Origin: Desulfovibrionaceae bacterium | GTDB lineage: Bacteria; Desulfobacterota; Desulfovibrionia; Desulfovibrionales; Desulfovibrionaceae | Assembly (NCBI GenBank): GCA_009773665.1 | Contig: WSYE01000033.1 | Coordinates: 1 to 42,940 of the forward strand | DNA: 42,940 nt | Reading direction: 5' to 3' | Shown: piece after piece, positions 1 to 42,940 of the stretch | How positions within the stretch are numbered: position 1 is the stretch's first letter | How the letters are laid out: every line of letters begins with the position of its first letter | Notes under the pieces: generated by a model | What the model was told of the DNA's origin: nothing | What the model saw: the letters and a program-made list of their open reading frames with translations, nothing else | Databases searched by the model: none | Translations under genes and position numbers: made by a program

Positions 1-48
1 GCACAGAAATCCGACGATGCGCAGCTCCCTGCCTGCTAAAACTGGCAT
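1..48 (-). CDS. flxD: FlxD/MvhD-like subunit, first 16 codons only
   Basis: Only the N-terminus lies in the window. From the ATG at 48 the frame reads MPVLAGRELRIVGFLC without a stop. RIVGFLC is how MvhD/FlxD proteins begin (the small iron-sulfur protein that passes electrons between the Flx NADH dehydrogenase and HdrA). A GGAGG sequence lies 4 bases upstream, inside the end of hdrA, so the two genes overlap by 13 bases and are probably translationally coupled. Gene order adh-hdrC-hdrB-hdrA-flxD matches the flxABCD-hdrABC cluster of Desulfovibrio. The identification rests on a short motif plus context. Confidence 0.72.
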   Translation of the reverse strand, partial: MPVLAGRELRIVGFLC

Positions 49-1994
49 AATGCCTCCACCTCCGCGAGAATCTGATTGTCCGTGAAGTGTTCGAGCTGGA
101 TGGCTCCCTGCGGACAGGTGACGGCGCAGATGCCGCAGCCCTGGCAGACCGTCTCGATCACCTCGGCCTTTTCCTGGCCCCTGAAGTCGATCATGTGGAT
201 GGCCCCGAACGGGCAGGTTGTCTCGCACTTGCCGCAACCCACGCACCGTTGCAGGTTCACCTGGGATATCTGTGGGTCGCTCTCCAGCTTCTGCTTGGAG
301 AAGAGCCCCAACACCTTGGCCGCCGACGCGCTGCCCTGGGCCACCGAGGACGGGATATCTTTTGGCCCCTGGGCGCATCCGGCCAGATAGACGCCCGCCG
401 TGTTGGTCTCCACCGGGCGCAGCTTGGGGTGGCTCTCCATGAAGTAGCCGTATTTGTCGTAGGAGATGCGCAGCTTCTCGGCCAGTTGGGGCGAGCCCAC
501 GGCGGCCTCGGCTCCCACGGCCAGCACCACCAGGTCGGCCTCGACTTCCATCTGAGAGCCCAGCAAGGTGTCCGCGCCGCGCACCAGGTACTTGCCATCC
601 TGGGGAACGATCATGGACACGCGCCCGCGAACGTAGCGCGCCCCATACTCTTCCATGGCCCGGCGGGTGAACTCGTCGTACATTTTGCCCGGCGCGCGGA
701 TGTCCATATAGAACACGTAGGACTGCGAGTCCGGGATGTGGTCCTTGGTGAGGATGGCCTGCTTGGCCGTGTACATGCAGCAGAAGCCCGAGCAGTACGG
801 ACGGTCCACCGACTTGTCGCGCGAACCCACGCACTGGATGAACACCACGGTCTTGGGTTCCTTGCCGTCCGAGGGGCGCTTCACGTGCCCGCCTGTCGGG
901 CCGGAGGCCGAGAGCAGGCGCTCGTACTGGAGCGCGGTGATCACGTCGGGGTAGCGCCCGCCTCCGTATTCGCCGTACTTGGAGTGGTCGAAGAGGTCGA
1001 AGCCGGTGGCGGCCACGATGGCCCCGATCTTCTCTTCCACGATTTCGTCCTGCATCTTGTAGTCGATGGCCCCGGTGGGGCAGATTTTGGCGCACACGCC
1101 GCACTTGCCCTTGATGAACTGGCGGCAGTACCCGGCGTCGATGACCGCTTTCTTAGGGATGGCCTGGGGGAAGGGAATGTTGATGGCCGGAGCGCCGCCG
1201 AGGGATTCGTTGAAGCGGTCCAGCGACTTCTTGCTGGGACACTTCTCCATGCAGGCACCGCAGCCGGTGCACTTGACCCAGTCCACATAGCTGGCTTTTT
1301 TGCGAATCTTCACGTTGAAGTTGCCCACATAGCCTGCCACTTCCTCAACCTCGGCGTAGGCGTAGAGCGTGATGTTCGGGTGCTGGGCCACGTCCACCAT
1401 CTTGGGGCCAAGGATACAGCTGGAGCAGTCCACCGTGGGGAAGGTCTTGTCCAGCTTGGCCATCTTGCCGCCGATGGAGGAGGTCCTCTCAACGAGGACC
1501 ACCTCCATGCCCCCATCTGCACAGTCCAGGGCTGCCTGGATTCCCGCGACACCGCCGCCTATGACCAGTACCCGGCGAGTGATGTCGAAACTTTTCGGCG
1601 TGAGCGGCCTGTTGCGGCGCAGCTTCTCCACCGCGATGCGCACCAGGTCGGCGGCCTTGTTGGTGTTGGCCGTGCGGTCCTTGCCGATCCAGGAGACGTG
1701 CTCGCGGATGTTGGCCATCTCCAGCATGTAGCGGTTCAGGCCCGCGCGCTCCACGGCGCGCCGGAAGGTCGGCTCATGCATGCGCGGCGTGCAGGAGGCC
1801 ACCACCACACCGTCCAGGCCACGGGTGCGCACCGCGTCGATTATGGCCTCCTGCCCCGGTTCGGAGCAGGAATACATCACGTCCTCGGCGTGGCTCACCT
1901 CGGGGAAGGCCATGGACGCGCGCGCCACGGCGGCGGTGTCCACGGTGCCTTCAATGTTGCTGCCGCAGTGGCAGACGAAAACGCCTATCTTCAT
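36..1994 (-). CDS. hdrA: Heterodisulfide reductase-like subunit A (HdrA)
   Basis: A 652-residue iron-sulfur flavoprotein, the electron-bifurcating hub of Hdr complexes. Visible parts are an N-terminal Cys pair (CHCG, residues 8-11), an FAD-binding GGGVAG motif near 146-151 and the HdrA-type DCSSCILGPKM segment near 189. Four ferredoxin-like clusters follow: CTGCGACMEKCP near 242, CGVCAKICP near 300, and CVGCGKCETTCP and CQGCGICAVTCP near the C-terminus. It is cytoplasmic. In the FlxABCD-HdrABC system of Desulfovibrio it would split electrons from NADH between ferredoxin and a disulfide acceptor such as DsrC (family knowledge). Its ATG overlaps the hdrB stop as ATGA. Confidence 0.95.
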   Translation of the reverse strand: MKIGVFVCHCGSNIEGTVDTAAVARASMAFPEVSHAEDVMYSCSEPGQEAIIDAVRTRGLDGVVVASCTPRMHEPTFRRAVERAGLNRYMLEMANIREHVSWIGKDRTANTNKAADLVRIAVEKLRRNRPLTPKSFDITRRVLVIGGGVAGIQAALDCADGGMEVVLVERTSSIGGKMAKLDKTFPTVDCSSCILGPKMVDVAQHPNITLYAYAEVEEVAGYVGNFNVKIRKKASYVDWVKCTGCGACMEKCPSKKSLDRFNESLGGAPAINIPFPQAIPKKAVIDAGYCRQFIKGKCGVCAKICPTGAIDYKMQDEIVEEKIGAIVAATGFDLFDHSKYGEYGGGRYPDVITALQYERLLSASGPTGGHVKRPSDGKEPKTVVFIQCVGSRDKSVDRPYCSGFCCMYTAKQAILTKDHIPDSQSYVFYMDIRAPGKMYDEFTRRAMEEYGARYVRGRVSMIVPQDGKYLVRGADTLLGSQMEVEADLVVLAVGAEAAVGSPQLAEKLRISYDKYGYFMESHPKLRPVETNTAGVYLAGCAQGPKDIPSSVAQGSASAAKVLGLFSKQKLESDPQISQVNLQRCVGCGKCETTCPFGAIHMIDFRGQEKAEVIETVCQGCGICAVTCPQGAIQLEHFTDNQILAEVEALCQF

Positions 1995-2908
1995 ACCCGG
2001 CTCCCGCGTTCGGACTGCTTGTTGGCGATCGTCGATGCGGCCATGGCCTCGAAGGCCCGGTCAGGGCTCACGCAGAGCTTGTCGAACCCGAGTTCGGCCT
2101 CGGCCACGCCCAGGGCCATTCCCATCAGCTGGGTGAAATAGAGCACCGGCATGGAATAGGCCCGACCGCTGTGCTGGGAGGCCTGTTCCTGGCGAAGATC
2201 CAGGTTCATCTGGCACAGGGGGCAGGCCGTGGCCATCATGTCGGCTCCAAGGCCTACCGCCGTGTCCAGCAGTTTGCTGGAGAGTCTGGCCACCACGTCC
2301 TTGCGGGCCACGCCGTAGGACGCGCCGCAGCATTCGACCTTCAGCGGGAAGGGAACCACTTCCGCGCCCAGGGCCGCCAAAATGCGGTCCATGGCCATGG
2401 GGTTCTCGTGGTCGTCGAACTGCATGATTTCGGGCGGGCGGTTCATGATGCAGCCGTAGTACGGCGCGACCTTCAGGCCCTTGAGCGGCTTCTGGACTGA
2501 CGCCGCGATCATCTCCAGCCCCACGTCCTCAACCAGGATCTGAAGCACGGACTTGGCCTGGACGTCGCCCTTGCAGGGCGTGTCCAGGAGCGAGTTCACC
2601 CTGGCGCGAAATTCCGGCTTTTCCATGCGGTGCCCGGCTGTGCGCAGGTTGGTCAGGCAACTGGGGCATGGGGTGATGACCGTCTCCCGGCCCGTGGACT
2701 CCACCTTGGCCAGGTTTCGGGCGGAAAGCGCGGCGGAGAGCACGTGATCCACGGTGTGCGCGGGCGAGGAGCCGCAGCAGCTCCAGTCCGGAACGTCGTG
2801 AAGCTCCACGAACAGGGCCTTGCACACGGCCCGCGTGGAGCTGTCGTATTCCATGGACGTGCCAAGCCCCGAACAGCCGGGGTAGTAGGCGAAAGAATGG
2901 CCCCTCAT
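1991..2908 (-). CDS. hdrB: Heterodisulfide reductase-like subunit B (HdrB)
   Basis: A 305-residue protein with two CCG domains: WSCCGSS with CPSC about 40 residues later, and ECCGASYG with CPLC further on. These bind the non-cubane clusters at which HdrB reduces its disulfide substrate. The start used is the ATG at 2908 (MRGHSFAYYPGC), overlapping the hdrC stop as ATGA. The same frame stays open upstream to about 3757, but that part is antisense-like, arginine-rich sequence over hdrC. HdrB and HdrC together form the catalytic arm that takes electrons from HdrA. Both CCG motifs are intact. Confidence 0.95.
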   Translation of the reverse strand: MRGHSFAYYPGCSGLGTSMEYDSSTRAVCKALFVELHDVPDWSCCGSSPAHTVDHVLSAALSARNLAKVESTGRETVITPCPSCLTNLRTAGHRMEKPEFRARVNSLLDTPCKGDVQAKSVLQILVEDVGLEMIAASVQKPLKGLKVAPYYGCIMNRPPEIMQFDDHENPMAMDRILAALGAEVVPFPLKVECCGASYGVARKDVVARLSSKLLDTAVGLGADMMATACPLCQMNLDLRQEQASQHSGRAYSMPVLYFTQLMGMALGVAEAELGFDKLCVSPDRAFEAMAASTIANKQSERGSRV

Positions 2909-3453
2909 AGACAGCCCCCCTGCTCCTCGAAGCGCTTGAAGATTTTCTCCATCTCGCCAAGACCCTGAATGGGGTGCGGCTTGAGCGCCAGCTTGCCCTT
3001 GGGGATGATGCGCGGGGCCAGATCGAAATCGGTCCAGACACGGCCCGTACGGGCAACGTACTTGGCCAGGAGCCCTGCCTCGAACACGCGTCCGTGCTTG
3101 CGCACCGACTCCAGGAAGCTGTCCCAGAACACCTTCACGGCCCGCTCGGGGGCGTGCCCTTCGCATCTGGCCATGTGGCGCAGCACGTCCATGATCCTGG
3201 CCACGTCGATGTCGTTGGGACAGCGGGTGGTGCAGGATTCGCAAGTGGCGCAAAGCCAAAGCGACTTGCAGGTGAGGGTCTTGTGCTTCTGTCCGGCCTG
3301 CACCAGACGCATGATCTGGTTGACCGGGATGTCGTAGGCGAAGGTGTAGGGGCATCCTGCCGTGCAGTTGCCGCACTGGTAGCAGAGCGCCAGGTTCTGC
3401 TCGCTGGCGGCCTGGACCTGGGCCACGAAGTCCGCGTCGAAAGACGCGCTCAT
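2905..3453 (-). CDS. hdrC: Heterodisulfide reductase-like subunit C (HdrC)
   Basis: A 182-residue ferredoxin-like electron-transfer subunit with two 4Fe-4S motifs, CYQCGNCTAGCP near residue 26 and CATCESCTTRCP near residue 69. It links HdrA to HdrB. The start is placed at 3453 (MSASFDAD) because GGAG sits 5 bases upstream; an in-frame ATG at 3468 lacks a binding site. The stop overlaps the hdrB ATG as ATGA. The gene lies about 105 bases downstream of adh on the same strand with a strong hairpin in between, so the hdr genes are probably co-transcribed with adh but separately tuned. Confidence 0.94.
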   Translation of the reverse strand: MSASFDADFVAQVQAASEQNLALCYQCGNCTAGCPYTFAYDIPVNQIMRLVQAGQKHKTLTCKSLWLCATCESCTTRCPNDIDVARIMDVLRHMARCEGHAPERAVKVFWDSFLESVRKHGRVFEAGLLAKYVARTGRVWTDFDLAPRIIPKGKLALKPHPIQGLGEMEKIFKRFEEQGGCL

Positions 3454-3506
3454 GTTCACTCCATCCATGGGTATGATTCCAGTGCCATTGGCGTTTGCCG
3501 GACCGC

Positions 3507-3533
3507 TCCGGGAGGGCTTGGAGCCCTCCCGGA
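3507..3533 (-). other. Intercistronic hairpin between adh and hdrC
   Basis: A perfect 12-bp stem (TCCGGGAGGGCT at 3507-3518 with its complement at 3522-3533) around a 3-base loop. On the transcribed minus strand no T-run follows, so it is not a classical intrinsic terminator. A processing or stabilising structure that allows more adh than hdr product is an inference. Confidence 0.7.
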
Positions 3534-3558
3534 CGGCCGGATTTCGGGATGGATGATG

Positions 3559-4740
3559 CTACAGGGCGGCTTTGTAGATGGCCGCTACGTCCTTGTCGGT
3601 GGGGCAGCGCGGGTTGGTGAAGCCGCAGGCGTCCTTCTGGGCGTTCTTGGTCATGGTATCGATGTCCTTGGCCTGAACGTCCTTGCCGTAACGCTTGCCG
3701 AGCTCGACCAGGCCGGAGGGGATGCCCACGTCGGTGGACAGCTGGCGGATGGCGCACAAGGCTTTTTCGGCGGCGGCGCGCAGCGGCATGCCTTCGATGT
3801 TCTCGCCCATGATCTCGGCCATCTTGGCGAAGCGCTCAACCCTGGCGATCAGGTTGAACTGCTCCACGTGGGGCAGCAGGATGGCGTTGCATTCGCCGTG
3901 GGGCAGGTCGTAGAAACCGCCCAGCTGGTGCGCCATGGCGTGCACGTGGCCCAGGCTCGCGTTGTTGAAGGCCATGCCGGCCAGGTACTGGGCGAAGCAC
4001 ATGCCTTCGCGGGCTTCCAGGTCGGACCCGTTGGCCACGGCCTTGCGCAGATACTTGAAGATCAGCTCGAAGGCCTTTTCGGCGCAGGCGTCGGTCATAG
4101 GGGTGGCGATGGTGGAAACGTAGGCTTCCACGGCGTGAGTCAGGGCGTCCATGCCGGTGGCGGCGGTCAGCGAGGGGGGCATGCCCACCATGAGCAGGGG
4201 ATCGTCGATGGCGATGTTGGGGGTGACGCGCCAGTCCACAATGGCCATTTTAACGTGACGGGAGAGGTCGGTGATGATGCAGAAGCGGGTCATTTCGGAA
4301 GCGGTGCCCGCAGTGGTGTTCACGGCCAGGTACGGGGGCATGGGCTTGGTGGACTTGTCCACGCCTTCGAAGTCATGGATCTTGCCGCCGTTGGCAACCA
4401 CAAGGCCGACGCCCTTGCCGCAGTCGTGCGAGGAGCCGCCGCCCAGGGTGATCAGGCTGTCGCACTTGTTCTTCTTGTACACTTCGACGCCCGCGTGGAC
4501 GTTCGCGTCGGTGGGGTTGGGGATGGTGTCGGAGTAGACCACGTACTCCATTTTGGCCGCGTCGAGCAGATCGGTGATCTGCTTGCAGATGCCCGCCTTC
4601 ACGATGCCCATGTCGGTGACGATCAGAGGCTTGGAACCGCCGAGAGCCTTGATCTTTTCAGGAATGGACTTGGCGGCGCCGATGCCGATCAGGGTGACGC
4701 TGGGGATGAAGAATCCGTAGACTTGTTCGATCACGGCCAT
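3559..4740 (-). CDS. adh: Iron-containing alcohol dehydrogenase
   Basis: A 393-residue group III (iron-type) alcohol dehydrogenase, expected to oxidise ethanol and other primary alcohols with NAD in the cytoplasm. It shows the nucleotide-binding GGGSSHD near residue 97 and the usual iron-ligand region: IAIDDP, then His in LTHAVEAY, GHVHAMAHQLGG and LPHGECN. The start is the ATG at 4740 (MAVIEQVYG), with AAGGAG 9 bases upstream; the ATG three codons earlier sits directly on that site. It is first in the adh-hdrCBA-flxD series, as in D. vulgaris, where the cluster acts in ethanol metabolism. A sigma-54 type promoter lies 67 bases upstream of the start codon. Confidence 0.95.
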   Translation of the reverse strand: MAVIEQVYGFFIPSVTLIGIGAAKSIPEKIKALGGSKPLIVTDMGIVKAGICKQITDLLDAAKMEYVVYSDTIPNPTDANVHAGVEVYKKNKCDSLITLGGGSSHDCGKGVGLVVANGGKIHDFEGVDKSTKPMPPYLAVNTTAGTASEMTRFCIITDLSRHVKMAIVDWRVTPNIAIDDPLLMVGMPPSLTAATGMDALTHAVEAYVSTIATPMTDACAEKAFELIFKYLRKAVANGSDLEAREGMCFAQYLAGMAFNNASLGHVHAMAHQLGGFYDLPHGECNAILLPHVEQFNLIARVERFAKMAEIMGENIEGMPLRAAAEKALCAIRQLSTDVGIPSGLVELGKRYGKDVQAKDIDTMTKNAQKDACGFTNPRCPTDKDVAAIYKAAL

Positions 4741-4806
4741 GACTTCCATCTCCTTGGGTTGGGGGTTGCGGTCATGAGCATGCGCTCATCTATTGCTCCT
4801 CCCCAA

Positions 4807-4823
4807 GGCAAGTTTCAGGCCAA
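4807..4823 (-). promoter_or_regulatory. Sigma-54 (-24/-12) promoter for adh
   Basis: On the minus strand the sequence reads TTGGCCTGAAACTTGCC: TGGC, exactly 7 bases, then TTGC, the canonical spacing of an RpoN promoter. It precedes adh, which starts at 4740, and is the only such match I noticed in the gene-free stretches. The rest of 4741-5064 holds the adh leader, an AT-rich segment (4820-4860) and the repeats at 4989-5031. Confidence 0.75.
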
Positions 4824-4988
4824 AATAATTATCGTTTTATTTTAGTGTGTTAATCAGGAAGGCGTAGGACGGAGGGTGAGAAAGGATGCACACGGGTTTT
4901 GCAGGATGCAGCACACAGGCTCCCAAAGCCTGCGACAGCACGCACAAATATGAATTTTAGTGTAACAATTCAGGGCTTTGGTCTGGTG

Positions 4989-5031
4989 TGTGGCAAAATG
5001 ACATCAAAATAGCCCGACATGTGGCAAAATG
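4989..5031. promoter_or_regulatory. Two 12-base direct repeats, candidate activator or TunR site
   Basis: TGTGGCAAAATG occurs exactly at 4989-5000 and again at 5020-5031, 31 bases apart (about three helical turns). The pair lies about 165 bases upstream of the adh sigma-54 promoter, a usual distance for an enhancer-binding protein, and 34 bases downstream of the TunR-like gene. The second copy forms the palindrome GGCAAAATGCC. Which protein binds is unknown. Confidence 0.55.
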
Positions 5032-5064
5032 CCCCTTGCTTGTGGACACGCGGAGAACCACTTT

Positions 5065-6243
5065 CTATTCGGCGTTCAGAATTACTGAGAAGGCCTTGAA
5101 CAGAACGCAGATGTCGTCGCCCACCTTGAGTTCCAGCGCCCTGACGGACTCGTCGGTCACCAGGGAGCAGATCTTGGTGCCGTCGGCCAGTTCCACAACG
5201 ACCTCGGCGGAAATCTGCCCTTCGTTCACTTTTATGATTTTGCCGCAGTATTTGTTTCGGGCGCTGGTCTTGAGCTTCATGTCCTCCTTGACCAGGATGA
5301 CCCACGGGGCCTTCACCGTGGCCACGACCAGAGACCCGACCGATATGCCCAGAGCCTCAAGGCTGTCGTGGGTGATGACCGAAGCCACCTTCAGGCCGCT
5401 CGGCGTGGCGACTTCGACCTCCGCCAGGATGTTGCCTGACCGAATGGATGTCACCTTGCCCGTGAACGAATTCCGGGCGCTGGTCTTCATCTCAGTTTCC
5501 TTCAGGATGTAGAAGTTGACGATGCGCTTGATGTCGTCTTCGGAAAAATTGACGTACTGAGCCGTGAGATTCACGCTCTGGTGCCCCATGATGGCTTGCA
5601 CCACCTTGAGCGGCACGCCTTCGCGCAGCAGTTCCACGGCCCGCGAATGCCGGATGACTCTGGGGTTGGCCAGCTCCCTGAGCAGGCCGCACTCATCGGC
5701 ACGCTCATAGAACTTTCTGCGCACAAAGCCCTGGTCCAGCTTGAACACCTCTCCCCGCAGCGACGCCGCCATGGGTTCTTGAAGCAGTCGTTCCATTTCC
5801 TGTGCAATCTCCTTGGGGAGCTGCACCCGGCGCGGGTGTTCGCCGCGCACCTCAAGTTCGGAGCGTTGGAAATCGAAATCGCGGTGGTCGTCCACGGCGA
5901 TGGCTTCGCCGAGTTTCAGCGCGCCGTAGCGAATCAGTAGAAAAAGCAGCCATATGCGCGCACGCGACCGCCTGCGGGCCGGGCTGCCCACTGCCTCGTA
6001 CCAGGAGCGGAAGGCCTGGGTCAGTTCCATCAGCTGGACATGATCCAGGTGCTTGACGTCTGAGGGCACCTCGAACGTCTTCGCCGGACAGGGGGCTTTC
6101 GCGGTGCGGCGTTGTCCCGCTCCGCACTCCGCCGACGGCGTATTCCCGTCCGTGGTGGGACCTCCGCCGATTTTTTCCAGGACGAAGCGGAGATCGTCGG
6201 AGCCAAGCGAGTTCAGGAATGTGACCAGATTATCTCGAATCAT
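5065..6243 (-). CDS. tunR: TunR-like regulator: tyrosine-recombinase fold fused to two TOBE/Mop domains
   Basis: A 392-residue fusion. Residues about 60-245 resemble the catalytic domain of tyrosine recombinases, ending in IRHSRAVELL, IMGHQSV and LTAQYV. Two oxyanion-binding TOBE/Mop repeats follow, each opening with KTSARN (about 252-320 and 325-392). This architecture is that of TunR, the tungstate/molybdate-responsive regulator described in Desulfovibrio. The first catalytic Arg position looks like Lys (GALKLGE) and the HxxR His looks like Arg (RVIRH), while the GH and Tyr remain, so DNA binding without recombination is likely (inference). The start at 6243 has GAGGTG 7 bases upstream; a GTG at 6258 is possible. 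No mod or tup transport genes are adjacent. Confidence 0.8.
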   Translation of the reverse strand: MIRDNLVTFLNSLGSDDLRFVLEKIGGGPTTDGNTPSAECGAGQRRTAKAPCPAKTFEVPSDVKHLDHVQLMELTQAFRSWYEAVGSPARRRSRARIWLLFLLIRYGALKLGEAIAVDDHRDFDFQRSELEVRGEHPRRVQLPKEIAQEMERLLQEPMAASLRGEVFKLDQGFVRRKFYERADECGLLRELANPRVIRHSRAVELLREGVPLKVVQAIMGHQSVNLTAQYVNFSEDDIKRIVNFYILKETEMKTSARNSFTGKVTSIRSGNILAEVEVATPSGLKVASVITHDSLEALGISVGSLVVATVKAPWVILVKEDMKLKTSARNKYCGKIIKVNEGQISAEVVVELADGTKICSLVTDESVRALELKVGDDICVLFKAFSVILNAE

Positions 6244-6363
6244 GCTGAAGCACCTCACATTTTGGCTGTTACCACCGAATCACGCGTTTGTCCCATTGTC
6301 ACGAATCATTCAAAATGCGTGAGTGGATTGGCGATGCGGGCTCCAGGCCGTATAGGGAAGGCT

Positions 6364-6383
6364 CCGGCTGGTTACCGAGCCGG
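6364..6383 (+). promoter_or_regulatory. Leader hairpin just before the ribosome binding site of the 88-aa membrane protein
   Basis: CCGGCT (6364-6369) pairs with AGCCGG (6378-6383), with possible further pairing of GGT and ACC in the loop. The stem ends directly against the AAGGAG site at 6384-6389, so it could affect translation. No known riboswitch class is recognised. Confidence 0.45.
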
Positions 6384-6395
6384 AAGGAGCATGTT

Positions 6396-6662
6396 ATGGA
6401 ACTTCTTGTCATACTGGCAGCCTGCTTCACGCTGCTTTTCATCGTTGAGGTATTTCTCGGCGGAGCGCTGCCCGCACCGGAACCCGGCTGCAAGCACGTT
6501 AGCGGGCGCATGAAGATGGGGGCGTTCTTCGGGCAGGCCCTGCCCCTGTCCGCTGCGGGAATCGGCCTGCCCATGTCCATCCAGCACGGCTGGGCCATAT
6601 GGATGGTGGCGGGCGCGCTCATCCTGCACGTGGTGGTCTGCCGGATTATAAGAGCCTGTTGA
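6396..6662 (+). CDS. Small two-helix membrane protein, function unknown
   Basis: An 88-residue protein starting MELLVILAACFTLL; AAGGAG lies 6 bases before the ATG at 6396. Hydrophobic segments at residues about 2-24 and 66-84 suggest two membrane helices. The middle part (PAPEPGCKHVSGRMKMGAFF) is polar, then glycine-rich. An earlier in-frame start near 6288 is disfavoured because it has no binding site and would add a polar N-terminus. It stands alone on the plus strand between tunR and the rhodanese gene, which converges on it across a terminator. I do not recognise the family. Confidence 0.75.
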   Translation: MELLVILAACFTLLFIVEVFLGGALPAPEPGCKHVSGRMKMGAFFGQALPLSAAGIGLPMSIQHGWAIWMVAGALILHVVVCRIIRAC

Positions 6663-6831
6663 GATGCGCTGCGTCGCCGTACTCGTCATCTCGCGCAAGT
6701 AAACGGACGCCCCGCAAGTCCTGGCCTGTCTCGCGTCGACGCAAGCACAGGAAGCGACTGTAATACACGGTATCGAGAAGCCTGTGGCGCAACGCGCGCC
6801 TTCCGCTCCTTCCAGGATAATTGCCACAAGA

Positions 6832-6863
6832 AAGGGCAGCCCCGCTTTCGCCGGGCTGCCCTT
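6832..6863 (-). terminator. Intrinsic terminator of the rhodanese gene, possibly bidirectional
   Basis: AAGGGCAGCCC (6832-6842) pairs with GGGCTGCCCTT (6853-6863), an 11-bp stem. On the minus strand it is followed by TTTCTT. It sits 25 bases beyond the rhodanese stop and could also stop transcription from the plus-strand membrane-protein gene. Confidence 0.85.
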
Positions 6864-6887
6864 CTGAATTCATGCGGAAAGCGGGAA

Positions 6888-7475
6888 CTACTTGGTCCAG
6901 ACCAGTTTGGGGTCCAGGGAGTAGGTCCAGGGCAGGCCGTAGTTTTTCCAGCCGTTCTTCATGCGTTTGTTGTTGTAGACGCTCTCAGGGTCGCTCACCA
7001 TGTCGCCCTCGAAGCTGTCCACAATGTTGTAGGCGTTGGCGTACCCGGCCTGAGCCAGCAGGTTGACCGCAACAGCGGCGCGCTGGCCGCTGCGGCACAT
7101 CACCAGCACGGTGGCGTTCTTGTCGATGTGCTTGGCGACCTGGGCGACGAAATCAGGATTGGCGGCCATGCCGTAGGTCTTCTTCTCGGCATCGAAATTT
7201 CCGGAAAACAGTTGCACCGGAACGTTAAGGGCCATCTCGGGGTGTCCCACGAAGCTGTATTCCTCGGGGGTACGCACATCCAGAATGACGACTTCCTTGG
7301 GTTTGGCGCGCCACATCAGGTAGGCTTCCATGGAATTGCAGTACTTGCCCAGAGTGGTCTGTTTGCGGGTGTCCGTGGGAACCGGGGTGCTGGGCGCGGG
7401 CTGCGCCAGGGCCAGGGCGGCCCAGAGGATGGAACTCACGGCGACGGCAGTCAGGATGATCGAGAGTTTTCTCAT
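6888..7475 (-). CDS. Secreted rhodanese-domain protein
   Basis: A 195-residue protein with an N-terminal signal peptide (hydrophobic residues 5-24, cleavage probably after ALA or AQ). The single rhodanese domain shows LDVRTPEEY at 65-73 and the active loop VMCRSGQRA, with the persulfide-forming Cys at residue 127. Such proteins transfer sulfane sulfur; this one would act in the periplasm. The start at 7475 has GAAGGA upstream. It has its own terminator and a 9-bp inverted repeat just upstream, so it looks like an independently controlled single gene. The sulfur donor and acceptor cannot be told from sequence. Confidence 0.9.
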   Translation of the reverse strand: MRKLSIILTAVAVSSILWAALALAQPAPSTPVPTDTRKQTTLGKYCNSMEAYLMWRAKPKEVVILDVRTPEEYSFVGHPEMALNVPVQLFSGNFDAEKKTYGMAANPDFVAQVAKHIDKNATVLVMCRSGQRAAVAVNLLAQAGYANAYNIVDSFEGDMVSDPESVYNNKRMKNGWKNYGLPWTYSLDPKLVWTK

Positions 7476-7504
7476 TGTTGTCCTTCTTCCAGAGAGGTTT
7501 CCGA

Positions 7505-7530
7505 ATGAAATGAGCAGCTTTTCATTTCAT
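7505..7530. promoter_or_regulatory. 9-bp inverted repeat upstream of the rhodanese gene
   Basis: ATGAAATGA (7505-7513) and TCATTTCAT (7522-7530) form a perfect inverted repeat with an 8-base centre, 30 bases from the start codon. The size and position suit a dimeric repressor operator or a leader hairpin. The binding factor is unknown. Confidence 0.45.
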
Positions 7531-7655
7531 ACAGAAGCGTACAGGAGAGAACAACAGGCAAATAACTCGACCATTTTACGACGAATTCCACTGATACTGG
7601 ACAAAATGGGATACACCCAGGCAGTCGTCCTGACTGTTTCGCAAAACCGCTGTGA

Positions 7656-10463
7656 TCATTGATCCCGGTCAAGCGGCGTGTAGGACCGGAAAAGCCCCTT
7701 GGGCGCCCAGAACCCCTTCTGTGGCTCGAAGAAGAATCGCATGCCCAGGCCGCCGAAGGCCTCGCGGTAGTCGGCGGCGTTGCTGAGTCCGCCGAAGACG
7801 CCCGCAGCAACATGGGGAGTGAGGAGCTTCAGGGCTTCGCCTTTGGCGGAATAGGCGAATTTCGTTTCGCTCTTCCCGGAATAGTTCCCGGCGTATTCCT
7901 CAAGCTGCCCGGAGGTGAGGCCGAAGGCCGACGCGCCCGCAAGGGGATACTTGGCCGCGCTGGCGGTCCGCTCGTACATGTAGCCCACCGATCCTTCCAG
8001 GTCGAACCAGTAGTCGCGGCATTCGGGTGAGCGCAACCGCACGAAGGGGCCGGTGATGAACAGGAGGTCCGGGCTGTAATAGCCGCCGTTGCCGAAGGTG
8101 TAGAAGTTCAGGTTGCGGCTGTAGTGCTTGATGGTTGCGAAAACGCCCAGCGCCAGTTCGTTGTCCGCCAGCTTGAAGGTGCGCCCAGCGGATGCGTTGC
8201 CTTTCAGGCCCACGTTGTCGGCCACGTTCTCGCCCCAGAGGTACTCCGCTCCGCCCCCGAGGCTCAGGAACCAGTTGTCTGCCGGGGTGAACACGTACGA
8301 GCCCTGAGCGCCGCTGCGCAGCACGCGCCCCCAGTTTTTGGAACTGTAGGGGTCGCGCTGGCCGATCCAGGACAGCATGGACTCCGTCACCGGCTTCTGA
8401 TGCAGTTGCAGTTCCCAGGTGGGGGACGAGACGTTGGCGCTGAAGGTGGGCATGACGGACACAGGACCGCCGATGGGACTCGTGCCGGCAGTCAGCCGCC
8501 AGCGGTACGGCCCTTCGATGTCCAGGGACAGGGTCGGCGTGTAGACCGTGGCCTCGGTGATGAGCGAGTTGCGCGGAGCCACGCCCGAAACGCGGGCATA
8601 ATAGGAACCGGCGTACGGGTTGGCCGGGGCGCTCCCGCTGCTCAGTAGGCTTGGCGCGACGGTCGCCCCCACCCTCCAGCCATTTTGGCTGGCCCAGGAA
8701 TACCCCACGGGAGCGGTCCATTCGGTCAACCTGGAGAAGCCGCTGTCCCCGGTTTTGGAGCGCACGAAGCCGCGCACGTCCACCATCTGGGTGTCAGCGT
8801 TGGCGCAGCAATCGTTAGCGAGGCCGCCGGATTTCGCGGCCAGGGCCGCGAGTATCGGTGCGTTTTGCTCCCGGTAGAATCTTGCGGCAGCCTTGTGCGA
8901 TTCGGGATTCTGGTCCCCGGCCATCTGGGCAGCAGCTTCGAAGGCTTTCACGCGCTGCCCGCTGTTGGAGAGCGACAGCACCATGGGAGAGAGAAAACGG
9001 GCATCGCCGGTCGCCTTGTAGCGTTCCTGGAAGGCGGAGTAGGCCACGACGTAGTCGCCCTTTCCGTAAGCCGTCCAGGCTTCGGCTTCCCGCACCGGGA
9101 CGCCGTCCGGCCAGATGGCCCGCGCCTTAGTCGTAAATGCCTCAGCTGCGGCGTAGTCTTTGGCTTCCACGGCGGAAAAAGCCTGCTGCACGTAGGCCTG
9201 ATAGGCAAGATCTTTCATCGAGGGATCGTCCGCCTTGCCCGAAGCTGCCACCACGGAAAGGGCCTCGTCCGCCCGGCCCAGCTTGAGCAGGCTGTAGCCC
9301 AGCCCCAGTTGCACGTCCTCACGTTTGGGATACTGCCCGGACAGGGTGCGGAAGCTCTCCAGCGACCTGGAGAAATCACCCTGGTTGAGGGAGTCCCAGG
9401 CCAACATGGCGCGCGCGTCAGGGTCGGCTGGGTCGGCGTTCAGGATGGAACGGGCCAGCTCCACGCGCGTGGCCTGAGAAACGCCAAGCCTACCCATCTG
9501 CTTCTTGTCCAGCACCAGTGCCAGGTCACGCAGGGACTGCTGCTGGCGCGGGGTCAGGCCTCGGGTTGTCTCCTGGTAGCGGTGCAGGCTGTCGCGCACG
9601 ATCTCCGGGTCCGTGATGGCTGCCAGATCGTAGTAAGCCCCCATGCGGATGCCGAAATCAAGCTTCGGGCAGGACAAAAGCCGAGCAAACACGGGCTTGG
9701 CCTGGGCCTCTTGCCCCTGGCCGGTCAGACCCTGGGCTATTTTGAGATACACGTCCGCATCGGCGCAGGCGGAAAGCCCGGTGGCGTGTTGCGTGAGGAT
9801 GGCCTGTAGCCGCGAGGCCGACGGATTCTTTCCGGCTTGGGCCAGCGCGGCGCGCACGCCGCTCTCCGGAGCCTCAACAGCCGTGCGGGGAGGTTCGATT
9901 GGCATGAGCTGCGCCCACTGGGAGCGCTGGCTTTCGGGCAGCTTCTGGACGTAGCGGGCCAGGCTTTCCCTGTCGCCCTGGGCCTTCAGCACGGTCAGGA
10001 GCGCCGGGAGGGTTTCCTGGACATTGTAGCCTGCGTCGAAAGCCTTCTGGAAGTTTTCGCGGGCCTTGGGGAGATCACCCAGACGCAGCGAAGCGTAGCC
10101 CAACCCAAGGCGTGCGCGCATCTGTACGTCGGCGTTCGCGGAGGCCAACACCTGAGAGAAGGCCTCCTCGGCCTGCTTCCAGTCTCCGGCGCTGAAACGC
10201 TCCCAGCCCATGGAGAGGAGTTGCTCGGCAGACAGACCCAGCCGCCCGGACTGCCCGGATTGCCCTGCCCCGCTGCGACGCCCTTCCTGGACGGAACGCT
10301 CCACGGCGATGGGAGCCTGGGGACCTGTGCGTACCTCTGGCGCGGATGGTTCGCGGACCACGGAAGGTCCCTGCGCGCTCCGTTCCACGCTGCCCTGGGC
10401 CAATGCGGGCGTTGCGGAGCCAAACAACGCGGCTGCCAGCATCAGGACGTACACGCGTTTCAT
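7656..10463 (-). CDS. bcsC: BcsC-like cellulose/EPS export protein (TPR + outer-membrane barrel)
   Basis: A 935-residue protein beginning MKRVYVLMLAAALFG with a signal peptide cleaved after about ALAQ. Tetratricopeptide repeats fill about residues 70-560, and a BCSC_C-type beta-barrel domain (about 590-935) ends in the aromatic-rich GMRFFFEPQKGFWAPKG region. BcsC guides nascent cellulose through the periplasm and outer membrane. The start at 10463 overlaps the bcsZ stop by one base (TAATG), so the two are coupled; the open frame upstream lies over bcsZ and is ignored. No bcsA or bcsB is adjacent, so the polymer handled is uncertain. A cysteine pair (NDCCAN) sits in the linker. Confidence 0.88.
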   Translation of the reverse strand: MKRVYVLMLAAALFGSATPALAQGSVERSAQGPSVVREPSAPEVRTGPQAPIAVERSVQEGRRSGAGQSGQSGRLGLSAEQLLSMGWERFSAGDWKQAEEAFSQVLASANADVQMRARLGLGYASLRLGDLPKARENFQKAFDAGYNVQETLPALLTVLKAQGDRESLARYVQKLPESQRSQWAQLMPIEPPRTAVEAPESGVRAALAQAGKNPSASRLQAILTQHATGLSACADADVYLKIAQGLTGQGQEAQAKPVFARLLSCPKLDFGIRMGAYYDLAAITDPEIVRDSLHRYQETTRGLTPRQQQSLRDLALVLDKKQMGRLGVSQATRVELARSILNADPADPDARAMLAWDSLNQGDFSRSLESFRTLSGQYPKREDVQLGLGYSLLKLGRADEALSVVAASGKADDPSMKDLAYQAYVQQAFSAVEAKDYAAAEAFTTKARAIWPDGVPVREAEAWTAYGKGDYVVAYSAFQERYKATGDARFLSPMVLSLSNSGQRVKAFEAAAQMAGDQNPESHKAAARFYREQNAPILAALAAKSGGLANDCCANADTQMVDVRGFVRSKTGDSGFSRLTEWTAPVGYSWASQNGWRVGATVAPSLLSSGSAPANPYAGSYYARVSGVAPRNSLITEATVYTPTLSLDIEGPYRWRLTAGTSPIGGPVSVMPTFSANVSSPTWELQLHQKPVTESMLSWIGQRDPYSSKNWGRVLRSGAQGSYVFTPADNWFLSLGGGAEYLWGENVADNVGLKGNASAGRTFKLADNELALGVFATIKHYSRNLNFYTFGNGGYYSPDLLFITGPFVRLRSPECRDYWFDLEGSVGYMYERTASAAKYPLAGASAFGLTSGQLEEYAGNYSGKSETKFAYSAKGEALKLLTPHVAAGVFGGLSNAADYREAFGGLGMRFFFEPQKGFWAPKGLFRSYTPLDRDQ

Positions 10464-11521
10464 TACAGACCTCGCGTTTTGGCCATCAGAAACAGAACGT
10501 ACGAATAGTAGTTCTGCTTTTCGTTGGGGAGAACGGACTCCGCCTTGCGCCACAGGTCCGAGGCCGTCTGGCCGTCTCCAAGCGTCTGCGCCGCGCGGGC
10601 CAGAATAGCGTAGAACCCGGCTGAAGCGTCACCCTCGTTACCGACTCCCGGAGAGACCCCGATGCTGGCGGGCAATGCACCCTTTTCCTTGAACATATCC
10701 AGGAGCGGAGTGAACCCGGCCAGGCTTTTACGATCCAGGTCCCAGGCCAGATACAGGGGCACGCGGATGGCGTCGTAAGAGAAGGCACGCCCCTTCTCTC
10801 CCCACGGGGAGAAGACGCCTTTGGCCAGAAGCACCCAGTCCGGCGGCAGATTCATCGGCCCGGCCAGGGATTTCGACAAAACCTCCCGGCAGGAGGCGTG
10901 CAGCCCCCGCCAGAAGTCGGCGTCGCCGGTGCGGGCCAGATCGTAAAAGGCCGGAAAGATGAAGTACGAGGGGTTGATGGCCACTTCGTCCTGATCGACG
11001 AACCCTTCACGGCCCGGCAGCAGGATGGTGTATCCGCCGGATGCGACGGTCAGGCGCGCGCGGATGGCCTGGGCGATGGTCCGTGATGCGTCGACATACT
11101 CCTGGCGCTTCCAGCGTTCCCCGGCTCGAAGCAGCGTCCAGGCCAGGAAAATGTCCCCGTCGGTGGCGTTGTTCGCGTCCAGCACTCCCCAGGAACCGTC
11201 GTCGCGCCTGCCCCAGGACCAGGCGAACAGTCCATCCGTTTGCGACGTGGACAGATTGTTGCGGGTCCACGTCCAGACTGTGTCGAAAAGTTCCGGTTCG
11301 TCGAAGGACAGGGCCAGATACATGGTAAAGCTCTGTCCCTCGGAATGGCTCATCTGTTTATTGAAGAAATCGATGACCCGGCCATCCTTCTGGACGAAGG
11401 TCGCCTTGTAGTATGTCCACTCCGGATGCGCATCGGCAGCCTGGATGGAATCGGCTGAGGCCAGAAAAAGCGCAGCCAAGGCGCATAATCCAGCCAGACA
11501 GGTCGAACGAAGAAAACTCAT
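10463..11521 (-). CDS. bcsZ: BcsZ-like glycoside hydrolase family 8 (endoglucanase)
   Basis: A 352-residue secreted enzyme. The signal peptide ends near SIQAAD (residues 1-29). GH8 hallmarks are SHSEGQSF near residue 58, carrying the catalytic-acid Glu, and the ATDGDIFLAW segment near 118, carrying the conserved Asp. BcsZ trims beta-1,4-glucan in the periplasm during cellulose export. Length and fold fit the family (about 340-370 residues). It is translationally coupled to bcsC downstream and starts its own transcript, since the 430 bases upstream hold no gene. The substrate could be cellulose or a related glucan. Confidence 0.9.
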   Translation of the reverse strand: MSFLRSTCLAGLCALAALFLASADSIQAADAHPEWTYYKATFVQKDGRVIDFFNKQMSHSEGQSFTMYLALSFDEPELFDTVWTWTRNNLSTSQTDGLFAWSWGRRDDGSWGVLDANNATDGDIFLAWTLLRAGERWKRQEYVDASRTIAQAIRARLTVASGGYTILLPGREGFVDQDEVAINPSYFIFPAFYDLARTGDADFWRGLHASCREVLSKSLAGPMNLPPDWVLLAKGVFSPWGEKGRAFSYDAIRVPLYLAWDLDRKSLAGFTPLLDMFKEKGALPASIGVSPGVGNEGDASAGFYAILARAAQTLGDGQTASDLWRKAESVLPNEKQNYYSYVLFLMAKTRGL

Positions 11522-11951
11522 GACGCCTCATTGGTGAATATCGCATTGCCGCCGCAAGATGGGTTGCCGGATGCAATCCATTCAGATGGTCCAACCACAT
11601 TGAGAACCGCTTTATACATCCTCTGTCAAGTGTCAATGACGTAATTCGGACCAATTTGTCATAGAAGCGGGTGGGTAGTCACAATGAGTGCTTAGGAATC
11701 AGCGTGAGAATGAAACGGGACGCGATCGGGTAACCTCGGAAAAACCCAAGACGGAGCTTGCCGCACCATCACCAGCGCACTCCCAGGCCTGCCGATGCAG
11801 CCACACGCATGGATAATGCCGTGTCCCTCGGCCAGCCCTGTCAAGTGCGACGAAATCAATCCCCAGAGGCAGATATTCTTCGTGATTTTGTCATGCATAC
11901 TCAGGAAAAGTGCGTTAGAGTCCCTCAACGTTTGAATATTGGAGGCTGAAC
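11522..11951. other. Divergent gene-free region between bcsZ and the amphi-Trp gene
   Basis: 430 bases that must hold promoters for both flanking genes. Besides the candidate bcsZ promoter at 11611-11636 I see nothing definite. Two short open frames (about 11692-11928 minus and 11758-11949 plus) lack binding sites and resemblance to known proteins. Confidence 0.6.
11611..11636 (-). promoter_or_regulatory. Candidate sigma-70 promoter for bcsZ
   Basis: On the minus strand TTGACA occurs twice almost in tandem (11631-11636 and 11624-11629), followed by TATAAA at 11611-11616. The first copy gives a 14-base spacer, shorter than ideal. It lies about 90 bases before the bcsZ start. The tandem TTGACA could also be an operator. 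Confidence 0.4.
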
Positions 11952-12188
11952 ATGGGAGAAAAAACCGTTCTCATGGATGTTGAGGAAACCGTCCTGCGTT
12001 ACGACGCTGCCGTCATGCTGAGAAAGCTCGCGGACGACCTGGCCCAGGGCAAGCTGGTGACGCCCGATGGCGAAGTGGAAGTGGGCGGGCAGATCGAAGT
12101 GGAGTGCAAAGGCAAGATCAAAGCCAAGGAAAACGGCCAGAAAGGTTCCATCAAGATAGAATTGTCCTGGTACGTCCCGACCGCCTAG
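11952..12188 (+). CDS. Amphi-Trp domain protein
   Basis: A 78-residue cytoplasmic protein of the small amphi-Trp family. It has the typical N-terminal EETVLRYDAAVMLRKLADDL helix with VTPDGEVEVGG, then alternating basic and hydrophobic strands, ending IKIELSW. The final Trp-containing strand gives the family its name; its function is unknown. The start at 11952 has GGAGG six bases upstream. A strong GCAA-loop terminator 40 bases downstream shows it is transcribed alone. It faces the hemerythrin gene, which converges on it. Confidence 0.85.
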   Translation: MGEKTVLMDVEETVLRYDAAVMLRKLADDLAQGKLVTPDGEVEVGGQIEVECKGKIKAKENGQKGSIKIELSWYVPTA

Positions 12189-12226
12189 CCTCTTGCGGAC
12201 TGGACACCCAGTTCCCGTTTACATCC

Positions 12227-12250
12227 GGTCCGTGCCGCAAGGCACGGGCC
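12227..12250 (+). terminator. Terminator hairpin after the amphi-Trp gene
   Basis: GGTCCGTGCC and GGCACGGGCC pair (10 bp, one G-T) around the stable tetraloop GCAA, followed by GCTGTTGTTT. It lies 38 bases after the stop codon. Confidence 0.8.
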
Positions 12251-12275
12251 GCTGTTGTTTGGGGAAGCGTGCGCG

Positions 12276-12379
12276 CGTGGCGCACTCAAAATACGTTCAT
12301 ACAATGCGTGGTTCTAAACAAAGAGAACCATTCATTTTTTCGAGATAGACAAGTTTATGTTTTTCTCGGACGCGACGCC
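12276..12379 (-). repeat. Intergenic hairpin element, copy A
   Basis: A member of the 105-109 bp family described at 17270, 22349 and 35359. The outer end reads ACTCAAAATACGTTCAT, matching copy B (CCTCAAAATTCGTTCAT). The other end, GGACGCGACGCC, matches copy C. On the minus strand the core hairpin has arms CGAGA/TCTCG around an ACATAAACTTG loop, then AATGAATGGTTCTC. A second stem, TGGTTCT/AGAACCA (12309-12330), lies inside and is followed by T-rich sequence. It ends 12 bases from the hemerythrin stop. Confidence 0.65.
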
Positions 12380-12390
12380 AGATCGCCCTG

Positions 12391-12807
12391 CTACGCACTC
12401 GGGCGGTTGGCCGCAATCCAGTCGAAGAATTCCCGGTCCTGGACCTTGACGTGCTTCACCAGCCAGATCAGCAGGAAGCGCAGCAGATCAAGCGAGGTCC
12501 ATTCGCTGTCGATGAGGGCCTCGCCGCCGAACATGCTGGTCTTTTGCAGAAATTCGCCGTGCAGACCTTGGTGCTGGGCAAGCTTCGGCCATCCAGCCCT
12601 GGCCATGAAGCTCTCCTCGGCGGCGAAGTGCGAGGCTGCGTAAATTTTCATGCCCTGTAGCGCGTCCAGCACCCCTTGGCCGAACTCGCCCTTGGAAACG
12701 CGCCTGTCGAGTTCGAGAATCATGTCGAAAAGTGCCCTGTGCTGCTTGTCGGTGAGGTCATGCCCCAAATTCAGGCTCGGATCCCATTCGGCAGGCGCAT
12801 TGATCAT
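12391..12807 (-). CDS. Bacteriohemerythrin
   Basis: A 138-residue single-domain hemerythrin with all seven di-iron ligands in register: His23, His60, Glu64, His79, His83, His119 and Asp124 (HFAAEESF, HQGLHGEF, HVKVQDREF). It should bind O2 reversibly in the cytoplasm, as a store, sensor or scavenger in an anaerobe exposed to air. The ATG overlaps the stop of the upstream secreted-protein gene as ATGA, so the two are coupled. No membrane or signalling domain is attached. Confidence 0.93.
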   Translation of the reverse strand: MINAPAEWDPSLNLGHDLTDKQHRALFDMILELDRRVSKGEFGQGVLDALQGMKIYAASHFAAEESFMARAGWPKLAQHQGLHGEFLQKTSMFGGEALIDSEWTSLDLLRFLLIWLVKHVKVQDREFFDWIAANRPSA

Positions 12808-13283
12808 TTATGAGCTCTCCTGAGTTCCTTGATGAACGTGTTCACGTTCTTGTCTCCCTTGACCTGACGGGCAACCACCCAGGTTCCCCAGAAAATGGGG
12901 ATATTGCGGTTGGCGGTGTCTTCATAGAACGTGTCCAGCCCGGTTGCGAGTTGCGCGGTGGTCACATTGTCCATGTATTTTGCGGTCTGCGCCATGATGC
13001 TTTCAATGACGTCGGTGCAGACCGAATAGTTCTCGCGGATGACTATGTGGATGAGACTTTCGGAAAGGGCCATACCGTCGAACAATCCCAGCAGGATGTC
13101 CAGCTTCTCGGTTTCGGGGATAGCGCGCCAATAATGCCCGTCGCGCTTGTCCTGGGCGCTGAGCGGCTGCGTCAGCGCAGACAACAGGACCAGCGCGAAC
13201 GTCGAGCATAGGACCATACGCCGAATAACAAGCGCGATACCGCTTCGAGGACAGGCGCGTTGCGCCACCACCACATTCGTCAC
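12804..13283 (-). CDS. Small secreted protein, family unknown (paralogue of 27342-27728)
   Basis: 159 residues from the GTG at 13283, chosen because GGAGG lies exactly 7 bases upstream; an ATG at 13217 (MVLCSTFALVLL) without a binding site is the alternative. A signal peptide ends near LSAQ. The mature part starts WRAIPETEKLDILLGLFDGM and has a later LATGLDTFYEDTANRNIPI segment. Both resemble the secreted protein at 27342-27728, so they look like one family of roughly 100-residue periplasmic helical proteins. It is coupled to the hemerythrin gene. Function unknown. Confidence 0.75.
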   Translation of the reverse strand: MTNVVVAQRACPRSGIALVIRRMVLCSTFALVLLSALTQPLSAQDKRDGHYWRAIPETEKLDILLGLFDGMALSESLIHIVIRENYSVCTDVIESIMAQTAKYMDNVTTAQLATGLDTFYEDTANRNIPIFWGTWVVARQVKGDKNVNTFIKELRRAHK

Positions 13284-13316
13284 CGTCACCCCTCCAACAT
13301 CGAACTCTATATAGAA

Positions 13317-13350
13317 AAAGGCCGTGCCCCCGTCCAGGGGCACGGCCTTT
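13317..13350 (-). terminator. Terminator of the ilv operon
   Basis: A 14-bp perfect stem (AAAGGCCGTGCCCC with GGGGCACGGCCTTT) and a 6-base loop, followed on the minus strand by TTTTTC. It lies 20 bases after the ilvC stop. Confidence 0.93.
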
Positions 13351-13370
13351 ATTTCAGGCATTTCGGCAAA

Positions 13371-14501
<1,131 letters not shown>

Positions 14502-14981
14502 CTACTGCATGGAGCGGCGCATGGCGACCGCGCCGGTGCGCGCGATCTCTTTTATGCCGAAGCGCTGCATCAGGTTGATGAGCGCGGTCAGCTTGTCCTG
14601 CGTGCCGGTGATCTCGATGGTCAGCTCGTCGAAGCCCACGTCCACCACCTTGCAGCGGAACACGTCCACGATGCGCAGTATTTCCGCGCGCTTGCCCTCT
14701 TCAGCAGACACCTTGAGGAGCATCATCTCGCGTTCGACGTTCTTCACCTCGGTCAGGTCCACGACCTTGATCACGGTGACCAGCTTGCGCAGCTGCTTGA
14801 TTATCTGCTCGATGATCTGCTCATCCCCAACGGTGGAGATGGTCATGATGGACACCCCGTCCTCAAGGGTGGGGGCCACGTTCAGGGTCTCGATGTTGAA
14901 GCCTCTGCCGGAAAACAGGCCCGAAACGCGCGAGAGGACGCCCGGCTCGTTTTCCACGAGAATGGAGAGAATGTGGCGCAC
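14502..14981 (-). CDS. ilvN: Acetolactate synthase small (regulatory) subunit
   Basis: A 159-residue regulatory subunit that binds valine and activates IlvB. The N-terminal ACT domain starts RHILSILVENEPGVLSRVSGLF and the C-terminal ACT-like half ends in FGIKEIARTGAVAM. The start codon is GTG at 14981 with AAGGAGG 5 bases upstream, overlapping the ilvB stop region (10-base gap). It would confer feedback inhibition by branched-chain amino acids. The length matches the short IlvN/IlvH form. Confidence 0.96.
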   Translation of the reverse strand: MRHILSILVENEPGVLSRVSGLFSGRGFNIETLNVAPTLEDGVSIMTISTVGDEQIIEQIIKQLRKLVTVIKVVDLTEVKNVEREMMLLKVSAEEGKRAEILRIVDVFRCKVVDVGFDELTIEITGTQDKLTALINLMQRFGIKEIARTGAVAMRRSMQ

Positions 14982-14991
14982 GGCGTCCTCC

Positions 14992-16692
14992 TTAAACCAG
15001 GATCATTTCAGTGAGGGATTTGCCGGCAGGGACCATGGGATAGACGTTCTCCTCGGGGTCCACGACCACATCCACGATGCAGGGCTTGGGCGTTGCGAAA
15101 GCCTCTTTGAGCGTGGCTTCCAGGTCCTTGGCCTGCGTGACGCGGAAACCCGCCGCGCCGTAGGCCTCGGCCAGCTTCACGAAGTCCGGGGCCACGTCCA
15201 TGCAGGTGTTGCAGTAGTTCTTCTCGTAGAAGAGCTCCTGCCACTGGCGCACCATGCCCAGGTAGCCGTTGTTCAGGATGACGATCTTCACGGGCAGGTT
15301 GTAACACACGGCTGTGGCCAGCTCCTGGATGCACATCTGGATGGAGCCGTCGCCAGCCACGTCTATGACCAGCTTCTCCGGAAAGGCCGCCTGCGCGCCG
15401 ATGGCCGCAGGGAAGCCGTAGCCCATGGTGCCAAGGCCCCCCGACGTCAGGAGCGTCCGGGGCAATTTGTAGTTGAAGAACTGGGCGGCCCACATCTGGT
15501 TCTGCCCCACCTCGGTGGCGATGATGCAGTCGCCCTTGGTGATCTTGTCTATGGCTTCCACCACGGACTGGGGCTTTATCATGCCGCCCTTGGCAGCGGG
15601 CTTGTACTTGAGCGGATGTTTGGCCTTCCATTCGGCGGTCTGCTCAAGCCATTTGGTCTTGGGCGGACAGCCCTCTCCCTCTTCCACGATGGCCGCCATC
15701 TCTTTGTTGAGGGCTTCCATGAACAAGCGGCAGTCGGCCACGATGGGCACATGCACGTGCACGTTCTTCTGGATGGAAGTGGGGTCGATGTCGATGTGGA
15801 CCATGGTGGCCTTGGTGGCGAACTCCGAGAGCTTGCCGGTGACCCGGTCGTCGAAGCGCGCGCCCACGGCCAGGATGAGGTCCGCGTTGGATATCGAGTG
15901 GTTGGCCGCGTAGGTTCCGTGCATGCCCAGCATGCCGAGCCACATGGGGTCGTCGCCGGGAAAACAGCCCAGGCCCATAAGCGTGGCCGTCACCGGGACG
16001 CCGTAGGTCTGGGCCAGCTTGGTGACTTCCTTGGACGCGCCGGAGCTTATGACGCCGCCGCCGGCGTAGATCACGGGATGCTTGGCCTTGCAGAGCAGCT
16101 CGGCGACCTTGCGCACCTGCTTGACGTTGGGGTCGTAGTGCGGGTTGTAGCCGCGCATGGAGACCTTTTTGGGGTAGCTGTAAACGCACTTCTGCTGCTG
16201 GAGGTCCTTGGGCAGGTCGATGAGCACAGGCCCAGGGCGGCCTGACTGGGCAAGGAAGAAGGCTTCCTTGATGGTCTTGGCCAGCTTGGTGATGTCCTTC
16301 ACCAGGTAGTTGTGCTTGGTGCAGGGCCGGGTGATGCCCACGATGTCCACTTCCTGGAAGGCGTCGTTGCCGATAAGCGGCGTGGGCACCTGCCCTGTGA
16401 TGATCACCACGGGGATGGAGTCCATGTAGGCCGTGGCGATGCCCGTGACGGTATTCGTGGCGCCGGGACCCGACGTTACCAGACATACCCCTACCTTGCC
16501 CGTGGCGCGCGCATAGCCGTCGGCCATGTGGATTGCGCCCTGCTCATGGCGTACCAGCACGTGCTTAAGGTTGGGATAGTTGGGGATCTGGTGGTAGATG
16601 TCTATCACCGCGCCCCCGGGGAAGCCGAAAAAAACGTCTACTCCTTCGCGTCCCAAGGACTCGAGGAGTATCTGGGCCCCGGTCAGTTCCAT
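14992..16692 (-). CDS. ilvB: Acetolactate synthase large (catalytic) subunit
   Basis: A 566-residue thiamine-diphosphate enzyme condensing pyruvate with pyruvate or 2-oxobutyrate. It shows the catalytic Glu in VLVRHEQGAIHMADGYAR, an FAD-domain ARFDDRVTG, and the ThDP/Mg motif GDGSIQMC followed by NN. Family length is normal. The ATG at 16692 is 3 bases after the stop of the YdcH-like gene, with GGAGG inside that gene's last codons, so translation is probably coupled. Its partners ilvN and ilvC follow. No leader-peptide attenuator is visible upstream. Confidence 0.97.
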   Translation of the reverse strand: MELTGAQILLESLGREGVDVFFGFPGGAVIDIYHQIPNYPNLKHVLVRHEQGAIHMADGYARATGKVGVCLVTSGPGATNTVTGIATAYMDSIPVVIITGQVPTPLIGNDAFQEVDIVGITRPCTKHNYLVKDITKLAKTIKEAFFLAQSGRPGPVLIDLPKDLQQQKCVYSYPKKVSMRGYNPHYDPNVKQVRKVAELLCKAKHPVIYAGGGVISSGASKEVTKLAQTYGVPVTATLMGLGCFPGDDPMWLGMLGMHGTYAANHSISNADLILAVGARFDDRVTGKLSEFATKATMVHIDIDPTSIQKNVHVHVPIVADCRLFMEALNKEMAAIVEEGEGCPPKTKWLEQTAEWKAKHPLKYKPAAKGGMIKPQSVVEAIDKITKGDCIIATEVGQNQMWAAQFFNYKLPRTLLTSGGLGTMGYGFPAAIGAQAAFPEKLVIDVAGDGSIQMCIQELATAVCYNLPVKIVILNNGYLGMVRQWQELFYEKNYCNTCMDVAPDFVKLAEAYGAAGFRVTQAKDLEATLKEAFATPKPCIVDVVVDPEENVYPMVPAGKSLTEMILV

Positions 16693-16695
16693 AAA

Positions 16696-16929
16696 TTAAT
16701 TAGCCTCCGCCTGACGGTATTTATCCAGGATGGTTTGGATACGAGTCTTGCCTGCCAGCTTCTTTTTCTTGAGTTCCTTGATTTCCAGGTCCTCGGTGGC
16801 ATTGAGGAAAGATTTGCCTTCCAGCTTGTCGATAAGCTTGTCGAAGGCCACGTGTTCGCTGTAAAGCGCCCTGAGTTCCACGTCCGATTCGCTGTGCTTG
16901 GCGATAAGCTCCAGATCGCGACTGTCCAT
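16696..16929 (-). CDS. YdcH-like (DUF465) small coiled-coil protein
   Basis: A 77-residue, highly charged helical protein with the family pattern HVAFDKLIDKLEGK, then EIKELKKKKLAGKTRIQTIL, typical of YdcH/DUF465 proteins. No function is established for the family. The start at 16929 is preceded by AGGAGG. It sits directly upstream of ilvB with a 3-base gap and 21 bases downstream of the yggU stop, so it belongs to the same transcript. Why it travels with ilv genes is not evident from sequence. Confidence 0.85.
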   Translation of the reverse strand: MDSRDLELIAKHSESDVELRALYSEHVAFDKLIDKLEGKSFLNATEDLEIKELKKKKLAGKTRIQTILDKYRQAEAN

Positions 16930-16950
16930 GGCCGTTGCCTCCTGTTAAGG

Positions 16951-17265
16951 TTACTCCGAATCCTCCATTGCCTGATCCGTTGCGCCCCATCCGGGCGTGT
17001 AGCCCGATGATACGCGTATCGTCTTTTTCCTGCCGGTCTGACCAGCGGAAATTTCCAGGGCGCTTCTGGGAAGCCCCCAATACTTCGAGAGAAAGAGCAC
17101 CAGCGCCGCATTGGCCTTGTTGTCCACGGCGGGTGCGCGCAGCTTCAGCTTGAGCCTGCCGTCCACCACGCCAAGGGCGGCGTCCTGTTTGGCCCCAGGC
17201 TGCACCCACACCCGGACGCGGTATCCGCCGTCCTTGGCCTCCTCGGCGTAGGACGGAGTGTCCAT
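16951..17265 (-). CDS. yggU: DUF167/YggU-family protein
   Basis: A 104-residue protein with the DUF167 core: RVRVWVQPGAKQDAALGVVDGRLKLKLRAPAVDNKANAAL, then KYWGLPRSALEISAG with GRKKTIRV. It is a small alpha/beta protein of unknown role, commonly next to yggT. The short segment between its ATG and the preceding DivIVA-like gene is made entirely of repeat element B, so the element provides its leader. The best ribosome-site match (GAGG) is 15 bases away, which is poor. Translation may therefore be weak or start differently. Confidence 0.88.
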   Translation of the reverse strand: MDTPSYAEEAKDGGYRVRVWVQPGAKQDAALGVVDGRLKLKLRAPAVDNKANAALVLFLSKYWGLPRSALEISAGQTGRKKTIRVSSGYTPGWGATDQAMEDSE

Positions 17266-17269
17266 GGCC

Positions 17270-17378
17270 TAGTGTCTCGTCCTCAAAATTCGTTCATCCT
17301 GCATATATGCCCAAATAACGAGAATCATTTATTTTATCATTGAAAATCATACTCATGTTTTTCAAGAATGCTACGCTA
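17270..17378 (-). repeat. Intergenic hairpin element, copy B
   Basis: 109 bp filling the whole gap between the DivIVA-like stop codon (its TAG is the last three bases) and yggU. Ends are TAGTGTCTCGTCCTCAAAA on one side and TAGCGTAGCATTCTTGAAAA on the other strand, recognisable imperfect inverted repeats bounded by TA. The core hairpin has arms TTGAAAA/TTTTCAA (17340-17346, 17359-17365) around ACATGAGTATG. Next on the minus strand comes ATAAAATAAATGATTCTC, the box shared by the other copies. Confidence 0.75.
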
Positions 17379-17894
17379 ATCCCGCCCCTCGACGAAGGTG
17401 AACTCCCCGTCGGACTGCCCCGAGGCCGAAGACGTACCGGAGGACTCCAGCAGCCGGAAATGGTCTTCCAGCAATTTGCGCAGCTCCAGTTCGAAGGCTT
17501 CGCGCTGGGCGCGCATCTCGCCGATTTCCTCGAAGATGCGGGCCTTCATGAGGTTGGCGTCGGCTTTTATGCGCGCGGCCTCCAGGCGGGCGTCTTCCAG
17601 AATGCGCTGCGCGTCGCGCCGGGCGTTGCCGTGGATTTCCTCCACGATCTTGCGCCCGGCGGCCAAAGTGCCGCGCATGTCCGAAGCTGGCTGGGAGAGG
17701 GCAGGGTCCGGGCTGCGCGAAGCCTGCACGCGTTCGAGTTCCACCAGACGCTCCATGAGCCTGCGGTTCTCGTCGGCGGCCTCGCCCAGCGCCTCGGCGG
17801 CGTCGTGCATGACCAGGTCCACCTCTTCGGTGCAGTACCCGCGCATGCAGCGGTTGAATTTCTTTCCCAGGAGGTCGATCTTGGAGACCGTCAC
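17376..17894 (-). CDS. DivIVA-domain coiled-coil protein
   Basis: A 172-residue protein. The N-terminus (TVSKIDLLGKKFNRCMRGYCTEEVDLVMHDAAEAL) is the DivIVA-type start that targets membranes, with the usual 'F-R-GY-EVD' spacing. A long coiled coil follows to about residue 150, then a Ser/Gly tail. DivIVA-like proteins organise growth poles or septa; in this phylum the role is unproven. The start is GTG at 17894 with GGGAGA upstream, 13 bases after the yggT stop. The yggT-divIVA-yggU order is a common envelope cluster. Confidence 0.85.
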   Translation of the reverse strand: MTVSKIDLLGKKFNRCMRGYCTEEVDLVMHDAAEALGEAADENRRLMERLVELERVQASRSPDPALSQPASDMRGTLAAGRKIVEEIHGNARRDAQRILEDARLEAARIKADANLMKARIFEEIGEMRAQREAFELELRKLLEDHFRLLESSGTSSASGQSDGEFTFVEGRD

Positions 17895-17907
17895 GCAGTT
17901 CTCCCGG

Positions 17908-18213
17908 TTAACGCACCATGAAGGCCAGTTGGAACAACGACTCGACGATGAACACCTGTCCGATGAACTGCAAGGCCAGAATGACCACTACAGGGGAGAG
18001 GTCCATCCCGCCGACCATGACGAAGGGCATCATTCGACGCACCCGGTAGAGCACCGGCTCCGTGGCGGAGTATAGGAAGCGGACAATCGGATGATACGGA
18101 TCGGGCCGAATCCAGGAAATCACGGCGGCGATGATGAACACCCACTTGTACGCGCCGAAAGCGAAGTCCAGAATCATGGCCAAAGTCTTGATCAACGGTC
18201 CCACGAAAGGCAT
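17908..18213 (-). CDS. yggT: YggT-family membrane protein
   Basis: A 101-residue integral membrane protein with two hydrophobic regions (about 8-35 and 70-96) separated by the family signature SWIRPDPYHPIVRFLYSATEPVLYRVRRMMP. YggT proteins are inner-membrane proteins often placed next to divIVA/sepF and yggU, with a suggested role in envelope or division-site organisation. The signature is well conserved here. It is the first gene of the run down to ilvC, about 120 bases from the stop of the HAD gene. Confidence 0.93.
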   Translation of the reverse strand: MPFVGPLIKTLAMILDFAFGAYKWVFIIAAVISWIRPDPYHPIVRFLYSATEPVLYRVRRMMPFVMVGGMDLSPVVVILALQFIGQVFIVESLFQLAFMVR

Positions 18214-18333
18214 GTCGTTCCCCGTATTGCAGGCTAGGCCGGATTTTTCACGGCTAGGTTAGAGTCTCATACGTTGCCCCGCGAATCAAGGGCTTTTCCC
18301 CTACCATTTTGCTCCGCAAAGCCCCGAAGAGCC

Positions 18334-18996
18334 TCAGCAAGGCCCCTCCATGAAGCATGCGTGCAGGCTTTCAAAGCTCGTCACGTGGTGGTGTGCGGCA
18401 AGCCTGGAATTCTTGTAGGCCCAGAAGGCCACCCCGGCGGCGCGGGCGGTCTGCTCGTCCACGATGGAGTCGCCGATGTAGGCCACCTCGTGCCGGGTGA
18501 GGTTCCAGTGCTTCAGGATGCTGTGCACGCCCTCCGGATTGGGCTTGGGATGGCTGACCTTGCCCGCCGTGATCACCGGGGAGAAGTAGCCTTCAAGCTC
18601 GAAGTTCTCCAGCAGCATTTCCATGGAATCCGTGCGGTTGGTGTTCACGGCCAGCAGGTACTTCTTCTCCCGCAGCATATCCAGAAACTCAACCAGGCCG
18701 GACTCCAGATACGTAAACGGCATGATCTCGGAATAGTCTATCTCGCGCCGGATGGCCTCGGCTTCGGCCAGACGCTCCACCGGGACGATGTGCGCGATGG
18801 AGGCCATGACCGCGTGGGCGTGGACGAAGTCCTCCTCGTCGGGGGTCATGGGCAGCATGCCGAGTTTCTGGCGCACCAGATTGTAGTACATGCGGTTGGC
18901 GTCCTTGGAATCGACCAGAACGCCGTCACAGTCGAAGATCACACCCTTGATGCCATGCAACAGGGACTCGCGGATGACGGTGATGCTCTCGGACAT
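18334..18996 (-). CDS. HAD-family phosphatase (phosphoglycolate phosphatase-like)
   Basis: A 220-residue HAD hydrolase. Motif I is VIFDCDGVLVDS (about 19-30), with the nucleophile and acid Asp residues. Motif II is AVNTNRTDS near 115, motif III the Lys in SHPKPNPEG near 148, and motif IV YIGDSIVDEQTA near 172. The cap lies between motifs I and II. This pattern fits Gph or pyrophosphatase-like enzymes acting on small phosphate esters; the substrate cannot be read. It is 3 bases after the stop of the preceding gene and probably co-transcribed with the two unknown genes upstream. Confidence 0.88.
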   Translation of the reverse strand: MSESITVIRESLLHGIKGVIFDCDGVLVDSKDANRMYYNLVRQKLGMLPMTPDEEDFVHAHAVMASIAHIVPVERLAEAEAIRREIDYSEIMPFTYLESGLVEFLDMLREKKYLLAVNTNRTDSMEMLLENFELEGYFSPVITAGKVSHPKPNPEGVHSILKHWNLTRHEVAYIGDSIVDEQTARAAGVAFWAYKNSRLAAHHHVTSFESLHACFMEGPC

Positions 18997-18999
18997 GAA

Positions 19000-19845
19000 T
19001 CAGACCTCGTTAGGAGCGACAACCAGACGCAGGGCGTCCAGCCAGGGCTTGGCCGGGTCGGGCCGCTTGGAGAAACAGAGCAGATGTCCGGGCAGGCTGG
19101 CCTGCCGGAACGCGCCTTTCAGGCCGAAGCGGGCCAGAGTCTCCGGTGTGGCCGGAACAAAGGCCGCGCCGTACTCCTCCCAGTCGCCCAGGAGACGCTC
19201 GTCGGCACAGTAGAGCCCGCACTGCGGGGGCACGAAGGTCAGCACGGCGTCCATGAGCACCGCCGAGGGCACGCCCGGCCCGCCGGGCACGAGATCCGGC
19301 CTGGCTCCGGCCAGGGAAGCGCCCTCGCCGCCGATGGCGTCGTCGTCCTCCAGGCCGAGGGACTGTTCAAACACGGCCCACTGGCTGTCGAGTTTGTCTT
19401 CCAGACCGGCCATCTCCAGCGAGACCTCTTCCAGAGCCCAGGCCAGGCACAGTTCGGTCTGCGCCGTGGACAGGAGCTTCGCGTTCTCGAGCGCGGCTGC
19501 GTCGACGGACTGATCGGCCCGGATGTCGTCGCGGATGGCGAAGCTTGTGCCGGAGTAGAAGTCCTGCCGATGGGCGGAGGCGAACGCGGAGAGATCCCCG
19601 GCGCGTTTGGCGTCTCTGGCCATCTGAACGAACTGGGCAAGCATGGACTTGACCACCGGCTCGGCCATTGGAAGATTCTCAGGCCGAAACCATGCGTTGG
19701 GAGCGTTTGCAGCGTCTGGAGCGCCCTGCTCCGCCGGGGCGGCAAGGCCCGGATTCAGGAACCGGACAGCCTCGGGGGCGTTTTGAAAGGTCCTTGGACT
19801 GAGGGCGGGGACATTGACGAGAAAATCTTTTGTTTCCAAGCTCAT
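19000..19845 (-). CDS. Uncharacterised protein (281 aa)
   Basis: Not recognised. The start chosen is the ATG at 19845 (MSLETKDFLVNVPALSPRTF), 10 bases after the stop of the cysteine-rich gene; an earlier in-frame start at 19968 would overlap that gene. It has an alanine/proline-rich N-terminal third, a helical middle with acidic stretches (LEDKLDSQWAVFEQSLGLEDDD) and an alpha/beta-looking end (GLYCADERLLGDWEEYGAAF). No signal peptide or membrane helix is seen, so it is probably cytoplasmic. It lies in a three-gene unit between the cysteine-rich protein and the HAD phosphatase, which suggests a shared but unknown job. Confidence 0.75.
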   Translation of the reverse strand: MSLETKDFLVNVPALSPRTFQNAPEAVRFLNPGLAAPAEQGAPDAANAPNAWFRPENLPMAEPVVKSMLAQFVQMARDAKRAGDLSAFASAHRQDFYSGTSFAIRDDIRADQSVDAAALENAKLLSTAQTELCLAWALEEVSLEMAGLEDKLDSQWAVFEQSLGLEDDDAIGGEGASLAGARPDLVPGGPGVPSAVLMDAVLTFVPPQCGLYCADERLLGDWEEYGAAFVPATPETLARFGLKGAFRQASLPGHLLCFSKRPDPAKPWLDALRLVVAPNEV

Positions 19846-19855
19846 AGACCGTGGG

Positions 19856-20227
19856 TCATCCCCGTGGTTTGGGTGTGTAGTTCCGGCAGCGTCCACCGCA
19901 CTCCGGGAGTCTGAACACGCAGACGTCCCCCAGGCAGAGCGCACAGCCGGGATAAGAGTTCGTATCATCCGGCTCGTATTCCTGACAACCCGTATCCTCG
20001 CTGCAAACTTCCCGGAAACGCTTCTCCCAGATGCCCGTAGCTTTGGATTCGTCCAGGTCGAAGGCGTCGGCCTGGGTCAGGAAGGTGTCGTAGACCTGTT
20101 GCAGGCGCACCAGCACCCGGCAGCGGTATTCAGGGTCGTAACCGGGGTTGAGGACTTCCTCGTAGTCGCAGCGCCCGCGCACGTAGTGGCGGCAGGCGGG
20201 CGCAGGCAGGCGCAGTATCTGGCTCAC
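19856..20227 (-). CDS. Cysteine-rich protein, function unknown (possible metal binding)
   Basis: 123 residues with ten cysteines at positions 12, 20, 36, 75, 81, 95, 98, 103, 110 and 114. CRHYVRGRCDYEE resembles a CCCH-like knuckle, and CALCLGDVC with PECGGRC gives a second tight cluster, so zinc or iron-sulfur binding is plausible. No signal peptide is seen. It heads the unit with the 281-aa protein and the HAD phosphatase and is divergent from tatA with 75 bases between. I do not recognise the family. Confidence 0.8.
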   Translation of the reverse strand: MSQILRLPAPACRHYVRGRCDYEEVLNPGYDPEYRCRVLVRLQQVYDTFLTQADAFDLDESKATGIWEKRFREVCSEDTGCQEYEPDDTNSYPGCALCLGDVCVFRLPECGGRCRNYTPKPRG

Positions 20228-20302
20228 GCCGCGCCCGCCCTGGCTTGACCGGGCGCATATGGAGGTGTAGCCTTGCCTTCAATCGACAACTGGAGGCCAG
20301 GC

Positions 20303-20488
20303 ATGTTCGGACTCGGAGTATGGGAACTTTCACTCATTCTGATCGTCATCCTGCTTCTTTTCGGTGGCAGCAAGCTGCCAGAACTGGGTCGAGGCCTGGG
20401 CAAGGCCATCAAGGATTTTCGCCGCTCCGCTTCGGAGCCGGATGAAATCGACATCACCAAGGACAAGGACGACAAGCCCAAGCCCTAG
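20303..20488 (+). CDS. tatA: Twin-arginine translocase subunit TatA/E
   Basis: A 61-residue protein: a short N-terminus ([20 protein letters not shown]), one membrane helix, the [23 protein letters not shown] hinge with amphipathic helix, and a charged tail. This is classic TatA, which forms the translocation pore for folded proteins. The start at 20303 has GGAGG 7 bases upstream; the frame open from 20273 is not used. A weak sigma-70-like pair (TTGACC at 20245, TAGCCT at 20268, 17-base spacer) precedes it. No tatB or tatC is nearby. Its TAG stop overlaps the pgsA stop on the other strand. Confidence 0.95.
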
Positions 20489-21069
20489 TCCTTCCCCTGC
20501 CCGCCCGTGAACATAGCCAGCCCTTTGGCCACGTAATGCCCGCCTGAAACCACCGTCAACACAGCCGTAGCCCACACCAGGGCCTCCACGACCCATTCCG
20601 TCACGCCTTCCCACCCTGCGGCGTCGTGCAGAAACACCGCCAGGATGAGCGCCATCTGAAGAAGCGTGGTCGCCTTGCTGATCAGGCTTGGCCGAATGCG
20701 CGAGCGCATGTCCTGCCCCCAGAAGTTCAGCAGCGCGACTCCGCCCAGGATGATCACGTCCCGGCTGACCACAGCCACGGCCAGCCAGGCGGGAATCCAT
20801 CCCGCGTAGGCCAGGCAGACGTAGGCCGCCACCAGCAGGAACTTGTCCGCCAGCGGGTCCAGGATGGCCCCCAGGCGCGAGCGCTGGTTGAGAACTCGGG
20901 CCAGAAAACCGTCCAGCGCGTCGGTGACGCCAGCCATGAAGAACAGGGACAAAGCCGCCAGGTGTTTTCCGTCCAGGAAGAAGACCACGAAAAGCGGCGT
21001 GAAAAGGATGCGCGCCACGGTGAGCGCATTGGGGATCGTCCAGTTTTCCGAGGCGGAGCCCATGCGCAT
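20485..21069 (-). CDS. pgsA: CDP-diacylglycerol-glycerol-3-phosphate 3-phosphatidyltransferase
   Basis: A 194-residue membrane enzyme of the CDP-alcohol phosphatidyltransferase family. It makes phosphatidylglycerol phosphate. The signature D-x2-DG-x2-AR-x8-G-x3-D-x3-D is complete in [10 protein letters not shown] and [12 protein letters not shown] (about residues 47-75). Several hydrophobic helices follow. The start at 21069 has GAGG 6 bases upstream; a second ATG two codons later is possible. It begins 8 bases after the apparent original end of the amidase gene and converges on tatA with stops sharing CTAG. Confidence 0.93.
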
Positions 21070-21135
21070 TCAAAACCTCATCCGAGGCTTCGCGTCAAGG
21101 CCCCGGCCAGTGCCGAGGCCAGCTTGTCAAGCGTT

Positions 21136-22278
21136 TCAGCCGCCTTGAGGTGCGCCTCGTCCGCCGGACTGGAGAGAAACCCCGAGTTCGGTGGCAAGTC
21201 GTTCCGCCAGCAGGCGGCTCGCGCCTGCCAGACGCCGGGTCTGCCAGGAGGCCAGGAACACCGGCGCGGAGGGCAGCGGAACTCTGGGAGGAAGTGAGCG
21301 CTCGAACCGGGTGACGCCGTTCTCCATGTCGGCTACGGCCTGGGCCTGGGCGTCCGAGGCCTCGGGCGCGTAGGTGTAGAGTTCCAGCCCGGAATGTCCG
21401 GGCAGCGAGGCCGTGCAATGCAGGGAAATGAACAGATCGGCCCCGAAAAGACCAGCAGTGGCGGCCCTGGCCCAAAGGGGCTGGTCGTGGTCGGTTTCGC
21501 GGGTGAAGAGCACGCGCATGCCCGTCTTGCCATCCACTGTGGAGGCCAGCGCCTGGGCCAGTTTTTTTGCCAGCTCCAGGGTGACGGCCTTCTCGGCGAG
21601 GCCAGACGCACCCGAGACGCCCTTGTCCGTGCCGCCGTGTCCGGCATCTAGCACGATCAGCCGCTGGCCCGGTGGCTTGCCGCTGGCGGCGTACGCCTGA
21701 AACTCTCTGGCGGCGTCCTCCTCCAACTGGGATTTACGCGCATGGCGGGTCGGCCTGCCCTCTCCCTTGGGTACGGGAATGGGGCTCTGGGAGAGCATGT
21801 CCAGCATCATGCGAGAATAGCCGTCTGAAGGATCGATGCGAAGGGCAGTGCGGAAGCTTTCGGCGGCCTGATAAGGTTGCCCGGCTTGCGAATAGGCCCG
21901 GCCCAGCAGGTTGAACACCCAGGGATTTGCAGGGTCCAGGCGGGCGGCCTCCTTCAGGGCGGTCACGGCCTCGCCGGGCTTTCCCGAGAGGAGCAACTCG
22001 CGGCCCTTGGTGGCCATGTCCCCGCTTGCGTCCGTGGCGGCCAGCACACCTGAAGGCGCAGCCAGGGCGAGACAGGCAGACGCCAGGACCCCCAGGGCGC
22101 TTCGTCTGGTGAGAGGCCGGGGTGATGCAGGCGCTACCGGAGAGCTCATCTCCAGGCCGGAGTAGGAATCAATGCCGCCCGATGCTTCGGACGCACCTGA
22201 AGAACGCCCCGGCGTGGCGGCGTTGCCCTCAGGTGATGGCGGAAGAACGGAAGGAATCGTGCTGATTATGCGGCTCAT
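21136..22278 (-). CDS. N-acetylmuramoyl-L-alanine amidase with TPR region, C-terminus damaged
   Basis: The readable frame is 380 residues. It has a Tat-type signal (LTRRSALGVLASACLALA), a TPR-like region at about 88-160, then an Amidase_3 domain: VLDAGHGGTDKG, the zinc Glu in GLAEKAV and FISLHCTAS. The frame ends abnormally (TELGVSLQSGG...). A one-base shift at about 21173-21180 restores TELGFLSSPADEAHLKAAE and runs to a TGA at 21078, the expected amidase end. The usual RGVxxAPF...MPAVLVE stretch is missing, so a deletion plus frameshift is likely. An alternative start is the ATG at 22149. It would cleave peptidoglycan if functional; this is possibly a pseudogene or a sequencing error. Confidence 0.75.
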   Translation of the reverse strand: MSRIISTIPSVLPPSPEGNAATPGRSSGASEASGGIDSYSGLEMSSPVAPASPRPLTRRSALGVLASACLALAAPSGVLAATDASGDMATKGRELLLSGKPGEAVTALKEAARLDPANPWVFNLLGRAYSQAGQPYQAAESFRTALRIDPSDGYSRMMLDMLSQSPIPVPKGEGRPTRHARKSQLEEDAAREFQAYAASGKPPGQRLIVLDAGHGGTDKGVSGASGLAEKAVTLELAKKLAQALASTVDGKTGMRVLFTRETDHDQPLWARAATAGLFGADLFISLHCTASLPGHSGLELYTYAPEASDAQAQAVADMENGVTRFERSLPPRVPLPSAPVFLASWQTRRLAGASRLLAERLATELGVSLQSGGRGAPQGG

Positions 22279-22348
22279 GGATGTTACGACTCATACCAGC
22301 CCGAGCGCCTCGTCACCACAGTTTTCGCAGGAAAAGGCTCTGGCTGCA

Positions 22349-22456
22349 TGTGCCGCGCTTTTGAAAAACATGAATATGGTTTTCAAAAGTAAAATAAATG
22401 GCTCTCTTGGGTTGGGCTCATGAACTGTACGCGCGAACCATGGGGACGCGAGACTA
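22349..22456 (+). repeat. Intergenic hairpin element, copy D
   Basis: 108 bp in the opposite orientation to copies A-C. The core hairpin is the best formed: CTTTTGAAAA (22358-22367) pairs with TTTTCAAAAG (22380-22389) around ACATGAATATGG, followed by TAAAATAAATGGCTCTC. The far end is GGGGACGCGAGACTA, in which CTA is the complement of the TAG stop of the zinc-ribbon gene. It occupies most of the space between that gene and the amidase gene. Confidence 0.75.
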
Positions 22457-22696
22457 AAGAAAGTCCGGGTCGATGCCAGCCCTGCCGCTGGCGGTCATGA
22501 GCTTCATAAACCGCACGGTCTTCTCGTCGGCAGGAACCACCGGAAAACGCTGATGGCAGGCGTCGCACTGGGCCATGGTGGGCTTGGTGGGTGCGATGAG
22601 GGGCACCTCGCGCACGCAGTACGGACACGGATACAGGTAAACAAGCTCCAGCCCGCTGGGCTTGACCGGGGAGACGGGCTTCTTCTTCTCGGACAC
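22454..22696 (-). CDS. Small zinc-ribbon protein
   Basis: An 80-residue cytoplasmic protein with two Cys pairs, CPYC (near 24) and CDAC (near 44), which should bind one zinc. A basic, proline-containing N-terminus (SEKKKPVSPVKPSG) and a short helical C-terminus flank them. The start is GTG at 22696 with GGAGG 8 bases upstream, and the gpmI stop is 3 bases before, so it is the last gene of rsfS-gpmI. The role is unknown; such proteins often bind nucleic acid or act as adaptors. Its stop codon is part of repeat element D. Confidence 0.8.
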   Translation of the reverse strand: MSEKKKPVSPVKPSGLELVYLYPCPYCVREVPLIAPTKPTMAQCDACHQRFPVVPADEKTVRFMKLMTASGRAGIDPDFL

Positions 22697-22699
22697 GGA

Positions 22700-24238
22700 T
22701 CAGTCCTCCACCAGGCAGCGCCCAGTCATCTGTTGGGGCTGAGCGAGCCCGGCCAGTTTGAGAATGGTGGGGGCCAGATCGGCCAGCCTGCCGTCCGAAA
22801 TCTTTGCGCCGATGCGAGACGGGTCCACCAGGATGAGCGGCACCTCATTCAAGGTGTGCGCGGTCATCTTGCCGCCGTCAGCGGCGATCATCTCTTCGGC
22901 GTTGCCGTGGTCGGCGGTGACAAGCACGCGCCCGCCCGAGGCCAGCACGGTAGCCACGATGCGGCCCACGCACTCGTCCACGGCCTTGCACGCGGCAACG
23001 GCGGCCTCCACGATGCCGGTGTGCCCCACCATGTCCAGGTTGGCCAGGTTGCACACAACCAGATCGTAGCCCTTGGCCCAGGCCTGCTCGAAGGCGTCGG
23101 TGACTTCGTAGACGCTCATCTGGGGCTTCAGGTCGTAGGTGGCGACATCGCGCGGCGAGGGGATCATCACCCGGTCCTCGCCGGGGAAGGCTTCTTCGCG
23201 CCCGCCGTTCAGAAAGTAGGTGACGTGGGCGTACTTCTCGGTCTCGGCGATGCGCAGCTGCTTCAGGCTCGCTTCGGAATAGACCTGCCCCAGGGTGTTG
23301 GTCAGCTCTTCAGGCGCGAAGGGCACAGGCAGCCCGAAGGTGGACTCGTATTCGGTCATGGTGGCGTAGGCCGCCAGGGCTGGAGTCTTTGCACGCGTGA
23401 ACGCGTCGAAGCCGGGCTCGATGAAGGCCTTGGTGATCTCGCGAGCGCGGTCAGCCCGAAAATTGAAGAAGAATACGGCGTCGCCTTCTTCGATAAGCGC
23501 CAGCGGCTTGCCGTCCGGGCCGGAGACGAGGCTCGGCTTGACGAACTCGTCAGTGACGCCCTTGGTGTAGGACTCCCGGATGGCGGCGACCGGATCGGCC
23601 ACCAGCGCGCCCTGCCCGTCTGTCAGCGCGGCGTAGGCTTCGGCCACTCGCTCCCAGCGCTTGTCGCGGTCCATGGCGTAGAAGCGCCCGGTAACGGAGG
23701 CCACGCTCCCGCATCCGATGCGCTTTGCAGCTGCAACGAGCGACTCCACGTAGCCCGCGCCGCTCTCGGGCGGAGTGTCGCGCCCGTCCAGGAAACAGTG
23801 CAGATACAGGTCCTTCACGCCCAGGTCGCGGAAAACTTCAAGTAACGCTTCAACATGTCCCTGATGGCTGTGCACCCCGCCGTCTGAAACCAGGCCCATC
23901 AGGTGGAGCTTCCCGCCACTGGCCGCGACCTTGTCGGCCACGTCCTTCAGCACGGGGTTGGCCCACAGGCTACGGTCCTCGATGGCCACGTCGATGCGGG
24001 TCATGTCCTGGTAGACCACCCGGCCCGCGCCGATGTTCATGTGCCCCACTTCGGAGTTGCCCATGAACCCGTCCGGCAGGCCCACGGCTCTTCCGGAACA
24101 TTTGAGGCGCGCGTGCGGGTATTTTTCGGCCAGCCCGGTCAGGTTCGCGGCGCAGGCCAGCGTGACGGCGTTCCCTGGTCCGGCCGGGGCGATGCCCCAG
24201 CCGTCCAGGATAAGAAGCAGAGTCGGTGTCGTGTTCAT
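22700..24238 (-). CDS. gpmI: 2,3-bisphosphoglycerate-independent phosphoglycerate mutase
   Basis: A 512-residue, metal-dependent enzyme interconverting 3- and 2-phosphoglycerate in glycolysis/gluconeogenesis. It has the alkaline-phosphatase-fold metal motif LLILDGWG (8-15), the phosphoserine region MGNSEVGHMNIGAGR near 60, and C-terminal LDMVGHTG and TADHGNAEEM metal-ligand motifs. The start at 24238 (MNTTPTLLL) overlaps the rsfS stop as ATGA; the frame open upstream is not used. Length is typical (about 510). Confidence 0.97.
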   Translation of the reverse strand: MNTTPTLLLILDGWGIAPAGPGNAVTLACAANLTGLAEKYPHARLKCSGRAVGLPDGFMGNSEVGHMNIGAGRVVYQDMTRIDVAIEDRSLWANPVLKDVADKVAASGGKLHLMGLVSDGGVHSHQGHVEALLEVFRDLGVKDLYLHCFLDGRDTPPESGAGYVESLVAAAKRIGCGSVASVTGRFYAMDRDKRWERVAEAYAALTDGQGALVADPVAAIRESYTKGVTDEFVKPSLVSGPDGKPLALIEEGDAVFFFNFRADRAREITKAFIEPGFDAFTRAKTPALAAYATMTEYESTFGLPVPFAPEELTNTLGQVYSEASLKQLRIAETEKYAHVTYFLNGGREEAFPGEDRVMIPSPRDVATYDLKPQMSVYEVTDAFEQAWAKGYDLVVCNLANLDMVGHTGIVEAAVAACKAVDECVGRIVATVLASGGRVLVTADHGNAEEMIAADGGKMTAHTLNEVPLILVDPSRIGAKISDGRLADLAPTILKLAGLAQPQQMTGRCLVED

Positions 24239-24645
24239 GAATCGAAGTCGGAGTCTTTGTCGGTGGAGGGCGCGGGAGCCTTGGGCAGGGGAATTTCCGT
24301 GCCTTCGGACCACAGACCCTCAATGTTGTAGAATTGGCGGAACTCGTCCATGAAGATGTGCACGAACACGTCGTTCAAATCCACGAGGATCCACTGTCCG
24401 GTCTTGTAGCCGTCCATGCCCAGGAAGGAGAAGCCCTCCAGGGCGCACATGGCCAGCACGTGATCGGCCATGGCCTGGGCTTGGCGGATGTTGGCGGCGG
24501 TGGCCACGATCATGGATTCGGTGACGGTGCACACTTTGGTCAGGTCCATGGCCACGAGGTCCTTGGCTTTCTTTTCGTAAAGCCAGGTGGCCACGAGGCG
24601 GACTTTTTCACTGGTCGCGATGGTGTCTTTCTTGGTTTTTTCCAT
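24235..24645 (-). CDS. rsfS: Ribosome silencing factor RsfS
   Basis: A 136-residue protein of the RsfS/Iojap family, which binds uL14 on the large subunit and blocks subunit joining when nutrients are scarce. It shows the family path KKAKDLVAMDL, MIVATAANIRQAQAMADHV, then GYKTGQWILVDLNDVFVHIFMDEFRQFYNIEGLW. A short charged tail follows. The start at 24645 has GGAAG upstream; the same frame stays open far upstream only as antisense of paaK. It is coupled to gpmI and divergent from paaK. Confidence 0.95.
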   Translation of the reverse strand: MEKTKKDTIATSEKVRLVATWLYEKKAKDLVAMDLTKVCTVTESMIVATAANIRQAQAMADHVLAMCALEGFSFLGMDGYKTGQWILVDLNDVFVHIFMDEFRQFYNIEGLWSEGTEIPLPKAPAPSTDKDSDFDS

Positions 24646-24804
24646 ATTTTTTCTTCCGTGGCCCCTTCCTACAGGCTTTGACCTCAGTCCGCAAACGCAA
24701 AGTGTTCGCCCGGGGCGCATGAAGTCCGCGTTCTGGATGTTGACGGAAACATGCGCCATCAGGCAGGAATCACCACACGCGCATACGACGGAGGTGACGC
24801 CCCA

Positions 24805-26109
24805 ATGATCTATGATGTCGAGATGGAAACCCTGCCCAGGGAAGACCTGGAAGCCCTGCAACTCAGGCGGCTCAAGTCGCTTGTGGAACGTGTTCACGCC
24901 AACGTCGGCTTCTATCGCCAGAAGTTCGACGACATGGGCGTGAAACCCTCGGACATCCGCACCCTGGCCGACCTGAAGCTTCTGCCCTTCACCGAGAAGC
25001 AGGACCTGCGCAACCACTACCCCTTCGGCATGTTCGCAGTGCCCAAGGAGAACGTGGTGCGCATCCACGCCTCCTCCGGCACCACGGGCAAGTCCACGGT
25101 GGTGGGCTACACCAACCGCGACGTGCGCAACTGGGCCAGACTCATGGCCCGCTGCTTCGTGGCCTCCGGGGCCTCGCCCAAGGACATCATCCACAACGCC
25201 TACGGCTACGGCCTGTTCACCGGCGGCCTGGGCGCGCATTACGGCGCCGAGGAACTGGGTGCGACCATCGTGCCGATTTCCGGCGGCGGCACCAAGCGCC
25301 AGGTGATGCTCATGAAGGACTTCGGGCCAACGGTGCTCTGCTCCACGCCCTCCTACGCCCTGGTGCTGTACGAGGCCGCGCAGGAAGCGGGCATCGACAT
25401 CAAAGACCTGCCCCTGAAGACCGGTATCTTCGGCGCGGAACCCTGGACCGAGGAGATGCGCCGCGATATCGAGGACAAGATGGGCATCACGGCCCTGGAC
25501 ATCTACGGCCTCTCCGAAATCATGGGGCCGGGCGTGGGCATCGAGTGCAACATCGCCCAGAAGGGCCTGCACATCATGGAAGACCACTTCCTGGTGGAGA
25601 TCATCGATCCCGAAACCTGCGAGGTGCTCCCTCCGGGCGAGATCGGCGAGCTGGTCATCACCACCCTCACCAAGGAAGCCCAACCGCTCATCCGCTACCG
25701 CACCCGCGACATAACCCGGCTGGAGCAGGTCCCCTGCCGCTGCGGGCGCACCACGGCCCGCGTGCACCGCATGATGGGCCGCTCCGACGACATGCTCATC
25801 ATCCGAGGCGTGAACGTGTTCCCCAGCCAGATCGAATCCATCCTGCTGGAAACCGAGGGCCTGGCTCCGCACTACCTGCTGGTGATCAAGCGCGAAGCCA
25901 ACCTGGATACCCTGGAAGTGCAGGTGGAAGTGGACGAGAAGCTCTTCTCGGACGAAATCAAGATTTTACAACGCATCGAAGGCAAGATAGTCAAGAACAT
26001 CAAGGATTACCTGGGCGTCACCGCGCAGGTGAAGCTGGTGGAGCCGCGCAGCATCCAGCGCTCCGAGGGCAAGGCCAAGCGCATTCTCGACCTACGCAAG
26101 CCCAATTAG
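24805..26109 (+). CDS. paaK: Phenylacetate-CoA ligase family protein
   Basis: A 434-residue AMP-forming ligase. The P-loop-like [16 protein letters not shown] is near residue 90. [16 protein letters not shown] follows in the middle, then the RYRTRDIT motif, and the C-terminal [20 protein letters not shown] hinge. It activates phenylacetate or a related aryl acid to its CoA thioester in the cytoplasm. In anaerobes this serves aromatic amino-acid catabolism. The start at 24805 has GGAGG about 10 bases upstream; an in-frame ATG at 24751 is less likely. The tandem-ACT gene follows after 9 bases, a pairing usual for this branch. Confidence 0.93.
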
Positions 26110-26118
26110 GGGGAACCC

Positions 26119-26550
26119 ATGAAAGTCGAACAGATATCCATCTTCCTGGAGAACCGGGCCGGACGCCTGGAGGAAGTCACCCGCATCCTGGCCGAGAACG
26201 AGGTGAGCATCCGCGCGCTGTCCCTGGCGGACACCTCGGATTTCGGCATCCTGCGCCTGATCGTCTCCGACCACGAGAAGGCCAAGAAGGCCCTGAAGGA
26301 GAACGGCTTCACCGTGGGGCGCACCTCCGTAGTGGCCGTGGAAGTGGACGACCATCCGGGCGGCCTGAACCAGATCCTGCAGATTCTGTCACAGGGCGGA
26401 GTCAATGTGGAGTACATGTACGCTTTCGTGCAGCAGAGCGCCAAGACGGCCATCATCGTCTTCCGCTTCGACAAGACCGATCAGGCCATCGAGCTGTTCG
26501 GCCAGAAGGGCATCAAGGTCATTCCGGGAGACGTGCTGTACAATTTGTAA
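26119..26550 (+). CDS. Tandem ACT-domain protein
   Basis: 143 residues forming two ACT domains. The first begins [35 protein letters not shown] (about 3-70). The second starts near [33 protein letters not shown] (about 73-143). ACT pairs bind amino acids, so this is probably an amino-acid-responsive partner or regulator of the adjacent PaaK, consistent with a role in aromatic amino-acid breakdown (inference). It starts 9 bases after paaK. A strong terminator lies about 145 bases downstream. Confidence 0.92.
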
Positions 26551-26693
26551 AACATGGGCCGGAGCGGGAATAGCCTCCTGATGCAGGGAGAGCGTCAGGC
26601 TGGAGTGAGAAATAGCCTCCGGCTGGCAAAGGGCTGCGCCCTCTGCACTCCCCAATAATGGGTCCATCCGTCGCATGAAGGCTCACAGAAAAT

Positions 26694-26738
26694 AAAAAGC
26701 GCCCGTTTTCGGAAGAACTCCGAAAGCGGGCGCTTTTT
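26694..26738. terminator. Strong bidirectional terminator
   Basis: AAAAAGCGCCCG (26694-26705) pairs with CGGGCGCTTTTT (26727-26738), with further pairing TCGGA/TCCGA inside. Both strands end in a T-run, so it can stop transcripts from either side. Confidence 0.93.
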
Positions 26739-26868
26739 ATGCGTTCAAGTTGCAACGACGAGTGCCACGCCTGTGAACAACATGAACATGTGAGCTCATG
26801 CAAAATTCATCGCAGCTGCAACCCGAGCAAAAGTGCGAGTGGGTAACATGATGGGATAATTGCGGATT

Positions 26869-26900
26869 CCAAAGGGCGAAGCTCTTTGGCCGCCGGAGGC
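26869..26900. repeat. Dispersed-type hairpin ending in CCGCCGGAGGC
   Basis: CCAAAG pairs with CTTTGG across 9 bases, followed by CCGCCGGAGGC. The complementary phrase GCCTCCGGCGGCC occurs again at 33780-33792 next to another hairpin. This kind of gene-flanking phrase is common in Desulfovibrio genomes (from memory). Confidence 0.5.
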
Positions 26901-26910
26901 GTTCCCCTAC

Positions 26911-27020
26911 TGCAAATTATGCAAATTCCTCATGTATTTCACAAACAAAACAAATGGTTCTCATGGTTTCTGTTCATAGATCGTATGACCTGATCTCAAA
27001 ACTCCACACAGGAAACCTTC
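26911..27020 (+). repeat. Possible degraded intergenic element, copy E
   Basis: The stretch ACAAAACAAATGGTTCTCATG (from about 26946) closely matches the box of copy D and of copy A on its minus strand. It is preceded by a bulged TGcAAAT/ATTTCA stem around a CTCATGT loop. The ends are not recognisable, so limits are approximate. Confidence 0.35.
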
Positions 27021-27087
27021 GTTGTTGTCGTCGGGACGAGCCTGAATCCGGTGTGAACACCGGGTGTCGGCAAACGCCCAGGCGACG

Positions 27088-27333
27088 CTACTTGTTCTTG
27101 CTCTTCTTTTCCTGCTCATTTCCATACAGGCCGCCGGCCAGCCCGCCGAGCGCGCCGCCGATGGCCGCGCCAACGCCCACGTAACCGCCCGCGATAGCCG
27201 CGATGCCTGCCCCAGCTCCTGCGCCCAGAGCCGCGCCGCTAAGCGCCCCCTGTTGGGTTTTGTTCATATTGGTGCACGCGCCGCCGAACAGCAGAGACAT
27301 CGCCAGAACTCCGGCTGCTATGGATTTGCTCAT
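27088..27333 (-). CDS. Glycine-zipper lipoprotein
   Basis: An 81-residue protein. The N-terminus MSKSIAAGVLAMSLLFGGAC ends in a probable, slightly atypical lipobox with Cys20. The mature part is a glycine-zipper region (GALSGAALGAGAGAGIAAIAGG, then GVGAAIGGALGGLAGGLYG) that should insert in or lie on the outer membrane, and ends in Lys/Glu. The start at 27333 has AGGTGA upstream, eight bases after the stop of the preceding secreted-protein gene, with which it forms a unit. Such OmpA-associated or SlyB-like proteins affect envelope stability; the exact role is unknown. Confidence 0.85.
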   Translation of the reverse strand: MSKSIAAGVLAMSLLFGGACTNMNKTQQGALSGAALGAGAGAGIAAIAGGYVGVGAAIGGALGGLAGGLYGNEQEKKSKNK

Positions 27334-27341
27334 GTCGTCAC

Positions 27342-27728
27342 CTACTTCTTCTTGTCCGTTTGGGGAAAGGCCACTTCGTACCACAGAACCTCGACCACCG
27401 GCTTGGACTTCATCTCCGGTTTTTTCTTGAACACGTCGTCGAGCGCGGCCACGATGTCCTTCAGCTTGTAGCGCGACAGTCCCTTCACCCAGGCAGGGAT
27501 CAGGCTGCGCTGATCGTTCAAGGGGGTTATGCCCTGCACTTCCTTTTCCATTTCAATCATGGTGGTCAGTCCAGCGATGAAGGCCAACCGTTCATCAGGA
27601 GTAGCGTTCATCCAGTTTTCGCCGGTAATCACCGGGAAGCTGAGTTCCTGGGCTTGCGCCGGGGCAGACGCGGCCAGGAAAAACACGCCCAGAAGCACGG
27701 CCAGGAATTTGAGGCGTCCGAAAGCCAT
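27342..27728 (-). CDS. Small secreted protein (paralogue of 12804-13283)
   Basis: 128 residues with a clear signal peptide (MAFGRLKFLAVLLGVFFLAASAPAQAQ). The mature protein contains WMNATPDERLAFIAGLTTMIEMEKEV and a later LKDIVAALDDVFKKKPEMKSKPVV segment. Both match, in order and spacing, the small secreted protein encoded next to hemerythrin. The ATG at 27728 is used (GGAGG 6 bases upstream) rather than a GTG at 27731. It precedes the glycine-zipper lipoprotein gene. Periplasmic; function not recognised. Confidence 0.8.
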   Translation of the reverse strand: MAFGRLKFLAVLLGVFFLAASAPAQAQELSFPVITGENWMNATPDERLAFIAGLTTMIEMEKEVQGITPLNDQRSLIPAWVKGLSRYKLKDIVAALDDVFKKKPEMKSKPVVEVLWYEVAFPQTDKKK

Positions 27729-27742
27729 CACAAACCTCCGAG

Positions 27743-28828
27743 TTATTGGTTCCGTGTCGATTCCGTGAGCAGTGTCACGTTCGACTTGGTGAAAAACCCA
27801 TCAAAGCCGTCGTAGCGATGAATGTACTCGTTCACCAGGAGCGTGTGCGGGTTCATCTTGGTGAACACCTGCTTCAGCCCCTCCTCCCGTGAGCCCACCA
27901 GATCGGAAAGGAACCCGACCCCTTCGGCCTTGAGGGCGTCGATGGTGGGTTCGATGTTCTCGGTGGTGAAGGCCATGTGATGACTGCGGGCTCCGTAGTT
28001 GTAGATGAAAAGCTCGGTGGGGCCGGACGTCTCGGGCGTTGTGAACGGCGCGATGCCCGAGGTGAACACCTGGGCGTAGTCGTCTGGCGAGAGGCGCGCC
28101 ACGTTGGTAATGGAGTTCAGGAACTCCACGTACACCGCGAAGGCGAAGTCGTAGCTGGTGAGCTCCATGAACTCCAGGATGGCGGCGTCGCGCTCCTCGG
28201 CGCGCACGCGGGTGGCCACATGGTCCAGCTCCTTGATGTTGACCAGGAAGGAATGGTCCGGCTTCTTAAGGCCGATATCCAGCGGTTTGCACTCGGGCGA
28301 CTGCCAATCCGATTCCGAATGCTTCCACTGCACCACGCCCACCGAGTTGCCTGTGAAGCGCGAGGGCATGGTCTGGGCGTAGAGAAAGTTCGGCGTGTCG
28401 TAGATCTGGTCGTCCTGGAAGACGGTGCCGCGCTTTTTCTGAAGCGCAACATACTCTTTCACGTCCGGGCACTTGAAGACGAAGGTCTCCAGGCGGGTGT
28501 TGGGGACTGCGTCGGTCTTTGCGCCCTTGTTGAAGGGCAGGAACGGATTCGCCTCGCCCTTGCGGGTCATGACGATAAGGTCCGCAGAACCCTCCTGGGA
28601 GAGCAGGCAAACGTCCCGCTGGCCCCGTGTGTAGGACCGGGAGATTTCGTGCCCCGTGGTGGAAAGAAGCCCGCTCACCGCCGGAAGGAAATTCTGCGGC
28701 TCGGTGGAGATGACCACCGCCTCCAGCCCGCCGACCAGCCCCTGCAACCCAGCAGAGCGCCGCTGTTCCCGGATGTGATCCACCGCAGCCAGCAGGACGG
28801 AATCATCGTTTTGCTTGAAATCGGCCAT
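27743..28828 (-). CDS. 4-hydroxyphenylpyruvate dioxygenase-like (VOC superfamily) protein
   Basis: 361 residues with two VOC halves. The C-terminal half keeps the three iron-ligand positions of HPPD: His in ELDHVATRV, His in SHHMAF, and Glu in LLVNEYIHR. The usual HPPD ending GFGxGNF is altered to GFDGFFTKSN. HPPD uses O2 to convert 4-hydroxyphenylpyruvate to homogentisate, which is odd in an anaerobe, so the true reaction may differ. The ATG at 28828 (MADFKQND) is preferred because AGAGAGG lies 7 bases upstream. It is monocistronic and ends 14 bases before the small secreted-protein gene. Confidence 0.75.
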   Translation of the reverse strand: MADFKQNDDSVLLAAVDHIREQRRSAGLQGLVGGLEAVVISTEPQNFLPAVSGLLSTTGHEISRSYTRGQRDVCLLSQEGSADLIVMTRKGEANPFLPFNKGAKTDAVPNTRLETFVFKCPDVKEYVALQKKRGTVFQDDQIYDTPNFLYAQTMPSRFTGNSVGVVQWKHSESDWQSPECKPLDIGLKKPDHSFLVNIKELDHVATRVRAEERDAAILEFMELTSYDFAFAVYVEFLNSITNVARLSPDDYAQVFTSGIAPFTTPETSGPTELFIYNYGARSHHMAFTTENIEPTIDALKAEGVGFLSDLVGSREEGLKQVFTKMNPHTLLVNEYIHRYDGFDGFFTKSNVTLLTESTRNQ

Positions 28829-28999
28829 CGTCATACCTCTCTCGAAAGTGAACTCTTCGTTCTGAGGTAATACCCTTTTCAGGCTGATTGTCCAACGAGG
28901 AAAGTCCGGGCAATTCCCCCCGTGTTGACCGTCATTTGCTGGTCAGATACGGTGTTCGCAACAAACTACCAAGAACACTATATAAATGGACCTGGGCCA

Positions 29000-30844
29000 A
29001 TGGACGCAAAGCCTGACCCGTTCAATCCATCAGATTGGAGTCAACTGGCGCTCAAATGGATGTTTGAGCACCTGGGAATCCTCGGCGCCATCACCCTGGG
29101 CTTGGTGGGCCTGGCTGTACTGGCTTGGTGGAATTGGGACAAAATCAAAGCATTGCCCGGCGTGGGCAGCGTTCTGTCCTGGAGGCGGCTGCCCAAAGCC
29201 TCGCCGGGACACTTCACCGTTCTTGTTGCGGAGCTTCAGAACGACCCCAAGGGCGACCATCGGACGAATCTCATGGCCGCCCTTCGTGAGAAGATCGTAG
29301 GGATTGCCGTTGCACCCCTTGGCCGCTGCCTTGGCGGGATGGGCTCGGGCTCGCATGAGTCCATCGATGAATCACGGGTGAAAGCGAGGCGTTTTCTAAG
29401 AGAGACAGGCGCTCAAGTCCTGCTCTGGGGCAGCTACCACGAAGGCAAGGAGAAGGGCGTCTGCCTGCGCATGGAAGTCACGGAGGAAGACGGCGACGGA
29501 AGGGCAGAGCATTATGTCTACCAGGACATCTTTCTCCAAGACACACTGTACGATGATCTTCTCGGGGTCCTGGCCATGACTGTGGCCGCCCGTCAGGCGG
29601 TTTTCGACAACATGAGCGGCCATTTCATCGCGGATTCTTTGAAGCCGCATACTGACAAGGTTAGAAAGCTTCTGGAGTCTTCTCGCCTCTCTCCGGACGC
29701 AAAGGCTGACGTACAGGAGACTCTGGCATCTGCGCTTCTGACGCTGGGCGAACAGTCCGGCGATTCGAACGCGCTCCGGGAAGCCATCGGGCTGTATAAA
29801 TGGCTTCTCCAGGACATGCCGCCCACGGGGGATGCGCAACACCGGGCCAGGAGACAGAACAACCTGGGAATCGCGTTATTACGACTCGGCGAACGAGAAT
29901 CAGGCACGGAAAGGCTCGAAGAGGCCGTCAAAGTCTACCGGGCGGCACTCACCGAACGCACCCGCAAAAATGACCCCCTCGCCTGGGCCATGACCCAAAA
30001 CAACCTGGGAACCGTGCTTCAAACCCTCGGCCAACGAGAAGCAGGCACGGAAAGGCTCGAAGAGGCCGTACAGGCCTACCGGGCCGCACTCATCGAACGC
30101 ACCCGCGAAAAGGTCCCCCTCGCCTGGGCAACGACCCAGAACAACTTGGGTTGTGCGCTTTCAATACTCGGTGAGCGAGAATCTGGCACGGAAAGGCTCG
30201 CAGAGGCCGTCCTGGCATACCGGGCGGCACTCACGGAATACACCCGCGAAAAGGTCCCCCTCGACTGGGCCATGACCCAGAACAACCTGGGAAATGCGCT
30301 TCTAACCCTCGGCCAGCGCGAATCAGGCACGGAAAGGCTCGAAGAGGCCGTACAGGCCTATCGGGCGGCACTCACCGAACGCACCCGCGAAAAGGTCCCC
30401 CTCGACTGGGCCGCAACCCAGAACAACATGGGAAGTGCGCTTCAAACCCTCGGCCAGCGCGAATCAGGCACGGAAAGGCTCCTAGAGGCCGTACAGGCCT
30501 GCCGGTCGGCACTCACCGAACGCACCCACGAGAAGGTCCCGCTCGACTGGGCCATGACCCAGAACAACCTGGGAAATGCGCTTTCAATTCTCGGTGAGAA
30601 AACCGGATCGGCAGGGAACATATTTCAAGCCCTGGAAGGGCATCTGAACGCCTGGATCATGTTTTCCGGTACGAAGCATTACTATGCCAAGGGCACTTTT
30701 ACCGGCATCCGAATAGATCTGCGCGTGCTTGCGGCCCTGTCGCCCCCAGGTCCAGTTATCCCACAGGAATACAGAGAGAAACTCACAGCAGTCCACGCCT
30801 GGGCTCAGGCCAACAACCTGGAGTTCTCGGAATACAAACCCTGA
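29000..30844 (+). CDS. Membrane-anchored TPR-repeat protein, function unknown
   Basis: 614 residues from the ATG at 29000 (MDAKPDPFNPSDW); a GTG at 28922 is possible but neither start has a good binding site. One membrane helix (about 22-44) is followed by an alpha/beta region (FTVLVAEL, AQVLLWGSYHEG, VCLRMEVTEEDG) like the small domain that precedes TPRs in some sensor or scaffold proteins. About six 47-residue repeats then run from about residue 285, each QNNLGxALxxLGxRESGTERLxEAVxAYRAAL. Repeats are nearly identical in DNA. It stands alone on the plus strand. No catalytic motif is visible; protein binding is the likely role. Confidence 0.85.
   Translation: MDAKPDPFNPSDWSQLALKWMFEHLGILGAITLGLVGLAVLAWWNWDKIKALPGVGSVLSWRRLPKASPGHFTVLVAELQNDPKGDHRTNLMAALREKIVGIAVAPLGRCLGGMGSGSHESIDESRVKARRFLRETGAQVLLWGSYHEGKEKGVCLRMEVTEEDGDGRAEHYVYQDIFLQDTLYDDLLGVLAMTVAARQAVFDNMSGHFIADSLKPHTDKVRKLLESSRLSPDAKADVQETLASALLTLGEQSGDSNALREAIGLYKWLLQDMPPTGDAQHRARRQNNLGIALLRLGERESGTERLEEAVKVYRAALTERTRKNDPLAWAMTQNNLGTVLQTLGQREAGTERLEEAVQAYRAALIERTREKVPLAWATTQNNLGCALSILGERESGTERLAEAVLAYRAALTEYTREKVPLDWAMTQNNLGNALLTLGQRESGTERLEEAVQAYRAALTERTREKVPLDWAATQNNMGSALQTLGQRESGTERLLEAVQACRSALTERTHEKVPLDWAMTQNNLGNALSILGEKTGSAGNIFQALEGHLNAWIMFSGTKHYYAKGTFTGIRIDLRVLAALSPPGPVIPQEYREKLTAVHAWAQANNLEFSEYKP
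29858..30595 (+). repeat. Tandem 141-bp coding repeats
   Basis: The phrase AGAACAACCTGGGAA or a close variant recurs near 29858, 29999, 30140, 30281, 30422 and 30563, exactly 141 bases apart, and GGCACGGAAAGGCTC recurs with the same period. Each unit encodes one 47-residue TPR-like repeat. Identity is high enough for slippage or recombination to change copy number. Confidence 0.92.
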
Positions 30845-30887
30845 GCGGGCAAGAGTCGATCATCACTTCTCTCTACGAGAACAGCAA

Positions 30888-31304
30888 TCAGGCGACAATC
30901 GAGCGCCAGGCCTCCAACCCCACGAACACCAGCATGATCGGAATAAGGCATCCAACAGCCACCGCCGCCAGCGACTTCAGGAAGCCCTGAAACCTGCGGC
31001 CCTTGAAGTCCTTGGAGAGGCCGATGATAAGCGCCGCCGCACACACGGCGGTGAGCATGGAAATGATCACCTTGGCCCAGTTCGGCAGGAGTGTCCCAAG
31101 CCCGAGCAGCCCCAGCACGATGTCGGGGTTGGCCACCACAACGAAGACGTTTCCCGCCACCAGCGCCGCCAGAACCAACAGGAACCGGGGCTTCCATTTG
31201 AACAGGAGCTTTGCCGCCACCTGGACCAGCACCGCCAGGATGGCGCAGACAGCGGTCAGGGGGACCAGCCAGTTCACCAGATAAACAAAGAACTGAGACA
31301 CCAC
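30888..31304 (-). CDS. Multi-pass membrane protein, function unknown
   Basis: 138 residues, mostly hydrophobic, with about four membrane helices: near 3-30, 36-60, 70-95 and 112-135. They are separated by short basic loops (KLLFKWKPR, KDFKGRRFQGF). The start is GTG at 31304 (or 31301) with GAGG 8 bases upstream; the frame continues open over priA but that part is not coding. It lies 71 bases after priA on the same strand and may be co-transcribed. I do not recognise a family. Confidence 0.75.
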   Translation of the reverse strand: MVSQFFVYLVNWLVPLTAVCAILAVLVQVAAKLLFKWKPRFLLVLAALVAGNVFVVVANPDIVLGLLGLGTLLPNWAKVIISMLTAVCAAALIIGLSKDFKGRRFQGFLKSLAAVAVGCLIPIMLVFVGLEAWRSIVA

Positions 31305-31375
31305 GCCACCATCCTCGGGTTTCCGGTTCGCTTCTGTCCTCGTTGCGCCTGCCGCTCGCGCGGCGTCGCTCGGCC

Positions 31376-33745
31376 TTACATCATATCCACCGGGTCCAGG
31401 TCCAGCTGGAGCCGCAGCTTGGTGGACGATCCCAGTACCCGCAGGGCCTGGGCGTAGCTCTGGCGGATCGACGGCCAGTCCGCCGCCTTCAGGAGGCAGT
31501 TGAAGCGCCGCCGGTCGCGCACCACGGCGATGGGCGCTGGCGCAGGCCCAAGCACCCGCACGCCCGGAACGCCGCGCAGGGCGCGGGCCAGCTCGGTTAT
31601 ATCCTCCTGCCCCATCTCGTAGTCGCGCGGGTAGCTTGCGCGCACCAGCCCGAGCTTCACAAAGGGCGGATAGGAGTACTTGCGCCGCTTTTCGATCTCC
31701 TGGGCGAAAAACCCCGTATAATCGGCGTTTCGCACCAGATTCCAGAACGGGTCGTGCTGGTTGCGCGTCTGGATGAGCACCCTGCCCGGCTTTTCGCCGC
31801 GCCCGGCCCGCCCGGCCACCTGCACCAGCATCTGGAAGCTGCGCTCCCCGGCCCGGTAGTCCGGCATGTTCAGCCCCATGTCGCCGTCGGCCACAACAAC
31901 CAGAGTGACGTCCGGGAAGTCGTGCCCCTTGGTGAGCATCTGCGTGCCCACCAGCACCTGGGAGCGCCCCTGCGCGAAATCTCCCAGGATGGACTCGGCC
32001 TTTCCGGCGCGCCGGGCCACGTCGCGGTCCAGCCGGGCCACGCAGGTCTCCGACGGCAGCACGGCACAGAGCTGCTCTTCCAGGAGTTCCGTCCCCTCCC
32101 CCATGGGCAGGAAGTTGCACCCGCCGCAGGAGCCGCAGGGGCGCGGAAAACCGAAGCTCTGCCCACAATAGTGGCACACCAGGCGCTCACGCCCCTTATG
32201 GTAGGTGAGCGACACCTCGCAGCTGGGGCAGCGCAGCACTTGCTCACAGTCCAGGCAGAAAATAAGCGGTGAGTACCCGCGCCGGTTGAGCAGAATCATG
32301 GCCTGATCGCCGCGCGCCAGGGTATCCCCCAGTTCCGTGACTGCCCGCTCTGTCAAAAGCCCCGCGCCGCCCTTGTCCAGGCGTCCGGCCAACTGCACGG
32401 CCTTGTCGCGCGGCACGAGATCGACCAGCTCCACCTCGGGCAGCCGCCCCGCTCCGGCCCGGCTGGACATGACCACCATGGGTGTCACGCCCTCCAGCGC
32501 GGACTGATACGTCTTCACGTCCGGCGTGGCCGACCCCAGCAGCAAAAGCGCCTTGTCCTGACGGGCGCGAAAGTACGCAACTTCCTTGGCCTGATACGGC
32601 AAACGCTCGTCCTGCTTGAAAGAGGCGTCGTGCTCTTCGTCCAGTATGATCAGCCCCAGGTTTGGCGCAGGCAGAAACAGCGCCGAGCGCGTGCCCACAA
32701 TCAGGCGCGCCGAACGCGACTGCGCGGATTCCCTGAAGGTACGTTCGCGCCGCACAGGTGACTGGTAGCCGTGGGAATACACCGGATCGAAGCCGAACCA
32801 GGCCCGAGCCCGGTCGCGCAGGGCCGAGGCCAGGGCCACTTCCGGGGCCAGGAGCATCACCGAGCGCCCCTGCTTCAGCGTCTCGGCGGCCAGCTCGAAA
32901 TACAGGCGGGTCTTGCCGCTGCCGGTGACGCCGTGCACCAGCCGCTCCCCGCCCTTCCCGGACGCGATAAGCGGCGCGAGTTCATCAAAAGCGGCCTGTT
33001 GGCCGTCTGTGAGCGGTGGGCGCTCTTCAGGCTCCACCGGGACAAGCTCCTCGTCCGGCTCCTCGGGCGGCGGCCCCAGGATGATGTGCCCCTTGCCCTC
33101 CAGGGTCTTGAGCGCCTGGGTGATGCCCGGACCCAGCGCCTCACGCAGCTGCGAGGGCGTGGCCTGCCCGCGCGTGAAAAGCATCTCCAACGCTGCCAGT
33201 TGGGCGGACGCAGCAGGGCGCACCGGCCAGGGCGGGTCCACCAGCAGGCGGTAGGCTGGCTCGGCCTCGGCGGCGCTCACCGACAAGAGCGCCTCGCCGC
33301 CGCGCCAGGCAACGGCCAGCTCGGTCGCCGCAACCGGGGCCTCGCCCAGCTTGCTCAACAAACACTTTAACTTTTTTCCGCCATGCCTGAAGGACAAGGT
33401 GGCCCTGGCCAGCTTGAGCCCCGCAGGCAAAAGCGTGGCCAGCACCTGCCCCACATGGGCCATCTGACGCGAGGCCAGATTCTCCGCCATGGTGACGTAG
33501 GACGGGGTGAGCAGCGGCGAAAGCTCCAGCGGCCAGATGATGTCTTTCGCCTCGATGCCCTCGGGCATTGAGTCCGCCGGGCCGAGCACCACGCCCGCAC
33601 GCACGGATCGGCCCATGGGAACCGCCACGCGAAGGCCAGCAGGGAAGTCCCAGCCGGAGAAATGCGCGGGCAGCGAATAAGTAAGCGCCGAGAACGGCGG
33701 CGAGAGGAGCGCTACGCGCAGCAAGGAGCGTGATGGAGACGTCAT
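31376..33745 (-). CDS. priA: Primosomal protein N' (replication restart helicase PriA)
   Basis: A 789-residue superfamily 2 helicase that reloads the replisome at stalled forks. Walker A GVTGSGKT, Walker B LDEEHD and GSATPDVKTY are present. The eight-cysteine zinc region follows as CLDCEQVLRCPSCEVSLTYH, CHYCGQ and CGSCGGC. Helicase motifs GTQMLTKGHDFPDV and VAGRAGRGEKPGRV come after. The N-terminal 3'-end-binding domain starts at MTSPSRSLLRV. The ATG at 33745 has only a weak binding site. Length is slightly above E. coli PriA (732). It follows a hairpin-rich spacer after galU. Confidence 0.95.
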   Translation of the reverse strand: MTSPSRSLLRVALLSPPFSALTYSLPAHFSGWDFPAGLRVAVPMGRSVRAGVVLGPADSMPEGIEAKDIIWPLELSPLLTPSYVTMAENLASRQMAHVGQVLATLLPAGLKLARATLSFRHGGKKLKCLLSKLGEAPVAATELAVAWRGGEALLSVSAAEAEPAYRLLVDPPWPVRPAASAQLAALEMLFTRGQATPSQLREALGPGITQALKTLEGKGHIILGPPPEEPDEELVPVEPEERPPLTDGQQAAFDELAPLIASGKGGERLVHGVTGSGKTRLYFELAAETLKQGRSVMLLAPEVALASALRDRARAWFGFDPVYSHGYQSPVRRERTFRESAQSRSARLIVGTRSALFLPAPNLGLIILDEEHDASFKQDERLPYQAKEVAYFRARQDKALLLLGSATPDVKTYQSALEGVTPMVVMSSRAGAGRLPEVELVDLVPRDKAVQLAGRLDKGGAGLLTERAVTELGDTLARGDQAMILLNRRGYSPLIFCLDCEQVLRCPSCEVSLTYHKGRERLVCHYCGQSFGFPRPCGSCGGCNFLPMGEGTELLEEQLCAVLPSETCVARLDRDVARRAGKAESILGDFAQGRSQVLVGTQMLTKGHDFPDVTLVVVADGDMGLNMPDYRAGERSFQMLVQVAGRAGRGEKPGRVLIQTRNQHDPFWNLVRNADYTGFFAQEIEKRRKYSYPPFVKLGLVRASYPRDYEMGQEDITELARALRGVPGVRVLGPAPAPIAVVRDRRRFNCLLKAADWPSIRQSYAQALRVLGSSTKLRLQLDLDPVDMM

Positions 33746-33919
33746 TGTGATACCGAGCGATTGTGAGAAGACAGAAGATGCCTCCGGCGGCCAGAGAGGA
33801 AACTTTTTGGAAAAAAGACTCCTCTCTGGACTCTCCTTCAAAAACTTTTAAGTAGCTTCGCATTCCAACGCGGCAGAACGTCGTCTTGGGAGCAGGGGGA
33901 TGGAGGTTGTAACGGACGT

Positions 33920-33977
33920 GCCATGCGCGGCGGGCAACGAATCGTCTTCAAATCGATTCGAGCCCCCCGCGCATGGC
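33920..33977. repeat. Nested 58-base palindrome
   Basis: GCCATGCGCGG (33920-33930) is perfectly complementary to CCGCGCATGGC (33967-33977). Inside it, CGAATCG (33938-33944) pairs with CGATTCG (33954-33960) around TCTTCAAAT. As RNA or DNA it would form a long two-part stem. Confidence 0.8.
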
Positions 33978-34112
33978 GCGGACGGGGCAATCTCCAGCCC
34001 CCCAGCCCAAGCCCCCCCCCGCGCACATACTGGAAGCCCATTGAGGGTCCAGGGGGATGATCCACTGTTGGCCCCTGGCGGGTGCAGGGCAGTGCCCTGC
34101 TCTCAAAGCAAA

Positions 34113-34142
34113 GCGCCGCTCACCGGGGTTGGCAAGCGGCGC
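34113..34142 (-). terminator. Probable galU terminator
   Basis: GCGCCGCT (34113-34120) pairs with AGCGGCGC (34135-34142). On the minus strand the stem is followed by TTTGCTTTG. It lies about 28 bases after the galU stop. Confidence 0.75.
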
Positions 34143-34169
34143 GCTGAAAAATCTAACGAGCCCGGTGAT

Positions 34170-35036
34170 CTAGACGGGCATGAAATCGCGCAGTTTGGAG
34201 ATCAGCGGATAGCGAAGCTCTTCGTCCTGAAGCGCGAAGTAGATGTTGGCGGCGAGATAGTCCACCCAGTCGCCCGCGTCGAAGCGCTGTCCTCGGATCT
34301 TGACGGCCAGCAGGCGACCGTTCTTGGCCAGGCCCTTGAGCGCGTCGGTGAGCTGGTATTCGCCATCCTTGTTGGGCTTGAGCGCTTCCAGATGCTCGAA
34401 GATGTCCGGGAAGAGCACGTAGCGGCCCACTATGGCCAGCTTGGACGGAGCCTCGCTGGGCTTGGGCTTTTCCACCAGATCGCGCACGCGGTACAGGCCG
34501 GAGGAGAACTCCTCGGCGTCGATGATGCCATAGCTGGAAACCTTGTCAGCGGGCACTTCCATGACCCCGACCACGGGCATGTGTTCGGACTGGGCCACGT
34601 TTATGAGCTGCTTGATGCCTGGCTCCATGCTGAACATCAGGTCGTCGCCCACCATGACCGCGAAGGGCTCGTTCTTGACGACTTCCTTGGCGCAGAGCAC
34701 AGCGTGTCCCAGGCCCAGCTGCTTCTTCTGGCGCACCGTGATGATATTGGCCATCTCGGCGGTCTGGCGCACGGTGTTCAGCAGCTCGGTCTTGCCGGAG
34801 CTCTCCAGAAGAGTCTCCAGCGCCAGGTTGTAGTCGAAATGGTCTTCGATGATGGTCTTGTTGCGGTTGGTGATGAACACCACATCCTTGAGTCCGGCCG
34901 CCTGGGCCTCCTCGACGATGTACTGCACCACCGGTTTCTTGAAGATGGGGAGCATCTCCTTGGGAACGTTCTTGGTGGCCGGAAGCGACCGGGTGCCCCA
35001 GCCAGCAACAGGAACGACGACTTTCGTGATCTCCAT
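34170..35036 (-). CDS. galU: UTP-glucose-1-phosphate uridylyltransferase
   Basis: A 288-residue nucleotidyltransferase making UDP-glucose for surface polysaccharides. The N-terminus is VVVPVAGWGTRSLPATKNVPKEMLPIFKKPVVQYIVEEA, with the usual activator loop. Other family marks are LGLGHAVLCAKEV, MVGDDLMF and the VEKPKPSEAPS segment. The start at 35036 (MEITKVV) has AAGGAG upstream. It has its own spacer on both sides, so it is probably monocistronic. Together with glmM it supplies sugar nucleotides for the envelope, and UDP-glucose is also the cellulose precursor relevant to bcsZ/bcsC. Confidence 0.96.
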   Translation of the reverse strand: MEITKVVVPVAGWGTRSLPATKNVPKEMLPIFKKPVVQYIVEEAQAAGLKDVVFITNRNKTIIEDHFDYNLALETLLESSGKTELLNTVRQTAEMANIITVRQKKQLGLGHAVLCAKEVVKNEPFAVMVGDDLMFSMEPGIKQLINVAQSEHMPVVGVMEVPADKVSSYGIIDAEEFSSGLYRVRDLVEKPKPSEAPSKLAIVGRYVLFPDIFEHLEALKPNKDGEYQLTDALKGLAKNGRLLAVKIRGQRFDAGDWVDYLAANIYFALQDEELRYPLISKLRDFMPV

Positions 35037-35358
35037 GGCCCTTCTCCTTGACGGCGAGGCGCATTCGGGACGCAGCACTCGCAAACTGGCGCTTATCAAA
35101 GCGAAATTGCTGGATTCTCCATTGGTTGGAACAGGAAGTGTCCCTTATCCAACGATCAAGTTTAGGAGAATCGCCTGAAATGTCCAGCGAAAACGGCGAG
35201 CGTCCGGAGGTGTCTGGCAAAAGTCACACCGTGCGAACACAAACTCACATTACGCGGCCCGTGCGTTCAGGCTAAAGCCCGACTCCTTGGCCGAAGCCAT
35301 GTCCCGGCGCAACACCCCCACCGCGCCGCACCATCATTCGCCTGCTCCAGTCAGCGCT
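35037..35358. other. galU upstream region
   Basis: About 320 bases between galU and repeat element C. It must contain the galU promoter, but I see no clear -35/-10 or sigma-54 match and no coding frame with a binding site. Confidence 0.5.
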
Positions 35359-35465
35359 CGTGTGGCATCCTCAAAATAATTACCTGTGAATTTTGAGGAT
35401 AAGAATCTGAAATTATTATTTTTATCCCTGAAATACATATTTATGTTTTCAGGGACGCGACACTA
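35359..35465 (-). repeat. Intergenic hairpin element, copy C
   Basis: 107 bp ending in the glmM TAG stop (CTA at 35463-35465). The core hairpin TCCCTGAAA/TTTCAGGGA (35425-35433 with 35447-35455) surrounds ACATAAATATG on the minus strand. A second perfect 11-bp hairpin, ATCCTCAAAAT/ATTTTGAGGAT (35367-35377 with 35390-35400), lies near the other end. The glmM-side end reads TAGTGTCGCGTCCCTGAAAA, nearly the inverted repeat of the far end of copy B. Confidence 0.75.
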
Positions 35466-36815
35466 GCGCAAATGTTCCTTGAGCGTCCCGGCCAGGGAGT
35501 CGGCCAGAGATTTCACCTGTGTCGAATCGCAGCCTTCCACCATGATGCGGGCCACGGACTCCGTGCCGGAATAGCGCAGGAGCACCCGCCCCTTGCCGCA
35601 CAGGGAGGCCTCGGCGTCCTTGACGGCCTGCACGACCGCCGGGGCCTGCTCGAAGGGGATCTTGCGCTCCACGTGCACGTTCACCAGCACCTGGGGGTAC
35701 GGTTCCAGGAGGTGCGCCAGCTCGGAGAGCGGCTTGCCCCGCTCCAGCATGATGCGGATGAGTTGCAGCGCGGCCAGGGTTCCATCGCCGGTGGTCGCGT
35801 GGTTCTTGAAGATGATGTGCCCGGACTGTTCGCCGCCAAGCACCGCACCCTCGCGCTGCATGGCCTCGAACACGTAGCGGTCGCCGACGTTGGTGCGCAA
35901 GAGCCGCCCGCCGCGCTCGTTCATAAACACTTCCAGGGCCAAGTTGCTCATCACCGTGGACACCAGGAGGTTGCCCGGCAACTCTCCCTTCTCCATCAGG
36001 TCCAGTGCGCAGATGGCCATGATCTGGTCGCCGTCCAGCACGTTGCCCTTCTCGTCCACCACGATCACACGGTCTGCGTCACCGTCCAGGGCGATGCCGA
36101 TGTCCGCGCCGGTCTCGCGCACCATCTGCGCGGTGACGTTGGGATAGAGCGAACCGACCTTGCGGTTGATGTTCTTGCCGTCGGGCTCCACGCCGAGCTT
36201 GATCACCGTGGCTCCGAGTTCCTCGAAGATGAGCGGCGAAACGCGGTAGGCCGCGCCGTTGGCGCAGTCCAGGACGATCTTCAGGCCGTCGAACTTAAGT
36301 TCTGCGGGAATGGTGGACTTGAGGTACACGTTGTAGCGGCCTGGGCTGTCCTGAATCTTGAAAGCACGGCCCACTTCCTCGGGCGCTGGGTATTCCCAGT
36401 CGCAACAGTCGGCCATGACGCGCTGGGCGATGCGGTCCTCGGCCTCGTCGGGCAGCTTGAAGCCGTGGCGGTCGAAAAACTTGATGCCGTTGTCCATGTA
36501 GGGATTGTGCGACGCGGAGATCACCACGCCCACGTCGGCGCGCATGGACCGCGTAAGGAAGGCGATGGCTGGGGTTGGCAGCGGCCCCACCAGGAACACG
36601 TCCATGCCAGAGGCGCAAAAGCCCGAGGCCAGCGCGTACTCGAAAATGTAGCCGGAAAGGCGGGTATCCTTGCCAATGACCACTTTGTGGCGGCCACTGC
36701 CGTTGCGAAAGTGCGCTCCCGCCGCAAGCCCGAGACGCAGGGCCACTTCGGGAGTCATGGGGTGGATGTTCACCTGCCCGCGCAATCCGTCGGTTCCAAA
36801 AAGGCGTTTATTCAT
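35463..36815 (-). CDS. glmM: Phosphoglucosamine mutase
   Basis: A 450-residue enzyme converting glucosamine-6-phosphate to glucosamine-1-phosphate for UDP-GlcNAc synthesis. The N-terminus is [12 protein letters not shown], the phosphoserine loop is [16 protein letters not shown] near residue 100, the Mg loop is DGDADR near 240, the sugar loop is GGEQSGHI near 325 and the phosphate-binding RYSGTES near 415. The start at 36815 has AGGAG 6 bases upstream. It ends the ftsH-folP-cdaA-cdaR-glmM run, the classic c-di-AMP/cell-wall neighbourhood. The stop codon lies in repeat element C. Confidence 0.97.
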
Positions 36816-36826
36816 CTCGTCTCCTG

Positions 36827-37720
36827 TCATTTGATCAGCACGGCGACTTTCTCGGGCCGGGCCTGGATAAGCTCGCAACCCTGCGGCAGGGTCACGCGGT
36901 ATGTCACTTCATGACGGCCGGGAGCCGCCTTGGAATCAATTTCAACGAAGGCGTCCAGCAGGCCGCGCCAAGCCCCCTCGCGCAAAAGCGACAGCGGAGC
37001 CTTGAAGCGCAGCATCACCACTTCCGGTGAAACGCTCACCCCCGTCCTTTCGTGGGAGACGATACGCACCGGCACGTCCACCGCTACTTCGCGGGTGTTC
37101 AGCTGGTAAGCTACCTGGGCCTTGACCACGCGGGGAGATGCCTCGACCTGATCGGGCGATACCACGTTCGCCAACGTCTCGAACTGACCGGAGCTGTCGT
37201 CGGGAAGCCCCAGGGCCTGTATGGAAACGTCGGTCATCTCCCGGACGAGTGATTCCGGCCCGGAAACTGTAACCTGGGCCGGTTCGAGATGTCCGGAAAG
37301 CTTGTAGTCGCGCTTGAGCCCCTCGCGGAAGATCATGCGCACCGGCACTGTCTTGGATATGCGCTTTTCGACCGCGATTTCAAGCTTGGAGGGGCGGATC
37401 TCGGTCACCTCGAACAGCTTGGAAAGCGGGATGGCGTCCGGCTCGATCACGATGGTGTTCAGGCCCGGAACCAGCTTGCGCGCATCCAGCGTGTAGACCA
37501 GTGCGCCCGGCTCGATCTTCCTGACCAGCCCCTTGGGGCCGTGCACCAGGACATCCAGGTATTCGCGCGGCACGCCCCGCAACACAAGGCCGTCTGCCAG
37601 TCCGGCAGTCTCGATTTTCACCTGGAACCACGTGTCCACACGTTCCCGGCCTATGACCAGATACCATGAAAGAAGCGCAAGCAAAAGGGCCAGCGCCCGG
37701 TAATGCCAGTGAGAGTTCAT
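36827..37720 (-). CDS. cdaR: YbbR-domain regulator of diadenylate cyclase (CdaR)
   Basis: 297 residues: one N-terminal membrane helix ([21 protein letters not shown]) followed by repeated YbbR beta-domains reaching into the periplasm, such as [30 protein letters not shown] and the closing [13 protein letters not shown]. CdaR binds and controls CdaA. The ATG at 37720 overlaps the cdaA stop as ATGA. An in-frame ATG at 37735 has no binding site. glmM starts 11 bases later. Confidence 0.92.
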
Positions 37721-38505
37721 GTGCGCCCCACCCATTTGGCCCGCAAGAGGGCCAAAAGTGCCGAATCGTCCAGCGGTTCCGTAAGTTTGCCCGCCGAGGC
37801 GGCACGGATCTCGCCGCGCTCCTCGGAAACGACCAGGGCCAGGGCGTCCGTTTCCTCGGTGACGCCCACCGCAGCGCGATGCCGGGTGCCGAAGGAGGCT
37901 GGCAGGGCCTGATACGAAGCCAGGGGCAGAATGCAGGCTACCGCCATCACCTGGTCACCGCGTGCGATCAGCGCACCGTCGTGCAGGGGGCTTTCCCGGT
38001 TGAAGATGGTCAGCAGCATGTCGGCGGTCAATTTGGTCGTTAGCTCCACGCCGCGCGCGGTCAGGTCGCCAAGCAGGATGCCCCGCTCCAGGACCACCAG
38101 CGCGCCGATGCGGGCATGCGCGAGCGTGCGTAGTGACTCGCAGAGTGCCTGGGCGGTTCCGACGTCGCGGCTGTGGGAGCGGCTGCCGAACCAGCGCAGA
38201 CCCACCTGCGACAATGCCTTGCGGATGTCCGCCTGAAAGAGAATGACAACCACCAGGAAGAACGACCCCAGGAAGTTGGCCAGAAGCCAATGCAGGGTGA
38301 ACAGGCCAAATTCGCCCGAGAGATAATAGGCGAGAAGCACCACCAGGATGCCGTTGATGACCGACACCGCTCGGGTTCCCTGCACCAGCAGGATAACCCG
38401 GTAGAACAGCACGGCCACCAGCGTGATGTCCAAAAGCTCCCGCCAGCCGAGCGGGAGGAACGCTGGGAGGTTGTCCAGGAGGGGACGAAGCGTGTCCATC
38501 AGCAT
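37717..38505 (-). CDS. cdaA: Diadenylate cyclase CdaA
   Basis: A 262-residue membrane enzyme making c-di-AMP from two ATP. Three N-terminal membrane helices (about 15-95) are followed by the DAC domain with the two catalytic motifs intact: DGALI (in SPLHDGALI) and RHRAA (in FGTRHRAA). The start at 38505 (MLMDTLRP) has GGAG 7 bases upstream; a second ATG two codons in is possible. It is co-transcribed with cdaR and glmM, the conserved arrangement linking c-di-AMP to peptidoglycan precursor supply. Confidence 0.95.
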   Translation of the reverse strand: MLMDTLRPLLDNLPAFLPLGWRELLDITLVAVLFYRVILLVQGTRAVSVINGILVVLLAYYLSGEFGLFTLHWLLANFLGSFFLVVVILFQADIRKALSQVGLRWFGSRSHSRDVGTAQALCESLRTLAHARIGALVVLERGILLGDLTARGVELTTKLTADMLLTIFNRESPLHDGALIARGDQVMAVACILPLASYQALPASFGTRHRAAVGVTEETDALALVVSEERGEIRAASAGKLTEPLDDSALLALLRAKWVGRT

Positions 38506-38572
38506 GGTATTCTCCGGGGAAACGGCGAAGAACCGGATCGAACGTCGCACAGGCGGGATGGGGTAGCCAATC

Positions 38573-39457
38573 TCAGCACAGGGCCTCCGCCAAAGTAAGG
38601 GCCTCAACCGCCTGCGCCACCTGATGCACGCGGTGAATCCGCGCCCCGTGGGTGTGGCTCAGGGCCGTGGCCACCTGCGTGGCTGGGCCACGTTTTCCCA
38701 CCTCCTGACCCGTGAGCGCGCCCAGGAAGGATTTGTTGGAAAGTCCCATGAGCACCGGTCTTCCCAGAGAGGAAAAATTTTCAAGTTTACGAATAAGCTG
38801 AAGATTGTGCTCAATGTTCTTGCCGAACCCGATTCCGGGGTCCAGAACAACGCGGTCTTCGGGCAAGCCAGCCCGGACCAGCCGGGCAAGGCTCTTCTCG
38901 AAAAAATCGAGCACGTCTGCCACCACGTCGTCGTAGCGAGGCTCCACCTGCATGGTCTTGGGCGTGCCCTGGGAATGCATGAGCACGTATCCGGGCTTGT
39001 GCTGGACCAGGACGTCCAGAAGCTGGGGCTCGAAGCGGCAGGCCGACACGTCGTTGATAATGAGCGCCCCCGCTTGCAGCGCGCGCAACGCAACCCCGGC
39101 CTTGTAGGTATCCACGGAGACGGCTGCGTCAGGGCGCTCCCGCAGGATGGCCTCAATCACAGGCAGCACGCGGTGCAGCTCTTCGGACTCGGTGACAGGG
39201 TCGGAAAACGGGCGGGTTGATTCGCCGCCCACGTCCACGATGGCCGCGCCTTCGTCCATCTGTTGCAGGGCGTGTTGCAGCGCCTGGGCAGGATCAAAGG
39301 AGAGGCCGCCGTCGGAGAAGGAATCAGGGGTGACGTTGACTATACCCATCACAAGAAAGGGGGCGGGTCCCAAGACCCTCCCCCCTTTTACGGTCCAAGC
39401 AACCCCGTTGGCGGGGCGGATATTGTCTCGTCCGAGGCGTGCGTTTCGTTTCGTCAT
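38573..39457 (-). CDS. folP: Dihydropteroate synthase
   Basis: A 294-residue TIM-barrel enzyme joining p-aminobenzoate to the pterin diphosphate in folate synthesis. Motifs: MGIVNVTPDSFSDGG near 36, DVGGESTRP, SVDTYKAGVA, IINDVSA and VVLDPGIGFGKNIEHN, ending near GARIHRVHQ. The start at 39457 (MTKRNARLG) has no strong binding site, and the frame open upstream is not used. It lies between ftsH and cdaA on the same strand, about 67 bases before the cdaA start. Confidence 0.95.
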   Translation of the reverse strand: MTKRNARLGRDNIRPANGVAWTVKGGRVLGPAPFLVMGIVNVTPDSFSDGGLSFDPAQALQHALQQMDEGAAIVDVGGESTRPFSDPVTESEELHRVLPVIEAILRERPDAAVSVDTYKAGVALRALQAGALIINDVSACRFEPQLLDVLVQHKPGYVLMHSQGTPKTMQVEPRYDDVVADVLDFFEKSLARLVRAGLPEDRVVLDPGIGFGKNIEHNLQLIRKLENFSSLGRPVLMGLSNKSFLGALTGQEVGKRGPATQVATALSHTHGARIHRVHQVAQAVEALTLAEALC

Positions 39458-39554
39458 GTACAAAACGGCCAAAGACCTGTGTTGCGGGTGAAGCCGGACG
39501 CAGTGGCCATGTCTCGTCCCATCGCGCTCACCTGCCGTTCTTTTCCTGCGCCGA

Positions 39555-41552
39555 TCAGGAGGACTTGGGGCCCTCAGCGGGTTTATCGCCCGTGGACTCG
39601 CCCTCTGCATCCTTGCCGGTTTCCTTGGCAGCCTCAGGGGCAGCCTCGGGAGCGGACGCCTGGGACTGCTGGGCCGCTTCGGGAGCGCCAGCCTCGGGCT
39701 TGGGAGCCTCGGCGGCGGAACCCATATCCTTGGGAACGTCCGCCTGGATTTCCACCGGCGGCAGCGTCTCGCCCTTAAGCAGCATGTCGATCTCCGCGCC
39801 GCTTATGGTCTCGCGCTCCAGGAGCGCCTTGGCGATGGCGTGCAGATGCTCAAGGTTGTCGGTGATCAGCTGCTTGGCGCGGGCGTGGCAGCCTTCAACA
39901 ATGGCGCGCACTTCCATGTCAATCTGACGGGAGGTGTCCTCGCTGAAGTTCTTGTGGGCCACCATGTCGCGGCCCAGGAAGATCTCCTCGTCCTTCTCAC
40001 CGTAGGACAGCGGGCCAAGCTTTTCGCTCATGCCCCATTTGCAGACCATCTTGCGGGCCATGCCGGTGGCGCGTTCGATGTCGTTGCCCGCGCCGGTGGT
40101 CAGCTGGTCGAGCACCAGTTCCTCGGCCACGCGTCCGCCCATGAGCATGACGATGGTGTCGGTGAGGAACACCTTGGAATAGGTGTGGCGGTCATCCTCG
40201 GGCAACTGCATGGTCACGCCCAGGGCGCGACCGCGCGGAATGATGGACACCTTGTGCACGGGGTCGGACCCCTTGATGAGCTTGGCCACCAGGGCGTGTC
40301 CGGCCTCGTGGTAGGCGGTGGTGCGCTTCTCCTCGTCCGAGAGGATGAGGCTGCGGCGCTCCTTGCCCATGAGGACCTTGTCCTTGGCCATTTCAAAGTC
40401 GGCCATGAGTAGGCGGTCGCGGTTCAGCTTGGCGGCGGAAAGGGCCGCCTCGTTCACCAGGTTCTCAAGGTCCGCGCCGGAGAAACCGGGCGTGCCCTTG
40501 GCCAGGATGTCGAGATTGACCGAGCCGTCGAGGGGCGTGCGGCGGGTGTGAACTTCCAGGATGCGCTTGCGGCCGCGCACGTCTGGGGCGGGAACCACCA
40601 CCTGGCGGTCGAAACGACCGGGGCGCAGGAGCGCCGGGTCCAGGACGTCCGGGCGGTTGGTGGCCGCGATGAGGATGACGCCTTCGTTGGATTCGAATCC
40701 GTCCATCTCCACCAGAAGCTGGTTCAGGGTCTGTTCGCGCTCGTCGTGTCCGCCGCCCAGGCCCGCGCCGCGCTGACGGCCCACTGCGTCGATTTCGTCG
40801 ATGAAGATGAGGCAAGGGGCGTTCTTTTTTCCCTGGGTGAACAGGTCGCGCACGCGGGCCGCGCCCACGCCCACGAACATCTCCACGAAATCGGAGCCGG
40901 AGATGGAGAAGAAGGGCACGCCAGCCTCACCGGCCACGGCCCGCGCCAGCAGGGTCTTGCCGGTGCCGGGCGAACCGACAAGCAAAACGCCCTTGGGGAT
41001 GCGCCCGCCCAAGCGGGTGAATTTCTTGGGGTCGGACAGGAACTGCACGATCTCGGCCAGTTCCTCCTTGGCTTCGTCGACGCCGGCCACGTCCTGGAAG
41101 GTGACGCGCTGGCTGTCCTGGTTGATGAGGCGCGCGCGGGACCGGCCAAAGCTCATGGCCTTGCCGCCGCCGCCCTGCATCTGACGCATGAAGAAAATCC
41201 ATACGCCGATGAGCAGCAGCATGGGGAACCAGGAAACCAGGACGGAAACGTACCAGGGGGATTCTTCCTCCGGTTCGGCGCGTACCTGGACCTTGTTGTC
41301 GATGAGCGTCTTGACCAGTGTGGGGTCCGACGGCGCATAAGTGGAGAAGCGCTCCTTCTCCGTGGTGAGACCGTCGATGCGGTGTCCCTGAATGCGGACG
41401 GACTCAAGCTGGCCCGAAGTCGCCTTCTTGAGGAAGTCGGAATAAGGGAGCTTGGAAGACTGAACAGGCTGTTGGTTCAGCAGGTTGAACAGGACAATCA
41501 TCACAATGCAGATGACAGCCCAAATGCCCAAATTCTTGGTGAAATTATTCAA
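39555..41552 (-). CDS. ftsH: ATP-dependent zinc metalloprotease FtsH
   Basis: 665 residues from a TTG at 41552, preferred because GGAGG lies 7 bases before it and the protein then begins [13 protein letters not shown] like other FtsH; the ATG at 41636 has no binding site. Two membrane helices (about 7-25 and 105-125) enclose a periplasmic domain. The AAA+ module has Walker A GSPGTGKT, Walker B LIFIDEID and the SRH with RPGRFDR. The protease site is HEAGH. The C-terminal tail is Ala/Pro/Glu-rich. FtsH degrades membrane and unstable regulatory proteins. It heads ftsH-folP-cdaA-cdaR-glmM. Confidence 0.95.
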
Positions 41553-41671
41553 GGCGATTCCTCCGTGGGGGGTTTCCCCCAGCGGTTTAAGTAACACTTC
41601 CAAACCGGGCTGTCCATTCGCCGCAGTTGAATTCATGAGCTGTTAAGGTTACAAGCCCCCTTCACCCGGCT

Positions 41672-41764
41672 GGAAGCGTATCGTCACCGGTGTGGCGCAC
41701 GGTCTTCAAAACCGTTGGGCGGCTCATACCCGCCGGTAGGTTCGACTCCTATACGCTTCCGCCA
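41672..41764 (+). tRNA. selC: tRNA-Sec (UCA anticodon)
   Basis: 93 bases with encoded CCA. The 8-bp acceptor stem is GGAAGCGT/ACGCTTCC, the anticodon stem-loop ACGGT-CTTCAAA-ACCGT carries TCA, and a long variable arm has GGGCGG paired with CCCGCC. The T stem is 5 bp with loop TTCGACT. The 8+5 acceptor/T arrangement and UCA anticodon identify selenocysteine tRNA. The genome should therefore encode selenoproteins such as formate dehydrogenase or hydrogenase. It ends directly against the argH stop codon. Confidence 0.96.
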
Positions 41765-42940
41765 TCACAGCCCAGCAAGCCAGCTCCCAAGCGTTTCGAT
41801 CTGCTCCTTCACCCGTTCGGGCGACGTGCCGCCGGACGTATTGCGCCGCCGCATGGCCGCCTCATACGTCAATATCTCGGCCACGTCCGGGCCTATCTGG
41901 GCGCAGAGCCCCTGCAATTCAGCCAAGGTCAGGTCCTCAAGTCCCCTGCCCGACTTTTCGGCCAGGGCCACCGCCGAACCGGCCACGTGGTGCGCCTCCC
42001 GGAAGGGCACTCCCTTGGCAGCCAGATAGTCCGCCAGCTCCGTGGCGTTCAAAAAGCCCAGCTTCAACGCCTGGCGCATGCGCTCCGGCCTGAAGCCCAT
42101 CATCTTCATCATCTCGGCCATGATGGCCAAAGAGTCGCTGACCGTCCTGTCTGCGTCAAAAAACGGCTCTTTGTCTTCCTGCATGTCCCGGTTGTAGGCC
42201 AGGGGCAACCCCTTCATAATGGTCATCAGCGTGAAAAGCGCTCCGTACACCCTGCCCGTCTTGCCGCGCATGAGCTCGGCCACGTCCGGATTTTTCTTCT
42301 GGGGCATGATGGAACTGCCCGTGGCGTAGGCATCCGGCAGGGCCACGTAGCCGAAATTGGGGTTGGCCCAGATGATGAGCTCCTCGCACAGGCGCGACAA
42401 GTGCATCATCACCGTGGTGCCCACGAACAGCGCCTCAAGGGCGAAGTCCCGGTCGGACACGGCGTCCAGGCTGTTGCCGAACGTGCCAAAAAGCCCCAGC
42501 TCGTCGGCCACGGCCTTGGGGTCCAGGGGGAAGGTCGTCCCGGCCAGAGCCGCAGCGCCCAGCGGCGACACTGCCGAGCGCTTCAGCGCGTCCTGGCAGC
42601 GTTCATGGTCGCGCTTGAACATCCAAGCGTAGGCCAGCAGGTGGTGCCCCAGGCTCACGGGCTGGGCGGGCTGCATGTGGGTGTAGCCCGGCAGGATGGT
42701 CTCCACGTGATCTTCAGCGCGGTCGGCCAGCACCTTCACCAATGCGGCCAGCAGCTCGCTCCAGACCTCCAGCCTTGCGCTCACGAACAGGCGGAAATCC
42801 AGGCAGACCTGATCATTGCGGGAGCGCCCGGTGTGCAGTTTGCGCCCGGCGTCGCCAATCATCTCGGTCAGGCGCGCTTCGATGTTCATGTGCACGTCTT
42901 CCAGCTCGTCCTTCCAGACGAACCGGCCTTCGTGGATGTC
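41765..42940 (-). CDS. argH: Argininosuccinate lyase, 5' end beyond the window
   Basis: 391 codons plus stop are visible, reading from the window edge as [24 protein letters not shown]; the first part (about 65-75 residues) is missing. ArgH cleaves argininosuccinate to arginine and fumarate. Family marks are [24 protein letters not shown], and the signature [12 protein letters not shown] with the catalytic-loop Ser. The C-terminus is complete. Its TGA (41765-41767) directly follows the CCA end of the convergent selC gene, with no spacer. It is not known from this window whether argG lies upstream. Confidence 0.96.

Follow-up and report, generated by a model that had tools for sequence, protein, structure and literature searches.

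The window, a stretch of 42,940 nucleotides, is one whole contig of a Desulfovibrionaceae genome (G000; 3.0 Mb, 66 per cent complete). It carries a selenocysteine tRNA gene and five copies of a dispersed repeat. The copies were scored with R1, a covariance and structure model of 28 copies that were aligned without structure and found partly by blastn. The limits of copies A to D below are those of the R1 model.

12272-12381, plus strand: copy A, 91 bits with R1; ends diverged (GCGT...ACGC)
17269-17379, plus strand: copy B, 95.8 bits with R1; TA adjoins the body at both ends
17337-17369, plus strand: 3′ hairpin of copy B, its arms flanking CATACTCATG; the lower stem covaries in the family
22347-22457, minus strand: copy D, 96.2 bits with R1; absent from the close relative G003
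26760-27012, minus strand: fifth copy, a long form, E 2.3e-5 with R1; limits read from the sequence
35357-35466, plus strand: copy C, 87.1 bits with R1; divergent interior with two strong hairpins
35425-35455, plus strand: 3′ hairpin of copy C, TCCCTGAAATACATATTTATGTTTTCAGGGA
41672-41760, plus strand: selenocysteine tRNA gene, Rfam RF01852, 83.9 bits

Copies A to D all have a CTAGTGTsGCG-like sequence at the 5′ end and its inverse at the 3′ end, and a hairpin lies immediately inward of the latter. An earlier note, made from the letters alone, had described these four and missed the fifth. Direct reading confirmed where it placed them and in which orientation, and the end sequences it quoted and the near-constant element size were correct. 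Its hairpin loop, ACATRARTATG, was also right and is read on the other strand. The box it gave as TAAAATAAATGGYTCTC fits copy D well and copies A and B in part, but copy C has a different linker. When the window was searched with the short TIR pattern alone, allowing 3 mismatches, 14 matches were found against 11.4 expected, which is not significant.

The flanks of these loci are 84-98 per cent identical between G000 and G003. The G003 site orthologous to copy A lacks the element, with a messy junction. Copy B is also present in G003, in diverged form. A minus-strand frame of 203 codons to the right of copy B has its TAG stop in the CTA that ends the copy on that side. The empty site for copy D reads GGCTATAGAAAG, and its TA is part of the TAG stop of a called minus-strand gene of 80 aa. 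Copy C has a 61-bp orthologue that has been shortened internally. The fifth copy has an insert of ~140 bp (about 26791-26930) inside the hairpin loop, with CATG on both sides.

The repeat is abundant beyond the window. Blastn with copy B returned 29 other places in G000 at E ≤ 3.3e-4, and the search for further copies that the earlier note had proposed gave 65 distinct places with R1 at E ≤ 1e-6. At E ≤ 10 there are 135 R1 matches, many of which are the same palindrome on the other strand. We measured 87 copies, 52 from G000 and 35 from 2.42 Mb of G003. The span is 111 bp in 36/87 and 110 bp in 29/87 (65/87 together), which leaves a body of 105 or 104 bp once the CTA and TAG on its flanks are taken off. 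An element this short, with a body of ~105 bp, no coding capacity and many dispersed copies, has the build of a MITE.

Other sizes exist as well. Related elements with the same TIRs span 44, 61, 64, 84 and 177 bp, and those in G134, G240 and G254 (L279-L285) run from 131 to 287 bp. The minimal forms of 44 to 64 bp resemble fused ends with little more, the 44-bp one being L175 in G006. The same TIR also encloses other interiors, often GC-rich hairpins, in L097-L102 and L178-L180 (G020) and in L279-L285; L102 folds into five successive hairpins. The long form measures ~250 bp, against the ~105-bp body of the short form. A second repeat of ~140 bp (TGAGnCTCnTGCAAAA...TTTTGCAAGTTCCT-like) occupies the hairpin loop in L103 and in the fifth copy of the window, and occurs also at G003 C6:172358-172505 and elsewhere. 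An automatic test placed the box and the 3′ TIR around 2/8 copies of this repeat (L103 and the G003 C6 one) and missed the window copy. The ~140-bp repeat is perhaps a MITE in its own right with CATG as its target, or else the central part of a long form that is mobile as a whole.

Filled and empty sites were compared for 55 entries (53 distinct copies, with D and B entered twice), and for 28 of them (26 distinct) the examined G003 DNA contained both flanks. In this comparison of G000 with G003 as a pair, with no outgroup, the element is absent from G003 at 8/26 distinct comparable sites (A, D, L022, L029, L047, L049, L187 and L189). Others are common to both genomes (e.g. B, L031, L034, L037, L056 and L181), and the remaining sites are either shortened in G003, as for C, or too rearranged to judge. 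The empty orthologous sites for which the earlier note had suggested looking were thus found, but several of the eight junctions are messy.

The cleanest junctions are those of L029 and L187. At L029 the empty site CCGG-TA-GTCACGG corresponds to the filled CCGG-TA-[element]-TA-GTTACGG, and at L187 TTC-TA-ACCC corresponds to TTC-TA-[element]-TA-ACCC. In both filled/empty pairs a target-site duplication of TA, clean on both sides, surrounds a body GTGTsGCG...CGCGACAC of ~105 bp. The junctions of D, L189 and L047 fit with one altered TA, and L047 also differs beyond the TA; those of A, L022 and L049 are messier. At A, L022, L047 and L049 the empty sites differ by additional or absent bases, and TIR-like sequence persists in some of them; in G003, what follows CTAG at L047 and L049 is similar to the TIR. 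Deletion in G003 is therefore possible at these four. A 15-bp direct repeat, GGAAGTTCCCCCGGC, stands outside both ends of L049 (G000 C43:52453-52562), and a similar sequence occurs once in G003.

Across the family, TA is found at both ends in only 14/87 copies; 24 have TC at the 5′ end and 12 have GA at the 3′ end. With positions taken from the model ends (n=87), the base adjoining the body is A in 49, C in 27, G in 6 and T in 5 copies on the 5′ side, and T in 57, G in 18, C in 8 and A in 4 on the 3′ side. Changes from A to C at the 5′ end (27/87) and from T to G at the 3′ end (18/87) outnumber transitions, and A to C is not the change expected from simple decay. At L189 and L047 the filled copy has the changed flank base and the empty site has TA.

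An alternative on which these junctions bear is a mobilising enzyme from IS5 or another DDE family with 4-bp target duplications (CTAG/YTAR). Many copies do end in CTAG, and at L029 the empty site has GTAG, as do the two sides of the filled one. The available text of PMC3189936 describes a duplication of CTAG or YTAA for MITEPsy1 of Pseudomonas. The L187 target, however, was CTAA and became CTAG on the left and CTAA on the right, which fits a duplication of TA (or CTA), while a 4-bp duplication needs a mutation. The IS with matching ends also encodes an IS630 transposase (see below), and no IS bounded by these TIRs was seen at 19 DDE_Tnp_1 (PF01609) loci, among the matches listed. We consider a 4-bp family extremely unlikely.

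Many copies adjoin stop codons. Genes were called with a simple codon model, which calls about 31-81 per cent of each stretch coding, mostly 71-81 per cent. The TAG of the TIR is the stop of a long frame in 56/87 copies. We discarded this count as proof of stop-codon targeting, since 64-77 per cent of sampled TA, CTAG, CTA or TAG sites in G003 match too, a high share that is due to long open frames everywhere in this GC-rich genome. Among the empty G003 sites, the insertion TA forms part of a called gene's stop codon at 7/8 (the exception is A), and at 6/8 the frame has at least 100 codons (that of D has 81). In G003 as a control, native stops of frames of at least 100 codons account for 423/4000 sampled TA sites (10.6 per cent) and 407/804 CTAG sites (50.6 per cent). 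Given that share of native stops among CTAG sites, a preference for CTAG explains most of the stop-codon landing. The body starts with G at both ends, so that insertion in TAG or TAA restores TAG. For frames of at least 60 codons, 59 ends of the 56 copies have a frame-ending TIR TAG, 39 at the 3′ end and 20 at the 5′ end (both in 3 copies), a split uncorrected for TA being lost more often on the 5′ side.

The fold of each window copy was set against 200 dinucleotide shuffles. On the element strand none of the shuffles folded as well as A or C, 5 did as well as D and 16 as well as B; on the other strand the numbers were 10 for A, 72 for B, 15 for D and 0 for C. The fold of copy C has a z of -5.5. 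Covariation was assessed in two alignments: A4, the 28 model copies, and A5, 31/35 G003 copies (the other 4 were excluded for unusual length or a low score). No A5 copy is in the R1 model, but some are orthologous to copies that are. Pairing in helix 2 reaches 95.3 per cent of cells in A4 and 93.5 per cent in A5. Over the whole structure, A4 has 28 double-change cells against 13.2 in shuffles, and A5 has 52 against 18.1. The number of pairs with double changes and the number of pair types in A4 are not beyond shuffles (66 and 103 of 500 as high), and in A5 15/500 and 1/500 shuffles are as high. Slid controls were far lower for both alignments in paired cells, double-change cells and covariation score, though such scores can be inflated by kinship among sequences.

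The inner stem is almost constant, and the variation sits in five lower pairs, with 207 cells TA, 58 other Watson-Crick, 3 GT/TG, 10 AC/CA and 16 other. On these small counts, paired replacement with few intermediates would fit palindrome correction at the DNA level no worse than selection on RNA. In two copies from another genus (G182) the hairpin letters largely differ, the pairing is kept, and the 13-base box AACCATTTATTTT is identical.

The same observations could be read as a conserved functional RNA or 3′-UTR element, inherited vertically and kept for its structure. The well-paired helix 2, the double changes above shuffles, the identity of the box despite differing hairpin letters and the frequent nearness to a stop codon all agree with this. 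Wobble pairs are of little help, as the 3 GT/TG cells of the lower stem are no excess on the given strand and the 10 AC/CA cells correspond to GU on the opposite one. Vertical inheritance is hard to reconcile with unrelated flanks, with the proportion of comparable sites that are empty in a close relative, and with ends that are those of an IS630. Moreover, an Rfam 15 scan of the window returned no family at gathering score for the element, and tRNA-Sec was the sole match. We regard a functional RNA as very unlikely. The dispersed RNA structure mentioned in the earlier note is not needed to explain the dispersal, and the covariation of the hairpin between copies does not by itself show an RNA role.

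R1 matched all six same-genus genomes at E ≤ 0.01 (4, 30, 91, 12, 3 and 14 raw matches, which include palindromic double hits). In the same search of 32 other genomes only G020 was positive, weakly, with 6 matches. The restriction to the window's genus suggested by this first search was too narrow: a later R1 search took in 39 chosen genomes, G005 and 38 from outside the genus that were TIR-positive, and 16 of them matched, from genera g1, g31 and g33 and weakly from g15 and g29. The TIR pattern CTAGTGTNRCGTCC occurs in 44/297 genomes of the order and 16/55 genera, and its reversed control gave scattered ones and twos in the same order. Among the genome contigs scanned, the 3′ hairpin pattern had no match. 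The TIR pattern there gave five stretches, three with related elements in records labelled Desulfovibrio sp. isolate W18 and two that look like chance. Two TIR-pattern matches in viral contigs showed no recognisable element. Among the papers listed in literature searches, titles and abstract openings gave no description of this repeat family.

A candidate source of mobility was found elsewhere in the order. In G070, inverted TIRs 1129 bp apart enclose a 348-aa gene, the protein of which matches the NF033545 IS630 transposase (E 1.6e-73) and PF13358 (E 3.6e-25). The IS body is 1123 bp in G070 and G109 and 1122 bp in G147, with TA at both ends; the ends read TA-GTGTTGCGTCC in G070 and G109 and TA-GTGTTGCGTTC in G147. 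In G221 a larger inverted repeat containing TAGTGT was recovered. We searched for the G070 protein in the 44 TIR-positive genomes and found matches in 12. Full-length, uninterrupted copies are present in four of these, G070 itself, G109 (79 per cent identity), G147 (65 per cent) and G221 (62 per cent), and the other 8/12 are fragments, distant matches or stop-containing. G109, G147 and G221 come from other genera of the family and G070 from elsewhere in the order.

The MITEs and these IS630-family elements have in common the GTGTTGCGTCC ends and a subterminal match. At positions 12-20, the 5′ MITE ends are nearer to the right end of the G109 IS in 69/87 copies (left 8, ties 10), and the 3′ ends are nearer to its left end in 80/87 (right 0, ties 7). 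Over the first 20 bases, the MITE consensus agrees with the G109 IS at 16 (5′/right) and 15 (3′/left) positions (15 and 12 when swapped), with the G147 IS at 16 and 15 (swapped 15 and 13), and with the G070 IS at 14 and 14 (swapped 15 and 12). The 5′ consensus matches the right end of the G070 IS at 14/20 and its left end at 15/20, so the 5′ assignment fails with G070. L003-type copies have 18 identical terminal bases in common with the G109 IS. The ends of the repeats mostly copy the two different subterminal sequences of this IS, and the IS630-family element of 1122-1123 bp is the likely autonomous parent. The ACCATTTATTTT region of L181, L038, L049, L052 and L149 resembles positions 764-782 of the G070 IS (L273 about 1330-1348) over 18-19 bases (blastn E about 2e-4 to 3e-3); the resemblance may go back to an IS interior since lost, or be accidental.

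Within the window's genus the picture is different. A search of 8 genomes for PF13358 found none in G000, and matches only in G003 (a short piece) and in G020, from another genus. The G070 transposase had no match in G000, G001, G002, G004 or G006; across the 6 genomes of the genus searched with this protein, only a stop-containing stretch in G003 matched, at 46 per cent identity. G005 was covered by PF13358 only, and the 66 per cent completeness of G000 limits how far absence can be read. A transposase source in the same genome or genus, which is not essential for a MITE, therefore amounts to none in G000 and a relic in G003. The earlier note had suggested looking for a transposase with the same terminal repeats; an IS630 with these TIRs and TA flanks does exist elsewhere in the order, but the genus of the window yielded no intact copy. 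The copies in this genus look orphaned, with the proviso that G000 is incomplete.

L251, an IS630 copy in G020, ends differently (GAGCATATTAATTTTGAAAA), which rules it out as the parent; no pair of ends emerged for L253, the second PF13358 copy in that genome. Local TIR-pair scans for an IS in G003 returned only long-span pairs with weak matches, which we took as chance. Separately, L265, L262 and L268 (G003 C5, C1 and C16) are identical over 1634 bp and represent a DDE_Tnp_1 IS with a 458-aa frame. One of the three lies ~20 bp from L172, a TIR-bounded 111-bp element with a different interior.

Hairpins near the ends and an intergenic position are also seen in REP/REPIN-type elements, paired hairpins that are moved as single-stranded DNA by a RAYT (Y1 tyrosine) transposase, and the terminal CTAG is slightly like REP tags as these are generally known. 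Y1_Tnp (PF01797) was found in 0/8 genomes, however, by a search that was positive in 5/14 known genomes used as a control, and both the TA duplication and the IS630-like ends point away from such a system. We give REP/REPIN next to no chance.

The earlier note's MITE-like mobile repeat is borne out by the 65 places, the 8/26 empty sites, and an IS630 with the same TIRs and TA flanks. Our reading, to which we assign a probability of about 0.92, is that the repeats are MITEs derived from an IS630-family insertion sequence and unable to move on their own. As such they are ordinary in kind and follow a known mode, like RUP and Correia elements. Their unusual traits are the near-constant length, the well-kept hairpin and the frequent landing on stop codons.

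We infer mobilisation in trans. The MITE would have kept ~20 bp resembling each IS end around a mostly unrelated, hairpin-bearing interior. By analogy with the biochemistry of the family, an IS630 transposase supplied in trans would bind the ends GTGTYGCGTYC and excise the element, which would then insert into TA, often within CTAG or CTAA, with duplication of the TA. Where the G of the body recreates TAG at a TAG or TAA stop, the protein would be unchanged and the insertion could survive. The transposase source in the genus may have been lost, or may lie outside the sampled genomes, and the present copies would be products of past bursts.

A more speculative and rather doubtful extension concerns form. 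Length might be under mechanical selection: IS630-type MITEs of unrelated bacteria, about 105 bp long in this family, 105 bp in the short Correia form and 107 bp in RUP, would have converged on about ten helical turns, perhaps the spacing at which the transposase best pairs the ends. The stem-loop would then be a DNA feature kept by concerted palindrome correction, and the G-ends and CTAG preference would provide safe landing on stop codons. Elements with the same TIR that span 44 to 287 bp count against selection on length.

With these results, a MITE family whose likely parent has been traced is on record for Desulfovibrio-like bacteria. The natural variants in length and hairpin, from 44 to 287 bp with one TIR, make the effects of spacing and hairpins on IS630 transposition testable. 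Restoration of TAG suggests a route by which transposons could spread at low cost in gene-dense, GC-rich genomes.

Several known systems resemble the family in part. ISY100 and other Tc1/mariner/IS630 elements duplicate a TA target and encode a transposase with HTH and DDE domains, as described in the available text of PMC2170065. The same TA duplication and HTH and DDE transposase are seen here, but ISY100 is an autonomous IS and is not proposed as the parent. The BOX repeat of pneumococcus encodes the stop codon at the 3′ end of 36 genes, according to the part of PMC3049150 available, and is a precedent for a repeat that supplies gene stop codons, as often here; it differs in its modular boxA/B/C structure and in its proposed parent IS. 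Later cases include Nezha and MITEPsy1 (excerpts of PMC3189936, PMC3049150). The Correia/NEMIS elements of Neisseria have, in the accessible portion of PMC2229807, a short form of about 107 bp (empty sites put its mobile part at 105 bp), a long form of about 155 bp with an internal insert, and a target-site duplication with TA at the ends. Compared by description, our family likewise has a short form, with its ~105-bp body, and a long form of ~250 bp. The host is different, the ~140-bp insert here lies inside the hairpin, and the IHF site and promoters are Correia features. A further such system is RUP, the repeat unit of pneumococcus. The available sections of PMC2229807 and PMC3049150 describe it as a 107-bp intergenic element with about 110 copies per genome, a TA target, TIRs like those of IS630-family IS, and IS630-Spn1 as its proposed mobiliser. 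Compared by description, the two agree in size, TA target, IS630-like TIRs and intergenic position. They differ in host group, and the family described here adds a covarying subterminal hairpin, sequence resembling both IS ends, and long forms.
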